Shown here in pieces: positions 1 through 64,000 of a stretch of DNA of 64,000 nt. Under the pieces are notes generated by a model. That model was not told the DNA's origin, made no database searches, and saw nothing but the letters and a program-made list of their open reading frames with translations. Location of the stretch: contig NZ_JAPYZV010000004.1 in assembly GCF_027812955.1 (NCBI RefSeq), forward strand, positions 186,001 through 250,000, read 5' to 3'. Every line of letters begins with the position of its first letter. The first letter of the stretch is position 1. Source of the DNA: Pedococcus sp. 5OH_020. Its GTDB lineage: Bacteria > Actinomycetota > Actinomycetes > Actinomycetales > Dermatophilaceae. The translations under genes and the position numbers were made by a program.

Positions 1-663
<663 letters not shown>

Positions 664-677
664 CGGCGCTCAGGTGC

Positions 678-1592
678 TCACCGTGCTGGGACGTCGGTCA
701 TCCAGTGCTGGTACCACTGGCTGATCTGCATCCCGACATGCTCGTAGAGCGGCAGGGCGCCTGTCCGCGAGTCCGTGGCCAGCTCGCTACGCGTGGCGCC
801 GTGCTCGCGTGCTCTGGCGAAGGCGTCGACCAGCAGGGCCCGAGCCAAGCCCTTGCCTCGCTGGTCACGGCGCGTGGCGAGCTGGTCCACGTAGCCGCAG
901 CCGTCCGTCATGATCGTGAAGGCGACGGCCGCCGCCGCTCCGTCCGGTGCCACCGCCAGCCGCAGCTGCCACGGCTCGAACCCGGGGCGGTGGATGGTGC
1001 CGGCCGCCCAGTCCTCGAAGGTGCTGGCCTGACGGTCCGGCCACTCGTTGAACGCGTCCTCGACGAGGCGGAAGGCCGCCTCGTCGTCGATGCCGGGACG
1101 CAAGTCGCGCAGCGTGTAGCCCCTGGGCAGCGGCTGGGGCTCGATCCGAGCCCCTTCCGGCACCACGAGCACCCAGGACTGCCAGCCCTTGCGGTAGCCG
1201 AGCCGCCGGAACAGCGCCTCGGCGTCCCCGCCCACCGGGACAGTCTGTCCGACGACGGTCCCTCCTCTGCGGGCGCTGCACTCCTGGGCCCACGTCGCCA
1301 GCCAGGTGCCGATGCCGCGTCCCCGGTCCGCCGGGTGAACGGTCGCCTCGGCCCGGCGCGCCTTGTACACCTCACCGGCAGCCACGAGCCGCTCCCGGTC
1401 GAAGACACCGACACTCTCGTGCTCGAGGTCGAAGCTCGGACGGGCCCAGCCCCCCTCGATGTCCTCCGGCTCGACGACCACCTGGCCGGTGTCGTGCTTC
1501 TCGGCTGCCGCGAACAGCTCGTACGTCGCGTGGGCGTCAGCCGGCGTCAGCGGCCGGGACCTGAGTCCGTCGGGAAGCTTCATGGAGACCAT
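678..1592 (-). CDS. GNAT-family N-acetyltransferase with two GNAT-like halves
   Basis: Predicted acetyl-CoA-dependent N-acetyltransferase of about 304 residues; substrate unknown. Two acetyl-CoA-binding signatures are visible: RGRGIG near residue 90 and RGKGLA near residue 250. The protein thus looks like a tandem GNAT, as in mycothiol synthase and related actinobacterial enzymes. The start was placed at the ATG at 1592, with an alternative ATG three codons later. The longer open frame beyond 1592 runs into the divergent acdS gene and has no recognisable homology. No strong ribosome binding site is seen. Confidence 0.75.
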
Positions 1593-1671
1593 GGTGGCGG
1601 CGGCACGGCCATCGTCGCATCCGGTTTCCCGCAGCCGTGCGCCCCGCTCGATCCCCGAGAAGGAGAATGAC

Positions 1672-2691
1672 GTGTCGATCCACGACTTTCCGCGGTACCC
1701 CCTCACCTTCGGGCCCAGTCCCGTGCACCGGCTCGACCGGCTCACGGCGCACCTCGGCGGTGCCGACCTCTGGGCCAAGCGCGAGGACTGCAACAGCGGT
1801 CTGGCGTTCGGTGGCAACAAGACCCGGAAGCTGGAGTACATCGTTCCGGACGTTCTCGCGCAGGGGGCAGACACGCTGGTCTCGATCGGCGGGTACCAGT
1901 CCAACCACACCCGTCAGGTGGCCGCAGTGGCGGCGAAGCTGGGGCTGCGGTGCAGGCTCGTCCAGGAGCGGTGGGTGGACTGGGACGACCCGGTGAACGA
2001 CAAGGTGGGAAATATCCTCCTGTCGCGGATCATGGGCGCGGACGCGAGGTTGGACCCACACGGGTTCGACATCGGCATCCGTTCCTCCTGGGAGGACGCC
2101 CTCCGGGAGGTCGAGGAGTCCGGTGGGAAGCCGTACGGGATCCCTGCCGGTGCCTCCGAGCACCCGCTCGGCGGTCTCGGGTTCGCGGGGTGGGCCTACG
2201 AGGTCGCCCAGCAGGAGCGGGAGCTGGGCGTGTTCTTCGACACCATCGTCGTCTGCACGGTGACCGGCTCCACCCACGCCGGCATGGTCGCCGGCTTCGC
2301 GGCGCTCGAGGACGCCGGCGGACCCACCCGCCGGATCCTCGGCGTCGACGCCTCCGCCACGCTCGAACGCACCCGTGACCAGGTCAGGCGGATCGCCCGC
2401 CACACCGCCGGCCTCATCGGCCTCGAGCGTGAGCTCAGGGACGACGAGGTCACGGTACTCGAGGGGTGGGCTGGGGATCTGTACGGCATCCCGGTCGACT
2501 CGACGGTCGAGGCCATCCGGCTCAGCGGGCGGCTGGAAGGCATGATCATCGACCCGGTCTACGAGGGGAAGTCCATGGCCGGACTGGTCGACCTGGTGTC
2601 GTCGGGGGAGATCCCTGCGGGCTCCACCGTCCTGTACGCCCACCTCGGCGGGCAGCCCGCGCTCAATGCGTACTCCGGCATCTTCGCCTGA
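1672..2691 (+). CDS. acdS: 1-aminocyclopropane-1-carboxylate deaminase (PLP enzyme)
   Basis: Fold-type II PLP enzyme of 339 residues, the usual ACC deaminase length. It cleaves the ethylene precursor ACC to 2-oxobutyrate and ammonia. The PLP lysine lies in [10 protein letters not shown], the substrate-binding Ser/Asn in GGYQSNHTR, and the pair Tyr-Glu in DPVYEGKSM. That Glu is the residue usually taken to separate true ACC deaminases from D-cysteine desulfhydrases. A second tyrosine sits in LYGIP. The GTG start at 1672 follows AGGAG at 1661-1665. The gene is divergent from the acetyltransferase and stands alone. It is cytoplasmic and often linked to plant or soil association, although nothing else here supports that lifestyle. 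Confidence 0.9.
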
Positions 2692-2769
2692 GCCACGCTG
2701 CTGTCCGGATCGTGAGCGGCGACGTGGCGAAGATGGACGCGTCGATCCGCGGCGACATACTCTCCTGCC

Positions 2770-2814
2770 GTGCGTCTCGTGCACCTTCTCCTTCGCCGCC
2801 GCGGCGGGGCCTGA
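2770..2814 (+). CDS. Leucine-rich leader peptide upstream of leuA (14 codons)
   Basis: Reading GTG at 2770 gives the short peptide M-R-L-V-H-L-L-L-R-R-R-G-G-A followed by TGA. Four of 14 codons are leucine and three of these are consecutive. The gene lies 89 bases before leuA, where actinobacteria often carry a leucine-codon leader peptide for attenuation. The ORF is far too short for ordinary gene calling and has no clear Shine-Dalgarno sequence. The call rests on position, the leucine run and the Arg-Arg-Arg-Gly-Gly tail. Confidence 0.6.
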   Translation: MRLVHLLLRRRGGA

Positions 2815-2829
2815 CAGATCAGCCGCCCC
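2806..2829 (+). promoter_or_regulatory. Hairpin overlapping the leader peptide stop, probable leuA attenuation element
   Basis: GGGG at 2806-2809 can pair with CCCC at 2826-2829 and CTGA at 2811-2814 with TCAG at 2819-2822, leaving a CAGA loop and a small bulge. The structure overlaps the stop codon of the leucine-rich leader, so ribosome stalling at the leucine codons could control its folding. No U-run follows, so transcriptional and translational attenuation remain open. Confidence 0.45.
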
Positions 2830-2858
2830 TCGTCGCGGAGTAGCGTTGCCCAGGCTGA

Positions 2859-4649
<1,791 letters not shown>

Positions 4650-4658
4650 GCCATCGGG

Positions 4659-5288
4659 TCAGCGGACGCCGCGCGGGCGGAACTGGACGGAGATGCGGGG
4701 GCCCACCGGTCTCGCGGTTTTCGGCACGCAGTGGTCCCAGGTGCGTTGGCACGAGCCACCCATGACGACCAGGTCGCCGTGGCCCAGGGAGAACCGCAGG
4801 GAGTCGCCGCCCCCTCGTGGCCGCAGCATCAGCGAGCGAGCCGACCCCACGGACAGGATCGCGACCATCGTGTCCAGGTTCTTGGCCCGGCCGATGCGGT
4901 CGCCGTGCCAGGCCACCGAGTCCTTGCCGTCCCGGTAGAGGCACATCCCGGCGGTGACGAAGGGCTCGCCCAGCTCGTCGGCGTATCGGTCCGTAAGGTC
5001 CTCCCGGGCCTGCGCCAGGGCCGGATGGGGCAGCGGCTCTCCTTCGTCGTAGAACTTCAGCAGGCGCGGAAGGTCCACCAGACGCTCGTACATCTCGCGC
5101 CGCTCGGCGTGCCAGGGGACCTCCCGGTGAAGAAGGTCGAAGAGCCGGTCGGCTCCGGCGAGCCAGCCCGGCCGGTAGTCGACCCACGCCCCACGGGACA
5201 GCTCCGTGCGCCGAGTCGCCGTGCCGAGCGGCTGCAGCGCGATCTCGTCACCGACGTCGAGGAGCGAGGCCTGCCATGCCATAGCCAT
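4659..5288 (-). CDS. AlkB-like 2-oxoglutarate/Fe(II)-dependent DNA repair dioxygenase
   Basis: Protein of 209 residues with the double-stranded beta-helix iron site: the HxD motif in WHGDRIG near residue 129, the distal histidine in DHCVPK near 185, and the 2-oxoglutarate-binding arginines in RISVQFRPR at the C-terminus. The family oxidatively removes alkyl groups from DNA or RNA bases. The sequence resembles the ALKBH2/3-type bacterial AlkB rather than the E. coli ada-linked form. ATG codons at 5288 and 5282 are both possible starts and no strong RBS separates them. Confidence 0.85.
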
Positions 5289-5420
5289 TCACGCAGCATA
5301 ACGCTCCTTCGAACGTATGTACTAGTAGTCGCCAGGACTGCGGAGAGGTTCGGCAGAGGTTCATCAGGAGGTCCGGCACGGCCTCCCGCCCGCGCGCGAC
5401 CGGTGCGGGACAATGGGCCC

Positions 5421-6212
5421 ATGCCCCTGTACCGCGACGAAGGGATCGTCCTACGCACCCAGAAGCTGGGCGAGGCCGACCGCATCGTCACCATGCTGAC
5501 GCGCACGCTGGGCAAGGTCCGGGTGGTCGGTAAGGGGGTACGCCGCACGAGGAGCCGGTTCGGTGCACGGCTCGAGCCGGGGATGATGGTGGACGTCCAG
5601 TGCTACGAAGGGCGCAGCCTCGACACGGTGACCCAGGCGGAGTCGCTTGCCTCGTGGGGTGACGTGCTGGCGCGCGACTACACCACGTACACGGCTGCGG
5701 CGGCAATGCTGGAGACGGCCGACCGGCTCACCGAGGAGCGGGAGCCCAACCTGCAGCAGTACCTGCTGCTCCAGGGTGCGTTGCGGTCCATGGCCGAGGG
5801 CGCCCACGACCCCGGCCTCGTGCTCGACGCCTACCTGCTGCGCGCGCTGGCCATCGCCGGATGGGCCCCCAGCTTCCATGACTGTGCGCGCTGCGGTGCG
5901 CAGGGGCCCCACCGCGCCTTCAACCTGGCCGCAGGCGGCACCGTGTGCCCGGTATGCCGTCCGATGGGCTCCGCTGCGCCGGCCCCCGAGACCCTGGCCC
6001 TGCTGGCTGCGCTGCTCGCGGGGGACTGGGTGGTCGCCGATGCCTCGCAGAGCCGGCACCGCCGGGAGGGCAGCACGCTGGCGAGCGCGTTCCTGCAGTG
6101 GCACCTCGAGCGCGGGGTGCGCTCGCTGCGTCTGGTGGACCGCCGGGACGCGGACGCGCCGGCGCACGTCCACCCCTCGCTCCCACCGGTGCGCACGGCG
6201 GCCCAGCCGTGA
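5421..6212 (+). CDS. recO: DNA repair protein RecO
   Basis: RecO loads RecA on SSB-coated single-stranded DNA in the RecFOR pathway. The 263-residue protein starts with the OB-fold region ([20 protein letters not shown]) and has a four-cysteine zinc site: C155-x2-C158 and C176-x2-C179. The ATG at 5421 was chosen because family homology begins exactly there, although the frame stays open far upstream. The last codons overlap the GTG start of uppS (GTGA), so the two genes are probably translationally coupled, a common actinobacterial arrangement. Confidence 0.95.
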
Positions 6213-6991
6213 GCGGTGCGTACCTCACGCCGTTCTCCCACCCGAGCGGCGCCAGACCTCCCTCCTTGCCCACGGAGCTCGTGCCCCGGCACGTCGCCAT
6301 CGTCATGGACGGCAACGGTCGGTGGGCCAACCAGCGTGGGCTGCCCCGGACGAAGGGACACGAGGCGGGGGAGGCGGCGCTGCTCGACGTGACCGCCGGC
6401 GCCATCGAGGCAGGGGTGACCCACCTGTCCGCGTACGCCTTCTCCACCGAGAACTGGAAGCGCAGCCCCGACGAGGTGCGCTTCCTGATGGGCTTCAACC
6501 GCGACGTCATCCGGCGTCGGCGCGACCAGCTCCACGAGTGGGGCGTCCGGATGCGGTGGGTCGGGCGTCGGCCTCGGCTGTGGGGCTCCGTCATCAAGGA
6601 GCTGGAGACCGCACAGGAGCTGACGCGGCACAACACCGGCCTGACGCTCTACTTCTGCGTCAACTACGGCGGTCGCGCAGAGATCGCCGACGCCGTCCAG
6701 CGGATCGCCGAGCAGGTGCAGCGCGGCAGGCTGAGACCGGGCTCCATCGACGAGCGCACGATCGCGCGCCACCTGCCCGAGCCGGACATGCCCGACGTCG
6801 ACCTCTTCGTGCGATCCTCGGGCGAGCAGCGGACGAGCAACTTCCTGCTCTGGCAGAGCGCGTATGCGGAGCTGGTGTTCCAGGACACCCTATGGCCCGA
6901 CTACGACCGGCGGCATCTCTGGGCCGCGATCCAGACGTACGCCGAGCGCGACCGGCGATACGGAGGCGCGGTGGATGTGCCCTCCGCCTGA
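6209..6991 (+). CDS. uppS: Isoprenyl transferase (polyprenyl diphosphate synthase, UppS family)
   Basis: Cis-prenyltransferase making the long-chain polyprenyl diphosphate carrier for peptidoglycan and other wall polymers. Family signatures are clear: [13 protein letters not shown] with the catalytic Asp at residue 34, FSTENWKR, and the C-terminal [15 protein letters not shown] with the isopentenyl diphosphate-binding arginines. The length of 260 residues is typical. GTG at 6209 overlaps the recO stop. The protein is probably peripheral at the inner face of the membrane. Confidence 0.95.
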
Positions 6992-7043
6992 GGTCCTGGG
7001 CCACCTCGCGGCCCAGCGACCTCACCGGCCTCAGCGTCACGGC

Positions 7044-7460
7044 CTAGCGGCGACACTCCTGGCAGGTGCCGACGATCTCGAGCGTGTGACGCACGTCGGT
7101 GAAACCGTGCTCGGCGCTGACCCTCGACGTCCACGCCTCGACGGTCGGCCCCTCCACCTCGACGGTGCGACCGCAGACCCGGCACACCAGGTGGTGGTGG
7201 TGCCCCGTGGAGCAGGCCCGGTAGACCGCCTCGCCCTCGTCGGTGCGCAGCATGTCGATGTCGCCGTCGGCGGCCATGCTCTGCAGCGTGCGGTAGACCG
7301 TAGCGAGCCCGACCTGGTCGCCCGACTCGCGTAGCACGGCGTGAAGCTCCTGGGCGGAGCGGAACTCGTCCGTGTCGGCCAGCGCGGCCGCCACTGCGGC
7401 GCGCTGGCGGGTCGGGCGCCGGCTGGCCTCCATGGTCCGGCGTTCTTCCACTCTGGTCAT
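7044..7460 (-). CDS. zur: Fur-family zinc uptake regulator (Zur-like)
   Basis: Fur-family repressor of 138 residues: winged helix N-terminal half (ATVYRTLQSMAADG) and a metal-binding C-terminal half with the HHHHLVC core, CRVC and CQEC cysteine pairs for structural zinc. It is the last gene of znuA-znuC-znuB-zur, its ATG overlapping the znuB stop (ATGA). Zinc rather than iron specificity is inferred from this operon and from the matching double box in front of znuA, which implies autoregulation. Confidence 0.88.
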   Translation of the reverse strand: MTRVEERRTMEASRRPTRQRAAVAAALADTDEFRSAQELHAVLRESGDQVGLATVYRTLQSMAADGDIDMLRTDEGEAVYRACSTGHHHHLVCRVCGRTVEVEGPTVEAWTSRVSAEHGFTDVRHTLEIVGTCQECRR

Positions 7461-8458
7461 GGCTGCGCGTTCTCCTTCCGGGCTTCGTGACGGGCGGGGT
7501 CGTGCTCGTCGTAGTGGCCTTCGTGCGCCGCGTGCCTGTGGCCGTCGTGCACATAGTCGACGTGGTCATGGTGCTCGATGGCGGCATGTCCGCAGTCCGG
7601 GCCGTGCTCGTGGTCGTGGCGTTCGGCCCGGCGGTGCTGGTGCGCCCGGGCCTTGGCGATGGCGGCACTGGCGCTCGCCGCGACGACGAACAGGGCGATG
7701 GCCAGCAGCACGATCGTCCCGCCCGAGGGAGTCTCCGCGTAGAACGACGCGACGACCCCGCCGACGCTCGACACCACGCCGACGAGCACCGCCCAGCGCA
7801 CCGAAGCGCGGAAGCTGCGGCCCAGCAGCTGGGCCGTCGCGTTGGGGATGATCATCAACGCGCTGATGAGCAGCAGCCCGACCACTCGCATCGAGACGAC
7901 GACGGTGACGGCGGTGAGGACGGCGAGCGCGATGTTCAGACCGGTGACCGGCAGCCCGCCGGCGCGTGCGTACTCCTCGTCGTTCGCCACGGCGAACAGC
8001 CAGGGGCGCAGCACCCAGGTCGTGAGGAGCACCACGACCGCCAGCCCGGCGAAGACCCACAGGTCGCGCTGGTCCGCCGTCGTGATGGCCCCGAAGAGGT
8101 ACGCGGTGAGGTTGGCGGGACTGCTGCTCGGCGACTTGGCGATGATGACCACCCCGGCCGCGATGCCGCCGTAGAACATCACCGCGAGCGCAACGTCCCC
8201 GCTGGTCCTGCCACGGCCCCGGATGAGCTCGATGGCGACTGCGGCCGCGACCGCCGCGAGCAGTGCGGTGAGGACCGGCGCGTGACCTGTGAGGACGCCG
8301 ACGGCCACGCCGGCCAGCGCCACGTGACCCATACCGTCGCCGATGAGGGACAGGCGCCGCTGGACGAGGAAGACCCCGACGAGCGGTGCGGCGATGCCTA
8401 CCAGCACCGCGGCCAGCAAGGCCTGACGCATGAAGTCCAGGGACAGCAGCTCGGTCAC
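7457..8458 (-). CDS. znuB: Zinc ABC transporter permease with long histidine-rich C-terminal tail
   Basis: ABC-3 family membrane protein of 333 residues, with about eight hydrophobic helices in its first 265 residues, that passes zinc across the cytoplasmic membrane. The last 65 or so residues are hydrophilic and hold 16 histidines plus one cysteine, in patterns such as HDHEHG and HHDHVD. Such a tail is not part of the core permease and probably binds zinc, maybe as a store or sensor. The GTG start overlaps the znuC stop, and the TGA overlaps the zur start. Confidence 0.9.
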   Translation of the reverse strand: MTELLSLDFMRQALLAAVLVGIAAPLVGVFLVQRRLSLIGDGMGHVALAGVAVGVLTGHAPVLTALLAAVAAAVAIELIRGRGRTSGDVALAVMFYGGIAAGVVIIAKSPSSSPANLTAYLFGAITTADQRDLWVFAGLAVVVLLTTWVLRPWLFAVANDEEYARAGGLPVTGLNIALAVLTAVTVVVSMRVVGLLLISALMIIPNATAQLLGRSFRASVRWAVLVGVVSSVGGVVASFYAETPSGGTIVLLAIALFVVAASASAAIAKARAHQHRRAERHDHEHGPDCGHAAIEHHDHVDYVHDGHRHAAHEGHYDEHDPARHEARKENAQP

Positions 8459-9306
8459 GAGCGTCGCACCCCCTTGGGGTCGAGGGGCCCGGCGGCAGGG
8501 GCCGCCGCGAGCGCGGTGGGGGTCAGCCGGTTGTCGTCGTCATCGTGATGGTCATGAGCGCCGGCGTCGAAGTCCCCTGCCCTCGATGCGAATGCGTCAG
8601 GCGTCCCGTCGAACGCGACGTGCCCCGACTGGATGACGACGATCCGCGTGACGATGCCGGCCAGGGCCGCCAGCTCGTGGGTGACGATGACCATGGTGGT
8701 CCCGCGGCGGGCGAGCCGGGAGAGGACCTCTGCGAGGACGTGCTGGTTCGCCGCGTCGATGCCGGCGGTCGGTTCGTCCATGACGAGGATATCGGGGTCC
8801 GAGGCGAGGGCCCGGGCGATGAGGACCCGGCGCTGCTGGCCGCCGGACAGCGTCGAGACGTCCGCAGCGGCCCGCTCGGACAGGCCCACGACCTCCAGCG
8901 CCCGTTCGACGATCTCGGTGTCTCGGGCCGACCTCAGCAGGGGCCGCCACCAGTGGTGGTGTGCCAGCCTGCCGACGGCCACGATCTCGGCAGCGGTGGC
9001 CCGCACGGAGGCCGACAACGTATGCCGCTGGGGCACATAGCCGAGGCGTGCGAAGTCGTGGAACTCTGCCCGCGGCACCCCGAAGAGCTCGACCTCGCCG
9101 CCGAGGTGGGTGGTGAGGCCCATCAGGCCCCGGACGAGGGTGGACTTGCCGGAGCCGTTCGGTCCCAGCACCGCGACGACCTCCCCCGCCCGTACGGTCA
9201 GGTCGGCGCCTTGGACCACGGGCTGGTCGGTGTAGCCGAAGGAGGCCTGTCGAAGCCGCAGGATGGGTGGAGCGGCGGTCGGCTCTGCAGGGGAGGCGGT
9301 CGTCAT
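8455..9306 (-). CDS. znuC: Zinc ABC transporter ATP-binding protein
   Basis: ATPase subunit of 283 residues with Walker A GPNGSGKST, signature LSGGQQRR, Walker B DILVMDEPTAGID and the switch histidine in VTHELAAL. The start chosen is the ATG at 9306, which overlaps the znuA stop as ATGA and follows GGACAGGAG; a GTG two codons earlier is less likely. The C-terminal end carries an unusual HDHHDDDD cluster, matching the histidine-rich tail of the partner permease. Confidence 0.93.
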   Translation of the reverse strand: MTTASPAEPTAAPPILRLRQASFGYTDQPVVQGADLTVRAGEVVAVLGPNGSGKSTLVRGLMGLTTHLGGEVELFGVPRAEFHDFARLGYVPQRHTLSASVRATAAEIVAVGRLAHHHWWRPLLRSARDTEIVERALEVVGLSERAAADVSTLSGGQQRRVLIARALASDPDILVMDEPTAGIDAANQHVLAEVLSRLARRGTTMVIVTHELAALAGIVTRIVVIQSGHVAFDGTPDAFASRAGDFDAGAHDHHDDDDNRLTPTALAAAPAAGPLDPKGVRRS

Positions 9307-10250
9307 GAGCACTCCTGTCCGGCGCGCAGGGTGGTGAGGTCCGCGCGCATCACGGCCGGGTAGTCGTGGCCCGAGGAGACAGACGTGATGCCCTCGACCG
9401 GGTCGAGGACCGCCATCCTGGCGCCCGTCTCACGGACGAGGGTCTTGGCGACGTCCTGGCTGACCAGCGTCTCGGCGTAGACGGTAGTGGCGCCGGTCTC
9501 GCGGATGAGCGCGGCCAGCCGAGCCAGAGCGGTGGGGCTGGGCTCGCCTTCGGGTGACAGGCCGGTGATGCTGTACTGCCGCAGGCCGTAGGCCCGTGCC
9601 AGGTACCCGAAGGCGGCGTGCGAGGTGACCAGGTCCTTGAGCCGGCACCTGCTCAGGCCTGTCCGCAGCTCGGCGTCGAGCGAGGTGAGCGTGGCGCGGA
9701 ACGCCTGCGCGTTCGCCCGGTAGGAGTCGGCATGGGAGGGATCCTTCGCAGCCAGCTCGCCGGCGATGGCGTCGCCGACATCGGCGTACCGCAGGGGGTC
9801 CAGCCAGAAGTGTGGGTCGGGAGCGCCCTTGGTGAGGTCCGTCGGGTTCGGCTCGCCCGCGTGGTCGTCCGAGTGGTCGTCCTCGGTGAGGGTGAGGGTC
9901 AGGCGCGCCGCCGGGGCGACGTCCAACGCGCGGTGCCGAGCCTGCCTTGCTACCGCCGCGTCGACGGCAGGCTGGAAGCCTCGTTCGTAGACCACGACGT
10001 CGGCCTGCGCCACGTCGGCCACCTGCCGGGGCGTGAGCTCGAGGTCGTGCGGCTCCGCGCCCGGCTTGGTCAGTGGCTTCACCGAGACGTACCCGCCGCC
10101 GACCTGGCTGGCGGCGTACTCCAGCGGGTAGAAGGCCGCCACGACGGTGAGCTTGTCACCGGCGCCGCCACTGCTGCCGGACGTACCGCACGCCGCGGCC
10201 AGCGCCACCGCGAGGCTCGTCGCAGCGAGGCGGAGGAGTGCGTACGTCAT
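9303..10250 (-). CDS. znuA: Zinc ABC transporter substrate-binding lipoprotein
   Basis: Cluster A-I metal-binding protein of 315 residues. It begins with a signal peptide ending in a lipobox-like LAAAC, so it is probably anchored outside the membrane by a lipid. Metal ligands are suggested by GAEPHDLEL, TSHAAFGY, LSPEGEPSP and the terminal DPVEG region. A histidine/aspartate-rich loop (EDDHSDDHAG) is the hallmark of zinc-specific members. The ATG at 10250 is preferred over the upstream TTG at 10265, because the region before the ATG is the Zur operator and contains no ribosome binding site. The mRNA may therefore be leaderless. Confidence 0.92.
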   Translation of the reverse strand: MTYALLRLAATSLAVALAAACGTSGSSGGAGDKLTVVAAFYPLEYAASQVGGGYVSVKPLTKPGAEPHDLELTPRQVADVAQADVVVYERGFQPAVDAAVARQARHRALDVAPAARLTLTLTEDDHSDDHAGEPNPTDLTKGAPDPHFWLDPLRYADVGDAIAGELAAKDPSHADSYRANAQAFRATLTSLDAELRTGLSRCRLKDLVTSHAAFGYLARAYGLRQYSITGLSPEGEPSPTALARLAALIRETGATTVYAETLVSQDVAKTLVRETGARMAVLDPVEGITSVSSGHDYPAVMRADLTTLRAGQECS

Positions 10251-10286
10251 GACAATGATTCTCAACGAAAGTGAGAATCATTGTCA
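10250..10286 (-). promoter_or_regulatory. Double Zur box overlapping the znuA start
   Basis: Two 15-bp boxes, TGACAATGATTCTCA at 10250-10264 and TGAGAATCATTGTCA at 10272-10286, form a perfect inverted repeat with a 7-bp spacer. Each box alone fits the 7-1-7 pattern TGA-AAT-N-ATT-TCA of Fur/Zur operators with one mismatch. The proximal box begins on the first base of the znuA ATG. Binding of Zur here would directly block transcription start. Confidence 0.88.
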
Positions 10287-10338
10287 AACGGCTGGGTCAA
10301 ACGGCTGCGGTTTCCGGTAGGTCAGTGCTGGGTGACTC

Positions 10339-10620
10339 TCAGTGCCTCGGGAAGGCCTGGGTGACCGTGATGGCCATGGCCAGGAGGATCACCGCGACGC
10401 GGGCGAGCCGAGGCGTCGCCTCGAGGACCGGCCAGGAGAGGTAGAGGGTCCAGACCAGGAACAGCACGACGACGAGGAGGAGCAGCCAGCCCCACCCCGG
10501 CACGAACAGGCCCGCGACCATCAGGGCGAGCACCAGGCCGAACGGCACGACCCTCGGGAGGCTGTCGAGCCACCGGAGTGCCGGGGTGCTGACCCTCTCG
10601 ATGCGTTGGCGCGTGGACAC
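10339..10620 (-). CDS. Small membrane protein, DUF6703-like
   Basis: A 93-residue protein with a basic N-terminus and two to three hydrophobic helices (about residues 25-60 and 73-88) separated by a short charged loop; no catalytic motif. The GTG start at 10620 is divergent to glyS, with 87 bases between. Such small membrane proteins next to glyS are common in related actinobacteria and have been grouped as DUF6703. That assignment is from memory of the family style and function is unknown. Confidence 0.6.
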
Positions 10621-10707
10621 GCGGGCACTCTAAGGCGTGCCGGGGTCTCGCCGGACACCCGGCATACGCCGTCGAGGCTGGCCGGACCGCACAGTAACCT
10701 TCTGCGC

Positions 10708-12099
10708 ATGGCCGCACCCTCCACCGTCGACACCGTCGTCTCCCTGTGCAAGCGCCGCGGGTTCGTCTTTCCCTGCGGCGAGATCTACGGCGGGACGCGG
10801 TCGGCGTGGGACTACGGGCCGCTCGGGGTCGAGCTCAAGGAGAACATCAAACGGCAGTGGTGGAAGTCGATGGTCACCGGGCGCGAGGACATCGTGGGTC
10901 TCGACAGCTCGGTGATCCTGCCACGCCAGACGTGGGAGGCCTCGGGTCACGTCGCCACCTTCTCCGACCCCCTCGTGGAGTGCCTGAGCTGCCACAAGCG
11001 GTTCCGGGCGGACCACCTGCAGGAGGCGGTGGCCGAGAAGAAGGGCCTGGACAACCCCGACGACGTCAAGCTGACCGATGTCGCGTGCACCAACTGCGGG
11101 ACACGAGGGCAGTGGACGGAGCCGCGCCAGTTCTCCGGCCTGCTCAAGACCTACCTCGGCGTCGTCGAGGACCAGTCGGGCCTGCACTACCTGCGCCCCG
11201 AGACGGCGCAGGGCATCTTCCTCAACTTCCTCTCGGTGATGAACTCCGCCCGCAAGAAGCCGCCGTTCGGCATCGCGCAGACCGGCAAGAGCTTCCGCAA
11301 CGAGATCACCCCTGGCAACTTCATCTTCCGCACCCGCGAGTTCGAGCAGATGGAGATGGAGTTCTTCGTCAAGCCGGGTGACGACGAGGACTGGCACCAG
11401 TACTGGATCGACGAGCGCACCCGCTGGTACACCGACCTCGGCATCAGGCCCGACAACCTGCGCCACTACGAGCACGCCCAGGAGAAGCTGAGCCACTACT
11501 CCAAGCGGACGGTGGACATCGAGTACCGGTTCGGCTTCACGGGCAGCGAGTGGGGTGAGCTGGAAGGCATCGCCAACCGCACGGACTTCGACCTGACGAC
11601 GCACAGCAAGCACTCCGGCACGGAGCTCGTCTACTTCGACCAGGCCACCGGCGAGAAGTACACGCCCTACGTCATCGAGCCCGCGGCTGGCCTCTCGCGC
11701 AGCCTGATGACCTTCCTCGTGGACGCCTACACCGAGGACGAGGCGCCCAACACCAAGGGCGGGGTCGACAAGCGCGTCGTGCTCAGGCTCGACACGAGGC
11801 TGGCGCCGGTGAAGGCGGCGGTCCTGCCGCTCTCCCGCAACGCCGACCTGTCGCCGAAGGCCCGCGACCTCGCCGCCGCCCTACGCCGACACTGGAACAT
11901 CGAGTTCGACGATGCCGGAGCCATCGGCCGGCGCTACCGGCGACAGGACGAGATCGGCACGCCGTTCTGCATCACCGTGGACTTCGACACCCTCCAGGAC
12001 CAGGCGGTGACGATCCGCGAGCGCGACTCGATGGCGCAGGACCGTGTAGGGCTGGACCAGGTCGAGGGCTACCTCGCCGGGCGGCTGCTCGGCTGCTGA
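10708..12099 (+). CDS. glyS: Glycyl-tRNA synthetase (alpha2 type)
   Basis: Class II aminoacyl-tRNA synthetase of 463 residues, charging tRNA-Gly in the cytoplasm. The class II core is seen in the motif 2 region ([24 protein letters not shown]) and motif 3 ([14 protein letters not shown]), with a zinc-ribbon insertion of cysteine pairs (CLSCHK and CTNCGT) around residues 92-132. The C-terminal anticodon-binding domain starts near residue 350. The ATG at 10708 gives the normal family N-terminus. The preceding gene is divergent and the next gene follows 28 bases later. Confidence 0.96.
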
Positions 12100-12127
12100 C
12101 GCCGAGCCTGCGTAGTCGGAGGGTGGA

Positions 12128-13849
12128 ATGCGGCGCGAGCCGGACGCGGACTTCGCCCGCTACGCCAGAGCTCGGCAGCACCGCCTGCTGCGCGGGGCCT
12201 ATCTCGTCTGCGGGGACCTGGCGGAGGCCGAAGCCCTCGTCGTGGACGCTCTCGCCCGCCTCGCCGACCGCTGGCAGCGTGCCCGCGAGGACGACCCCGA
12301 CGCCTCGGTGCGCCGCATCCTCTACCGGGCCGCGGCGTCCTCGCGCGCTGCCCGCCGGGATCTCGCCCAGGCTGCCGCGCACGGCAGTGCCGTCGATGCC
12401 TTCCCGCTGGAGGCCCTGACGGCGCGCCAGCGAGCAGTGCTGACCCTGCGCTGGTTCGAAGGCCGCAGCGAGGTGGAGACGGCCCAGCTCCTGGGGGTCT
12501 CCGGCGGCAGTGTGCGACACGCCGAGGCGGCCCTGCACGAGGTGCGCCGAGCAGCGGCTCCCGTCGCGGCCGACGGGTCGCGGCGCCTGGGCGAGGTCGA
12601 GCCCGGGCAGCTGCTCGAGAGGCTCAGTGCCGCCGTACCGGAGCTCGACGTCGCTCACCGGTCCTGGGCTGTCGCCGTGGAGCGCCGCCGAGCCAGGCGG
12701 CGCCGCGCCGTGGCGGCCGTGGGCCTCACGACCGTCGTCCTGGCCCTCGTGGTGGCACTGCGCCTGACCGATGCCCCACGCCCCACCCCGGGGCCCACCG
12801 CGACGACGAGCGCGGCGCTGCGGACACTCGCCGACGGCACGGTCTACGCGGAGCTGCCCCCGGAGGGAGAGGAGGGGCAGCTCGGCGAGTTCGACGCGGG
12901 CGTTCCGTCCGTCATCGACACGGCGGCGCGGGTGACCCGCCTGTCCGACCTGCCCCGGCCTCTCGAGGCGGTGGCCGCGGTGTACCTGCGCCCTGAAGGG
13001 GCGGCCTACCGGGCGGTGCTCGTCACCTCCACGGGGAAGCAGGTCCTCGCCGACAGGCTGCGCCTGCTCCCGGTCCGAGGGCCGGACGACGAGCCGGACG
13101 TGCCCCTGGGGCCGCGCGCCCTGGGAGGTAGGGGCCGCTTCGCCGTCTTCGCCCAGCCCGGCGCCGTCGTACGGCTGGACATCAGCACCGGCGACCTCAC
13201 GACGTACCCGGTCCCCGACCGGAACCTGCTCGTGGCGGGGTGGACGGTCGACCAGGACCTCGTGGTGGCCCGCTCCGCAGGCCGGGCCTGGACCATCGAC
13301 GTACAGGAGCCCGGAGCGCGGGCGGTCGAGACCGTGCCGACGGCGTACGAGGGCAGGTTCCGGCTGCACTCGGACCAGGGGCGGCCGGGCCGCCTCCTCG
13401 TCAGGGTGCAGGACGCTCGCGGCGTGACCGGCTCCTCCAGCACCGTGGCGGCGCCCGTCACGCAGGTGTGGGGAGAGACCCTCGGCACCCAGGAGCGGGC
13501 GGTGGCAGGCGTGTTCTTCGACCAGAACCTCACCCACCCGGTGATCCGCCGGGGGAACGGGCCGATCTACCAGGGTCTGGCCGCCGTCGACCTGCAGAGC
13601 GGGTCGGCGCGGCTGCTCCTGGCTCCGGAGTCGCCGGACGGAAGGACCGGTCGCGTCGGCCAGTGCTGCGCCGCGCTCGGCTGGGCCGACGCTCGCACGG
13701 TCGTCCTGCGGTCCTGGGGGAGCCATGGGTCCTGGCTGTTGTCCTGGAACGTGCAGACGGGTGAGGTGCTGAGGGTCGCGCAGGTCAGGGAACGCGCAGC
13801 GACGGGGCAGCGGACGGCCCTCGCCCTGGCGGTGGGCTGGCGCTACTGA
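12128..13849 (+). CDS. Membrane-anchored protein with N-terminal sigma-70-like (SigE-type) domain
   Basis: This 573-residue protein has three parts. Residues 1-85 resemble region 2 of ECF sigma factors of the SigE type. Residues 97-141 form a sigma region 4-like helix-turn-helix (LTARQRAVLTLRWFEG, then ETAQLLGVSGGSVRHAEAAL). An Arg-rich stretch and one hydrophobic helix follow at about 194-211, and then some 360 residues of beta-rich sequence with regular WxxD/LDxxTG motifs suggest an extracytoplasmic propeller-like domain. The ATG follows GGAGGG at a good distance. It may be a tethered sigma factor, or a transducer that has lost promoter binding. No known function is assigned. Confidence 0.65.
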   Translation: MRREPDADFARYARARQHRLLRGAYLVCGDLAEAEALVVDALARLADRWQRAREDDPDASVRRILYRAAASSRAARRDLAQAAAHGSAVDAFPLEALTARQRAVLTLRWFEGRSEVETAQLLGVSGGSVRHAEAALHEVRRAAAPVAADGSRRLGEVEPGQLLERLSAAVPELDVAHRSWAVAVERRRARRRRAVAAVGLTTVVLALVVALRLTDAPRPTPGPTATTSAALRTLADGTVYAELPPEGEEGQLGEFDAGVPSVIDTAARVTRLSDLPRPLEAVAAVYLRPEGAAYRAVLVTSTGKQVLADRLRLLPVRGPDDEPDVPLGPRALGGRGRFAVFAQPGAVVRLDISTGDLTTYPVPDRNLLVAGWTVDQDLVVARSAGRAWTIDVQEPGARAVETVPTAYEGRFRLHSDQGRPGRLLVRVQDARGVTGSSSTVAAPVTQVWGETLGTQERAVAGVFFDQNLTHPVIRRGNGPIYQGLAAVDLQSGSARLLLAPESPDGRTGRVGQCCAALGWADARTVVLRSWGSHGSWLLSWNVQTGEVLRVAQVRERAATGQRTALALAVGWRY

Positions 13850-13926
13850 GGCGCCGTGGGCACAGCCGGTACGGCAGTCCTGCCCGACACGATGGCTCTG
13901 CCGGCAGAGTCTGACAGGCTGGTGTC

Positions 13927-15144
13927 GTGAGTGGACCGCAGCCCGGGCCCGACCTTCCCGAGGTGCCCGCACGCCTGTCGGCGACGGCAGAGGACCCGGC
14001 GTGGCCGGGCCGGCTCCTCGCGCTCTTCATGGCCGGAATCTGGCTGGTGTTCCTCTCCGACGCGTTCGCGCTCGCGTGGCGGGAACGCGAGAGCGTGCGG
14101 GGTGACGGCGCCCTGGGCGTGCTCGCGGCCTTCGTGGCGCTCTACCTCCTGCACTTCACCCATCTGCCTGCCGCGGTCTGGGGCAGCCGGGTTTCCGCGG
14201 CCCCGGGACCGTGGTACATCACGCGGTCCGGCGTACTGTGCTGGGCGGGGCTCGCCGTGCTGGCCGGGCTGGCGACGGTCACGCTGGGCCAGGAGGGGGC
14301 AACCACGTGGGTGTTCCTGGCCGTCTCTGGTCTGTGGACGTTCCGGTTGCGGATCGGGCTCGTCGTCGGGCTGTCGCTCGTCGTGCTCTACGAGTTCCTC
14401 ACGCTGCACATCTCGGGGTGGACTCACGACGCCAGCATCAGCATGTCCATGGTGCTCGCCATGGCGGCGGTCACCGGCGGGATGGTGGCCTCGCAACGCC
14501 AGCGGGCGCTGGCGGAGGCTCGTCGCGAGAACGCCCGGCTCGCGATCCAGGAGGAGCGCAACCGGATGGCCCGCGACGTCCACGACATCCTCGGGCACAG
14601 TCTCACCGTCATCACCGTGAAGGCCGAGCTGGCGGCCCGGCTCATGGACGTGAGCCCGGACCGGGCCAAGGCCGAGGTGGCTGACCTGGAGCGGCTGGCG
14701 CGGGACGCCCTCGCCGACGTGCGGCGGGCCGTAGCCGGCTTCCGCGATCTCTCCCTGCCCGCCGAGCTCGCACGGGCCCGCTCGTCGCTGGCCGCGGCCG
14801 GCATCGCGGCCGACCTGCCCAGCGCCACCGACGCCGTGCCCACTCCCCTGCGCGAGGTCTGTGCCTGGACGCTGCGCGAAGGGGTGACCAACGTGATCCG
14901 GCACAGCGGGGCGACCGTCTGCCGGGTGACCCTCGACGAGTACGGCATCGTCATCACCGACGACGGGACGGGCAACTCGCCCGGTCCCCCGGGGACCGGC
15001 CTGCTGGGCCTGCGCGAGCGTGCGTCAGCGGTCGGTGCGCACCTGGAGTCGCAGGCGCTGGCGCCGCGAGGTTTCGAGCTGTCGGTCGGTCGCGCGGAAC
15101 GCGACCGTGCCCAGAGGCATACCGAAGAAAGGGCCGAGGCATGA
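13927..15144 (+). CDS. DesK-like sensor histidine kinase
   Basis: Membrane histidine kinase of 405 residues with five or six transmembrane helices in the first 190 residues, a HisKA_3 dimerisation domain (EERNRMARDVHD, phosphorylated His at residue 219) and a C-terminal HATPase (EGVTNVIRHSG, then GTGLLGLRERA). The order of motifs closely follows Bacillus DesK, which senses membrane thickness or temperature. No desaturase gene is present here, so the signal is unknown. It overlaps the response regulator gene by ATGA, as expected for a co-translated pair. Confidence 0.88.
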   Translation: MSGPQPGPDLPEVPARLSATAEDPAWPGRLLALFMAGIWLVFLSDAFALAWRERESVRGDGALGVLAAFVALYLLHFTHLPAAVWGSRVSAAPGPWYITRSGVLCWAGLAVLAGLATVTLGQEGATTWVFLAVSGLWTFRLRIGLVVGLSLVVLYEFLTLHISGWTHDASISMSMVLAMAAVTGGMVASQRQRALAEARRENARLAIQEERNRMARDVHDILGHSLTVITVKAELAARLMDVSPDRAKAEVADLERLARDALADVRRAVAGFRDLSLPAELARARSSLAAAGIAADLPSATDAVPTPLREVCAWTLREGVTNVIRHSGATVCRVTLDEYGIVITDDGTGNSPGPPGTGLLGLRERASAVGAHLESQALAPRGFELSVGRAERDRAQRHTEERAEA

Positions 15145-15749
15145 CCATCCGTCTGCTGCTCGCCGACGACCAGGCCCTCGTCCGGGGCGCCCTGGCGACC
15201 CTCTTGGGGCTCGAGCCCGACATGGAGGTGGTCGCGGAGGTCGGCCGCGGCGACGAGGTCGTCGCCACCGCTCGCGCGTCCAGTCCGGACGTCGCGCTGC
15301 TCGATGTCGAGATGCCGGGACTGGACGGCATCGCGGCCACGTCCGCCCTACACGAGGCGATGCCGGCAGTCAGGGTCCTCATCGTCACGACGTTCGGGCG
15401 TCCGGGCTTCCTGCGCCGGGCCCTTCAGGCGGGGGCCCACGGCTTCGTCGTCAAGGACACGCCGGCCAGGCAGCTGGCGGAGGCGGTACGCCGCGTGAAC
15501 GCCGGGCTGCGCGTCGTCGACCCCACGCTGGCTGCGGACTCCCTTGCCGGGGGCGAGTCTCCGTTGACCCCCCGCGAGACGGAGGTGCTCATCGCCGCCC
15601 GCGACGGCGGCTCGGTGGCCGACATCGCGAGGCATGTCAGCCTCTCGGAGGGCACCGTACGCAACCACCTCTCGTCTGCGATCGGGAAGACGATGGCCCG
15701 CAACCGCGCGGACGCGGTCAGGATCGCCGACGAGTACGGCTGGCTCTAA
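15141..15749 (+). CDS. NarL/FixJ-family response regulator (DesR-like)
   Basis: Partner of the preceding kinase, 202 residues. The receiver domain has the acidic pair D9-D10, the phospho-acceptor Asp at residue 55 (ALLDVEMPG) and a conserved Lys in FVVKDT. A LuxR-type helix-turn-helix follows (LTPRETEVL, then SEGTVRNHLSSAIGK). The stop TAA at 15747-15749 overlaps the stop of the convergent sulfurtransferase pseudogene. Target genes cannot be read from the sequence. Confidence 0.92.
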   Translation: MTIRLLLADDQALVRGALATLLGLEPDMEVVAEVGRGDEVVATARASSPDVALLDVEMPGLDGIAATSALHEAMPAVRVLIVTTFGRPGFLRRALQAGAHGFVVKDTPARQLAEAVRRVNAGLRVVDPTLAADSLAGGESPLTPRETEVLIAARDGGSVADIARHVSLSEGTVRNHLSSAIGKTMARNRADAVRIADEYGWL

Positions 15750-16590
15750 GGCCCCGTCGCGACGGGCCTGGAGGGGTCGCTGACCCAGTCGCTCCACGAG
15801 CCCACATAGAGGGCTGCCTCGATCCCGGCCTCCTGCAGGGCGAGCAGCTCGTGCGCCGCCGTCACCCCCGACCCGCAGTACACGCCGACCGGCCCGGTGG
15901 CGGCGACCCCGAGGTCGAGGAAGCGCCTGCGTAGGTCCGGGCCGGTCCGGAACGTGCCGTCGCCGGTCACGTTGTCCGTGGTCGGCGCGCTCAGCGCTCC
16001 CGGGATGTGACCCGCGACCGGGTCGACCGGCTCGCGGCTTCCGGTGAACCGCTCCAGGGCTCGGGCGTCGAGGAGGCTGCCTTCGCGAGCCACCCGAGCG
16101 GCCTGCTGGGCATCCAGGACCGGCAGGTGCCCGCTGCTCACGGAGTAGGAGCCCGGCGCCGGGTCGGGGACCGCCGTGCTGGTCGGGAGCCCCGCTCGTT
16201 TCCAGGCGGCCAGCCCGCCGTCGAGGACGCGCACGTCTTCGAGCCCGACGTAGCGCAGGACCCACCAGGCTCGGGCGGCCGCGAACGACGGACCCTGGTC
16301 GTAGACCACCACCCCGCGGTCAGCGTCGACACCGCAGCGCCGCAGCGCCGCAGCGCCGTCTCGACGACCTGGACGGAGGGGAGGGGGTGACGGCCGCCGA
16401 CGACCCCCGGCGCGACAGGGCCGGCCAGCTCGGTGTCGAGGTCCAGGAAGGACGCGCCGGGAAGGTGCTCGGCGGCGTACAGGTCCCTGCCCGGGGGACC
16501 GCCGGCGGACGTGAGATTCCACTGGACGTCGAGCACGACAAGGCCCGCGAGCTGTCCGCTGAGGTCGGTGACGCTGACGAGGGCGCTCAT
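15746..16590 (-). pseudogene. sseA: 3-mercaptopyruvate/thiosulfate sulfurtransferase, frameshifted by an extra 8-bp repeat
   Basis: Two reading frames together encode one complete two-domain rhodanese of about 278 residues. The N-terminal frame from ATG 16590 holds VSVTDLSGQLAGLVVLDVQWNL as far as VETALRRCG. The C-terminal frame continues with VDADRGVVVYDQGPS and the active site VYCGSGVTAAHELL, where CGSGVT is typical of 3-mercaptopyruvate sulfurtransferases. The frames break inside a tandem 8-bp repeat at 16332-16358: with two copies instead of three the protein reads straight through. Thus the gene is either inactivated, phase-variable or affected by a sequence error. The family transfers sulfur to cyanide or thiols. 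Confidence 0.85.
16332..16358. repeat. Three tandem copies of CCGCAGCG inside sseA
   Basis: CCGCAGCG occurs three times in succession (16332-16339, 16340-16347, 16348-16355) followed by a partial CCG. Because the unit is 8 bp, a gain or loss of one copy changes the reading frame. The intact sulfurtransferase frame requires two copies. Confidence 0.95.
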
Positions 16591-16628
16591 TCGGCCAGTC
16601 AAGCAGCAGATGGGACACTGGGGACGCC

Positions 16629-17858
16629 ATGACCACCATCACCAGCACCGCCCCCGCCCCTGCCGGCGCCCGCACACCCGTCCTGTCGGCCCTGCGCATC
16701 GGACGGCACCTCATCGAGTCACCGGTGGTGCTGGCTCCCATGGCGGGGATCACGAACCGCGCCTTCCGACGGCTGTGCCGCGAGTACGGGGAGGACGGGC
16801 TGGCGCAGGGTGGAGCGAGCGGGGCGACGTCGCTGTACGTCAGCGAGATGATCACTTCAAGAGCGCTGCTCGAACGGACGCCGGAGACCATGCGGCTGAT
16901 CGCGCACGACCCGCAGGAGAGTCCGCGCTCGATCCAGCTGTACGGCGTCGACCCGGCCACTGTGGGAGAGGCCGTGCGGATGCTCGTGACCGAGGACCGC
17001 GCCGACCATGTCGACCTGAACTTCGGCTGTCCGGTGCCCAAGGTGACACGCAAGGGAGGCGGTGCGGCGCTGCCCTGGAAGAAGGACCTGTTCGAGGCCA
17101 TCGTCACTGCCGCGGTGCGTGAGGCCGACCCGTACGACGTGCCGGTGACGGTCAAGATGCGCAAAGGCATCGACGACGGCCACCTCACCTACCTCGACGC
17201 CGGACGGACCGCGGAGCGTGCCGGGGTCGCGGCCGTGGCGCTGCACGGCAGAACAGCCGCGCAGGCCTACTCGGGTGAGGCGGACTGGACCGCGGTGGCG
17301 CGGCTCAAGGAGGCGGTGCGCACAATCCCGGTTCTGGGCAACGGCGACATCTGGTCCGCCGAGGACGCGCTCCGGATGGTCCGCGAGACCGGCTGCGACG
17401 GTGTCGTCGTCGGCCGCGGCTGCCTGGGACGGCCCTGGCTGTTCACGGACCTCGCAGCCGCTTTCGCCGGCACCTCGGCGCGGGTCCGGCCCACGCTGGG
17501 CGAGGTCACCGCGACGATGCGCCGGCACACGGAGTACCTCGTCGAGTTCTACGGCGACGAGTACAAGGCCTGCCGCGACATCCGAAAGCACATCGCCTGG
17601 TACCTCAAGGGTTTCCCCGCCGGGTCCAGCATCCGCAACCAGCTCGCCCTCGTCGACTCTCTGGAGGCACTTGACACGCTCGTCGCCTCGTTGGACCCGG
17701 GCGCCGTCTGGCCGGGAGACGCCGCCGAGGGCCAGCGAGGCCGAGCCGGCTCCCCCCGCCACGTGGCCCTGCCGGACCGCTGGCTGGAGTCCCGGCGGCT
17801 CGACGAGTCGACCCGTCACGTCGTGGCGCAGGCGGAGCTGGCCGTCTCGGGCGGCTGA
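16629..17858 (+). CDS. dusB: tRNA-dihydrouridine synthase
   Basis: FMN enzyme of 409 residues that reduces uridines in the tRNA D-loop. Motifs are standard: APMAGITNRAFRRLC near residue 36, MDLNFGCP-type site (VDLNFGCPVPKV) with the catalytic cysteine near 138, VTVKMRKG, ALHGRTAAQAYSG and NGDIWS, GVVVGRGCLGRPW for FMN phosphate. The C-terminal helical tRNA-binding part is somewhat extended. ATG at 16629 is 38 bases from the divergent sulfurtransferase start. The glyS-dusB-dgt-dnaG order is conserved in actinobacteria. Confidence 0.95.
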   Translation: MTTITSTAPAPAGARTPVLSALRIGRHLIESPVVLAPMAGITNRAFRRLCREYGEDGLAQGGASGATSLYVSEMITSRALLERTPETMRLIAHDPQESPRSIQLYGVDPATVGEAVRMLVTEDRADHVDLNFGCPVPKVTRKGGGAALPWKKDLFEAIVTAAVREADPYDVPVTVKMRKGIDDGHLTYLDAGRTAERAGVAAVALHGRTAAQAYSGEADWTAVARLKEAVRTIPVLGNGDIWSAEDALRMVRETGCDGVVVGRGCLGRPWLFTDLAAAFAGTSARVRPTLGEVTATMRRHTEYLVEFYGDEYKACRDIRKHIAWYLKGFPAGSSIRNQLALVDSLEALDTLVASLDPGAVWPGDAAEGQRGRAGSPRHVALPDRWLESRRLDESTRHVVAQAELAVSGG

Positions 17859-17912
17859 CCAGGGGTGCGGCTCCAGGGTCTCAAGCTCCGGGGCCTCGAC
17901 CAGAACTGCGGC

Positions 17913-18479
17913 TCAGGAAGCGGCGCCCGCGGACGCGGACCCGTGTGCCAGCGCCTCCAGCAGGGCGTTGGTGAAGGCGGGGATGTCTCCGGGGTTGCGG
18001 CTGGTGATGACGTTGCCGTCCACGACGACCTCCTGGTCCACCCACTGCGCCCCGGCGTTGCGCAGGTCGGTCTGCAGGCTGGGCCACGAGGTGACCGTCC
18101 GTCCGGAGACCACGCCGGCCTCCACGAGCGTCCAGGGGGCGTGGCAGATGGCGGCCACCGGCTTTCCGGTGGCGACGAACTCCCGTACGAAGGCGACGGC
18201 CTTCTCGTCCATCCGCAGCTGGTCGGGGTTGGCCACGCCGCCGGGCAGGACGAGGGCGTCGTAGTCCTCGACGGACGCCGAGGACACCTCCTTGTCGACC
18301 GGCCGGGTCTCGGCCTTGTCCAGATGGTCGAACGTCTGCACCTCGCCGTTCTCGGGGGCCAGCAGCTCCGGGGTGGCGCCGGTGTCGGCGACGGCGGCCC
18401 ACGGCTCCGTCAGCTCCACCCGCTCGATGCCCTCGTTGGCGACGAGGAAGGCGACCTTCTTGGCGTTGAGATCAGTCAT
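17913..18479 (-). CDS. DJ-1/PfpI family protein (type 1 glutamine amidotransferase-like)
   Basis: A 188-residue DJ-1/PfpI domain. The nucleophile elbow AICHAPWTLVEAG carries the conserved cysteine near residue 114, and the upstream glutamate region is DALVLPGGVANPDQLRM. Members act as glyoxalases, proteases or stress chaperones, so no specific reaction is claimed. The ATG at 18479 was taken because homology begins at KKVAFLVANEGIE. The gene is divergent from the YdeI-like gene. Confidence 0.9.
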   Translation of the reverse strand: MTDLNAKKVAFLVANEGIERVELTEPWAAVADTGATPELLAPENGEVQTFDHLDKAETRPVDKEVSSASVEDYDALVLPGGVANPDQLRMDEKAVAFVREFVATGKPVAAICHAPWTLVEAGVVSGRTVTSWPSLQTDLRNAGAQWVDQEVVVDGNVITSRNPGDIPAFTNALLEALAHGSASAGAAS

Positions 18480-18577
18480 GGCTCCACCCTGCGATGGCAG
18501 TCCGGCACCGGCAACTCGGGCGGAGCCGGACCGCGGCCGGGCGGTGGGGTGTCGCACGGCCGTGAGAGGCTGCCTGC

Positions 18578-19240
18578 ATGGTCGGCACACCGGGCGGGAC
18601 ACCGGAGCGTCCTGCCCTGTTCTTCTCGGGACCGGAGGAGTTCGGCGCCTGGCTGGAGGAGAACCACGACACCGCGCCCGAGCTGTGGATGGGGCTCCAC
18701 AAGAAACACGTGCCTGACCGCGGGCTCACGTGGGAGGACGCCGTCCTCGAGGCGCTGTGCTGGGGCTGGATCGACTCGATGTCCCAGCGCATCGACGAGG
18801 ACACCATCCGCCAGCGCTGGACCCCCCGGAAGCCGTCCAGCACGTGGAGCGCAATCAACATCGCCGCGGTGGACCGGCTCAAGGCGCAGGGGCGGATGCG
18901 GCCGCCGGGACTGGCGGCGTACGCGCGCAGGCGTCCCGAGCGGTCGGTCGTCTATGCCTACGAACAGCCGGGCGAGCTCGACCTTCCGTCCGAGTACGCC
19001 GCGCAGCTGGCTGCCGACCAGGCGGCTTCCGCGTTCTGGGAGCAGGCGACGCCGTCGTACCGCAAGATCTGCGTGAACTGGGTGGTGACGGCCAAGCAGC
19101 AGGCCACCAGGGACAAGCGGATGGCCCAGCTCCTCGAGGACAGCGCGCAGGGCCGGCTCATCGCCACACAGCGTTACGGCACCGCGCCGAAGTGGGTCGA
19201 GCGAGCCGCCGAGGCGGCCAGGGCGGCAGCCGGGTCCTAG
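18578..19240 (+). CDS. YdeI/OmpD-associated family protein
   Basis: Protein of 220 residues of the YdeI/OmdA family. Recognisable parts are FFSGPEEFGAWLEENH near the N-terminus, LTWEDAVLEALCWGWIDS, and RWTPRKPSSTWSAINI, with an alanine-rich basic C-terminus. The family is widespread in actinobacteria, cytoplasmic and biochemically uncharacterised. It ends 9 bases before the dgt start, so the two are probably cotranscribed. Confidence 0.85.
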   Translation: MVGTPGGTPERPALFFSGPEEFGAWLEENHDTAPELWMGLHKKHVPDRGLTWEDAVLEALCWGWIDSMSQRIDEDTIRQRWTPRKPSSTWSAINIAAVDRLKAQGRMRPPGLAAYARRRPERSVVYAYEQPGELDLPSEYAAQLAADQAASAFWEQATPSYRKICVNWVVTAKQQATRDKRMAQLLEDSAQGRLIATQRYGTAPKWVERAAEAARAAAGS

Positions 19241-19249
19241 AGTTCCCTC

Positions 19250-20479
19250 GTGGGCTACACCGAGGTCGACCGGGAGCGCTGGGTGCGCGAGGATCCCGTC
19301 CTCAAGCTGGCCGACCGGGACGACTTCGCCCGCGACCGAGCCCGACTCGTACACAGCGCCTCGCTGCGCCGGCTGTCCGCCAAGACGCAGGTGGTCCAAC
19401 CGGGCGACGACGACTTCGTCCGCAACCGGCTCACCCACTCCCTGGAGGTCGCCCAGATCGGCCGGGAGTTCGGGGCCGCCCTCGGCTGCAACGCCGACGT
19501 GGTGGACTCCGCCTGTCTGGCCCACGACCTGGGTCACCCTCCGTTCGGACACAACGGCGAGGAGGCGCTGGACGCGATGGCGGCGGAGATCGGCGGGTTC
19601 GAGGGCAACGCCCAGACGCTGCGGCTGCTCAGCCGCCTGGAGCCGAAGCGCGTCCATGCCGACGGCCGTCCGGCCGGTCTCAACCTCACCCGGGCCACCC
19701 TTGACGCCACGACGAAGTACCCCTGGCGGCGCGGGAAGGGACCGGGTGGCACCGCGAAGTTCGGCGTGTACGCCGACGACCTACCCGTGTTCGAGTGGTA
19801 CCGCGAGGGCCGTACCACCCCGCAGCGGTGTCTGGAGGCGGACGTCATGGACTGGTCGGACGACGTCGCGTACTCGGTCCACGACGTCGAGGACGCCATC
19901 GCCTCGGGACGCCTGGACCTGCGCCGGCTGCGGGACAGCACGGACGTGGACAGGGTGCTCGCCGTGGCGACGGCACTGTACGCCCCGGACCTCGGCGTCG
20001 GCTCCCTGGGAGGGGCCCTGGAGAGGCTTCTGGCCACTGGGGCGGTGCCGACCGCCTACGAGGGGTCGCGAGGGGACCGGGCAGCGCTGAAGGACATGAC
20101 CTCGAGGCTCATCGGGCGGTTCGTGCTCGCCGTGGAGCTGGCCACCCGGGAACGCTATGGGTTCGGCCCGCTGACGCGGTACGACGCCAACCTCGTGGTG
20201 CCGGAGGGCACCCGGGCGGAGTGTGCCGTCCTCAAAGCGGTGGCCGCCCACTTCGTCATGCACGCGCACGAGCGGGTCCCCGTGATGGCCAGGCAGCGAG
20301 AGGTGGTCCGTGACCTCGTGGAGGCGTACCGCGAGGACCCGGTCGCCAGGCTCGACCCCGACCTGCTCGAGGACTGGAAGGCCGCGGAGTCCGACAGCGG
20401 GGCACTGCGGGTCGTGGTGGACCAGGTCGCGTCGCTGACCGACGTCCGGGCAATGGTGCTGCACGCCCGCTGGAGCTGA
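19250..20479 (+). CDS. dgt: Deoxyguanosinetriphosphate triphosphohydrolase-like HD protein
   Basis: HD-domain dNTP triphosphohydrolase of 409 residues, which cleaves dNTPs to deoxynucleosides and triphosphate and so limits dNTP pools. Metal ligands are visible in RNRLTHSLEVAQIG (His), AHDLGHPPFGHNGE (His-Asp) and DVMDWSDDVAYSVHDVED (Asp). The GTG start at 19250 is 9 bases after the previous stop. Position before dnaG, as in other actinobacteria, fits a link to replication, although an iron transporter is inserted between here. Confidence 0.93.
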   Translation: MGYTEVDRERWVREDPVLKLADRDDFARDRARLVHSASLRRLSAKTQVVQPGDDDFVRNRLTHSLEVAQIGREFGAALGCNADVVDSACLAHDLGHPPFGHNGEEALDAMAAEIGGFEGNAQTLRLLSRLEPKRVHADGRPAGLNLTRATLDATTKYPWRRGKGPGGTAKFGVYADDLPVFEWYREGRTTPQRCLEADVMDWSDDVAYSVHDVEDAIASGRLDLRRLRDSTDVDRVLAVATALYAPDLGVGSLGGALERLLATGAVPTAYEGSRGDRAALKDMTSRLIGRFVLAVELATRERYGFGPLTRYDANLVVPEGTRAECAVLKAVAAHFVMHAHERVPVMARQREVVRDLVEAYREDPVARLDPDLLEDWKAAESDSGALRVVVDQVASLTDVRAMVLHARWS

Positions 20480-20534
20480 GCGGCGGAAGCTAACCGTACC
20501 TCCGTGCTGGCTCTGTGCTGGCTCTGTGGCTGGC

Positions 20535-21569
20535 TCAGTGCTCGAAGGCCCGTGCCTCACCGATGACGGACAGTCCGACGATGGACCCGGTCGGCGGCAC
20601 GTCGGTCCCGTTGACCCTGGCCGTCACGACGGTGTGGTCCGCCTGCAGCCTCAGGGCCACGAGCGCGTCGTGGCCGAAGTACGTCGTCGAGAGCACCTCG
20701 GCGCATGGCACGCCGGGCGCCATCGCGCCGAGCTGGATCTGCTCGGGTCTGATGAGGACGTCCACGGTGCCCTCCGGAGCCGGCTGGTGCACCCGGAGCC
20801 GGCCGAGAGCAGTGCTGACCGACGTGCCGTCTGCCTTTCCGTGCAGGAAGACCGCGTCGCCCAGGAACGCTGCGGCGTGCCGGTCCGCGGGCCTGGCGTA
20901 GACCTCCGCAGGGGAGCCGACCTGTGAGAAGTGACCCGCGTGCATGATCGCGACCTGGTCGGCGAAGGACAGCGCCTCGGCCTGGTCGTGCGTCACGAGC
21001 ACCACGGTCACCTCCTGCTTCGCCAAGGCGTCTGCCACCGCCTCACGGGTCGTAGCCCGCAGCCCGGCGTCGAGAGAGGAGAACGGCTCGTCGAGCAGGA
21101 CCACCTTCGGGCGACGGGCGAGCGCCCTGGCCAGGGCGACCCGCTGCTGCTGTCCACCGGAGAGCTGGTCGGGGCGACGGGCGGCGAGTTCGGGGCTCAG
21201 GCCGACCAGGTCGAGCAGCTCGGCCACTCCTTCGCCCGACCTGCGGGCAGCGCGGGGCAGGCCGTAGGCGACGTTGGCCCCCACGCTGAGGTGGGGGAAC
21301 AGGTTCCCCTCCTGGGCGACATACCCCACACCGCGCCGCTCGGGCGCGACCCACGTCCCCGGTCCCACCACCACCTGGTCGTCCAGGGCCACCGTCCCGG
21401 CGTCAGGGGTCTGGAAGCCGGCGACCACCCTCAGCAGGGTGGTCTTGCCGCAGCCCGACGGGCCCAGGATGGCCGCGGTGGTGCCCGAGGGCACGAGGAG
21501 GTCGAGGCCGTGCAGGACCGGGCGCCCGTCGTACGACGCGGCGACACCGCGGATGCGCAGCGTTGTCAC
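20535..21569 (-). CDS. fbpC: Ferric iron ABC transporter ATP-binding protein
   Basis: ATPase of 344 residues with Walker A GPSGCGKTT, signature [15 protein letters not shown], Walker B VVLLDEPFSSLD and VTHDQAEAL. The extra C-terminal TOBE-like domain of about 100 residues (VDVLIRPEQIQLG) is typical of iron and polyamine importers. GTG at 21569 overlaps the fbpB stop. It is the last gene of fbpA-fbpB-fbpC and converges on dgt. Iron as substrate comes from the binding protein and the upstream box. Confidence 0.92.
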   Translation of the reverse strand: MTTLRIRGVAASYDGRPVLHGLDLLVPSGTTAAILGPSGCGKTTLLRVVAGFQTPDAGTVALDDQVVVGPGTWVAPERRGVGYVAQEGNLFPHLSVGANVAYGLPRAARRSGEGVAELLDLVGLSPELAARRPDQLSGGQQQRVALARALARRPKVVLLDEPFSSLDAGLRATTREAVADALAKQEVTVVLVTHDQAEALSFADQVAIMHAGHFSQVGSPAEVYARPADRHAAAFLGDAVFLHGKADGTSVSTALGRLRVHQPAPEGTVDVLIRPEQIQLGAMAPGVPCAEVLSTTYFGHDALVALRLQADHTVVTARVNGTDVPPTGSIVGLSVIGEARAFEH

Positions 21570-23116
21570 GGGGTCGGCTCCTCCTCGGCTCGGCGCAGCA
21601 GCAGGTACGTCAGCGGGGCGGAGACCAGCACCATCGTCGCTGCGTACGGTGCCGCGCCCGCGTAGTCGATGCTCTCACTCGCGCTCCAGAACGCGGTGGC
21701 CAGTGTCTGCGTCCCCGTGGGGGCGAGCAGCAGGGTCGCCGTGAGCTCGGTGGCGGTTGCGATGAACACCATCGCGAACCCGGCCAGGGCGCCGGGCGCC
21801 GTGAGCGGCACCATGACTCGGAGGAAGGCCCTGAGCGGCCCGTCACCCAGCGCCCTCGCCGCCTCGATGAGCTCCTCCGGAGCGTGTGCCATCGCGGCCC
21901 GGATCGTCACCATGGCGAGGGGGATGAAGAGGATGGTGTACGCGGCGACGGTCACCACGCTCGTCTGGTAGACCGGGCGGGCGTACCGCACCGAAAGCGT
22001 CACCAGGGCAAGGGCGATGACGACCCCCGGCAGGGAGGACGCGACGTACGTGGCTCGTTCCACCAGCACCGACAGCCAGCTTCGGCGACGAGCGATGAGC
22101 CACGCGACCGGGAAGGCGGCGGCCACACTGACCAGGCCTGCGGAGGTGGCCAGCCGTAGCGTGCCCCACACCGTCGCGGCGAGCTCGGCCGGGTCGAAAC
22201 CGCTCTCCGACTGGCCCCCGGCGGAGAACCAGTACACCAGGCTGCCCAGCGGCACGCCGAGCGCCAGCACGGTCAGCGCCGTCATGAACACCAACGCCGG
22301 GACGGTCCAGCGGCCGAGCGGAGCAGACAGCGCCCGGCGTGCCGCCCCGCGACCCAGGCGGGCGTGGCGCAGCGTCCCGCGGAGCAGGGACTCCACCGTG
22401 AGCAGGGCCAGGCACAGCGCGATGAGGACGACGGCGAGCAGGCTGCCCGCGCTGTTGCTGAAGGCCACCTGGAACTGCTCGAGGATCGCCGTGGTGAACG
22501 TGTTGAAGCGCAGCATGGCCAGGACGCCGAACTCGGACAGCAGGTGCAGCGCGACCAGTAGCATGCCGCCCAGCGCCGCCGGTCGCAGCTGCGGCAGGAC
22601 CGCGCGGAAGAAGGCTGCCCAGGGGCTCAGGCCCAGGGAGCGGGCCGAGTCCTCCAGGCCCTGGTCCAGCCCCCGCAGCACTGCCGCCACGGGCAGGAAG
22701 ACGAAGGGGAAGTACGACAGGGTCGTGACGAGGACGGAGCCGCCGAGGCCTTCGAGGTCAGGCCGGACCGTCACCCAGGCGTAGCTGTTGACGAAGGCGG
22801 GGACGGCCAGCGGGCACACCATGAGGACCCGCCAGTAGCGGGCACCGGGCAGGCTCGTCCGCTCCACGAGCCAGGCCGCGCACACCCCCAGCACGGTGGT
22901 CAGCGACACGGTGACGAGGACGAGGGAGGCGGTGTTGCGCAGCAGCTCTCCGACGCGCGGTCGCCACAGCAGGTCGAAGGCCTGTGCCGGACCGACCTCG
23001 AACGCCTTGAGCACCACGACCAGCAACGGCAGTACGCAGAGCGCCGCGACGGCCAGGCTGGCCGCCACGACGGGCGCGGGCGTGGCACCGGAGGCGCCGC
23101 GCGGGGGTCTGGTCAT
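21566..23116 (-). CDS. fbpB: Ferric iron ABC transporter permease, two fused domains
   Basis: Membrane protein of 516 residues with about twelve transmembrane helices in two repeated halves, each ending in the EAA-type loop that contacts the ATPase (ARSLGLSPWAAFFRAVLPQLRPA region and AARALGDGPLRAFLRVMVPL). This is the normal fused architecture of FbpB/SfuB. ATG at 23116; 11 bases downstream of fbpA and overlapping fbpC, so it is translated as one operon. Confidence 0.92.
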   Translation of the reverse strand: MTRPPRGASGATPAPVVAASLAVAALCVLPLLVVVLKAFEVGPAQAFDLLWRPRVGELLRNTASLVLVTVSLTTVLGVCAAWLVERTSLPGARYWRVLMVCPLAVPAFVNSYAWVTVRPDLEGLGGSVLVTTLSYFPFVFLPVAAVLRGLDQGLEDSARSLGLSPWAAFFRAVLPQLRPAALGGMLLVALHLLSEFGVLAMLRFNTFTTAILEQFQVAFSNSAGSLLAVVLIALCLALLTVESLLRGTLRHARLGRGAARRALSAPLGRWTVPALVFMTALTVLALGVPLGSLVYWFSAGGQSESGFDPAELAATVWGTLRLATSAGLVSVAAAFPVAWLIARRRSWLSVLVERATYVASSLPGVVIALALVTLSVRYARPVYQTSVVTVAAYTILFIPLAMVTIRAAMAHAPEELIEAARALGDGPLRAFLRVMVPLTAPGALAGFAMVFIATATELTATLLLAPTGTQTLATAFWSASESIDYAGAAPYAATMVLVSAPLTYLLLRRAEEEPTP

Positions 23117-23127
23117 CGGCTCGTCAC

Positions 23128-24159
23128 CTAGAGCAGTCCCGCCTTCGTCATGAGCTGGATCACCTCGGGGCCGTTGAGCCGCGCCGGGTCGACGGCGGGC
23201 GCCTCCAGCGAGGCCAACGGTTCCAGGGCGGGATCGGACGCCACGCCCCTGCCCACGGCATACTCCTTGGCGTCACTCGTCGCCAGCACCTTCTGCCCTG
23301 CCTGGCCGGTCACGAACGCGAGGAACTTCTGCGCGTTGGCACCGTGCCTGCTCGACTTCAGCACCGCGCCGCCCGAGATGCTGACGAAGGCGCCCGGGTC
23401 ATGGTGGCGGAAGTAGAGCAGCCTGGTGTTCTTGCTCCCGGCCTTGGTCAGCGCCTGGTCGCGGTACCAGTAGTAGTGGTACATGATCCCGACGGGCACC
23501 TGGCCGGAGTTCACCGCCTTCATCACGGCGATGTTGTTCTGGTAGATCTTGCCGCCGTCCTTGAGGGCCTTGAGCCACGCCGCGGTCTTGGCCTCGCCCT
23601 GCGTCGCGAGCACCGCACTGACGATGGCCTGGAAGTCCGCGCCTCCTGCGGCGGCGCCCCACCGTCCGGCCCACCTGGGGTCCTGGAGGTCCATGAGCGA
23701 CTTCGGCAGCTCCGCCTCGGAGATCTTGCCCGGGTTGTAGACGAGCACCGTCGAACGGGCCGCGATCCCGACCCAGTCGCCCGTCGACGGGGCGTACCCC
23801 TTGCCCACCTGAGCGAGTGTCGGGGCGTCCACCTTGGCGAGCAGCCCGGCGTTCTGGACGGTGGTCATGGCGGGGGAGTTCTCGGTGAGGAACACGTCGG
23901 CCGGGGACTTGGCGCCCTCCTGGACGATCTGCGCAGCCATCGACGAGTCGCTCCCGTACCGGATCTGCACCTTGATGCCCGACTGCTCCTGGAACTTCTT
24001 CGCCCACGCCTGGGTGAGGTTCTCGTGCTGCGCGCTGTAGATCGTGAGCTTGTCCGGGTCCAGGTCCTTGCCGGCTTCCAGGCTGCCGCTGCCCCCGCAC
24101 GCCGTCAGGGCCAGCAGAACAGTCGTGCCCAGGGTGGCCAGGGCGGTCCGTCGGCGCAT
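23128..24159 (-). CDS. fbpA: Ferric iron-binding lipoprotein of the ABC importer
   Basis: Extracytoplasmic solute-binding protein of 343 residues. It has a signal peptide with lipobox LTAC, the ferric-binding-protein opening LTIYSAQHENLTQAW, and the tyrosine cluster MYHYYWYRD that usually supplies two tyrosine ligands to Fe(III). The start ATG at 24159 follows a clear GGAGGA. A DtxR/IdeR-like palindrome lies about 80 bases upstream. Together this supports iron-repressed uptake of ferric iron from a chelate. Confidence 0.92.
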   Translation of the reverse strand: MRRRTALATLGTTVLLALTACGGSGSLEAGKDLDPDKLTIYSAQHENLTQAWAKKFQEQSGIKVQIRYGSDSSMAAQIVQEGAKSPADVFLTENSPAMTTVQNAGLLAKVDAPTLAQVGKGYAPSTGDWVGIAARSTVLVYNPGKISEAELPKSLMDLQDPRWAGRWGAAAGGADFQAIVSAVLATQGEAKTAAWLKALKDGGKIYQNNIAVMKAVNSGQVPVGIMYHYYWYRDQALTKAGSKNTRLLYFRHHDPGAFVSISGGAVLKSSRHGANAQKFLAFVTGQAGQKVLATSDAKEYAVGRGVASDPALEPLASLEAPAVDPARLNGPEVIQLMTKAGLL

Positions 24160-24236
24160 CACGGGGGTCCTCCAGGAGGGGTCGGGAGTATGCCGGGGAA
24201 GTGCGGCGCCCGGCCTTGAGGCCGTCACGACACTGT

Positions 24237-24255
24237 AAAGGCAAGGCTTACCTTA
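24237..24255 (-). promoter_or_regulatory. DtxR/IdeR-type iron box upstream of fbpA
   Basis: The 19-bp AAAGGCAAGGCTTACCTTA matches the DtxR/IdeR consensus TTAGGTTAGGCTAACCTAA at 13 positions and is itself a near-palindrome (AAGGCAAG-G-CTTACCTT). It lies 78-96 bases before the fbpA start, a position that would block its promoter when iron is plentiful. Confidence 0.7.
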
Positions 24256-24388
24256 CCTACCGTGGTTCCAAGGCCGAAATCGCACCTCCGCTGGCACGGA
24301 GATGCGCACTGGACGCGGAAGGGGTGTAGCCCGACCCCGGCCAGCGTCGGACACCACCTAGACTCGGCGGCGGCGACAAGGAGGGGCT

Positions 24389-26338
24389 GTGGCGGGTCGG
24401 ATCAAGACCGACGACATCGCGCTCGTCAAGGAGCGGTCCTCGATCGAGGACGTCGTGAGGGAGCACGTCACCCTGCGCCCAGCCGGACCCGGCTCGATGA
24501 AGGGCCTGTGTCCGTTCCATGACGAGAAGACACCCTCATTCACGATCCGGTCCACCGTGGGCGCCTGGCACTGCTTCGGCTGCGGTGAGGGCGGGGACGT
24601 CATCTCGTTCCTCCAGAAGGTCGAGCACCTCACCTTCACCGAGGCCGTCGAGCGGCTGGCCCAGAGGCTAGGGATGGAGCTGCACTACGAGGAGGGCGGC
24701 CGGCCCACCGGCCGTGACGGGGAGAGCCTCGGTAGGCGGTCGCGGTTGCTCGAGGCACACCGGGTGGCTCAGGAGTTCTACCACCGCGCGCTGCTCGACC
24801 TTCCGGAGGCGCGAGCCGGCCGCGACTTCCTGCGCGAGCGGGGGTTCGACAGCGCGGCGGCGAAGCTCTTCGGGGTCGGCTTCGCGCCCCGGGGTGGCGA
24901 GGAGCTGTCGCGGCATCTGCGCGGCAAGGGGTTCACCGAGGAGGAGCTGACGCTGGGCGGGTTGTCTGGGCGGGGCAGCCGCGGGCTCTACGACCGCTTC
25001 CGCGGCCGGCTGGTCTGGCCGATCCGGGACATCACCGGCGACACCGTGGGGTTCGGGGCCAGGCGGCTGTTCGACGACGACCGGATCGCGGCGAAGTACC
25101 TCAACACGTCAGAGACGCCCATCTACAAGAAGTCAACGGTGCTCTACGGCCTCGATGCGGCGAAGAAGTCCATCGCGGCGGAGCGCAAGGCCGTCGTGGT
25201 GGAGGGCTACACCGATGTGATGGCGTGCCACCTGGCCGGTGTCGAGGGCGCCGTGGCGACCTGTGGCACAGCGTTCGGCGTCGACCACATCAAGGTGCTG
25301 CGTCGCATCATGCGCGACGAGGCGGACCTGGCCCCGGCCCGGGTCGTCTTCACCTTCGACGGGGACGCCGCAGGGCAGAAGGCGGCGATGCGCGCCTTCG
25401 GGGAGGACCAGCGGTGGGCGTCGCAGTCGTTCGTCGCCGTCGCGGACGGCGGGATGGACCCGTGTGACCTCCGGATCGCCAAAGGTGACGACGCCGTACG
25501 CCACCTGGTGGACGACGCGGTGCCCATGTTCGAGTTCGCGGTCCGCACCACCATCGACCGGTTCGACCTGCGCACCGCGGAGGGGCGGGTCCAGGGGATG
25601 CGCGCCGCTGCGCCGATAGTCAACAGCATCCGCGACAGCTCCATGCGCCCCGAGTACATCCGCACGGTGGCCGGGTGGATCGGCGTAGAGGTCGAGCAGG
25701 TGCGGGCGGAGGTGGCCCGGGCGGCACGGGTGGCGGCCCGGGAAGGCGCTGTCGGAGCGGAGGCGACGGTGGGGTCCTCGCGCCTGGATGTCGACGCGGT
25801 GCCGGAGCCGTCCGTCGAGGAGGCGCGGGCCGCCCTGCCGACGCCCGACCTGCGGGACCCTGTGGTGTTCGCCGAGCGACAGCTGCTGCAGACCCTTCTG
25901 CAGTACCCGGACAGCTTCAGCGGCGCCGACGTCGACGCACTCTCGCCGGAGGCCTTCACGGCACCGGCCCACCGCGCTGTCTTCGACGGTGTACGCGGCG
26001 CCGGAGGGCCGCAGCGCGGGCTCTCGGCCCAGGCCTGGGCGGACAGGGTGACCAACGCGTCCGCTCTGGCGGTCAAGGGGCTCGTCGCCGAGCTCGCCGT
26101 GGCATCGCTTCCGACGCGGTTCGACAAGGCGACCGGCCTGCCGGAACGCCGCTACATCGACGCGCTGCTCGTGCGCGTCCAGGAGGTGCTGCTCACCCGG
26201 AAGATCGGTGACGCGATGTCCGCGATGCGGCGGATGGCAGCCGATCCGCAGACCGACCCCGCCAAGGCACGGGCCCTGAGCGCAGAGCTGCAGGACCTCC
26301 AGCGGGAGCTGGCACGGTTCCGGGACAGGGCGAGCTGA
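24389..26338 (+). CDS. dnaG: DNA primase
   Basis: Primase of 649 residues that makes RNA primers for replication. Order of domains: CHC2 zinc-binding domain (C41-x2-H44 and C62-x2-C65 in HCFGCGEGGD), RNA polymerase core with FGARRLFDDDRIAAKYLNTSETP, TOPRIM fold with VVVEGYTDVMA and FTFDGDAAG, and a C-terminal DnaB-interacting region from about residue 480. GTG at 24389 follows AAGGAGGGG. The stop overlaps the next start (TGATG). Confidence 0.96.
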   Translation: MAGRIKTDDIALVKERSSIEDVVREHVTLRPAGPGSMKGLCPFHDEKTPSFTIRSTVGAWHCFGCGEGGDVISFLQKVEHLTFTEAVERLAQRLGMELHYEEGGRPTGRDGESLGRRSRLLEAHRVAQEFYHRALLDLPEARAGRDFLRERGFDSAAAKLFGVGFAPRGGEELSRHLRGKGFTEEELTLGGLSGRGSRGLYDRFRGRLVWPIRDITGDTVGFGARRLFDDDRIAAKYLNTSETPIYKKSTVLYGLDAAKKSIAAERKAVVVEGYTDVMACHLAGVEGAVATCGTAFGVDHIKVLRRIMRDEADLAPARVVFTFDGDAAGQKAAMRAFGEDQRWASQSFVAVADGGMDPCDLRIAKGDDAVRHLVDDAVPMFEFAVRTTIDRFDLRTAEGRVQGMRAAAPIVNSIRDSSMRPEYIRTVAGWIGVEVEQVRAEVARAARVAAREGAVGAEATVGSSRLDVDAVPEPSVEEARAALPTPDLRDPVVFAERQLLQTLLQYPDSFSGADVDALSPEAFTAPAHRAVFDGVRGAGGPQRGLSAQAWADRVTNASALAVKGLVAELAVASLPTRFDKATGLPERRYIDALLVRVQEVLLTRKIGDAMSAMRRMAADPQTDPAKARALSAELQDLQRELARFRDRAS

Positions 26339-26853
26339 TGCGGCTGCCCCTGCGCCGCTCGCAGAGGCTGCCCCCGGCAGTGAGGACTGCACTCGGTCGT
26401 GGCCCCGGAGAACGAGTGCTGGCCTGGAGCCGCGAGGGGGCCTCCGGCACGGTGGTGGTCGCCACGAACCACCGGCTGTACGCCGTGGGGGCTGACGGTA
26501 GCCGTCTGCTGGCCCGGCCTTGGCACGAGGTGGATGCCGGCACGTGGTCCTCGGAGCTGGGCCAGCTCACGGTGACCTGGGTCGACGGTGGCAGACCGGG
26601 GCAGTGGGTGCTGGGACCGGCGTCCCTGCTCCCGGAGACGGTGCGCGAGCGCGTCCAGGCCAGCGTCGTGCTGCTGCAGCGGGTGGACCTCGGACCCCGC
26701 CGCTCGGCACGCGCAGTCATCCGTCAGGACCTGGGCACCGGTGAGTTGGTGGAGCAGGTGGTGCTGGGACGGGGCGTGAGGCGTGACGATCCGGAGGTGG
26801 TCATGCGCAGCGAGGAGGCCCTGGCGTATCTGCGGGAACAGGTAGGCCTGTAA
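26338..26853 (+). CDS. Conserved hypothetical protein coupled to dnaG
   Basis: A 171-residue cytoplasmic protein I cannot assign. It begins with a basic stretch (MRLPLRRSQRLPPAVR), continues with beta-rich sequence (VVVATNHRLYAVGADG, TVTWVDGG) and ends in charged helices. The region VVVATNHRLYAV followed by WHEVDAGTW recalls bacterial PH-like domains, which is an inference only. The ATG overlaps the dnaG TGA, indicating translational coupling, and similar genes are commonly found directly after dnaG in actinobacteria. Confidence 0.8.
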   Translation: MRLPLRRSQRLPPAVRTALGRGPGERVLAWSREGASGTVVVATNHRLYAVGADGSRLLARPWHEVDAGTWSSELGQLTVTWVDGGRPGQWVLGPASLLPETVRERVQASVVLLQRVDLGPRRSARAVIRQDLGTGELVEQVVLGRGVRRDDPEVVMRSEEALAYLREQVGL

Positions 26854-26903
26854 CGCACCCGGACGCCCCTCAGGCCGTTTTCTGCCGCCCCGCCATCCTT
26901 TGC

Positions 26904-26909
26904 TATGGT
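26904..26909 (+). promoter_or_regulatory. Probable -10 element of tRNA-Asn
   Basis: TATGGT, preceded by TGC as an extended -10, lies 35 bases before the mature tRNA-Asn 5' end in otherwise GC-rich sequence. No convincing -35 is seen. Confidence 0.4.
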
Positions 26910-26944
26910 TGCGCAGCGCCGGACGCGGAGCCGCCGACGGTCCT

Positions 26945-27017
26945 TCCCCTGTAGCTCAATTGGCAGAGCAGCCGACTGTTAATCGGCAGGTTGTTGGTTC
27001 GAGTCCAACCGGGGGAG
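26945..27017 (+). tRNA. tRNA-Asn (anticodon GTT)
   Basis: Complete cloverleaf of 73 nt: acceptor TCCCCTG pairs with CGGGGGA, the anticodon stem GCCGA/TCGGC encloses loop CTGTTAA with anticodon GTT, and the T-arm GTTGG-TTCGAGT-CCAAC is canonical. The discriminator is G and CCA is not encoded. It sits after dnaG as in related genomes. Confidence 0.97.
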
Positions 27018-27023
27018 CGCAGC

Positions 27024-27057
27024 ACGAAGGCCCGGGTCGGCGGATCCGGGCCTTCGT
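27024..27057. terminator. Strong hairpin between tRNA-Asn and gluD
   Basis: ACGAAGGCCCGG at 27024-27035 pairs perfectly with CCGGGCCTTCGT at 27046-27057 around a 10-base loop. It is placed to end transcription from both tRNA-Asn and the convergent glu genes. There is no T-run, which is common for actinobacterial terminators. Confidence 0.75.
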
Positions 27058-27090
27058 CGTTGCTCCGCGTGGTCTTGGTTGTGCTGCGCC

Positions 27091-27969
27091 TCAGGTGGCA
27101 GTCGCCGGCTCCACCGGCGCGTGGACGGCCGTAGCCTCGTGCACCGTCGGACGACCCCGCCGGCTCAGGCGCCGCTCGACGCGAGAGGCGACGACCGTGA
27201 GCGAGTAGTTCACGAGGATGAACAGGAGCGCAGCCACGATGTACGCCGGGACGGTGTTGGCGAACGCCGAGCCCAGCGTCTTGGACCAGTTGAGCAGCTC
27301 AAGATAGGTGATCTGGTAGCCCAGCGCGGAGTCCTTCAGGACGACGACGAACTGACCGATGAGCGCGGGCAGCATGGCCGTGAGGGCCTGGGGAAGCTGG
27401 ATCGACCGCAGGGTCTGGGCGGGCGTCAGCCCGATGGAGAGCCCGGCCTCGGCCTGGCCCTTGGGCAGCGAGAAGACACCCGACCGGACCAGCTCGGCGA
27501 CCACCGAGCCGTTGTACAGGGTCAACCCGGTGACGACCGCCGCGAGGGGCGCCGTCTCGCTGGAGAAGATGTCGCTGCGGCTGTATATGCCGAAGTAGGC
27601 GAAGATCATCATCAGTAGCACGGGAACCGAGCGGAAGAACTCGACGACGATCCCGCAGAACCAGCGCACCGCAGTGACGTGGGAAAGGCGCCCGATACCG
27701 AAGACCAGGCCGAAGGCCCCCGCCAGGACGATCGAGACCAGGGCCGCCTTGAAGGTTCCCCAGAGCCCCGGAACGAGGTAGTCGCGCCACACCGCGCGGT
27801 CGGTGACGAACGGCTTCCACATCTCGGCCTTCAGCTGGCCGGCGTCCTGCATCTTGCGGACTGCCACGAAGGCGAGCGCAACCACCAGGAGCACACCGAG
27901 GGCCGACAGGATGGCGTGTCGCCGTCGGGCCCGGGGCCCGGGGGCGTCGAAGAGGACGGACGTGCTCAT
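27091..27969 (-). CDS. gluD: Glutamate ABC transporter permease GluD-like
   Basis: Polar amino acid permease of 292 residues (HisM/GlnP family) with an N-terminal helix, the permease core, and the EAA loop in KGQAEAGLSIGLTPAQTLRSIQLPQAL. It is the last gene of gluA-gluB-gluC-gluD and its ATG overlaps the gluC stop. Glutamate is inferred from the four-gene order shared with Corynebacterium; glutamine or aspartate are alternatives. It forms a heterodimeric channel with GluC. Confidence 0.85.
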   Translation of the reverse strand: MSTSVLFDAPGPRARRRHAILSALGVLLVVALAFVAVRKMQDAGQLKAEMWKPFVTDRAVWRDYLVPGLWGTFKAALVSIVLAGAFGLVFGIGRLSHVTAVRWFCGIVVEFFRSVPVLLMMIFAYFGIYSRSDIFSSETAPLAAVVTGLTLYNGSVVAELVRSGVFSLPKGQAEAGLSIGLTPAQTLRSIQLPQALTAMLPALIGQFVVVLKDSALGYQITYLELLNWSKTLGSAFANTVPAYIVAALLFILVNYSLTVVASRVERRLSRRGRPTVHEATAVHAPVEPATAT

Positions 27970-28631
27970 CGCTTCACCGCCAGTCGTCGCGACATGCTGG
28001 TGAACAGCAGCCCGAGCGGCAGGGTCAGGATGACGAACCCGACGGCGAAGATCACGAAGACCGCGAGGGCGCCCGTCTCGTTCTCGATGATGACGGCCAT
28101 GAGGTTCGCTGCCTCCGCAACCCCGATCACCGCCGCCACGGTGGTGTTCTTGACGAGCGCGATCAACGTGGAGCCCAGCGGCGCGATGGCACCGCGGAAG
28201 GCCTGTGGCAGCAGGACGTGACGCATGCTCTGGCCGAAGGTGAGGCCCATCGCCCGGGCAGCCTCGGCCTGCCCCGCCGGAACGGTGTTCACTCCCGAGC
28301 GCAAGGCCTCACAGACGAACGCGGCGTGGTAGATCGACAGCATCACGATGGCCCACCGCGTCGCGTTCCCCTTGATGTCGCTCGGGTCGAGGTTGAGCCC
28401 GAGGATGTAGGTCATCCCCAGCACACTGAAGACCATCAGCAGCGTCAGTGGCGTGTTACGGAAGATGTTGACGTACCAGGTGCCGAGGAGGCGCAGCACC
28501 GACACCGGCGACACACGCATCACTGCCACCAGGGTTCCCAGGACCAGCGAGCCGATGGCGGAGAAGACCGCCAGGTAGACCGTCAGGCCGAAGGCGCCGA
28601 GGATGTCGTACTTGCTCAGGATGTCACCCAT
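27966..28631 (-). CDS. gluC: Glutamate ABC transporter permease GluC-like
   Basis: Permease of 221 residues with about five transmembrane helices and the EAA loop AGQAEAARAMGLTFGQSMRHVLLPQAF. ATG at 28631. It lies 96 bases downstream of gluB, with a hairpin in the gap that probably lowers expression of the permeases relative to the binding protein. It overlaps gluD. Confidence 0.87.
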   Translation of the reverse strand: MGDILSKYDILGAFGLTVYLAVFSAIGSLVLGTLVAVMRVSPVSVLRLLGTWYVNIFRNTPLTLLMVFSVLGMTYILGLNLDPSDIKGNATRWAIVMLSIYHAAFVCEALRSGVNTVPAGQAEAARAMGLTFGQSMRHVLLPQAFRGAIAPLGSTLIALVKNTTVAAVIGVAEAANLMAVIIENETGALAVFVIFAVGFVILTLPLGLLFTSMSRRLAVKR

Positions 28632-28672
28632 GCAGGGGCCCTTCCGTTGCGGAGCGTGAGCGAAGGAGGCGT

Positions 28673-28712
28673 CTCCGGTATGCCGCCGGGGTGAGGGGGC
28701 GGGATACCGGAG
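28673..28712 (-). promoter_or_regulatory. Stem-loop in the gluB-gluC spacer
   Basis: CTCCGGTAT at 28673-28681 pairs with ATACCGGAG at 28704-28712. The hairpin lies after the gluB stop and before gluC on the transcribed strand, where binding-protein operons often carry an RNA-stabilising or attenuating structure. It contains one copy of the GGTATGCCGCC motif that recurs in spacers of this window. Confidence 0.55.
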
Positions 28713-28727
28713 CGGTCAGCGGACGGG

Positions 28728-29567
28728 TCAGGTGCAGGGATCCTGCTTGGGAGGGTTGGTCGCGGTGTCGACCTTGAACCCTGCCGGCCCGAGGTTGGCG
28801 TCCACGGCCTTCTGCCACTCCCCGGAGCTCACCATCTTGGCGATCGCGCTGTTCACCTTCTCGCAGGTGGCCTTGTCGCCCTTCTTCAGGCCGATGCCGT
28901 AGCGCTCCTCGGAGAACGGCTTGCCCACGACCTTGAGCTTGCCCTTGTACTGCGCCTGCGAGGCGTACCCGGCAAGGATCGTGTTGTCCGTGGTCACGGC
29001 GTCGACGCCCTTGGAGACCAGCGCCGCCACGCACTCGGAGTAGGTGCCGAACTCCTGCAGCTGCACCCCGGGGTACTTGGCCTTGATCTTCTGCGCCGGG
29101 GTCGACCCGGTCACCGAGCACAGCTTCTTGCCCGTCAGCGTCTCCGGACCGGTGATCGCCGTCTCGTCCGACCTCACGAGGAGGTCCTGGCCGGCGACGA
29201 AGTACGGGCCTGCGAACGAGACCTTCTCCTTGCGGGCGTCGGTGATGGAGTACGTCGCGACCACCATGTTGACCTGGCCGGTGGAGAGAAGCGTCTCGCG
29301 CTGCGCCGAGGGCGCCTGCACCCACTGGATGTCGCTCGCCTTGTGACCGAGCTCCTTCGCGACGTAGGTGGCAACGTCGACGTCGAAGCCGGTGTACTTC
29401 GAACCCTCCTTGAGGCCCAGGCCGGGCTGGTCGAACTTGATGCCGACCTTGAACTTGGCGCCGCTGCCTCCTCCGCTGCCGCTGCTCTTGCCACTGTCTC
29501 CGCATGCGGTCAGGCCGAGCGCCAGCACCGATGCGGCGGCGACGGCGCCAATCTGACGTACGTTCAT
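28728..29567 (-). CDS. gluB: Glutamate-binding lipoprotein of the ABC transporter
   Basis: Family 3 extracellular solute-binding protein of 279 residues, with signal peptide and lipobox LTAC followed by a Ser/Gly-rich linker. Conserved binding elements are FDVDVATYVAKELG, LLSTGQVNMVVATYSITDARKEKVSFAGPY split by family-typical spacing, and the hinge VGKPFSEERYGIGLKKG. It collects the amino acid outside the membrane for GluC/GluD. It is 66 bases downstream of gluA. Confidence 0.88.
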   Translation of the reverse strand: MNVRQIGAVAAASVLALGLTACGDSGKSSGSGGGSGAKFKVGIKFDQPGLGLKEGSKYTGFDVDVATYVAKELGHKASDIQWVQAPSAQRETLLSTGQVNMVVATYSITDARKEKVSFAGPYFVAGQDLLVRSDETAITGPETLTGKKLCSVTGSTPAQKIKAKYPGVQLQEFGTYSECVAALVSKGVDAVTTDNTILAGYASQAQYKGKLKVVGKPFSEERYGIGLKKGDKATCEKVNSAIAKMVSSGEWQKAVDANLGPAGFKVDTATNPPKQDPCT

Positions 29568-29633
29568 CTGTTTCCTCCTGATGGTTGGTCGCAGCGCGGA
29601 CTGCGCCTCGGTCGAGTGGCTCGGTGACGTCGC

Positions 29634-30374
29634 TCAGTGCGTCAGGATCTTCCCGAGGAAGTCCTTGGCCCTCTCGGAACGGGGGGCCGTGAAGAAGCCC
29701 TCGGGCTCGTTCTCCTCGACGATCTGGCCGTCGGCCATGAACACGACGCGGTTGGCCGCCTTGCGGGCGAACCCCATCTCGTGCGTCACGACGACCATGG
29801 TCATGCCCTCTCGGGCGAGGCCGACCATGACGTCGAGGACCTCGTTGATCATCTCGGGGTCGAGCGCGGAGGTCGGCTCGTCGAACAGCATCACCTTGGG
29901 CTCCATGGCCAGTGACCTGGCTATCGCCACGCGCTGCTGCTGCCCGCCGGAGAGCTGTGCCGGGAACTTGTTCGCCTGTTGCGCGACGCCCACGCGCTCG
30001 AGCAGCTCCATGCCGCGCTTCTCGGCCGCCGACTTGGAAGCCTTGCGGACCTTGACCGGGCCGAGGGTCACGTTGTCGAGGATGGTTTTGTGCGCGAAGA
30101 GGTTGAACGACTGGAACACCATGCCGACGTCGGCCCGCAGCCGGGCGAGGTCCTTGCCCTCCTCGGGAAGGGCGTTTCCGTCGATGGTGATGCTGCCGCT
30201 CTCGAACGTCTCCAGCCGGTTGATGGTCCGGCACAGCGTCGACTTGCCCGAGCCGGAGGGGCCGATCACGACGACGACCTCGCCCTTGCCGATGGTCAGG
30301 TTGATGTCCCGGAGGACGTGCAGGTCGCCGAAGTGCTTGTTGACGTCCTTGAGGACGACGAGTGGCTCCGTCAT
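29634..30374 (-). CDS. gluA: Glutamate ABC transporter ATP-binding protein
   Basis: ATPase of 246 residues with Walker [10 protein letters not shown], signature [15 protein letters not shown], Walker [14 protein letters not shown] and switch [10 protein letters not shown]: the pattern of polar amino acid importers. The ATG at 30374 was selected because homology starts at [11 protein letters not shown]; the frame upstream is not supported. First gene of gluABCD, with its promoter expected in 30375-30737. Confidence 0.92.
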
Positions 30375-30737
30375 GACCGGCAACCTACCGGTTCGTGGCG
30401 GTCCGTGAACCACCCGCGCCCACACCGTCACGTAATGGCAACGTGCGGTGGGCGAGGGTGGCCCGGCCGGCGGCGTGCTTCTCGCAACAGCGGCTGCCGG
30501 CCCTTTGCGGCGATGTGGACAGCCCTGTCGGTGAGGCTGCCGCCGGCGCCGGAACGGACCAGCGCTCCGGCTTTGGAGACCTCGTCTCCTCGCGAGGTCC
30601 CGTCGGCCTCCTTCGGAGGAGAGAGGCGTCCCATGCCGAGGGTCAGCGCTACCGCTACACACGGTGCGGCGGCTCAGGATTGAAGGCCAAGGTGTCGGGT
30701 ATGTCCCCAGGCATCTCCGCGACGAACGGAAATCCCC
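30375..30737. other. Intergenic region upstream of gluA, no gene seen
   Basis: This 363-bp stretch separates divergent genes and should carry the gluA promoter. Two small hairpins are visible, GACCTCG/CGAGGTC near 30580-30605 and CCTCC-TTC-GGAGG near 30608-30622. I find no convincing ORF, tRNA or known operator. Confidence 0.6.
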
Positions 30738-30878
30738 ATGAACAGAGATGCCACCTTCATCTTCCTCGGCCTTGGAGCGATTGTGTTGCTGATGGCTCTC
30801 TACGTGCTCGTCCTGGCGAGGAACAACGGCCGGAAGCCGCCCAAGGACTGGGACAAGGAGGGTCGCCGCGGCCCCTGA
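30738..30878 (+). CDS. Single-pass membrane microprotein (46 residues)
   Basis: ATG at 30738 opens a 46-codon frame: a short polar start (MNRDAT), one hydrophobic helix of about 21 residues (positions 7-27) and a basic/acidic tail [14 protein letters not shown]. Topology would be N-out or N-in with a charged cytosolic tail. The only upstream purine run is ACGGAAA. No function is known; codon use is normal for the genome. Confidence 0.5.
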
Positions 30879-30995
30879 GACCAGCCGGACCGGCATCGTC
30901 CGTTCGGATGATTCTGGGGGGTGGGCCGGTCCCTCCAGGCTCGCGGCTCGTTAGAGGAGTCGTACGTTCCATTTCTGCCTGGGAGGCGAGACCGG

Positions 30996-31145
30996 ATGAC
31001 CTCCATCGACCCGGCCGAGAGGCTCAACGACGACGTCCTCCAGGAGGAGATCGCTCTGCTGGGTGACGTGATCGCAGCGGCCACCCAGGCCGGCCGGCCT
31101 CTCTGTCAGGCAGAGGTGGACCGGGCCCTGGGAGTGGATCGGTGA
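30996..31145 (+). CDS. Small acidic helical protein, paralogue 1 (49 residues)
   Basis: ATG at 30996 follows GGGAGG. The protein reads MTSIDPAERLNDD, then a helix rich in Leu and Glu (LQEEIALLGDVIAAATQ) and an ending QAEVDRALGVDR. It is clearly paralogous to the gene at 31555-31794: the core EEI-LLGD and QAEVD-ALGVD are shared. The TGA overlaps the GTG of the next gene. No function is known; the size and composition suggest a binding partner or modulator. Confidence 0.65.
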   Translation: MTSIDPAERLNDDVLQEEIALLGDVIAAATQAGRPLCQAEVDRALGVDR

Positions 31146-31381
31146 GCCGCGGTGGCCAGGGGTTTCCCCAGTCGAGGCCCCATCTTCGCCCCCACCTCCT
31201 ACCAGAGGTGCCGTTCGTGCCTGTTCTGCTGACACCGCCAACCGTGCCGACGCCGCGCCCGCTCAGGTATGAGGAGCGGCTGGAGCTGCTGGAGCGGCTG
31301 GCGCGTGCCGGCTGGCTGACGACCGAGGAGGCGAGGGACAAGCGGGTGTCGTTGCTCACCGAGGCGCGAAGCATGGGGTGA
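31142..31381 (+). CDS. Small protein with SHOCT-like C-terminal helix pair (79 residues)
   Basis: GTG at 31142 overlaps the previous stop as GTGA, which suggests coupling. The first half is proline-rich (VPVLLTPPTVPTPRP). The last 35 residues, YEERLELLERLARAGWLTTEEARDK and onward, resemble a SHOCT domain, a short oligomerisation module with the pattern LxxLxxAGxLTxEEFxxKK. This resemblance is my own inference. Neighbouring small acidic proteins may be partners. Confidence 0.5.
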   Translation: MSRGGQGFPQSRPHLRPHLLPEVPFVPVLLTPPTVPTPRPLRYEERLELLERLARAGWLTTEEARDKRVSLLTEARSMG

Positions 31382-31554
31382 CTAGGCGCCGGGGGGTCCA
31401 GGGGGTCACGTTGAGCCATCGACGCCCCAGTCTGACGTCAGGCAGGATGGTCCCGAGGTCGAACAGACGGACTCGAGCCCGCTGTAGGGGTCCCCGCGAC
31501 TGCGCGGACGGAGCTGACCCAACTAGCGCTGCTGTCGGGAGAAGGACCTCAACC

Positions 31555-31794
31555 ATGGCTGACATCGACCCGGCCCCGGAGCTGCACGACTCCACCCTGG
31601 AGGAGGAGATCGAGCTGCTGGGCGACCTCCTGGAAGCGGTGGCTCAGGCTCATAGCCCGCTTGGCCAGGCGGAGGTGGACCAGGCCCTCGGCGTCGATGG
31701 CAGTCACGACGGCGCCCACCACGATGGCGCCCCGCGCGGCCACCGCGAGCCCGCAAGGCCTCCGTTCATCCGTGGTGGGGCAGGTCGGGCTTGA
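31555..31794 (+). CDS. Small acidic helical protein, paralogue 2 (79 residues), tail formed by att repeat
   Basis: ATG at 31555 follows GAGAAGGA. Residues 1-49 are a paralogue of the protein at 30996 (MADIDPAPELHDS, EEEIELLGDLLEA, QAEVDQALGVDG). The remaining 30 residues are His/Arg/Pro-rich (SHDGAHHDGAPRGH), and the last seven codons lie inside the 48-bp att repeat, so this C-terminus overlaps the former tRNA 3' end. Function unknown. Confidence 0.6.
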   Translation: MADIDPAPELHDSTLEEEIELLGDLLEAVAQAHSPLGQAEVDQALGVDGSHDGAHHDGAPRGHREPARPPFIRGGAGRA

Positions 31795-31820
31795 ACCGAC
31801 GACCGACGGATTATGAGTCC
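31773..31820. repeat. Left 48-bp att repeat (copy of the tRNA-Met 3' half)
   Basis: Identical over 48 bp to 33902-33949, the 3' part of tRNA-Met from the anticodon stem to the encoded CCA. Beyond 31820 the similarity to the tRNA stops abruptly. This is the direct repeat expected after site-specific integration into a tRNA gene. Confidence 0.93.
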
Positions 31821-32412
31821 CGTCCGCTACGTCCTGCCCTATAGTCCGCCACCCGGTTACGTGCTCAGGGGTGGGGGAGCGGGGCACCTTCATCCTGCCC
31901 TGTCGGCGTCCATTCTGAGCGGTGGCGTAGCAACGCCGTTAGCAAGAAGTTGGGACGAGTCGGACACCGAAACGGCAGACGCTTAGACCCGCATCAGCTA
32001 CAAATGATGCAGGCCCAGCCGATCTCTCGACGTCAAGACAGCACCGGCCAGTCGGGCGGGGTGCTGTCTTACGTGTCACGGGGGAAGTTCTCTAGGGCCA
32101 GGGCGCCGATCTCGGGCCTGCGTCGTAGCGGCAGCGCTCGGCCGCATTCGGCTCCGGGTGGACATGGATGGTGAGGCGGCTCAGACCGGCCACATCTCGG
32201 CGCGGGCGGGGCGGGAGGATGGGGGGACGTGCGCCGGCACGGCCAAGCGCGATAGCGCCAACTTCTGGGGTGGTTGTCGCTTGTGGCAGGCCGACTTACG
32301 CTGTGCCCGAGGCGACCGCCCCCGTGTCCTCGCTGCTGGATCCACGGGGCCGGTCTCCGAGTGCGCGTACCCGGGGGAACCCCCCCCCATTCATGGACCA
32401 GCTGGCGCTACC
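31821..32412. other. Left end of the integrated element, no confident gene
   Basis: About 590 bp with no convincing coding frame. It holds a pair of possible integrase arm sites (31927-31945) and a strong hairpin (32035-32070). Stops are more frequent and base composition less G+C-rich than in the flanking chromosome. Confidence 0.6.
32035..32070. terminator. Hairpin with 11-bp perfect stem inside the element
   Basis: AAGACAGCACC at 32035-32045 pairs perfectly with GGTGCTGTCTT at 32060-32070 around a 14-base G+C-rich loop. The ends AAGAC/GTCTT give a short T-run on the plus strand, so it may be an intrinsic terminator. Confidence 0.6.
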
Positions 32413-32700
32413 GTGCGGGCTCATGCTGAGACGTATCGCGTGACCTATCGGGGCATTGCCCCGTTCGCTTCGATGCTCGTTCAGATGCTCGAGGACGAGG
32501 GCGTCACTGTTGCGGACTGGGAGCGTCCGGAGGAGGCCCGGGGTGCTGGGGCTGATGCGCTGCGCGACGTCGTCGTCGGCCTTGTGACCTCCGGTGCCTA
32601 TGACGCGATCAAGTTCGCGATCGAGCGTTTTAGGACGGCGGCTAAGGGCCGCGGTCATGCCACGATCGACGGCGACCCTGACGATGGCGGCTTCTTTTGA
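32413..32700 (+). CDS. Hypothetical element protein (95 residues)
   Basis: GTG at 32413, or alternatively GTG at 32440, opens a frame with a beta-strand start (YRVTYRGIAPFASMLVQMLE), the region VTVADWERPEEARG, a central helix DALRDVVVGLVTSGAYDAI, and an acidic tail DGDPDDGGFF. The strand-helix-strand layout with a conserved SG turn recalls small actinobacterial adaptor-like proteins seen near conflict systems, but I would not name a family. The upstream in-frame extension to 32158 looks non-coding. Confidence 0.5.
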   Translation: MRAHAETYRVTYRGIAPFASMLVQMLEDEGVTVADWERPEEARGAGADALRDVVVGLVTSGAYDAIKFAIERFRTAAKGRGHATIDGDPDDGGFF

Positions 32701-32779
32701 CGCAAGGTGTCAGATGCGCGGTCCATGTTGGAGGGACAAAGTTGATGCAAGTTCCGAGGGAAAGACGACGAGGGTGTCG

Positions 32780-33310
32780 CTAGTTCCACCCGAGCACGGC
32801 CGGTAGGACCGACACGACGGATCCGATGCCGATGAGCAGGAGCCCAAACAACTGCATCCCTACAGTGCTTGTGGCATTCCGCCGTGCTAGCAGCTCGACC
32901 TCTGACGTTGCTGCTGCCGCCTTCGCCTCCGTGCCCGCGAGCTGTTGGCTCACGTCGTCGATCCGTCGGTCAGCTTCGCGGTGGTAGGTGTCGAGCGCTT
33001 GGTGTAGGGCATCGACCTCGCGCCGCAGGTACTCGATCTGCCGCTCCGTGGGCGCGTCCGCATCGGGGATTAGCCGCGTCACTAATCCCTCAGCGACGAG
33101 GATGCCCTCACCACCAAGAAACACTGTTCCGCTCGCAGTCACCGGGCCTCGGAACGGCAGCTGGTTAGCGGCCCAGCGCCGGGCCGCCACTAACCAAGGC
33201 AAGAGCGGCACGCCCTGCGCATTTTCGCGGTAGTCCTGGATGAGCGCCTTTCCCGCAAGGAAGGTGCCAGTGACGTTCAGCACAAGACCGATGACGGCTG
33301 CGATCTTCAC
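32780..33310 (-). CDS. Membrane protein: helix, soluble part with coiled coil, helix (176 residues)
   Basis: GTG at 33310 gives 176 residues. A hydrophobic N-terminal helix (residues 3-25) is followed by about 65 polar residues and then a coiled coil (ERQIEYLRREVDALHQALDT onward, about residues 95-150). A second hydrophobic helix at the very C-terminus (MQLFGLLLIGIGSVVSVLP) completes it. Such hairpin-like membrane proteins with a coiled coil occur in phage lysis/superinfection and in abortive defence proteins, but no specific match is seen. No Shine-Dalgarno is visible, so the start is uncertain. Confidence 0.55.
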   Translation of the reverse strand: MKIAAVIGLVLNVTGTFLAGKALIQDYRENAQGVPLLPWLVAARRWAANQLPFRGPVTASGTVFLGGEGILVAEGLVTRLIPDADAPTERQIEYLRREVDALHQALDTYHREADRRIDDVSQQLAGTEAKAAAATSEVELLARRNATSTVGMQLFGLLLIGIGSVVSVLPAVLGWN

Positions 33311-33407
33311 GCGAAATAGAGTGACAGCGCGGCTCGCGCCTCCACCAGCGGGTCGGCTGCGAAGGGGCCCGAGCCCCCCTCCCCCCAGTGGCACCGATGG
33401 CCCGATC

Positions 33408-33602
33408 TCAGTCCTTGGTGTAGTCGGCATACCGGGCGACCTCCCGGCGCAGTGGAACGCGGAGCACCGGCCGACCAGCCTCGAGGATCTCGGCGCCGTT
33501 CCCGCACCAAGTCCGCCAGCCTTGCTCGGCGAGGTCTGCGGCCCACTGCTCAAAGGGCGGGTCGACGGTCGGGTCGTGGTCGAAGAGTTTGTACTGCCAC
33601 AT
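33408..33602 (-). CDS. Small DUF4177-like protein (64 residues)
   Basis: ATG at 33602. MWQYKLFDHDPT, a helix FEQWAADLAEQGWRTW, and a terminal strand LRVPLRRE give the strand-helix-strand layout and the characteristic LxxxGW motif of DUF4177-type proteins, which are common in phages and mobile islands. The assignment is by motif only. It lies between the integrase fragment and the membrane protein gene on the same strand as the latter. Confidence 0.5.
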   Translation of the reverse strand: MWQYKLFDHDPTVDPPFEQWAADLAEQGWRTWCGNGAEILEAGRPVLRVPLRREVARYADYTKD

Positions 33603-33626
33603 GAAGACTCACCGTAGGGTCCTGGT

Positions 33627-33815
33627 GTGACGCCGCTGCGGGTAACGTTCGGTAACGCCACGATGCTCCTGCGCGACGGAGTGCCTGTGCACGTCGTCGC
33701 CAAGCGCCTCGGTCACAAGGATCCGTCTGTGACCCTGAACGTCTACGCCGATGCCATTCCCGACGACGACGGCCGCGCCGTCGACACCTTCACACGGGCG
33801 GTGTGGGGCGCGTGA
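33627..33815 (+). pseudogene. Truncated tyrosine integrase (C-terminal end)
   Basis: Residues VPVHVVAKRLGHKDPSVTLN and YADAIPDDD are the C-terminal catalytic end of an actinobacterial tyrosine recombinase, with the second active-site His (LGH) and the nucleophilic Tyr (NVYADA). The first part of the normal HxLRHTHAT motif is altered to PLRVTFGNAT, and the remaining 300 or so residues are absent: upstream lies the oppositely oriented 33408-33602 gene. It ends 86 bases before the right att repeat, as integrases next to their att site do. Confidence 0.85.
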
Positions 33816-33901
33816 GGGCTGCTGTTAGCAAATCCGTAGCAGGCCGGTGCCGCATGGGTGCTCCCTCCGGACCACCGCAGGCCCCTCACCTGCGAGGACA
33901 C

Positions 33902-33949
33902 TGGTGGGGCAGGTCGGGCTTGAACCGACGACCGACGGATTATGAGTCC
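33902..33949. repeat. Right 48-bp att repeat inside tRNA-Met
   Basis: Same 48 bp as 31773-31820; here it is part of the intact tRNA gene, from CCA to the anticodon stem. It marks the tRNA-side boundary of the element. Confidence 0.93.
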
Positions 33950-33978
33950 GCTGCTCTGACCGACTGAGCTACTGCCCC
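33902..33978 (-). tRNA. tRNA-Met (anticodon CAT), elongator type, CCA encoded
   Basis: Complete cloverleaf of 77 nt including CCA: acceptor GGGGCAG pairs with CTGCCCC, anticodon stem GCGGA/TCCGT with loop CTCATAA, T-arm with TTCAAGC. The body has no initiator features (no CGCGGGG acceptor), so it is elongator tRNA-Met or, less likely, a lysidine-type tRNA-Ile. It is the integration target of the adjoining element. CCA is encoded, unlike in tRNA-Asn and tRNA-Val of this window. Confidence 0.94.
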
Positions 33979-34243
33979 GCGCCGACGGTGAGTTACCGCT
34001 CGGGCGCCGTGAGCCTACCTCCACCCGGCGACGCGCCGGCTGGCGAGGGACGCGACTGCAGCGCCGGTCGCACCAGTGTGGAATGGCAGCGCGCATCACG
34101 GTGACGACTGTGAGTGCTGGTGCTTATGTGCATTCTGGTGCAGAATGTGCGTGCAACGACAACTGAAGAGCCGCGGCGTACGCCGAGCAACCTGGTGCAG
34201 AGGTTCGTGGGGAAGACGTCCCTCGCACACCAAGGAGGCCCGG

Positions 34244-34759
34244 ATGTCTGTCGCGATGCCGCGTGTCATGACCCGCGGGGTGGTGTTCATTCACTCCACC
34301 CCCAAGGCGTTGTGCCCGCACATCACCTGGGCGCTCGAGTCCGTTCTCGACGGGCGCCTGGCCATCGACTGGACCCCTCAGCCAGCCGGTGCCGCACTGG
34401 TCCGCGCGGAGTTCCCGTGGACCGGTGTGCAAGGTACCGGCGCCAAGCTCGCCTCGACCCTGCGCGGCTGGGACAACCTGCGCTACGAGATCACCGAGGA
34501 GCCGAGTGCCGGCAGCGACGGCTCCCGGTGGTCGCACACGCCGGCCCTCGGCATCCATCACACCTGGACGTCCGCGTCCGGCGATGCGGTCGTCAACGAG
34601 GACCGTCTGCGCGAGGTGGTCCGGCTGGCGGCGGGGTCGCCGGACGCCATGGCGGAGATGATCGAGGAGCTGCTCGGCGCGGACTGGGACGCCGAGCTCG
34701 AGGCCTTCCGTTACGCCGGGGACGGTGCGCCGGTGCGCTGGCTGCACAAGGTCGGCTGA
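34244..34759 (+). CDS. DUF3145 family protein
   Basis: Actinobacterial protein of 171 residues. RGVVFIHSTPKALCPHITWALESVL at the N-terminus and the tryptophan-rich middle (DWTPQPAG, FPWTG, WSHTPALGIHHTW) are characteristic of DUF3145, which is regularly found beside the fabD-fabH-acpP-fabF operon. ATG at 34244 follows AAGGAGG. Function unknown; location suggests a role linked to lipid synthesis. Confidence 0.88.
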   Translation: MSVAMPRVMTRGVVFIHSTPKALCPHITWALESVLDGRLAIDWTPQPAGAALVRAEFPWTGVQGTGAKLASTLRGWDNLRYEITEEPSAGSDGSRWSHTPALGIHHTWTSASGDAVVNEDRLREVVRLAAGSPDAMAEMIEELLGADWDAELEAFRYAGDGAPVRWLHKVG

Positions 34760-34806
34760 GCCAGGCTGGTCAGCCCGTCGGCCCACTCGTGCGCTGTCGG
34801 GCGCGG

Positions 34807-35361
34807 TCAGCCCACGAGAGACGTCGGCAGCCCTGCGCGGCCCACCCGGGCGCGCAGGATGTGCAGGTCATGCGTGTCGAACATCTCCACGGGCAGGGCC
34901 CACATGGCCGACCCGCGCGAGATGACCACGATGTCGCCGTACTGGTGGACGCCGGTGATCACGGGGTACGCGTACTCCACCGCAGACTGGTGGTCGCGGA
35001 CACGCAGAGACTGGGTCCCCATGGTGACCGCCAGCATGCGGCCCGGCACCAGCTGCCGGTCGAGGTGGGAGCCGATCCGCTGCATCGTCAGGGCGACCAG
35101 TCCGGCGTACGCCACGGCAGCCGCGGCGGGCACAGACATCAGCAGGAACGACAGCACCTGGCGGCGGTCGGCCCCGTGGTGGAACACCATGACTGCGCCG
35201 ACGACCAGCACCACCGACATCACGGCGAGGGCGTTCTTCCAGAGCGCGGGACTCCGCCACGTGTGCTTCCACATGGCGCTCTTCACCCGCGCCGCAAGGA
35301 GCTCGTCCACTATGTGGATGCGCTCTTGGGCGCGCCAAGAAGAGTCCGTCGGTCCCAGCAT
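34807..35361 (-). CDS. Membrane protein, YcxB-like
   Basis: A 184-residue protein with two adjacent transmembrane helices (about residues 45-60 and 72-93) followed by a C-terminal beta-rich cytosolic part (SLRVRDHQSAVEYAYPVITGV, then GDIVVISRG and ALPVEMF). This layout is that of YcxB/PH-like membrane proteins. ATG at 35361. It ends convergently with the DUF3145 gene and lies downstream of fabF, so it may be the tail of the fab operon. Confidence 0.7.
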   Translation of the reverse strand: MLGPTDSSWRAQERIHIVDELLAARVKSAMWKHTWRSPALWKNALAVMSVVLVVGAVMVFHHGADRRQVLSFLLMSVPAAAAVAYAGLVALTMQRIGSHLDRQLVPGRMLAVTMGTQSLRVRDHQSAVEYAYPVITGVHQYGDIVVISRGSAMWALPVEMFDTHDLHILRARVGRAGLPTSLVG

Positions 35362-35482
35362 CGAAGTCGCCCCTCACCCTGCGCCGGCGTGGCGCTCGGC
35401 TGCGTCAGACCATACGAGAAAACCGCAGGTCACGCCCGCGCCGGGACGAGGAGTCGACCGAACGGACGACGCTCAGCGGCCG

Positions 35483-36727
35483 TCAGACCGAGGTGAACAC
35501 CACCGCGACGTTGTGACCACCGAACCCGAACGAGTTGTTGAGCCCCGCGATGTCCCCTTCTGGGAGCTTGCGCGCCTCACCATGCACGACGTCGAGGCGG
35601 ATGGCCGGGTCGAAGTCGTCGAGGTTGATCGTCGCCGGAGCCAGCCGGTTCTTCAGCGCCAGGATCGTCAGCACTCCTTCGAGCGCACCCGCAGCACCGA
35701 GGAGGTGACCGGTCATGGACTTCGTCGCGCTGACCGGCATCCCGTCGGTGTCGTCGCCGAACGCGCGGCGGATGGCATTTGACTCGGCGACGTCCCCCAC
35801 GGGGGTCGAGGTCGCATGGGCGTTGATGTGCACGATGTCCTTCGGCGACAGCCCTGCACGGTGCACGGCCTCCACCATGGCCCGCGACGCTCCGGCGCCC
35901 TCGGGCTCTGGAGCCGCGATGTGATGCGAGTCCGACGACATGCCGACGCCGGCGATCTCGGCATAGATCTTGGCGCCGCGCGCCTTCGCCCTCTCGTACT
36001 CCTCCACCACGACGACCGCCGCGCCCTCGCCCAACACGAAGCCGTCACGACCGGTGTCGTACGGGCGCGAGGCCTTCTCCGGCTCGTCGTTGCGGGTGGA
36101 GAGGGCCTGCATCGCGGCAAACCCGGCGATCGGGAGGGCGTGGACCGCTCCCTCCGTGCCCCCAGCGACGGCGATGTCGGCGCGCCCCGCGCGGATCATG
36201 TCGTACGCGTAGCCCATCGCCTCCAGGCCGGAGGCACACGCTGACACCGGCGTATGCGCGCCCGCGCGCGCCCCGATCTCGAGTGACACGGCGGCGGACG
36301 AGGCGTTCGGCATGAGCATCGGGACGGACAGTGGGAAGACCCGGCGCGGGCCCTTCTCCCTGAGGTTGTCCCACTGCGACAGCAGCGTCCAGACGCCGCC
36401 GATTCCCGTGCCGATGCACGCGGCCAGCCTCTCCGGGTCACCCTCGGGCATGCCAGCATCCGCCCAGGCCTCACGCGCGGCGATGAGCGCGAACTGGGCA
36501 CTGGGGTCCATGCGGCGGATCTCGACCTTGGAGAGGACCTCCTCCGCCGGAGTGCGAAGCGTGGCGGCGAACTTCACCGGCAGGTCGTACTTCTCGACCC
36601 AGTCGAACGGCATGGTGCGGGCGCCGGACCGGCCGGCCAGGATGGCGTCCCAGGTCTCGGGGACGGTGCCGCCCACCGGGGTGGTGGCTCCGAGTCCCGT
36701 GACGACGACGCGTCGTTCGGCGGTCAT
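35483..36727 (-). CDS. fabF: Beta-ketoacyl-ACP synthase II
   Basis: Condensing enzyme of 414 residues that elongates acyl-ACP with malonyl-ACP. The catalytic triad is clear: Cys in VSACASGLEA near residue 167, His in HINAHATSTPVGD near 305, and His in SMTGHLLGAAGA near 340. Starts MTAERRVVVTGLGA at ATG 36727. Fourth gene of fabD-fabH-acpP-fabF, 100 bases after acpP with a GGTATGCCGCC-type motif in the spacer. Confidence 0.95.
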   Translation of the reverse strand: MTAERRVVVTGLGATTPVGGTVPETWDAILAGRSGARTMPFDWVEKYDLPVKFAATLRTPAEEVLSKVEIRRMDPSAQFALIAAREAWADAGMPEGDPERLAACIGTGIGGVWTLLSQWDNLREKGPRRVFPLSVPMLMPNASSAAVSLEIGARAGAHTPVSACASGLEAMGYAYDMIRAGRADIAVAGGTEGAVHALPIAGFAAMQALSTRNDEPEKASRPYDTGRDGFVLGEGAAVVVVEEYERAKARGAKIYAEIAGVGMSSDSHHIAAPEPEGAGASRAMVEAVHRAGLSPKDIVHINAHATSTPVGDVAESNAIRRAFGDDTDGMPVSATKSMTGHLLGAAGALEGVLTILALKNRLAPATINLDDFDPAIRLDVVHGEARKLPEGDIAGLNNSFGFGGHNVAVVFTSV

Positions 36728-36827
36728 GGCGTGGGTGCTCCTTCGGGTGGAGAGTCGATGTGGTGCTGTCGCGCGGTGGCGCGGGCGGCCCTACGGGTAT
36801 GCCGCCGGCACGCCACCGCGCGGAGGG

Positions 36828-37076
36828 TCAGCTCTGGTTCTTGGCGATGAACGAGACCGCGTCGCCAACGGTCTTGAGGTTCTTGACCTCGTCGTCGGGG
36901 ATGCGCACGCCGAACTTCTCCTCGGCGTTCACCACGATGGTCATCATCGACAGGGAGTCGATGTCGAGGTCGTCGGTGAAGGACTTCTCGGACTGCACCG
37001 ATTCGGTGTCCAGACCGGTCTCCTCGTTGACGATCTCGGCCAGGCCTTCGAGGATCTCCTGCTCGCTCTGCGCCAT
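36828..37076 (-). CDS. acpP: Acyl carrier protein
   Basis: 82 acidic residues with the phosphopantetheine attachment serine in DDLDIDSLSMM near residue 42. The start was set at ATG 37076 because it follows AAGGAG with correct spacing, while the ATG at 37094 would add six residues that span this RBS. It carries growing chains between the fab enzymes. Confidence 0.95.
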   Translation of the reverse strand: MAQSEQEILEGLAEIVNEETGLDTESVQSEKSFTDDLDIDSLSMMTIVVNAEEKFGVRIPDDEVKNLKTVGDAVSFIAKNQS

Positions 37077-37173
37077 GGGGCTCAGCTCCTTCATGTTGTC
37101 ACTGGTGTGTTCGACGGATGTCGATCGGGTGGTCGGCCCGGTGTTTCACCCGCGGGCCAGCGGGAGTCTGTCG

Positions 37174-38214
37174 TCAGGGCAGCACCACGACCTGCGCGGC
37201 GTACACCAGCCCCGCGCCGAAGCCGATCTGCAGGGCCAGTCCACCGCGAGGCGCCTCACCCTCTCGCAGCATCCGCTCGGTGGCCAGCGGGATGGAGGCG
37301 GCGGAGGTGTTGGCCGTCTCGGCGATGTCGCGGGCCACGGGGATGTCGGCCGGAAGCTTCAGCTGCTTGATCATCGCGTCGATGATGCGCATGTTGGCCT
37401 GGTGCGGGATGAAGGCGTCAAGGTCATCGGCACGCACCCCCGCGGCGTCCATGGCCTTCTGCGCCACGGGAGCCATCCCCCAGACCGCCCACCGGAACAC
37501 GGGCTGGCCCTTCATGAGGATCGCGGGGAACCCGAGGTGCTCATCCTGCGGCCTCGACCACGAGTCCCTCACATCGATCCACGTGTCCCGCTGTGCGATC
37601 GCCTCCCACTGCGAGCCGTCGGACCCCCAGACGGTCGGTCCGATGGCCGGGGTGTCCGAGGGGCCGACGACGGCCGCGCCGGCACCGTCCCCGAAGATGA
37701 ACGCCGTTCCGCGGTCCGTGGGGTCTGTGAAGTCGGACAGCTTCTCCACACCGACGACCAGGACGTGCCGGGCGCTGCCGCCTCGCACCATGTCGTTGGC
37801 CAGGGCGATGCCGTGGCAGTAGCCGGCGCACGCGGCGGAGATGTCCATCGCCGCGGACCGGATGCCCAGGCGATCGGCCAGGATCGGGGCGGCGGCCGGA
37901 GTCTGGTACGGGTGCGTCACCGTGGCCAGGAGGATCGCGTCCACGTCCGACGGCTCCAGCTCGGCCATGGCCAGGGCCTCACGCGTCGCCGCCTCCGACA
38001 TGTCGACGACCGTCTCGTCCTTGGCGGCGAAGCGACGGGCCTTGATCCCGGACCGCTCCTGGATCCACTCGTCCGAGGAGTTGATCGGGCCGATGATCTC
38101 TGAGTTGGGGACCACGCGTTCGGGCCGGTACCCGCCGACCCCCATGATGCGCGCGTGGGCCGCGCCGGTAGAGGTCGTGAGGCGGCCGGTGGCCTTGGGG
38201 CTGAGTGCGCTCAT
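37174..38214 (-). CDS. fabH: Beta-ketoacyl-ACP synthase III
   Basis: Starts fatty acid synthesis by condensing acyl-CoA with malonyl-ACP; in actinobacteria it normally uses branched-chain starters. 346 residues; triad Cys in DISAACAGYCHG near 125, His in FIPHQANMRI near 260 and Asn in ETANTSAASIP near 290. ATG at 38214 lies directly after the fabD stop. The N-terminal extension of about 18 residues before ARIMGVGGYRP is longer than in most homologues. Confidence 0.94.
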   Translation of the reverse strand: MSALSPKATGRLTTSTGAAHARIMGVGGYRPERVVPNSEIIGPINSSDEWIQERSGIKARRFAAKDETVVDMSEAATREALAMAELEPSDVDAILLATVTHPYQTPAAAPILADRLGIRSAAMDISAACAGYCHGIALANDMVRGGSARHVLVVGVEKLSDFTDPTDRGTAFIFGDGAGAAVVGPSDTPAIGPTVWGSDGSQWEAIAQRDTWIDVRDSWSRPQDEHLGFPAILMKGQPVFRWAVWGMAPVAQKAMDAAGVRADDLDAFIPHQANMRIIDAMIKQLKLPADIPVARDIAETANTSAASIPLATERMLREGEAPRGGLALQIGFGAGLVYAAQVVVLP

Positions 38215-38216
38215 GC

Positions 38217-39227
38217 TCAGGCTTCCTGAGAGGGGGTCGTAGGGTCCGAGGCGGCTGTGGAGGCGGCCGGCTTCGTTGAACCGGTGCCAGCAGGATCTCC
38301 GCCGGCGTGGCCGTGCTCTGCGATGAGGGACCGAGCCGCGTCGAGGTCGTCGGGCGTCTTGACTGCCAGTGTGGCAACTCCGGGCATCGCGCGCTTGGCG
38401 AGTCCGACCAGTGTCCCGGCGGGTGGCAGCTCCAGCACGGCGGTGACCCCGAGGTCGACCATGGTTCGCATGCACTCGTCCCAGCGCACGGGGCTGCTGA
38501 CCTGGCGGACCAGCCTCGCCAGCGCCTCCTCGCCGCCGGACACGGGGCGGCCGTCGGAGTTCGACAGGAGGGTGACCCCGGGGTCGCTGACGTCGAAGTC
38601 GGCGGTGAGCCGCCGGAGGGCCTCGACGGCGGGCGCCATGTGCCTGGTGTGGAAGGCGCCGGCCACCTGCAGCGGGATGACCCGCGCCTTGGCGGGAGGG
38701 TCGCCGGCCAGAGCCGCGAGCTGCTCCAGGGTGCCCGCCGCGACGGTCTGCCCGGCTCCGTTGGCGTTGGCGGCCGTCAGACCGTGCCGGCCGAGGACCT
38801 CGGCGACCTCCTGCGGGTCGCCGCCGAGCACCGCGCTCATCCCGGTCGGAGTCAGGGCGCTGGCCGCCGCCATACCGGCACCGCGCTCACGCACGAACAC
38901 CATGGCGTCGTGGTCGGACAGCACGCCGGCGAAGGCCGACGCGGTGATCTCTCCGACGGAATGGCCGGCCGTGACCTGCCCCCTCGCACCGGTCTCTTCG
39001 CCGAAGAGCACCGACGCGGCCGCCAGGCCGGCACCCACGATGAGGGGCTGCGCGACGGCGGTGTCCTTGATGGTCTGTGCGTCGGAGGTCGTCCCGTGAG
39101 CCACCAGGTCCAGCGCCGCTGTCTCCGACAGGGCCTCCAACCGGTCGCGGAACCCCGGCACCTCGAGCCACGGGGCCAGGAAGCCGGGAGTCTGGGAGCC
39201 TTGTCCGGGGCAGAGGATCGCTAGCAC
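38217..39227 (-). CDS. fabD: Malonyl-CoA:ACP transacylase
   Basis: Transfers malonyl from CoA to ACP. The 336-residue protein has GQGSQTPGF at the start, active-site serine in GHSVGEITA and the paired histidine in GAFHTRHM. The GTG at 39227 was chosen since family homology starts at VLAILCPGQGS and AAGGCTGG precedes it; the frame is open further up without support. The last 40 residues are a low-complexity Ala/Ser/Thr tail (DPAGTGSTKPAAST). Confidence 0.93.
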   Translation of the reverse strand: MLAILCPGQGSQTPGFLAPWLEVPGFRDRLEALSETAALDLVAHGTTSDAQTIKDTAVAQPLIVGAGLAAASVLFGEETGARGQVTAGHSVGEITASAFAGVLSDHDAMVFVRERGAGMAAASALTPTGMSAVLGGDPQEVAEVLGRHGLTAANANGAGQTVAAGTLEQLAALAGDPPAKARVIPLQVAGAFHTRHMAPAVEALRRLTADFDVSDPGVTLLSNSDGRPVSGGEEALARLVRQVSSPVRWDECMRTMVDLGVTAVLELPPAGTLVGLAKRAMPGVATLAVKTPDDLDAARSLIAEHGHAGGDPAGTGSTKPAASTAASDPTTPSQEA

Positions 39228-39374
39228 GGTTCCAGCCTTGCCGCCCTCGGTGTGTGAGGTCGTCACCGATTGGCACCAACCTGCGACCCTCCTTTTAGAG
39301 GAAGCCTCCAAACCGTCGCGCCGGCCCCGGGGCTTGCGGACACGTCCGAAGACGAGGTCTCCCGACAGCGGCAG

Positions 39375-40574
39375 TCACTGGTCCCGCCTCTGCCGGCCCC
39401 GCGCCGCGCCGCTCCTGCTCAGCCGGCCCAGGGCCAGCGCCATCCTGACGGTGTGCGCGTCGTGGGGGTCGGTGAGCTGGTAGCCCGTGAGATCGGCGAT
39501 CTTCCCCAGCCGGTACCGCACGGTGTTGGGGTGGACGAAGAGCAGGCGGGCAGTGCCCTCCAGCCCGCCACCGGACTCCAGGTACGACGCCGCCGTGTCC
39601 AGCAGTACGCCGCCGCTGGCCACGCTCAGCGGGTGCCAGATCCGGTCGAGCAGAAGGGCCCTGGCTGGCGCGTCGCCGACCAGGACGCGCTCGGCCAGCA
39701 GGTCGTCCGCCGACACGGGCCGCGGCGCGTGCGGCCACGCCTGCGCGCACGACTGTCCCGCGAGCGCCGCGCGGGCCGACCGTCCGGCTGCGAACAGGTG
39801 CGGCACGGTCGGACCCACCACGAGCGGTCCGTCGCCGAAGTGGTCGCCGACCTCCCGCGCAGCACCGAGGGCATCGTCGACGTTGCCGACGATGCACACG
39901 AGCCGTCGGCCCTGGACTGCCACGAGCGTGTCGACCCCGACACGCTCCGCGGCCCGGCGCAGGGCGTCTACGACGCCTGCCGGACTGCCCTCCGGCGTGC
40001 TGCCCGCCACGACGGCAACGCGGGTCGTGGACCCCCAGCCCAACGCGGCTGCCCGAGACTGCATCGAGTCGTCGGCCTCACCGCGGAGGACCGCGTCGAC
40101 CACCAGGCCCTCGAGCCGGGCGTCCCAGGCCCCTCGGGCCTCGGCCGCATGGGCGTAGACCTCAGCCGCCGCGAAAGCGATCTCCCTGGAGTACCGCAGC
40201 ACCGACTCGCGCAGCGCCTGCTCCTCGCCCGGCTCGGCCAGCGCTGTGGCGTCCTGCTCGACGACGTCGACGACCGAGCGGACCAGGTCGAGGGTCTGCC
40301 GCAGCGTGATGGAGCGGGTCAGCTCCCGCGGGGCAGTGCCGAACACGTCCGCTGTCACCGGCATCTGGTCCCCACCGTCACGAAGCCAGGCGATGAACGC
40401 GGCGATACCGGCCTGGGCGACGAGGCCGACCCAGGAGCGGTCCTCGGCGGACAGGGCGCGGTACCAGTCATGGCTGGCCTCCATCCGCCGCGTGGCTCCG
40501 CTGGACAGCTCTCCCGCCGAGCGCTCGACGCGACGCAGAGTCGCCGCGGAGGTGCTCACGGAGGTGGGCGGCAT
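39375..40574 (-). CDS. fasR: PucR-family regulator of fatty acid synthesis (FasR-like)
   Basis: 399 residues: a long N-terminal sensor-like region, a GGDEF-like middle, and the PucR C-terminal helix-turn-helix (LEGTARLLFVHPNTVRYRLG, then DAHTVRMALAL). Location directly before fabD-fabH-acpP-fabF, on the same strand, matches FasR of Streptomyces, an activator of this operon. ATG at 40574. The function is assigned on synteny and family. Confidence 0.85.
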   Translation of the reverse strand: MPPTSVSTSAATLRRVERSAGELSSGATRRMEASHDWYRALSAEDRSWVGLVAQAGIAAFIAWLRDGGDQMPVTADVFGTAPRELTRSITLRQTLDLVRSVVDVVEQDATALAEPGEEQALRESVLRYSREIAFAAAEVYAHAAEARGAWDARLEGLVVDAVLRGEADDSMQSRAAALGWGSTTRVAVVAGSTPEGSPAGVVDALRRAAERVGVDTLVAVQGRRLVCIVGNVDDALGAAREVGDHFGDGPLVVGPTVPHLFAAGRSARAALAGQSCAQAWPHAPRPVSADDLLAERVLVGDAPARALLLDRIWHPLSVASGGVLLDTAASYLESGGGLEGTARLLFVHPNTVRYRLGKIADLTGYQLTDPHDAHTVRMALALGRLSRSGAARGRQRRDQ

Positions 40575-40734
40575 ACCGGCAGTCTATTTGTATGCCGTCC
40601 ACAACCTGTACGGCCGCGGCGCGAGGAGCTCGGGCGCTCACCAGGCGTTCCGACACCCTCCACGCGCTCGACAGGTCGCCGACGCCTTCCGTGACGCAGC
40701 TGTCCCTGCCGTCCTCGCGAGGGGACCTCGCCGC

Positions 40735-41190
40735 CCCCAATTGTCATCGCCCACCGTGGCGCGTCCGGCTACCGCCCCGAGCACACCGTCGGGCGTACGA
40801 GTGGTCCGTCGCCCTGGGTGCCCACTACATCGAGCCGGACCTCGTGATGAGCAAGGACGGGGTGCTCGTCGATCGTCACGAGCCGGACATCTCCGAGTGG
40901 TCGACGGGGTATCGACCAGCGGTTGGTTCACCGAGGACTTCACCCTCGCCGAGCCCAGGCCGAGCTCAGGAGGCTTCCGGCCAGGGAGCGCCTCCCGCAG
41001 CTCCGCCACGAGAACACCGTCTACAACGGCTACGAGGTGCCCACCTTCGCCGAGGTGCTGGCGCTGCGATCCAGGCTCCCGTGAGTCCGGCCGGCAGCTC
41101 GGGATCATCCGCGGGATCAAGCCCCCGACGTACTCCCACGCAGAGGGGCGGGACCCGTGGCGGCCCTCCTGAAGCTCGTGCGCCAGTACG
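40735..41190 (+). pseudogene. Decayed glycerophosphodiester phosphodiesterase (GlpQ-like)
   Basis: Pieces of one GDPD protein appear in order but in different frames: IVIAHRGASGYRPEHT (from 40740), YEWSVALGAHYIEPDLVMSK with DGVLVDRHEPDISE, GVSTSGWFTEDFTLAE, then ARERLPQLRHENTVYNGYEV with PTFAEVLALR, then GRQLGIIRGIKPPTYSHAEG. At least four frameshifts, internal deletions and the lack of a signal peptide or C-terminus show it is dead. The intact family hydrolyses glycerophosphodiesters outside the cell. Confidence 0.82.
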
Positions 41191-41192
41191 AG

Positions 41193-41251
41193 CCGAAGTC
41201 CGGGACTTCGGGTGCGACACGCGGGTGCAGAGCCGAAGTCCCAGACTTCGG
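41193..41251. repeat. Two tandem palindromes, CCGAAGTC-type hairpins
   Basis: CCGAAGTCCGGGACTTCGG at 41193-41211 and CCGAAGTCCCAGACTTCGG at 41233-41251 are near-identical hairpins 40 bp apart, between a pseudogene and the 3' end of the epimerase gene. They may be paired terminators or an intergenic palindromic repeat. Confidence 0.8.
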
Positions 41252-41283
41252 AGGCGTCGGAGGGAGGCGTGGGAGGCGGCGGG

Positions 41284-42201
41284 TCAGGGGGTGTCGGAGG
41301 GCCTGACGTGGTCGCGCCAGGAGTGGGCCGGCTCGTACCCGAGCAGCCTTCGCGCCTTGTCGATGCTCAGCAGGGTCTCGTGCTCCTCGAGCGCCTTGCG
41401 AAGCTCGACCCCAGGAAACACCTCGCGCATGAGATCGGCGCTCGACCGGCCCATCACCGTGTCGGCGTTGGCGATGACGAACACCTCCATGCCGGGGCGG
41501 TCGTACGCCAAGGCCCGCTCCACGGCCTGCGCACCGTCGCGGGCGTCGATGTAGCCCCACAGGTTCCAGCTGCGCAGCGACGGGTCCGCGTCGAAGGACG
41601 GAAAGGCCTCGTAGTCCTGCGGGTCCATGACGTTCGAGAAGCGCAGTCCCACCATCGTGAGCCCCGGGTCCCAGCGGCAGAACTGCCTGGCCATCTCCTC
41701 CTCGAGCACCTTGTTCAACGAGTACGTCGACTCCGGGCGCGGCGGACACTCCTCGTCCACCGGGGCGTACGGCGGAGGCGTCTCGAACGGCAGCCCCAGG
41801 ACCGTCTCGCTCGAGGCCCACACCACGCGCCGGATGCCGACCGCGCGCGCCGCCGCGAAGACGTTGTACGTGGCAGCGGAGTTGTTCGCGAACGTCGCCG
41901 CGTTGGTCGTCAGGCCCGGTGCGGGGACGGCAGCCAGATGGACGACGGCCTCGACGGCACCGGCGTGCTCGTCCACACCTCCCGAGATCGCCTCGACGAC
42001 CTGGCCGTAGTCGGTCAGGTCGACGGCCACGAACTCTCCGGCGTCGGCCGTCGGGAGCAGTCGGTCCAGACACACCACCTGCCGGCCCTGCTTCCGCAGG
42101 TGGTGCACGACGGCGCGGCCCAGCTTGCCGGACGAACCGGTGACCGCGACGCGGCCCTGCCCGGCCACCGGCGACGAACTGGTCGAGGGAGTGGTCGACA
42201 T
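41284..42201 (-). CDS. NAD-dependent epimerase/dehydratase (extended SDR)
   Basis: 305 residues with the nucleotide-binding GSSGKLG near residue 24, the catalytic YSLNK (YxxxK) near 166 and the upstream SSETV serine. The remaining motifs (AVDLTDYGQV, VVHLAAVPAPG) fit sugar-nucleotide epimerases or uronate dehydrogenases, but no substrate can be named. ATG at 42201, 78 bases after the aceE stop with a terminator between, so it is a separate unit. Confidence 0.87.
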   Translation of the reverse strand: MSTTPSTSSSPVAGQGRVAVTGSSGKLGRAVVHHLRKQGRQVVCLDRLLPTADAGEFVAVDLTDYGQVVEAISGGVDEHAGAVEAVVHLAAVPAPGLTTNAATFANNSAATYNVFAAARAVGIRRVVWASSETVLGLPFETPPPYAPVDEECPPRPESTYSLNKVLEEEMARQFCRWDPGLTMVGLRFSNVMDPQDYEAFPSFDADPSLRSWNLWGYIDARDGAQAVERALAYDRPGMEVFVIANADTVMGRSSADLMREVFPGVELRKALEEHETLLSIDKARRLLGYEPAHSWRDHVRPSDTP

Positions 42202-42221
42202 GGCCCCATCCTGCCGTGGAC

Positions 42222-42263
42222 ACAGGTATGCCGCCCGCCTTGGAGGACGAGCGGCATACCTGT
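42222..42263 (-). terminator. Hairpin between aceE and the epimerase gene
   Basis: ACAGGTATGCCGC at 42222-42234 and GCGGCATACCTGT at 42251-42263 form a perfect 13-bp stem with a 16-base loop, directly after the aceE stop. The stem consists of two facing copies of the recurring GGTATGCCGC motif. Confidence 0.75.
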
Positions 42264-42279
42264 CAGCCGTGCCGGTCGG

Positions 42280-45054
42280 TCAGCTCTCGCCGCCCGCGTT
42301 GCCGGACGTGCCGGCAGTGACGTCCAGGAGCCGGTAGCGGGAGGCCGCCTCACGAGCGACGTTGCCGTCGACCTCTCCGCGCTGCGCGAGCTGCTGCAGC
42401 GCGCGCACCGCCACCGAGGGTCCGTCGATGTGGAAGAAGCGACGGGCCGCAGGGCGCGTGTCGGAGAAGCCGAAGCCGTCCGCTCCCAACGAGACGAAGT
42501 CGCCGGGCACCCAGGGCTGGATCTGGTCCTGCACCTGGCGCATGTAGTCCGACACCGCGACGACCGGCCCCCGGGTCTGGCCCAGCCGCTGGGTGACGTA
42601 CGGCACCCGACGCTCCTCGTCGGGGTGCAGGAACGCATGCTCATCGCACGCCATCCCATCGCGGCGCAGCTCGCTCCACGAGGTGACCGACCACACGTCC
42701 GCAACCACGCCCCAGTCGGTGCGCAGCAGCTCCTGGGCCTCCAGGGCCCACGGAACGCCCACCCCCGAGGCGAGCAGCTGGACCCGTGGCGCGTCGTCCG
42801 AGAGGCCGTCGGCGATGCCGGGAGCGAAGAGGTGCATACCGCGCACGATGCCCTCGCGGTCGACGTTCTCCGGTTCCGCCGGCTGGCTCATCGGCTCGTT
42901 GTAGACGGTGATGTAGTAGATGACGTTCTCGTTCTGGCCGGAGTCCTGGCCGTACATGCGGCGCAGGCCGTCCTCGACGATGTGCCCGATCTCGAACGCG
43001 AAGGCGGGGTCATAGGCCACCACCGCCGGGTTCGTCGCAGCGAGCAGCGGGCTGTGGCCGTCGGCGTGCTGCAGGCCCTCACCGGTCAGGGTCGTCCGTC
43101 CGGCCGTCGCGCCGATGAGGAAACCGCGGGTCATCTGGTCGGCGGCGGCCCAGATCGAGTCACCGGTCCGCTGGAAGCCGAACATCGAGTAGAAGACGTA
43201 GATCGGGATCATCGGCTGGCCGTGCGTGGCGTACGACGTGCCGGCGGCCGTGAAGGCAGCGACGGAGCCGGCCTCGTTGATGCCGAGATGCAGGATCTGG
43301 CCGTTCGTGGCCTCCTTGTACGCGAGCATCAGCTCGGCGTCCACGGACGTGTAGTTCTGCCCGTGCGGGTTGTAGATCTTGATCGTCGGGAAGAACGAGT
43401 CCATGCCGAAGGTGCGTGCCTCGTCCGGGATGATCGGCACGACGCGCTTGCCGAACTCCTTGTCGCGCATGAGCTCCTTGAGCAGGCGGACGAAGGCCAT
43501 GGTGGTGGCGACCTGCTGCTTGCCGGTGCCCTTCTTGACGACCGCATAGGCCGAGTGGTCCGGGAGCTTGAGCGGCTCGTGCTGGACGCGGCGGGCTGGA
43601 AGGGCGCCGCCCAGCTTCTCGCGCCGCTCCCGGAGGTACTGGATCGTGGGGTCGTCCGGTCCCGGGTGGAAGTACGGCGGGGCGTACGGGTCCTTCTCGA
43701 GCACCTCGTCGGAGATCGGCAGCCTCAGGCTGTCGCGCAGGCCCTTGAGGTCGTCCAGGGTGAGCTTCTTCATCTGGTGGGTGGCGTTCCGGCCGGCGAA
43801 GTGGCTGCCGAGGCCGTAGCCCTTGATCGTCTTCGCCAGGATGACGGTCGGCTGGCCGGTGTGGTTCATCGCCGCCTGGTACGCGGCGTACACCTTGCGG
43901 TAGTCGTGGCCACCGCGCTTCAGGCGCCACCAGACGTCCTCGTCCGACCAGTCCTTGACCATCTCCCGCGTGCGGGGGTCACGGCCGAAGAAATGCTCGC
44001 GCACGTACTTGCCGTCGTTGGCGCGGAACGTCTGGTAGTCACCGTCGCTGGTGGTGTTCATCAGGTGCACCAGGGCGCCGTCGCGGTCCTGCGCGAGCAG
44101 GGGGTCCCAGCCACGGCCCCAGACGACCTTGATGACGTTCCAGCCGGCTCCCCGGAAGAAGGCCTCCAGCTCCTGGATGATCTTGCCGTTGCCCCGGACG
44201 GGGCCGTCGAGCCGCTGCAGGTTGCAGTTGATGACGAACGTCAGGTTGTCGAGCTCCTCGCCGGCGGCGAGCTGGAGCAGGCCGCGGGACTCGGGCTCGT
44301 CCATCTCGCCGTCGCCGAGGAACGCCCAGACCTGCTGCTGGCTGGTGTTCTTGAGCCCTCGGTTGTGCAGGTACTTGTTGAACTGCGCCTGGTAGATCGC
44401 GTTCATCGGCCCGATGCCCATCGAGACCGTCGGGAACTGCCAGAAGTCGGGCATGAGCCGCGGGTGCGGGTACGAGGGCAGGGCGAGTGGCTTGCCCGCC
44501 ACGAGGTGGCTCTTCTCCTGGCGGAAGCCGTCGAGCTGGTCCTCGGTGAGCCGGCCTTCGAGATACGCCCGGGCGTACATCCCGGGGGAGGCGTGGCCCT
44601 GGAAGAAGACCTGGTCGCCACCGCCGGGGTGGTCAGCACCGCGCCAGAAGTGGTTGAAGCCCACCTCGTACAGCGTGGCGGCGGAGGCGTACGTCGAGAT
44701 GTGCCCGCCGACGCCCACGCCGGGTCGCTGGGCTCGGTGCACCATGACCGCGGCGTTCCAGCGAAGGTAGGCGCGGTAGCGCCGCTCCACCTCCTCGTCC
44801 CCGGGGAACCAGGGCTCCTGCTCAGGGCCGATGGTGTTGATGTAGTCCGTCGCGGTCAGGGACGGGACGCCGACCTGCATCTCGCGGGCACGCTCCAGCA
44901 GCTTGAGCATCACATAGCGGGCGCGTTGACGTCCCCCGTCCTCGATGACTCCGTCGAGGGAGTCCAGCCACTCCTGGGTCTCCTCAGGGTCGATGTCCGG
45001 GAGCTGGCTGGGGATGCCGTTGAGAATCGGTCCGGCTTCCTCGCGTGCGGCCAC
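42280..45054 (-). CDS. aceE: Pyruvate dehydrogenase E1 component (homodimeric)
   Basis: 924-residue thiamine diphosphate enzyme that decarboxylates pyruvate and hands acetyl to E2. The homodimeric E1 type is shown by [21 protein letters not shown], the ThDP-binding [12 protein letters not shown] to FVINCN around residues 258-288, and [19 protein letters not shown] near 600. GTG at 45054 follows GAAAGGA. It supplies acetyl-CoA to the nearby fatty acid genes. E2 and E3 genes are not in this window. Confidence 0.96.
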
Positions 45055-45149
45055 GGTCGTGGGTCCTTTCTCGCGCCTCGGCCGCAGGGTTCTCAGCGGC
45101 CTCCACCCATCTTCCCCCCTGACGAGGCGTGGGTCGCAACCGGACGCCG

Positions 45150-46022
45150 CTACTGGCCAGTATGCAGAGCGGCCGGTGCCGGGGCGTCGTTCCGCTCGAG
45201 CACCAGCCGCTGCTCGCCGGCGTACACGGTCAGCTTCGGCTCGCGGGCGAAGGCCACCAGGGTCATCCCGGCCTCACGGGCCAGCGACACGGCGAGCGAG
45301 GACGGGGCGGAGACGGCGACGAGCGCGGGCACGCCTGCCATCACGGCCTTCTGGACCAGCTCGAAGCTCGCCCGCGCGCTCACGACGAGGACATGGCCGG
45401 TGAGCGGGAGCAGGCCCTCGCGCCCCGCCCACCCGATGACCTTGTCCACGGCGTTGTGCCGCCCGACGTCCTCGCGCACCGCCAAGGGCCGGCCGTCGGC
45501 GGCGAAGATGCCGGCGGCATGCAGGCCCCCGGTCCGGTCGAACACCTTCTGTCGGGCGCGCAGGGTCGTGGGCATGGCGACGAGGGTCTCGGGCCGTAGC
45601 CGCACGGGATCGGACTCCACCGCATACCGGCGCCGGGTGGTGACGGCCTCGATGCTGGTCTTGCCGCACACCCCGCAGGCACTCGTCGTATAGGTGTGGC
45701 GGGCGCTACGGCTCAGGTCGGGTCGAGCTCCCGGCGCGAGGGTCACGTCGACGACGTTGTACGTGGGCGAGCCGGTCTCGTCCTCGTCGAGGCAGTGCAT
45801 CAGCCGCTGCACGTCGGTGGCCTCGGCGATCACCCCCTCGGCGAGCAGGTACCCGAGGGTGAGGTCGAAGTCGTCGCCCGGCGTGCGCATGGTGACCGAC
45901 ACGGACTCCCCGGCGACGCGGATCTCCAACGGCTCCTCCACCGCGACCGTGTCGGGTCGTGACACCGACCGGACCCCCTGCGCCGTGACCTCGACCCGGA
46001 CCGCCGGCGTGCGCTGCGTCAC
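45150..46022 (-). CDS. fdhD: Formate dehydrogenase accessory sulfurtransferase FdhD
   Basis: 290-residue FdhD, which moves sulfur from IscS to the molybdenum cofactor of formate dehydrogenase. The essential cysteine pair lies in [12 protein letters not shown] near residue 120, with [14 protein letters not shown] and [12 protein letters not shown] also typical. The start is uncertain among GTG at 46022, 46031 and 46034; no good RBS separates them. No formate dehydrogenase gene is visible here. Confidence 0.9.
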
Positions 46023-46075
46023 CCTTCCCACCACTGCAATGTATGCCGCCCGGCGGCCACAGCTAAGTTGGGGCC

Positions 46076-46597
46076 GTGAGCGACACCTCCCGCGACGTGA
46101 CGGCCGATGCGCCGTCCGTCCATCTCTACTCCGACGCGGGGATGCCCTGGCGGCCCGTGTCACCGAAGCTCGCGACTGCGCGCCTGATCGTGCTCACGGC
46201 GGTGGCGCTCCCGGTGGTCGTCCTGGCGGTCGCGCTCGCGCTCCTGGCCTGGGGCGGTTTCTGGGCCGCGGTGGCGGTGGCTCTGCTCGGCCTCGCCGCC
46301 GGCTGGTGGGTGATCCGCAGGCAGGTGCCGGCCATCACGTGGGCGGAGGGGCCGGAGGAGCTGGTGGTCCGCCGAGGTCGTCTCTTCCGGACGCTGGTGA
46401 GCGTCCCGTATGGCCGGCTGCAGTTCGTGGACGTCCAGTCCGGGCCCCTGCAGCGCCGGTTCGACCTCGCCACGGTGGAGCTGCACACCGCCTCGCCGGA
46501 GAGTGGCGCACACGTTCCGGGCCTCCCCACGGCCGAGGCCGAAGCCCTCCGGACACGGCTGGCCGCTCGCGGCGAGTCGCAGCGGGCCGGTCTGTGA
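46076..46597 (+). CDS. PH domain-containing membrane protein (YdbS-like)
   Basis: 173 residues with two transmembrane helices (about residues 37-58 and 61-80) and a bacterial PH domain (DUF304) behind them: GPEELVVRRGRLFRTLVSVPYGRLQFVDVQ with SGPLQRRFDLATVELHT, the signature of the YdbS/YdbT pair. GTG at 46076. The stop overlaps the start of the next gene, which has the multi-domain form of the same family. Role unknown. Confidence 0.88.
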   Translation: MSDTSRDVTADAPSVHLYSDAGMPWRPVSPKLATARLIVLTAVALPVVVLAVALALLAWGGFWAAVAVALLGLAAGWWVIRRQVPAITWAEGPEELVVRRGRLFRTLVSVPYGRLQFVDVQSGPLQRRFDLATVELHTASPESGAHVPGLPTAEAEALRTRLAARGESQRAGL

Positions 46598-48117
46598 CGA
46601 GCGTCCGTGAAGAGTCCTCTGTGAACAGTCCACAGCCGACGGGCCCCCAGCCGACGGGCCCCCAGCCGTCGAGCCCACTGCCGTCGGGGGGCTGGACCCA
46701 CCTGCATCCGCTGTCGCCCCTCCTGCGCGGCGGCATCGCCTTCGTCGCGGTCGTCGCCTACGTCCTCTCCCAGCAGCTCGACGCCTTGTTCGGAGCGAGA
46801 CCGGACGACCCGACGCACGGCCACCTCGGGTGGGCCGCGCTCGCCGTACTGCTCGTCCTCGTTGCGATCGTGGCCGGAGCGTGGGTGTCCTGGCGGTTCT
46901 CCCGCTACCGGGTCACCGCCTCCCTGGTGGAGCTGCGTACGGGAGTCGTCTTCCGACAGCACCGTCAGGTGCCGTTCGACAGGATCCAGGCGGTCGACGT
47001 GGGGCGGCCCCTCCTGGCCCGGCTCACGGGGCTGTCCGAGCTCGTGGTCCAGTCCGCGGGGGGCAAGGACTCCCACGTTCGTCTGGCCTTCCTCACCGAC
47101 GGCACGGCGCAGCGGCTCCGCGACCAGCTCCTGGCACTGGCTCGCGGCGACGACGGCGCGGGAACGGTCGGAACGGTCGTGCCCGCCGCTGAGGCACGTG
47201 ACGTGGTCGACGACGCGGTGGACGCGCAGGCACAACCGCGGTCCCAGCCCGGGTCGGCGCACCCAGGCGGGTCCCTGCCGGCGACCGGCGGCTCGCGGGT
47301 GGTCAAGGTGCCGAACGCGCGGATCCTCCAGGCTGCGGCGTACAGCGGTCCTGGGCTGGTGATCCTGCTCGCGGTGCCGGCCTTGGCCATCTCCGTGGCC
47401 CTCGGAGTGCCGGAGATGATCGCCTGGCTCGGGCCCATGACCCTGGCCGTCGGCAGCGGCCACCTCAAGCGGCTGACCCGCGAGGGCAACTTCGAGCTGC
47501 TCCACGAAGGGCACCGCCTCCGGGTCCGCCACGGGCTGACCGACCTGCGTGCCACCACGGTGCCGCTGCACCGCATCCAGGCGGTGCAGCTCAGCCAGCC
47601 GCTGCCGTGGCGGCTGACGGGATGGTGGCGGATCCAGGTGAACGTCGCCGGCGCGGTGCACGACGACAAGGAGACCCAGACGGTGCTCCTGCCGGTGGGT
47701 ACCTTGGCGGAGGCGCTCCGTGTCCTGGCGCTGGTGCTCCCCGACGTGCCGCCCCCGACCGCGGTGGAGGCCGCGGTCGGGGCCGGCACGGGCAGCGGGT
47801 TCGTGGTCTCGGGCCGGGGTGCGCGGCTGCTCGACCCGCTCGGTTGGCGCCGTCAGGGGTACGCGGTCGCGCCGGGCTGTCTTGTGGCTCGCCGAGGCAG
47901 GCTCTACCGGTCGGCGCAGTTCGTGCCCCATGCCCGGGTGCAGTCCCTCAAGGTGGAGCAGGGGCCGGTCCAGCGCCTGCGCGGCGTCGCGTCCGTCAGG
48001 CTGGTGTCCACCCCCGGACCGGTGTCAGTGGTGGTACCGCACCTGGACCAGGACGAGGCTCTGCGCCTCCTTGACGAACAGGTCCTCCGCTCCCGGCACG
48101 CCCGGCGCCCCGTCTGA
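46594..48117 (+). CDS. PH domain-containing membrane protein (YdbT-like)
   Basis: 507 residues with a proline-rich N-terminus that contains repeated QPTGP units, two pairs of transmembrane helices and three bacterial PH domains: after each helix pair (VELRTGVVFRQHRQVPFDRIQ; LRVRHGLTDLRATTVPLHRIQ) and a third near the end (CLVARRGRLYRSAQFVPHARVQ). GTG at 46594 overlaps the preceding stop (GTGA). Paired with the YdbS-like protein, it probably forms a membrane complex; in Bacillus this pair is linked to antimicrobial tolerance. Confidence 0.87.
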   Translation: MTSVREESSVNSPQPTGPQPTGPQPSSPLPSGGWTHLHPLSPLLRGGIAFVAVVAYVLSQQLDALFGARPDDPTHGHLGWAALAVLLVLVAIVAGAWVSWRFSRYRVTASLVELRTGVVFRQHRQVPFDRIQAVDVGRPLLARLTGLSELVVQSAGGKDSHVRLAFLTDGTAQRLRDQLLALARGDDGAGTVGTVVPAAEARDVVDDAVDAQAQPRSQPGSAHPGGSLPATGGSRVVKVPNARILQAAAYSGPGLVILLAVPALAISVALGVPEMIAWLGPMTLAVGSGHLKRLTREGNFELLHEGHRLRVRHGLTDLRATTVPLHRIQAVQLSQPLPWRLTGWWRIQVNVAGAVHDDKETQTVLLPVGTLAEALRVLALVLPDVPPPTAVEAAVGAGTGSGFVVSGRGARLLDPLGWRRQGYAVAPGCLVARRGRLYRSAQFVPHARVQSLKVEQGPVQRLRGVASVRLVSTPGPVSVVVPHLDQDEALRLLDEQVLRSRHARRPV

Positions 48118-48246
48118 GCGTGGCGTTGCCCGACCTGCGCCGACGCCGGCCCGGAAAACGGTCCGGATTCCCCGCAGCGGTTGAAAATCGGGCCGCAACC
48201 CGGTGGACTTACCGGCAACAACCGCAATGAGGGGACGGAAGAGGCT

Positions 48247-48672
48247 GTGAGCACGCCAGCGCATGCCGCGCTGCACAACACGGTGGGCCGTCTGGGCTTC
48301 ACCGCTGGACAGGTCATCCAGGAGTTCGGCTACGACTCCGACGTCGACGACGAGCTGCGTTTCGCCATCGAGGACCTCACGACCAACGAGCTGGAGGACG
48401 AGGACTACGGCGACGTCGCCGACGGGGTGCTCATCTGGTGGCGGGAGGACGACGGCGACCTCGTCGACGCGGTCGTGGACGGGCTCACCAACCTCGCCGA
48501 GGGCGGTTCCATCGTCGTCCTGACGCCCAAGGCTGGACGCGAGGGCCACGTCCAGGCGAGCGACATCGAGGAGGCCGCGACGACGGCCGGTCTGCATACC
48601 TCCGGCACGATCAACGCGTGTGAGGACTGGACTGCCACCCGCCTGGCAGCACCCAAGTCCGGACGACGCTGA
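48247..48672 (+). CDS. DUF3052 family protein
   Basis: 141-residue acidic protein with LGFTAGQVIQEFGYDSDVDDELR, GVLIWWREDDGDLVDAVVDG and the terminal CEDWTATRL, the marks of DUF3052. It is conserved in actinobacteria between aceE and a peroxiredoxin gene, as here. GTG at 48247 follows GGGGACGGAAG. Function unknown. Confidence 0.88.
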   Translation: MSTPAHAALHNTVGRLGFTAGQVIQEFGYDSDVDDELRFAIEDLTTNELEDEDYGDVADGVLIWWREDDGDLVDAVVDGLTNLAEGGSIVVLTPKAGREGHVQASDIEEAATTAGLHTSGTINACEDWTATRLAAPKSGRR

Positions 48673-48692
48673 CCCCCTGGCAGACTCCGCAC

Positions 48693-49160
48693 ATGACCTC
48701 CCCGCTATCCATCGGCGCCGCAGCCCCTGACTTCGCGCTCAAGGACCAGAACGGCCAGGACGTCACACTGTCCGAGTTCCGTGGCTCGAAGAACGTGGTG
48801 CTGGTGTTCTACCCGTTCGCGTTCTCCGGGATCTGCACCGGCGAGCTGTGCGAGATCAGGGACAACCTCGGCGCCTTCGTCGACGAGGACGTCCAGGTGC
48901 TCGCGCTGTCCTGCGACCACATGTTCAGCCAGCGCGCCTGGGCTGACAAGGAGGGGTACTTCTTCCCCTTGCTCTCCGACTTCTGGCCCCATGGCGAGGT
49001 CGCTCGGGCGTACGGCGTCCTCAACGAGCGGGCGGGCGCTGCGGTGCGGGGTACGTTCCTGGTGGACCGCGACGGCGTCGTCCGGTGGACCCTGGTCAAC
49101 GAGATCGGACAGGCCCGGGACTTCACGGGCTACCACGCGGCGCTTGCAGCGCTGCGCTGA
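48693..49160 (+). CDS. ahpE: Peroxiredoxin AhpE
   Basis: One-cysteine peroxiredoxin of 155 residues reducing peroxides in the cytoplasm. The peroxidatic Cys is in FYPFAFSGICTGELCEIRD near residue 47; catalytic Thr and Arg are nearby. The overall pattern (ALSCDHMFSQRAWADKEGY) follows M. tuberculosis AhpE. It is probably cotranscribed with the DUF3052 gene, 20 bases upstream. Confidence 0.93.
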   Translation: MTSPLSIGAAAPDFALKDQNGQDVTLSEFRGSKNVVLVFYPFAFSGICTGELCEIRDNLGAFVDEDVQVLALSCDHMFSQRAWADKEGYFFPLLSDFWPHGEVARAYGVLNERAGAAVRGTFLVDRDGVVRWTLVNEIGQARDFTGYHAALAALR

Positions 49161-49269
49161 CGGAACTGCAGCCGAGACTGGTCGTAGCGGACAGGGGCCG
49201 CACCTCGACTGCGGACCTGACACAATGACGCGCGCACCGCGTGGAACCACCTGGCTCCGTTCGGTGCCG

Positions 49270-49342
49270 GGGCCTGTAGCTCAGTTGGTAGAGCGCCACG
49301 TTTACACCGTGGATGTCGTCGGTTCGAGCCCGGCCGGGCCCA
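49270..49342 (+). tRNA. tRNA-Val (anticodon TAC)
   Basis: 73-nt cloverleaf: acceptor GGGCCTG/CGGGCCC, anticodon stem CCACG/CGTGG with loop TTTACAC (anticodon TAC), T-arm GTCGG-TTCGAGC-CCGGC. Discriminator A; CCA not encoded. The NIF3-like gene starts two bases after the last tRNA base. Confidence 0.97.
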
Positions 49343-49343
49343 C

Positions 49344-50204
49344 GTGCAGCTGACTCTCGCCGAGGTCCTCCCCGCGCTCGAGGGTCTCTACCCTGCGGCG
49401 ACCGCCCAGTCGTGGGACCAGGTCGGTCTGGTCTCCGGCGACCTGGGACAACGGGTGGAACGGGTGCTCTTCGCGGTCGACCCGACACTGGCCGTCATCG
49501 AGGAGGCGCGCGCGCTGGGCGCAGACCTCCTCGTGACCCATCACCCGCTACTGCTCCGGGGCGTCCACAGCGTCGCCACGAACCGGGCCAAGGGTGCCGC
49601 TGTGACCGCCTTGGTGGTTCACGACATCGCCCTCTACGTCGCCCACACCAACGCCGACGCCGCCTCGCCAGGGGTGAACGACGCGCTCGCCGAGGCGATG
49701 GGGCTGCTCGACGTCGAGCCGCTGGCCGTGGTGGAGGGGCACCCCCTGGGCAGGGTCGGCCGCCTGCCGTCCCCGATATCGCTGGCCGAGTTCGCGCAGG
49801 CGGCCGCGGCAGCGCTCCCCACGACCGCAGGTGGCCTGCGGGTCGCCGGCCCTCCACAGGCCCAGGTCGAGCGGGTCGCCGTCATGGGGGGCGCCGGCGA
49901 CGACCTGTTCGAGCAGGTCAGGGCCAGCGGCGCCGACGTGTACCTCACCGCGGACCTGCGCCACCACCCCGTACTGGAGGCTCGGGAGGAGACCCGCGGC
50001 GGCCCGCCGTACATCGTCGACGCCGGGCACTGGGCCACCGAGTCGCTGTGGCTCGCGTCGGCCGCACGACGACTCGGGGCCTCGCTTGCCGGGGCCGACG
50101 GACGGGGACCTAAGGTGGAGACCCACATCTCGACCCTGCGTACCGACCCCTGGGACTTCGTCGTCGGTACCCGCTCGCATCCTGCTTCCGGAGGTACGTC
50201 CTGA
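49344..50204 (+). CDS. NIF3-like dinuclear metal-binding protein
   Basis: 286-residue NIF3/YbgI-family protein. Metal ligands are seen in LVTHHPLLLRGVHS near residue 55, AHTNAD near 93 and GHWATES near 230; the family is a GTP cyclohydrolase I type 2 homologue of uncertain reaction. Homology starts at MQLTLAEVLPALEGLYP, so GTG 49344 is right although it is only one base from the tRNA-Val 3' end and has no ribosome binding site of its own. Tail overlaps the next gene. Confidence 0.9.
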   Translation: MQLTLAEVLPALEGLYPAATAQSWDQVGLVSGDLGQRVERVLFAVDPTLAVIEEARALGADLLVTHHPLLLRGVHSVATNRAKGAAVTALVVHDIALYVAHTNADAASPGVNDALAEAMGLLDVEPLAVVEGHPLGRVGRLPSPISLAEFAQAAAAALPTTAGGLRVAGPPQAQVERVAVMGGAGDDLFEQVRASGADVYLTADLRHHPVLEAREETRGGPPYIVDAGHWATESLWLASAARRLGASLAGADGRGPKVETHISTLRTDPWDFVVGTRSHPASGGTS

Positions 50205-50941
50205 AAGCCGACCCGTCCCGTCAGTGGCGACTGCTCGACCTGCAGGCCATCGACACGAGGATCGACCAGATAGCCCACGCCCGCCGGAACCTTCCGCAGC
50301 TGGCGCAGCTCGCCGCCCTCGAGGCGCGGGCCTCGGCCCTGGACTCCGAGCTCGTTCGGGCGCAGACCGCCCTGGACGACATCCAGCGTGAGGTGTCCAA
50401 GGCGGAGGCCGACGTCCAGCTGGTGCGCGCCCGGGCGGCGCGGGACCAGTCCAGGCTCGACTCGGGCACCGGTTCGGCCAAGGACCTGCAAGCCATCCAG
50501 CACGAGCTCGAGTCCCTGCGTCGACGGCAGTCCGAGCTCGAGGACGTCGAGATCGAGATCATGGAGCGGGCCGAGACAGCGGAGTCCGAGGTCGCCAGGC
50601 TCACCCGTGACCGCGAGGCCCTGACCGCCGAGCTGGACGAGGTGCGGGCAGCGCGGGACGCGGCGCTCAAGGACCTCGACCTCGAGGCCGAGACGGTGGC
50701 CCGGCCGCGCCCCGACACGGTGGCTGGGGTGGGGGAGGACCTGGTCACGCTCTACGAGAAGATCCGGGTGCAGTCCGGTGGGCTGGGCGCCGCGCCACTG
50801 CGGCAGCGACGGTGCGGCGGTTGCCAGCTCGAGCTGAACAACGTCGACATGACGCGCATCAAGTCGGCCCCCGCGGACGAGGTGCTGCGTTGCGAGGAGT
50901 GCCGGCGCATCCTCGTCCGCACCGCCGAGTCCGGCCTCTGA
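50201..50941 (+). CDS. Coiled-coil protein with C4-type zinc ribbon, CTG start
   Basis: 246 residues: a long antiparallel coiled coil (about 1-180) and a C-terminal zinc ribbon with CGGC and CEEC. Homology to actinobacterial relatives includes KADPSRQWRLLDLQAIDTRI, right from the first codon. The only start that keeps it is CTG at 50201, which follows a perfect GGAGG at 50190-50194 with 6 bases spacing and overlaps the NIF3 stop as CTGA. The next ATG in frame would remove about a quarter of the protein. The pair with NIF3 is conserved; function is thought to involve nucleic acid binding. Confidence 0.88.
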   Translation: MKADPSRQWRLLDLQAIDTRIDQIAHARRNLPQLAQLAALEARASALDSELVRAQTALDDIQREVSKAEADVQLVRARAARDQSRLDSGTGSAKDLQAIQHELESLRRRQSELEDVEIEIMERAETAESEVARLTRDREALTAELDEVRAARDAALKDLDLEAETVARPRPDTVAGVGEDLVTLYEKIRVQSGGLGAAPLRQRRCGGCQLELNNVDMTRIKSAPADEVLRCEECRRILVRTAESGL

Positions 50942-50944
50942 GCC

Positions 50945-52084
50945 GTGGGGCGCACCCTCGTCGTCGAGGCCGACGGCGGTTCGCGAGGCAACCCCGGAGT
51001 CGCCGGCTACGGCGCGCTGGTGCGTGACCCGGGCAGCGGGGTAGTCATCTGGGAGGGTGCGGCACCCCTGGGCAGGCAGTCCAACAACGTCGCGGAGTAC
51101 TCCGGCCTGATCGCCGGCCTCCAGGCTGCGCACCGCATCGAGCCGGGGGCCGACGTCGAGGTCCGGATGGACTCGAAGCTCGTCGTCGAGCAGATGGCCG
51201 GCCGCTGGAAGATCAAGCACAAGGACATGCGACGCCTGGCGTCGCAGGCACGGGACCTCTGCGCCCGCATCACTGCCGCCGGTGGCTCGGTGTCCTTCAC
51301 GTGGATCCCCCGGGAGAGGAACAAGGACGCCGACGCGCTGTCCAACGTCGGGATGGACGGACGCACCGTCGACCGTCTTCTCGCCGAGCCGGAGGTCGAG
51401 ACCGCCCAGGCGGTCGAGCAGCTCGTCGACCCGGCCGTCACGACGGTCCTCGGCGCAGACGTCCCACCCGAGGCCGGCACGCCGACCCGCGTCCTGCTCA
51501 TCCGTCATGGGGTCACCGACTTCACGGTCGCGTCGCGGCTCGACGGGCGGGGCGGCGCCGACCCCGGGCTCAACGAGGCGGGCCGGGCGCAGGCGGTGGC
51601 TGCCGGCCGTGCGGCGGTGCACCTGCTCGCGGGAGCGCCTGCGCAGGTCGTCACGTCGTCGCTCGCCCGGGCGCGGCAGACCGGGGCCGAGGTGGCTGCC
51701 GCGATCGGCGTGGTGGCGCAGGTCGACGCGGACTTCGACGAGCAGGACTTCGGCGACTGGGACGGCGCCAGCATCCCCGACCTCGTGCGGGGCCATCCCG
51801 GCGAGCTCGCCGCCCTGCGCGCCGACCCCGCATACGCCCGACCGGGCGGTGAGTCGCACCTGCAGCTGCAGACCCGGGTGCTGGCGGCGTTCCAGCGCGT
51901 CGTCGCGGCGGGCGGGACGACCGTCGTGGTGTGCCACCGCAAGCCGATCATGGTCGTGCTCGCTCACCTGCTCCAGATCCCCCACGAGACGATATGGCGC
52001 CTCGCGGCCGCGCCGGGTTCGCTCACGGCAGTCGAGGTGTGGGCGGACGGCAACGCCTCCGTCGCCTTCACCAACCGCACCTGA
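50945..52084 (+). CDS. Bifunctional RNase H / acid phosphatase
   Basis: 379 residues. The N-terminal 140 form an RNase HI domain (VEADGGSRGNPG with catalytic Asp, NNVAEYSGLIAGL with Glu, VRMDSKLVVEQMAGRW with Asp, and RERNKDADALSN). The C-terminal 200 form a histidine phosphatase (LLIRHGVTDFT, ASSLARARQTG-like, VVCHRKPIMV). This is the actinobacterial Rv2228c type, with roles in RNA primer removal and alpha-ribazole phosphate hydrolysis. GTG at 50945. Confidence 0.93.
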   Translation: MGRTLVVEADGGSRGNPGVAGYGALVRDPGSGVVIWEGAAPLGRQSNNVAEYSGLIAGLQAAHRIEPGADVEVRMDSKLVVEQMAGRWKIKHKDMRRLASQARDLCARITAAGGSVSFTWIPRERNKDADALSNVGMDGRTVDRLLAEPEVETAQAVEQLVDPAVTTVLGADVPPEAGTPTRVLLIRHGVTDFTVASRLDGRGGADPGLNEAGRAQAVAAGRAAVHLLAGAPAQVVTSSLARARQTGAEVAAAIGVVAQVDADFDEQDFGDWDGASIPDLVRGHPGELAALRADPAYARPGGESHLQLQTRVLAAFQRVVAAGGTTVVVCHRKPIMVVLAHLLQIPHETIWRLAAAPGSLTAVEVWADGNASVAFTNRT

Positions 52085-52147
52085 CTCGCCTCGCCCACCA
52101 TGTGGCCCCGGCGTCTCGGCATGTGACTGGCGTCCTAGGCTGGCCGC

Positions 52148-52561
52148 ATGAGCTACGCCGGAGACTTGGCACCCGAGGAGACGTATGCCGCCCTGGCTGC
52201 GGACCAGGACGCGGTCCTCGTCGACGTCCGCACCAGCGCGGAGTGGACCTATGTGGGGCTCCCCGACCTGACCGCCCTCGGCAAACGGGTGGTCTGTGTG
52301 GAGTGGCAGCGGTTCCCCGACGGCGCCCTCAACGGTGACTTCGTGGAGCAGCTCCAGGACGCGGGGCTGCCGGACGGCGCCCCGCTGTACTTCCTGTGCC
52401 GCTCGGGAGTCCGCTCCCTGGCGGCGGCGGAGGCGGCCACGGCTTCGGGCCTGGGTCCGGCGTACAACGTGCTCGACGGGTTCGAGGGGCCGCAGGACGA
52501 CCACGGCCACCGCACCGTAGCCGGGTGGAAGAACGCCGGCCTGCCGTGGAGGCAGGGATGA
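52148..52561 (+). CDS. Rhodanese-like sulfurtransferase
   Basis: Single-domain rhodanese of 137 residues, with active-site loop CRSGVRS and the family pattern LVDVRTSAEWTYVG; AYNVLDGFEG follows. ATG at 52148. The stop overlaps the metZ start (ATGA), so the two are coupled; the rhodanese may hand sulfane sulfur or sulfide to homocysteine formation. The double-domain sulfurtransferase elsewhere in the window is frameshifted, so this one could be the active enzyme. Confidence 0.9.
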   Translation: MSYAGDLAPEETYAALAADQDAVLVDVRTSAEWTYVGLPDLTALGKRVVCVEWQRFPDGALNGDFVEQLQDAGLPDGAPLYFLCRSGVRSLAAAEAATASGLGPAYNVLDGFEGPQDDHGHRTVAGWKNAGLPWRQG

Positions 52562-53748
52562 GCAGCGACGTGCCCGTCTCTGGAGGGCCACGGCCTGACA
52601 CGGTGGCTGTGCGGGGCGGCCTGACCCGCAGCAGCTTCGACGAGACCTCTGAGGCGCTCTTCCTGACCTCCGGCTTCGTCTACGAGAGTGCCGAGCAGGC
52701 TGAGGCGGCCTTCAAGGACGAGGTCGAGCACTTCATCTACTCCCGCTATGGAAACCCGACCGTCACCATGTTCGAGCAGCGGCTGCGCGACCTCGAGGGC
52801 GCCGAGGCCTGCTTCGCGACGGCGTCCGGCATGTCTGCGGTGTTCGTCGCCCTTGCCGCGCTGCTCGGCAACGGCGACCGGGTGGTGTCCTCGCGCGGTC
52901 TGTTCGGGTCGTGCTTCGTCATCCTCGACGAGATCCTGCCGCGGTGGGGCGTCGAGACGGTCTTCGTCGACGGTCCCGACCTCGAGCAGTGGCGTCAGGC
53001 GCTCTCGGAGCCGACGCAGGCGGTGTTCTTCGAGACCCCGAGCAACCCCATGCAGGAGCTCGTGGACATGCGCGCGGTGGCCGACCTGGCCCATGCCGCC
53101 GGGGCGCGGGTCGTGGTGGACAACGTCTTCGGCACGCCGGTGTTCTCGCGGCCGCTCGAGCATGGTGCCGACGTGGTCGTGTACTCGGCCACCAAGCACA
53201 TCGACGGCCAGGGTCGCACCTTGGGCGGGGCGGTCCTCGGGACCCGCGACTTCATCGACGGACCGGTCAAGAACCTCATGCGGCACACTGGTCCCGCGAT
53301 GTCGCCCTTCAACGCGTGGGTGCTCGTCAAGGGTCTGGAGACGCTGAGCCTGCGGGTGACCCGGCAGGCCGAGAACGCTCTGGCTGTGGCGCGCGCCCTG
53401 CAGGAGCACCCGAAGGTCGCCACGGTCCTGTACCCGTGGCTGGACTCGCACCCGCAGTACGAGCTGGCTCGTCGACAGATGCTGGGCGGCGGGACGGTCG
53501 TCACCTTCGACCTCGACGGCGGCAAGGAGGCGGCGTTCGCCCTGATGAACGCCCTGGAGGTCGTGGACATCAGCAACAACCTCGGGGACGCGAAGTCCAT
53601 GGTCACCCATCCCGCCACCACGACGCACCGACGGCTCACGCCGCAGGCGCGAACCGCGGTGGGCATCACCGACGGGACGGTGCGGATCTCCGTAGGCCTG
53701 GAGGACCCGCTGGACGTCATCGAGGACCTTCGGCGCGGGCTGGGCTGA
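52558..53748 (+). CDS. metZ: O-succinylhomoserine sulfhydrylase
   Basis: PLP-dependent Cys/Met metabolism enzyme of 396 residues that makes homocysteine from O-succinyl- or O-acetylhomoserine and sulfide. PLP lysine in VYSATKHIDGQGR near 212; SRYGNPTVTMFEQRL near 62, ATASGMSAVF near 90, and the C-terminal VRISVGLEDPLDVI. The ATG overlaps the rhodanese stop. MetZ is favoured over cystathionine gamma-synthase by the linked rhodanese and by sequence around SNNLGDAKSMVTHPATTTH. Confidence 0.9.
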   Translation: MSSDVPVSGGPRPDTVAVRGGLTRSSFDETSEALFLTSGFVYESAEQAEAAFKDEVEHFIYSRYGNPTVTMFEQRLRDLEGAEACFATASGMSAVFVALAALLGNGDRVVSSRGLFGSCFVILDEILPRWGVETVFVDGPDLEQWRQALSEPTQAVFFETPSNPMQELVDMRAVADLAHAAGARVVVDNVFGTPVFSRPLEHGADVVVYSATKHIDGQGRTLGGAVLGTRDFIDGPVKNLMRHTGPAMSPFNAWVLVKGLETLSLRVTRQAENALAVARALQEHPKVATVLYPWLDSHPQYELARRQMLGGGTVVTFDLDGGKEAAFALMNALEVVDISNNLGDAKSMVTHPATTTHRRLTPQARTAVGITDGTVRISVGLEDPLDVIEDLRRGLG

Positions 53749-53814
53749 GGTTCGAGCGCGACGACGGTGAACGCGGGCTCCCACGGCCCAGCGGGTGCAG
53801 CTGCGCGTCGCCGC

Positions 53815-54909
53815 TCAGCCGAGCAGCAGGCCCGCCCAGGCGAGCCCCGCGGAGACCGCCGCGCAGGCGGCGCCCTGGACCACCAGCGTGCGCATCGGCA
53901 CGCTCACGCCACGAGCCCTGCACCGCTGCGCCCACAGCACCGTGGCGAGCGAGGCCCATGGCGTCACCAGTGGCGCCACGTCGACGCCGACGAGCAGCGC
54001 CATCAGCCTGTGCGGTGAGTCCGAGGTGACCGACTCCAGGGCGGCGTAGGCCGGCAGGTTGTTCCCGGCGTTCGCGGCAAGCGCGCCGATGCCGACCACC
54101 CTGGCGAGGTCGCCCGGAGAGCTTCCCGTTCCGGTGGCCGACAGGAGTAGTGGCTGCAGCCCATGGCGCAGGGCGAGGTCCACTGTGACGAAGAGCAGGG
54201 CCACGCCCAGTGCCATGCGCCACGGGACCGCCAGCCCTGCGACCATCGAACGGTTGCGCGCGGAGGCAATCATGACGAGCGCCACCGCGGCCAGGCCGGC
54301 GACCCAGGCCGGGGAGAAGCCGAGGGCGAAGAGCGGTCCGACGGTCAGGCAGACGCCACCGGCCACCACGAGCATCGTCCGGTCGTGCGGCTGGGGCGGC
54401 GCCTCGGTGACATAGTGCCCGGCCAGCGCCGTGCGGTGGCTGACATAGAGCACCAGCACGGTGCCCAGCACCGCTCCGAGAGCCGGCGCCGCCGCCAGCC
54501 GTACGTACCCGGCGTGCCCCAGGTCCAGCAGGTGGAACCGTTGCTGCGCAAGGAGGTTGGTGAGGTTCGAGACCGGTAGCAGCAGGCTCGCCGTGTTGGC
54601 GAGCCACAGCGTCGTGAGGGCGAAGGGGACGGGGGAGAGGCCGAGCTGCGCTGCGACGGAGATGCCGACAGGGGTGAGCAGGACGGCCGTGGTGTCCAGC
54701 GACAGGAAGACCGTGCAGGCTACCGCGACGACGACGAAGAGCAGCCACAGAAGCGGCGTACGGTGCCGGCCGGCTCGCGCGGTCCAGTGACCGGCGACGT
54801 CGAACACCCCTGCTGCGTCGGCGATCTCGGCGACGACCGTGATGGCGACGAAGAAGACGAGGACGGGTCCCACTCGGGTCGCCAGCCCGTCGAGCTCCGC
54901 TGCCGTCAC
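53815..54909 (-). CDS. ArsB/SLC13-type ion transporter
   Basis: 364 residues with about 10-11 transmembrane helices and the duplicated signature of the ion transporter superfamily: LSLDTTAVLLTPVGISVAAQLG with NTASLLLPVSNLTNLL, and AANAGNNLPAYAALESV. Substrate could be arsenite, sodium or a dicarboxylate. The GTG at 54909 follows GAAGGAACCACGACC. Head-to-tail with yaaA, 13 bases apart. Confidence 0.82.
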   Translation of the reverse strand: MTAAELDGLATRVGPVLVFFVAITVVAEIADAAGVFDVAGHWTARAGRHRTPLLWLLFVVVAVACTVFLSLDTTAVLLTPVGISVAAQLGLSPVPFALTTLWLANTASLLLPVSNLTNLLAQQRFHLLDLGHAGYVRLAAAPALGAVLGTVLVLYVSHRTALAGHYVTEAPPQPHDRTMLVVAGGVCLTVGPLFALGFSPAWVAGLAAVALVMIASARNRSMVAGLAVPWRMALGVALLFVTVDLALRHGLQPLLLSATGTGSSPGDLARVVGIGALAANAGNNLPAYAALESVTSDSPHRLMALLVGVDVAPLVTPWASLATVLWAQRCRARGVSVPMRTLVVQGAACAAVSAGLAWAGLLLG

Positions 54910-54922
54910 GGTCGTGGTTCCT

Positions 54923-55669
54923 TCATCGGGCGGCGGCGTCGAGGACCCAGGGACCTCCCGGCCGGGCGGGCTCGTGCAACTCCACGGTGAACGCGTCACG
55001 CAGGAAGGTGGGCAGGTCGGGCACTCGCCGGGCGTCGCGTCCCAGCTCGCACAGCCTCCTCGCCACCAGGCCGCGGGTGTGCTTGGCCTGGTGGGTGGCG
55101 CCCGGGACCCGGACCTGGACCCAGCGCTCGGCCAGTGGCCCACGCGGTACCCAAGCCGCGGCGTACGTGCTCGACCGGCAGTCGACGACCACGCCCCGCC
55201 CCGCGACGTCGGGCAGCACCCGTTCGAGCTCCGGCTTCCAGGCGGAGGCCAGCGGCCCCACTCCAGGCAGGTTCACCGCCATGGAGAGGCGGTACGGGGC
55301 GATGAGATCCGTAGGGCGCACCGCGCCGTAGAGCGCCGAGACGACGACCAGCCAGCGGTTGGCGCGCCGCTTGGCGCCCGGTCCCAGGCTCGCGTAGTCC
55401 AGCGCGTCGTACAGCACTCCCGAGTAGACGCGTGACGCGGGCGCGGCGGGCGCCGAGCCCAGTGCCAGGTTCCGTGCGATCTCTGCGGTGAGGTTGTGGC
55501 TCACGCCGAGCGTGGTGGCGGCGTCAGGATGGGCGCTCACCTTCGCGACTGCCTCGGCCACGTCGCGGCGCGTCTGCGACAGCGACGGGAAGGAGAGGGC
55601 GAGCGGGTCGACGGGCCGGCCTCTGCGCCGCTCTGTCTTGGACTCCGAGGGCGGAAGCAGGATCAGCAC
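54923..55669 (-). CDS. yaaA: YaaA family peroxide stress protein
   Basis: 248 residues. VLILLPPSESKTERRRG at the start, LYGAVRPTDLIAPYRLSM and VDCRSSTYAAAW in the middle and the C-terminal VPGATHQAKHTRGLVAR are the conserved blocks of the YaaA (DUF328) family, which lowers free iron during peroxide stress in E. coli. GTG at 55669 begins at the first conserved residues. Divergent from the RNB gene by 87 bases. Confidence 0.92.
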   Translation of the reverse strand: MLILLPPSESKTERRRGRPVDPLALSFPSLSQTRRDVAEAVAKVSAHPDAATTLGVSHNLTAEIARNLALGSAPAAPASRVYSGVLYDALDYASLGPGAKRRANRWLVVVSALYGAVRPTDLIAPYRLSMAVNLPGVGPLASAWKPELERVLPDVAGRGVVVDCRSSTYAAAWVPRGPLAERWVQVRVPGATHQAKHTRGLVARRLCELGRDARRVPDLPTFLRDAFTVELHEPARPGGPWVLDAAAR

Positions 55670-55756
55670 GAGGCCAAGGGTAGGCGGCTCGCTCGCCGGA
55701 CCCACCGCGTGTCCGTCCAAGGGCTGTCGCCTGCGCTTTCCGGTTACGTTGGCCTC

Positions 55757-57205
55757 ATGCTGATGCGCAGAATCGAGGTCCGTCGGCCGGTTGCCGACAA
55801 GGCCGTCGAACAGAGCGCCGCCTTGGCGGCGCGGTTCGCGGCTGTCCGCGCCGAGCTCGACGTGCCGACGCAGTTCCCCGAGGCGGCGCAGGCGGAGGCG
55901 GAGCAGGCCGCCGGCTCGCCGACCGACGCGCCGCAGCGGGACGAGACGGCGGTGCCCTTCCTGACCATCGACCCCCCTGGGTCCCAGGACCTCGACCAGG
56001 CCCTGCACATCGAGCGGCACGGGCAGGGCTACCGCGTCCGGTATGCGATCGCCGACGTGCCTGCCTTCGTGAGGCCGGGTGGTGCCCTCGACGGCGAGAC
56101 CCGCAGGCGAGGGCAGACGATCTACGCGCCGGACGAGCGCATCCCGCTGCACCCGCCGGTGCTTTCCGAAGGTGCTGCCAGCCTGCTGCCAGGGCAGGTG
56201 CGTCCGGCCTTCGTCTGGGACATCGTGCTCGACGGGGATGGTGAGGACACCGACGTCAGCCTCTACCGCGCGCTCGTCCGCTCCACGGACCGGCTCGACT
56301 ACGACGGTGTGCAGCAGGCGGTGGACAGCGGCTCGGCGGACGAGCGGCTCGTCCTGCTCAAGGAGGTCGGGCTGGCTCGGATCGCGTACGAGCGGCGTCG
56401 AGGGGGAGCCAGCCTGCCCATGCCCGAGCAGGAGGTCAGCGAGGACGACAACGGCCACTACCGGTTGCACTTCCGTCCGCCGCTTCCGGCGGAGGACTGG
56501 AACGCGCAGCTGTCGCTGATGGCCGGTATGGCCGCCGGAGCCATGATGATGAAGGCCAGGATCGGGGTCCTACGGACCATGCCCGCGCCTGACGAGAACG
56601 CCCTCGGCCGGTTCCGCCACGCATGTCGCGCCTTGGGCGTGCAGTGGCCGGACGAGATCTCGTACGGGGAGTTCCTTCGCACCCTGGACCGCACGAACCC
56701 CAAGCACCTGGCCCTCATCCACGAGGCCACATCGCTGTTCCGCGGGGCGGGGTACACGCCATTCGACGGCGAGCTGCCGGAGCAGACCGAGCACGCCGCA
56801 GTGGCAGCGCCCTACGCGCACGTCACGGCCCCCTTGCGCCGGCTCGTCGACCGATTCGGACTGGCGCTGTGCGAGGCGGTGTCCACCGGCACCCCGGTGC
56901 CCGGCTGGGTCCGGGAGGCGCTCCCCTCGCTGCCCGAGATCATGGCCGCGTCGGACAAGGTCGCCGGCGGGGTCGAGCGCGGCTGCGCGGACGCCGTCGA
57001 GGCCGCAGCGCTCGAAGACCGCGTCGGCGAGGTCTTCGACGCCATGGTCGTGGACAAGCGGGAGAACGGCAGGGCCTTGGTACAGCTGCAGGATCCCGCG
57101 GTGCTGGCCAACGCGGAGGGGGAGAGCGAGCTCGGCACGTCCGTGCGCGTCGAGCTCGTCGAGGCGACCGTCTCGACGGGGACGGTGCGGTTCCGGGTCG
57201 TATGA
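55757..57205 (+). CDS. RNB-domain ribonuclease
   Basis: 482 residues of the RNase II/R catalytic (RNB) fold: the metal-binding Asp cluster in DPPGSQDLDQALHIERHG near residues 76-90, then YAIADVPAFVRPGGALD and the C-terminal YAHVTAPLRRLVDRFG. Cold-shock and S1 domains are absent, as in the small actinobacterial RNB proteins; a 3'-5' exoribonuclease role is likely. ATG at 55757 or 55763. The gene ends with a possible coupled ATGA. Confidence 0.92.
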   Translation: MLMRRIEVRRPVADKAVEQSAALAARFAAVRAELDVPTQFPEAAQAEAEQAAGSPTDAPQRDETAVPFLTIDPPGSQDLDQALHIERHGQGYRVRYAIADVPAFVRPGGALDGETRRRGQTIYAPDERIPLHPPVLSEGAASLLPGQVRPAFVWDIVLDGDGEDTDVSLYRALVRSTDRLDYDGVQQAVDSGSADERLVLLKEVGLARIAYERRRGGASLPMPEQEVSEDDNGHYRLHFRPPLPAEDWNAQLSLMAGMAAGAMMMKARIGVLRTMPAPDENALGRFRHACRALGVQWPDEISYGEFLRTLDRTNPKHLALIHEATSLFRGAGYTPFDGELPEQTEHAAVAAPYAHVTAPLRRLVDRFGLALCEAVSTGTPVPGWVREALPSLPEIMAASDKVAGGVERGCADAVEAAALEDRVGEVFDAMVVDKRENGRALVQLQDPAVLANAEGESELGTSVRVELVEATVSTGTVRFRVV

Positions 57206-57306
57206 CGGCCGCCCTTCCAGGCCGCATGAACGGCGCCATTCCGCGCCGCATGACGGACGCCATGATGGGTCGCCGGTCACGCTGCCCTATCCTTGTGAGC
57301 GGATGA
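57202..57306 (+). CDS. Possible coupled microprotein with an 8-residue repeat (34 residues)
   Basis: ATG at 57202 overlaps the RNB stop (ATGA). Translation gives MTAALPGR, MNGAIPRR and MTDAMMGR in succession, three versions of an eight-residue unit, then RSRCPILVSG. The underlying 24-bp DNA repeat extends across the rnpB promoter and the ORF ends five bases inside rnpB. It may be only an intergenic repeat with accidental frame. Confidence 0.3.
   Translation: MTAALPGRMNGAIPRRMTDAMMGRRSRCPILVSG
57288..57293 (+). promoter_or_regulatory. Probable -10 element of rnpB
   Basis: TATCCT lies 7 bases before the first base of the P1 helix of rnpB, as expected for a promoter whose transcript starts at 57301. 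No clear -35 is visible. Confidence 0.55.
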
Positions 57307-57700
57307 GTCGGTCAGGCGGTCGCGTCAGTGGGAAACCACTGCCGAGGAACGTCCGGGCTCCACAGGGCAAGGTGGTGGCTAACGGCCACCCGGGGCGACC
57401 CGCGGGACAGTGCCACAGAGAACAGACCGCCACGACGAACCACCCGGCTCAGGCCGGGCAGGCGCCGCGGTAAGGGTGAAACGGTGGTGTAAGAGACCAC
57501 CAGCGGCCTGGGTGACCAGGTCGGCTCGGTAAACCCCACCTGGAGCAAGCTCAGACAGTGCACGTCCGAGGGCGGCCCGCCCGAGTGCACGGGTAGAGCG
57601 CTGGAGGCAGTCGGCAACGGCTGTCCTAGATGGATGACCGTCACCGCGGCGCCGGCAACGGCGCCGCGGGACAGAACCCGGCGTATCGACCGACTCATCC
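57301..57700 (+). ncRNA. rnpB: RNase P RNA (type A)
   Basis: P1 helix is perfect over 13 bp: GGATGAGTCGGTC at 57301-57313 with GACCGACTCATCC at 57688-57700. Universally conserved elements are present: GAGGAACGTCCGGGCTCC near 57343-57361, ACAGAGAACAGACCGCC-type core near 57413, GGTAAGGGTGAAACGGTG near 57469, and the 3' ACAGAACCCGGCGTA near 57671. It is the catalytic RNA that matures tRNA 5' ends. About 400 nt, the typical actinobacterial length. Confidence 0.97.
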
Positions 57701-57819
57701 ACTTCTGCGCCCTTTGACCTGCGGGTTTCTCTCTCCGGATGGTCGACAGTCCGCAAATAGTCCCTGGCCGGCCAGGCCAGTCAACCTCCAATCAGGTAGC
57801 TGCCCTCTCCGAGCAAGAG

Positions 57820-58266
57820 CCCGCCGCGAACGGGCCGATGACCGATGCGTCCGACTCCTCGATGCCGAAAACGGCCTCGTCGGACAACTGACGACGATTA
57901 GGAAGTCGCAACGGCAGGCGCTCGAAATGGCCCGCGGTGTCTCGGTCGACGTGGCATTACCGGTCGAATCCGCGGGAGCGGGTCACCGAACCGGTACGGC
58001 AGAGAGATCGGGCGCACGCATCGCGGAGCAGCCGGGCCGATCGTGTCGTGGTCGCGGAGAGGATCACGGCGGGCTGGGCGGACGAGGTTTCGGTGGATTA
58101 CTCGTTCGCGTCGGCGTGGGACCAGGGCCTGGTGCTCGCCTCACGCCGCTCGTGGTGGCGGATCGCGCACGGCATCGAGGACCAGTCCGTCCGCCCGGTC
58201 GCGCCCACCCGGCGCAGCAACAGGGCCCCGGCGCCGGCTCGTACCCAGCTCCCGACTGCGCGCGCT
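57820..58266 (+). pseudogene. IS3-type transposase remnant
   Basis: RQALEMARGVS in one frame and, after a one-base shift, SRSTWHYRSNPRERVTEP, ERITAGWADEVSVDYSFASA and LASRRSWWRIAHGIEDQS in the next. These resemble the region before the DDE core of IS3-family OrfB proteins. The catalytic core is absent: sequence stops where the TIG protein gene ends. Upstream 57701-57819 shows nothing recognisable. Confidence 0.5.
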
Positions 58267-59982
58267 CTACGACTTGGTGGCGTTCCAGGCCTGGTCGTTG
58301 CTGGTGCAGTCCCGGGCCGGTGTGTCGGTGTAGGAGATGGACTCCCGTAGCGTGCCAGCCAGCCGTGGTAGCCCGGAGGGACTCAGGCCGTGGACGTTTC
58401 CGTTGAAGCGGTAGGTGAACGTTGCGGGGTGGCCGGCGAAGACGCCGCTTTGGGTGGTGGTCGAGGCAAACGACCCGTCGGCGTTCAGAGCGATCGAGGC
58501 GATCTGTATCTTGTCGAAGGCGGCGGCGCCGTCGGGGACACAGGCCAGATCCACGGTCGGCACCGAGACGTCCTGCAGTGCCGTACCGGGAGCCGAGACG
58601 AAGAACGTCAACGGACGTGACTGGGTGTCGGCCCCGGTGTAGCTGCCCGATGGTGGGGCGGTGGTGGGCTGCGCCGGCTGGGTGTCGCGGGTGGCGTTCC
58701 AGGCCTGGTCGTTGCTGGTGCAGTCCCGGGCTGGTGTGTCGGTGTAGGAGATCGACTCCCGTAGCGTGCCAGCCAGTTTCTGTGCTCCACCGGTCGTCGC
58801 GCCGGCCAGGTGACCGTTGAAGACGTAGGTGAACGTTGCGGGGTGGCCGGCGAAGACGCCGCTTTGGGTGGTGGTCGAGGCAAACGACCCGTCGGCGTTC
58901 AGAGCGATCGAGGCGATCTGTATCTTGTCGAAGGCGGCGGCGCCGTCGGGGACACAGGCCAGATCCACGGTCGGCACCGAGACGTCCTGCAGCGCCGTAC
59001 CGGGAGCCGAGACGAAGAACGTCAACGGACGCGACTGACCATCGGACCCGGTGTAGCTGCCAGGCGGTGCCGTTGCTGGTGGGGCCAGGTAGGTGAAGAC
59101 GTCGGCGGTCGCCGCGCTCGAGGTGCCGTAGGCGCCGGAAACCCGCCCATGAACGGCACCCAGGGCGTGGGCGGGGGCAGTAACGAGCAGCTTGGTGGTC
59201 GACAGCACCGACACCGCGGTCCCCGCACTCGTGCCGAACCGAACCGCGGTGACCCGCCTGAAGCCGGTGCCTGTGACCGTCACCCGGGTGCCGCCGCCCG
59301 TCGGTCCAGACGTAGGAGCCACGGCCGTGACGCGTGGCGGTGTGAAGAAGGTGAAGACGTCTGCCGCGACCGCCGGTGACGTGCCGTAAGCCCCGGAAAC
59401 CCGCACATGAACGGCAGCCAGGGTGTGGGCGGGGGCAGTAACCAGCAGCTTGGTGGTCGACAGCACCGACACCGCGGTCCCCGCACTCGTGCCGAACCGA
59501 ACCGCGGTGACCCGCCTGAAGCCGGTGCCTGTGACCGTCACCCGGGTGCCGCCGCCCGTCGGCCCAGACATAGGAGCCACGGCAGCGACGCGTGGAGGTG
59601 CGAAGAACGTAAAGCGATCAGCAGTGACCAGTGCTGAGCGGCCAGCTGTGGTCAGGACCCGAACGTCAATCCTCCCGACCGCATGTCGGGGACTGGTTAC
59701 CTGAAGCTTGGTGGACGACAGTACCCGCACCAACGTGCCAGCCACCGTCCCGAACTGCACGCCCCGAACATGCGAGAACGCGCGGCCGGTGACAGTCACA
59801 CGGGTCCCGCCGTTCGTGGAACCAGACGTCGGGGAGACGGCGGTCACCACCGGCCGGGTCGCCGCCGCGGCGGGGACCGCCCCGCCCTCCACGCCGACCA
59901 GCCCCACCAGACAAGCGAGGGCCGCAACGATGGCGCGACGCATCAGATGTGACCGCACGGAGGACCCCTGGGAAGCGTGCAT
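58267..59982 (-). CDS. Secreted IPT/TIG repeat protein with duplicated C-terminal module
   Basis: 571 residues. A signal peptide (RRAIVAALACLVGLVG to AAAA) is followed by three IPT/TIG domains of 86 residues each (VVTAVSPTSGSTNGGTRVTV and copies), then two near-identical modules of about 124 residues, each beginning GSYTG and ending CTSNDQAWNAT. Two cysteines per module may form a disulfide (LACVPDG and ARDCTSN). ATG at 59982 follows TGGAGA. Probably an extracellular or surface-attached protein; ligand unknown. It sits between two transposase sequences. Confidence 0.85.
   Translation of the reverse strand: MHASQGSSVRSHLMRRAIVAALACLVGLVGVEGGAVPAAAATRPVVTAVSPTSGSTNGGTRVTVTGRAFSHVRGVQFGTVAGTLVRVLSSTKLQVTSPRHAVGRIDVRVLTTAGRSALVTADRFTFFAPPRVAAVAPMSGPTGGGTRVTVTGTGFRRVTAVRFGTSAGTAVSVLSTTKLLVTAPAHTLAAVHVRVSGAYGTSPAVAADVFTFFTPPRVTAVAPTSGPTGGGTRVTVTGTGFRRVTAVRFGTSAGTAVSVLSTTKLLVTAPAHALGAVHGRVSGAYGTSSAATADVFTYLAPPATAPPGSYTGSDGQSRPLTFFVSAPGTALQDVSVPTVDLACVPDGAAAFDKIQIASIALNADGSFASTTTQSGVFAGHPATFTYVFNGHLAGATTGGAQKLAGTLRESISYTDTPARDCTSNDQAWNATRDTQPAQPTTAPPSGSYTGADTQSRPLTFFVSAPGTALQDVSVPTVDLACVPDGAAAFDKIQIASIALNADGSFASTTTQSGVFAGHPATFTYRFNGNVHGLSPSGLPRLAGTLRESISYTDTPARDCTSNDQAWNATKS
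58277..59061. repeat. 371-bp direct repeat within the TIG protein gene
   Basis: 58277-58647 and 58691-59061 are copies at a fixed offset of 414 bp, exactly 138 codons. Long stretches (for instance about 58415-58575 against 58829-58989) are identical. A second repeat of 258-bp period underlies TIG domains 2 and 3. Confidence 0.9.
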
Positions 59983-60066
59983 CGCGAATCTCCATCATCC
60001 GTCGCGAGTCACAGTCGGAAGCAGCTGTGCCAGCTTCCGAATGTCCTCCGTGTCGACGCTCCGGTG

Positions 60067-61374
60067 GGTTCTAGTCAACGTCGCAACACTGGCTGGTTCT
60101 GGGAGGCTAGCAGCGCGGCGAAGAGGTCGGCTGGCGCGCGGTTGTTGAGGACGAGTCTGGGTCGCCTGTTGAGCTCGTTCTCGACCTCCAGCAGGTGCTT
60201 CGCCGAGTGCGTGCTCAGGTTGGTTCCTTTCGGGAAGTAGTCGCGCAGCAGGCCGTTCATGTTCTCGTTGGAGCCGCGCTGCCAGGGCGAGTGGGAGTCA
60301 CAGAAGTAGACCGGTGCCCCCAGAGTTTTGGCGATGGTGAGGTGACGGGCCATCTCCGTGCCCTGGTCCCAGGTGATCGATCGCAGGAGGTGAGCCGGTA
60401 GGTCGCCCATGCGGTGCTTCAACGCTTCGTGGAGGGTGTCGCCGTCGCGTCGGGGAAGGTGTAGCAGCCGTACCAGGCGGGTCTTGCGTTCGACGAGGGT
60501 GCCGATCGCCGACCGCTGGTCCTTGCCGATGATGAGGTCGCCCTCCCAGTGTCCGGCCTGCGAACGGTCCTGGGGCAGGAACGGGCGCTGATGGATCGAC
60601 AGCATCGGCTGCTCGAACCGCGGCCGGCGCCGCTCGACCCGTTGATGGGCACGCCGGTGATCGCGGCCGGTGCGCAAGGGCGAACGGTGGTGCGGGGCCA
60701 GCCGTGATGGCCGGAACAGCACCGATCCGGGCTGATAGACGGCCTGGTAGATGCTCTCGTGGCAAAGGCGCATTGAGCGGTCCTGCGCAAACCGGCCCTT
60801 GAGGTGCCGGCTGATCTGGTTCGGGCTCCACCGCTGCGCCAGCAGGTGCGCGACGAGATCTCGCAGCTCGTGGTTGGTCTCGAGGCGGCGCCGGTGATGG
60901 CGGGCACGACGGGCGGTCGCCTTCCGGTGGGCCTGGAACGGGCGGTAGCCGCCGCGGCCGGTGGCGTTGCGGCGCAGTTCGCGCGAGACCGTCGAGGGCG
61001 CCCTACCGAGCCGGTGGGCGATCTGACGGATGCTCAGCCCGGCACGGCGCAGGTCGGCGATCTCGATCCGCTCGTCCTCGGACAGGAACCGGGCGCTGAC
61101 CTGGCGAACCGCGAGGCGGTCCAGCGGGGGCACGAACCCGACCAGAACACCGTTGCGGTAGGTCTTGTACCCGCGAGCCCAGTTGTTGCCCGCGCTGCGC
61201 GACGCGCCGACCTCTCGAGCAGCCGCGCGGATGCTGAACCCCCGCGCCCGCAGCTCCATGAACCGCTGCCGCTTGGCCGACTGTGGGCGCCGCCCCGGCC
61301 CCTTCTTCACACGACGCGTAGATGTCAACACGACCTCCAAGAATGTCGGAAGTGTTGCGACCGTCGCTGGAAAC
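60067..61374. mobile_element. IS30-family insertion sequence
   Basis: A complete IS30-type transposase gene is bounded by imperfect 24-bp inverted repeats: 60067-60090 and 61351-61374, sharing GTCGCAACACT plus seven of the 13 outer bases. The left repeat overlaps the end of the transposase gene. The exact outer ends and a target duplication could not be fixed by eye. Confidence 0.75.
60075..61328 (-). CDS. IS30-family transposase
   Basis: About 417 residues with an N-terminal helix-turn-helix region (FSIRAAAREVGASRSAGNNW and SIRQIAHRLGRAPSTVSREL) and a DDE catalytic domain: Asp in GHWEGDLIIGKDQRSAIGTL, Asp in ITWDQGTEMARH, and Glu in DSHSPWQRGSNENMNGLLRD. The gene looks intact. TTG at 61328 is preferred because GGAGG precedes it by five bases; GTG at 61331 and TTG at 61340 are alternatives. 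Confidence 0.9.
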   Translation of the reverse strand: MTSTRRVKKGPGRRPQSAKRQRFMELRARGFSIRAAAREVGASRSAGNNWARGYKTYRNGVLVGFVPPLDRLAVRQVSARFLSEDERIEIADLRRAGLSIRQIAHRLGRAPSTVSRELRRNATGRGGYRPFQAHRKATARRARHHRRRLETNHELRDLVAHLLAQRWSPNQISRHLKGRFAQDRSMRLCHESIYQAVYQPGSVLFRPSRLAPHHRSPLRTGRDHRRAHQRVERRRPRFEQPMLSIHQRPFLPQDRSQAGHWEGDLIIGKDQRSAIGTLVERKTRLVRLLHLPRRDGDTLHEALKHRMGDLPAHLLRSITWDQGTEMARHLTIAKTLGAPVYFCDSHSPWQRGSNENMNGLLRDYFPKGTNLSTHSAKHLLEVENELNRRPRLVLNNRAPADLFAALLASQNQPVLRR

Positions 61375-61904
61375 CGCCCCAGCGCAACCGGCCTAGTTTT
61401 CAGCGAGCGTCAACACCTCCGTCCGTCTGACACCCCACACCGATCATTTGAGTAGGGCGAGTCATCCATTCGGGGTGCTGTTTCCTCCGGGGCGGCCGCC
61501 TCTCCCTCGATGGCGTCCTCTGGATCCAACCGGTGCGACGGTTCTCCGCCATTTGATGTGGGACACGCGGCTTGGCAAAAGTGTGCAACCGTCTGTGCCC
61601 GGTCCGGGCAGCGACCCATGTGGAACGGTTCGCCAGCTGCATCGCCGCACTCAGTGGGACGAAGTTGGACACGTACTCTGAACTCAAGGTTGGGCTGGCC
61701 ATGTCCTCTCAGGAACCGGGCCGGGACCTACACCACCAAGAGGACTTGACCCCGGAGTCCCGACCGCGCGTCACGGCGCTCGGAGACGCGCTGAACGCCG
61801 TCACACGTCTACCACGACCCGACCCAGCACTATGACCACCACTGCAGGCAGCTCGCGTTCGCGGTTCGGCGTCGCCCCAGGGCCTGCTCGACCGGACGAT
61901 CTTG
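61375..61904. other. Intergenic region, no confident gene
   Basis: About 530 bp between the insertion sequence and the lipase gene. One plus-strand frame (61572-61835) is open for 87 codons but has no RBS or recognisable motif. Composition is less G+C-rich than the core chromosome. No RNA gene or clear operator is seen. Confidence 0.55.
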
Positions 61905-62696
61905 TCAGGCAGCCTCACGGTGGTCGTCCGGCAGCCTGGCAGCCGCAAGTTCTTCGAGGACGATCTGCAGGCAGTGCTTGTTGTTCGGTAGAGCCAGATG
62001 GCCGCCCCAAGATACCGTGATATTGCGGACGTTCTCCGAATCGGGGAGCCGAGCGTAGTTTGGCGGTACAACCCAGTCCTGTTCGCTGCCCACCGCGATC
62101 CAACGAGTGGCTCCGCCCAGACTATGGTGGATCGCGTCGCGGATGTCGGCGTTGCGTGGCCGGAGTTGGCCGATGATCTTGCCGAGGCCTGGTAAAGCAT
62201 GAGGCGCGAGACAGGCGGTCGGCGTCCCGCGATGCGGGCTACCCAACGTTACGGCGACGTTCACCCAGTCGCGCATCCATGTGTGCGCTAGCGCCCATCG
62301 AAGGACAACTCCGCCGAGGCTGTGAGCCACCACATTCGCGGATGCGCACCCCGTCGCGTCGCGCAGCCAGGCCGCTTCGCGTGCCAGATGCCTACCACAG
62401 GCGGCAATGTCCGCGCCGAAGCACGAATACTCGACCGCATAGATGGTGTAGCCCTCGCCGTGGAGGGATCGCTCCATGTTGCTGAAGCAGGACCTGTTCG
62501 ACGCCAAGCCGTGGACCAGAATGACGGGGCCCGGTAGCGTCCCCAGCCTCAGCTCGCTGGAACCGGCCAACTGCGTCCCATAAGCAGATGCACGCACGAG
62601 CCGGGTCGCAGCCGAGAGGCCACTGGATATCTCCGGTACAAGGGTCGCAGCCGCCCGTAGCCGGCGGCCGGCGGTTCGTCGGGCAGACATCGGCAT
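61905..62696 (-). CDS. Lipase-like alpha/beta hydrolase
   Basis: 263 residues. VILVHGLASNRSCFSNM gives the oxyanion-hole HG motif, VVAHSLGGVVLRWAL the nucleophile serine, and SWGGHLALPNN the likely catalytic His; the Asp may be in VGSEQDWVVP. Overall pattern is that of LipA/EstA-type triacylglycerol lipases and esterases. An uncleaved or weak N-terminal hydrophobic region is seen (LRAAATLVPEISSGLS). ATG at 62696 or 62690. Confidence 0.82.
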   Translation of the reverse strand: MPMSARRTAGRRLRAAATLVPEISSGLSAATRLVRASAYGTQLAGSSELRLGTLPGPVILVHGLASNRSCFSNMERSLHGEGYTIYAVEYSCFGADIAACGRHLAREAAWLRDATGCASANVVAHSLGGVVLRWALAHTWMRDWVNVAVTLGSPHRGTPTACLAPHALPGLGKIIGQLRPRNADIRDAIHHSLGGATRWIAVGSEQDWVVPPNYARLPDSENVRNITVSWGGHLALPNNKHCLQIVLEELAAARLPDDHREAA

Positions 62697-62816
62697 GGTG
62701 CACGGTCTTCCATTCCTTGGCAGGCGGGTCCCGCCGTTCACCCACAAGGAGGGACTGAAAGACACAGCAGATACGTCGCTCACTGGAAGTGGCCGTGGCC
62801 TCACGAGCGTGGATGA

Positions 62817-62838
62817 GGCAACCGGCGCGCCGGTTGCC
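62817..62838. promoter_or_regulatory. Perfect 22-bp palindrome in a divergent promoter region
   Basis: GGCAACCGGCG followed directly by CGCCGGTTGCC is a gapless palindrome. It lies in the 335-bp region between the lipase gene (minus) and the acyl-CoA dehydrogenase gene (plus), where a dimeric repressor could control both. No further feature was seen in that region. Confidence 0.5.
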
Positions 62839-63031
62839 CGCTGCCGCTCTCCGTCTACCCGAGCACTCCTGCGCTCACGTCCACCCTCCGACGGTTGGAC
62901 CTGCCCTGAACGGAGCCAGCCACCCACGCCGTGATCCCCGCAGCGGCGGCCTTCGTGAGGGCAGGCTGCGATGTATTTATCGGGCGTCCGACGGCTCTTC
63001 TTTGCAGGATCTGCCGACCCGAGGGTGAGCG

Positions 63032-64000
63032 ATGAAACTACTGGAGAACGAGCGTGCGGCGCTACACATGTTCCTGCCCGGGCTTGACGAGTTCCTGTGC
63101 GGCGAGACGCTGACGGACCTGGAGAGCGCGCAGAGCAAGGGCATCGCCGCCTTCCGCGGCCATCGCGGCCCAGCGCTGCTCGTGCCGGCCGAACACTCGG
63201 GAAGCGGCGTGAGCGCGCTCGACGCCGTACGGGTGCAGCTCGCGATCGGCTCGCGCTCGCCGTCGCTGGCCGTCGCGACGACGATGCACCACTTCTCCGT
63301 CGCCAGCCTGGTCGCGCTCAGCGAGCTGTCCACCGGCATGGAGTGGATGATCCTCGAGGGTGTCGCCACCAACAACCTGCTGGTCGCCTCTGGCTTCGCC
63401 GAGGGTCGCGCCGGAGGCGCCATCCTGCAACCCACGATGCTGACCACGATGGTGGACGGCGGCGTCCGGGTGACTGGCGTCAAGCGACCGTGTTCGCTCG
63501 CGCGGTCCATGGACCTGCTGACGGCGAGCGTCCAGGTGCCGCGTCTGGACGGCAATGGAACCCAGCTGGCGGTCGCGCTCATCCCGGCTACCAGCGAGGG
63601 CATCGAGGTCACCCCGTTTTGGAGCACCTTCGCCCTCGCCGGCGCCGAGAGCGACCAGGTCAGCCTCACCGACGTCCTTGTGCCGAACGACTTGTTGGTG
63701 CGGACCGAGCTGCAGCCCGGTGAGCGGCTGGACGACGTGCAGACGACAGGGTTCGTCTGGTTCGAGCTGCTGATGATGGCGTCGTACCTCGGCGCCGCCG
63801 CGGCCCTGGTCGAGCGGGTCCTTGACAACGAGCGCGTGCCCGAGGCCGAGCGGGCCCGCATCGTCACCGACCTACTGGGAGCCGTCGCGGCCCTCGAGAA
63901 CATCGCGCGTCAGATCCCGGAGCGGCAGCGTGACCGCAACCTGCTGGCCGAGTCGCTCTTCGTCCGCTACGCCGTCCAGGGCGCGATCGCCCGGATCGTC
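63032..64000 (+). CDS. Acyl-CoA dehydrogenase-like protein (3' end outside window)
   Basis: The frame from ATG 63032 is open to the window end, about 323 residues. PAEHSGSGVSALDAVRVQLA and SRSPSLAVATTMHHFSVASL fit the N-terminal and middle domains of acyl-CoA dehydrogenases, with the beta domain VTPFWSTFALAGAESDQVSL and DVLVPNDLLV. It looks like the family members found in polyketide and siderophore loci rather than a classical beta-oxidation enzyme; the catalytic Glu cannot be located because the end is missing. Confidence 0.8.
   Translation, partial: MKLLENERAALHMFLPGLDEFLCGETLTDLESAQSKGIAAFRGHRGPALLVPAEHSGSGVSALDAVRVQLAIGSRSPSLAVATTMHHFSVASLVALSELSTGMEWMILEGVATNNLLVASGFAEGRAGGAILQPTMLTTMVDGGVRVTGVKRPCSLARSMDLLTASVQVPRLDGNGTQLAVALIPATSEGIEVTPFWSTFALAGAESDQVSLTDVLVPNDLLVRTELQPGERLDDVQTTGFVWFELLMMASYLGAAAALVERVLDNERVPEAERARIVTDLLGAVAALENIARQIPERQRDRNLLAESLFVRYAVQGAIARIV

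Follow-up and report, generated by a model that had tools for sequence, protein, structure and literature searches.

A 2.1-kb insert at tRNA-Met in Pedococcus sp. 5OH_020 as a probable decayed, CIME-like island

Whether the 2.1-kb insert beside a tRNA-Met gene of Pedococcus sp. 5OH_020 represents the shrunken remnant of an integrated island or a small element depending on an integrase encoded elsewhere is the question raised by this locus. It lies in a stretch of 64,000 nucleotides (contig NZ_JAPYZV010000004.1, positions 186,001 to 250,000), here called the window, from a genome of 4.43 Mb in 32 contigs. Tyrosine integrases insert at the 3' ends of tRNA genes and rebuild the tRNA, and an original prediction made from the sequence had offered both readings. 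The features on which the choice depends are collected in Table 1.

The insert is bounded by an exact direct repeat (48/48 identical, spacing 2129 bp), as the original prediction had claimed; its right copy corresponds to the 3' 48 of the 77 nt of the tRNA-Met called by ARAGORN and forms the attachment core adjoining the integrase remnant. With the intact tRNA on one side and its displaced 3' fragment, equally oriented, on the other, the insert has the arrangement of a tRNA-targeted island. On the distal side, the similarity to the tRNA-Met island of Knoellia koreensis reaches 77.5% over 178 columns with the core included and 73.7% over 95 colinear columns for the inner arm alone, core excluded (E 4.7e-4), and the arm obtains a global score of 57 vs at most 19 in 300 shuffles; the loci of the congeners G007, G009 and G010 yielded no comparable match. 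On the proximal side, two short matches are colinear with the same island, one at 33821-33843 (96% identical, E 5e-6 with the flank searched alone) and one at 33869-33893 (85%), and window positions 33869-33980, which are mostly the tRNA itself, are 93% identical. Judged by these alignments, both ends of the insert are real attachment ends.

Table 1. Features of the tRNA-Met locus, in window coordinates
Feature	Position	Strand	Basis
Distal end of the insert, a displaced 48-bp copy of the 3' part of tRNA-Met	31773..31820	minus	48/48 identity to 33902-33949
Inner arm on the distal side, with homology to the corresponding end of the K. koreensis island at tRNA-Met	31821..31944		alignment
Small-gene remnant, CxxC-bearing half lost, frame broken	32064..32178	minus	91% to contig C29 of the same genome (L036 8058-8173); translations compared
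Second C29-like stretch	32218..32374	minus	88% to L036 7537-7692
91-aa ORF, near-orphan, predicted start	32425..32700, inside a longer open frame	plus	ORF
176-aa protein, hydrophobic ends and long predicted helix (coiled coil), near-orphan	32780..33310	minus	ORF; weak partial matches
64-aa protein of a small family in genomes of the host family	33408..33602	minus	relatives in 18/186 family genomes, own included
C-terminal remnant of a tyrosine integrase (approximately residues 326-378 of 378)	33655..33815 (ORF 33627-33815)	plus	85% DNA identity to K. koreensis integrase; PHROG integrase E 2.8e-10
Inner flank on the proximal side, from integrase remnant to tRNA	33816..33901		short matches to K. 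koreensis island
Intact tRNA-Met (CAT)	33902..33978	minus	ARAGORN; conserved in 10/10 congeners

The full-size relative, from K. koreensis DB2414S, occupies the same tRNA-Met, measures 14,267 bp from core to core (L026 2749-17015) and carries a full 378-aa integrase, with repressor, primase-like, WhiB, tail-chaperone, tape-measure and excisionase-like families recognized among ten scanned ORFs. It shares with the insert the tRNA, the core, an integrase 85% identical over the remnant and a homologous distal arm; it differs in its full integrase and phage-type genes, and none of the three cargo ORFs of the window was found in it, so that this particular island is not the source of the remnant. 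None of the ten scanned ORFs was called as capsid, portal or large terminase, and the island is possibly either a reduced prophage or a satellite that has tail genes. Relatives of its integrase lie beside tRNA-Met at L059 (83% identical), L060 (71%), L061 (72%) and L064 (74% over part) and beside tRNA-Arg at L062 and L063 (68%), and an eighth, L065, is 26% identical; the viral contigs held no relative, and 9 of 50,697 phage records matched at E<=1e-30 with 24-31% identity. Both in K. koreensis and at L064 a DUF3145 gene adjoins the displaced tRNA copy, the same gene adjoining the whole tRNA in the window, and the tRNA is thus inverted relative to its neighbours at those two loci.

Inside the insert, two genes are broken. 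The aligned portion of the integrase is confined to the last 53 of 378 residues, a stretch that retains the tyrosine and from which the HELRHTHAT sequence of the full protein, which we take to be the conserved His/Arg motif, is absent. The corresponding ORF also matches Pfam Phage_integrase at E 5.7e-6 and 26.6 bits, just below the cut-off of 27.1; together, the PHROG match and the alignment to the full integrase (Table 1) confirm the predicted integrase C-terminus beside the tRNA, reduced to residues 326-378 with no functional integrase gene in the insert. The second broken gene belongs to a pair of stretches whose source is a serine-recombinase element on contig C29 of the same genome, adjoining a broken-off Mg-chelatase (ComM-type) gene, and on C29 the two stretches are separated by approximately 325 bp that the insert lacks. 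In that C29 element (L036 about 1-8800), the serine recombinase interrupts or abuts the ComM-type gene, and a GNAT-like gene and other, unassigned small genes are present. With 53 of 378 integrase residues left and an internal C29-like gene both truncated and frameshifted, the 2.1-kb element is, as far as its gene content can be read, dead on its own.

Equally informative is the distribution of the insert, for which the comparison of the tRNA-Met locus across relatives proposed with the original prediction was carried out. The tRNA is present in all ten congeners and the 2.1-kb insert at its locus in none, weaker partial matches on other congener contigs being left out of this count; the sharing of the same 2.1 kb by relatives, which would have spoken against a mobile origin, was thus not observed. 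A single core match per genome, at <=3 mismatches, was found in six congeners (G001, G003, G004, G005, G006 and G008), and a displaced core copy on the same contig and strand in the other four (G002, which is K. koreensis DB2414S, G007, G009 and G010). At least 7 of 186 family genomes carry a pair of core copies sharing contig and strand, a lower bound because the search pattern matched in 76 of the 186 only, with spacings of 1760, 2129, 5005, 8721, 11182, 14267 and 20081 bp; this search also missed a second, 0.69-kb interval in G009 and a 7.4-kb interval in G124. Scar-sized intervals occur in two other congeners, at 1.76 kb in G007, where an integrase was not detected, and at 0.69 kb in G009. 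Between the integrases of G009 and G010 the identity is 74%, and to that of K. koreensis it is 31% and 29%, respectively, so that the site is used by two or more integrase lineages of distant relationship. The tRNA-Met site is an integration hotspot that has been used repeatedly. The left flank of the insert was not found at the congener loci past the point where the neighbouring transporter region begins, and a base-perfect empty site could therefore not be shown.

From this evidence, the insert is very probably a CIME-like decayed island, the shrunken remnant of a tyrosine-integrase element at tRNA-Met, and of the two readings in the original prediction it is this one that the homology of both ends to a full-size element and the breakage of the integrase and an internal gene support. 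A tyrosine-integrase element would have inserted in the anticodon-to-3'-end part of tRNA-Met, rebuilding the tRNA and leaving the displaced 48-bp fragment. A prophage or phage satellite akin to the K. koreensis island is the probable ancestor, and the phage tail-type genes of that island make such a descent likelier than one from an ICE or IME. Internal deletions would then have removed most of the element, and with it roughly the first 325 of the 378 residues of the integrase, and the remainder would be a relic with two attachment ends, three small ORFs and no working recombinase. Movement, if any, would most likely be passive, when an incoming element of the same site specificity inserts beside the relic. 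Counted against decay are the intact frames of the 176-aa and 64-aa ORFs and the perfect repeat; given such a repeat the insert need not be old, and it may have arrived small.

The cargo corresponds to the three small ORFs of Table 1, as expected from the prediction that only small genes lie between the repeats, and none of them matched an integrase or transfer family in Pfam, PHROGs or NCBIfam at E<=1. The 64-aa protein had been labelled DUF4177-like, a membership that is rejected here, since 0 of the 13 members of its family alignment, which contains nine invariant residues, match DUF4177 or any other Pfam or PHROG family at E<=0.1. Among phages it has one match (E 0.04), and its best PDB match lies at E 0.72. 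Relatives of it were also located within tRNA-Met intervals of two other genomes, G124 and G007, the latter with a short stretch at E 2.6e-4. In 18 regions from 15 genomes around 64-aa relatives, the relative was re-found by tblastn in 16, and a recombinase, integrase or lysin relative was present in 9 of the 18, a descriptive count from a small query set without a random-gene baseline. At L076 and L086, around position 8000, the 64-aa relatives adjoin a conserved 68-aa ORF (HicA-like by eye) and a helix-turn-helix-like gene; a lysin-like gene lies some kb away, and the regions are near the 3' ends of tRNA-Gly and tRNA-Thr.

The other two cargo ORFs are more isolated. Counting its own genome, the 176-aa protein has matches in 3 of 186 genomes of the family and 4 of 396 of the order, those outside its own genome being weak, partial and 27-41% identical, and searches of phages, viral contigs and PDB sequences returned nothing useful (best PDB E 0.27). 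In one of the matches (L056 1300-2034) the layout looks similar by eye, with a coiled coil between two hydrophobic segments. At 0.72/0.46/0.75, the GC content by codon position of the 176-aa ORF agrees with a coding sequence, but the signal is weaker than in five nearby host genes, whose third positions reach 0.89-0.95. Single-sequence models of the cargo, the 176-aa protein among them, are of low confidence (mean pLDDT 55.7 and 59.5). The 91-aa ORF, whose product may resemble adaptor parts of conflict systems, found only itself in 186 family and 347 order genomes, phages, plasmids and genome contigs.

A wider interpretation, compatible with the decayed-island explanation and held here tentatively, would regard the 2.1 kb as the latest layer of a graveyard in which several elements have left their remnants, as a mosaic, over the whole interval between approximately 30.95 kb and the tRNA; in the same tentative terms, the boundary of the insert would be only the youngest edge. 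The presence of C29-like pieces inside the insert and the absence of the left flank from the congener loci fit such a mosaic, as does a 14-mer that links the window at 31410, contig C9 and the C29 element as its only three places in the genome; the C9 locus moreover holds relatives both of the 31555 gene and of the region upstream of the 64-aa gene. It is opposed by the single displaced tRNA copy in 29-38 kb of the window, and the order of events is not readable from one genome.

Several observations concern these surroundings. The 14-mer GTTGAGCCATCGAC lies at window positions 31410-31423, at C9:16674-16687 and at C29:307917-307930, each time near small genes in mobile-DNA settings and, on C9 and in the window, approximately 130 bp before a related small gene; it is possibly a shared promoter or binding site. 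To the left of the insert, two tandem related small genes at 31004-31139 and 31563-31698 are 71% identical over 136 nt, with a further relative on contig C9, and the ORF at 31555-31794 found no relative in the 18 regions around 64-aa relatives. Elsewhere in the window, positions 58276-59725 hold long tandem repeats, approximately 90% alike, in which the units measure 414 and 258 bp.

The second reading offered by the original prediction, a living, non-autonomous, satellite-like mini-element that would still have its attachment ends and cargo and rely for movement on an integrase encoded by another element, appears improbable. It would account for the retention of both ends and parts of both inner flanks around a perfect repeat and for the stretch related to the 64-aa protein in the 1.76-kb interval of G007, and the distance between integrases sharing the site in congeners (29-31% identity) would make a helper hard to recognise by sequence. 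Against it, the G007 interval shares with the insert only the core and a 52-column stretch and is not the same unit; in the 186 family genomes the isolation of the 91-aa ORF and the weak partial matches of the 176-aa protein leave no second copy of the unit; and a gene inside the insert is broken. Furthermore, the source genome contains no further tRNA-Met core copy at <=3 mismatches. Eight stretches of this genome match the K. koreensis integrase, the remnant being one of them, and the best of the others is 37-38% identical over its length. Three integrase loci, representing four of the matches, are without tRNA-Met, one having no tRNA, one tRNA-Ile and tRNA-Ala, and one tRNA-Arg; this survey was made outside the three weaker matches on C31, C8 and C32. 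Dependence on another integrase thus received no positive support, and a helper in the source genome is unlikely, no stronger word being appropriate since distantly related integrases share the tRNA-Met site in congeners.

Highly improbable, in our estimate, is the related idea that the cargo ORFs form a retained module, for example for phage exclusion, selected for in an integrase-less, tRNA-anchored cassette that would spread through the integrases of distantly related tRNA-Met elements. Similarly, the assignment of its parts in the exclusion reading, as a membrane coiled-coil protein, a small phage-end protein and a small partner, has very little probability. The weakest explanation, in which the 48-bp copies arose by chance or as independent tRNA fragments unrelated to integration, can be dismissed, because approximately 4e-17 exact 48-mer pairs are expected in the window by a composition-only estimate and both inner flanks are homologous to the ends of one island at the same tRNA.

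As a single object, the decayed island is an ordinary genomic relic. Its interest lies in the tRNA-Met series to which it belongs, in which spacings from 20 kb to under 1 kb within one genus show integrated elements shrinking to scars. In addition, the small 64-aa family may help to find element scars, if its tie to mobile DNA holds in a controlled survey.

With respect to known systems, the portions of the literature on Knoellia prophages, DUF4177 and decayed or non-autonomous islands that were accessible contained nothing on this locus. The Islander approach, in the sections of its description consulted, maps tDNA islands by the signature of a tRNA plus a displaced fragment and lists anticodon-region crossover among the subsites (PMC4383910). 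The locus resembles such islands in its layout, a tRNA and its equally oriented, displaced 3' fragment enclosing an insert; it differs in that Islander, according to the same sections, requires an integrase gene and rejects islands of <2 kb, whereas the insert has a remnant only and is just over 2 kb. A closer counterpart is provided by CIMEs, which the available parts of two sources describe as prevalent relics with attachment sites and without a recombinase, descended from ICEs or IMEs, the classical forms measuring 1.2-13 kb with cargo and microCIMEs 130-220 bp (PMC5704250, PMC7563491). The insert departs from this description in its descent, since its likely ancestor is a prophage or satellite, its nearest full relative having phage tail-type genes in a scan of ten ORFs; conjugation genes, at which the scan was not specifically aimed, did not appear among the ORFs inspected, and mobilisation in cis is here hypothetical. 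It agrees with CIMEs, as they appear in those parts, in retaining both attachment sites, with an exact core repeat and both inner flanks homologous to a full island, in having no working integration or transfer genes beyond the integrase remnant, and in carrying few cargo genes within 2.1 kb, a length that falls inside the classical range.
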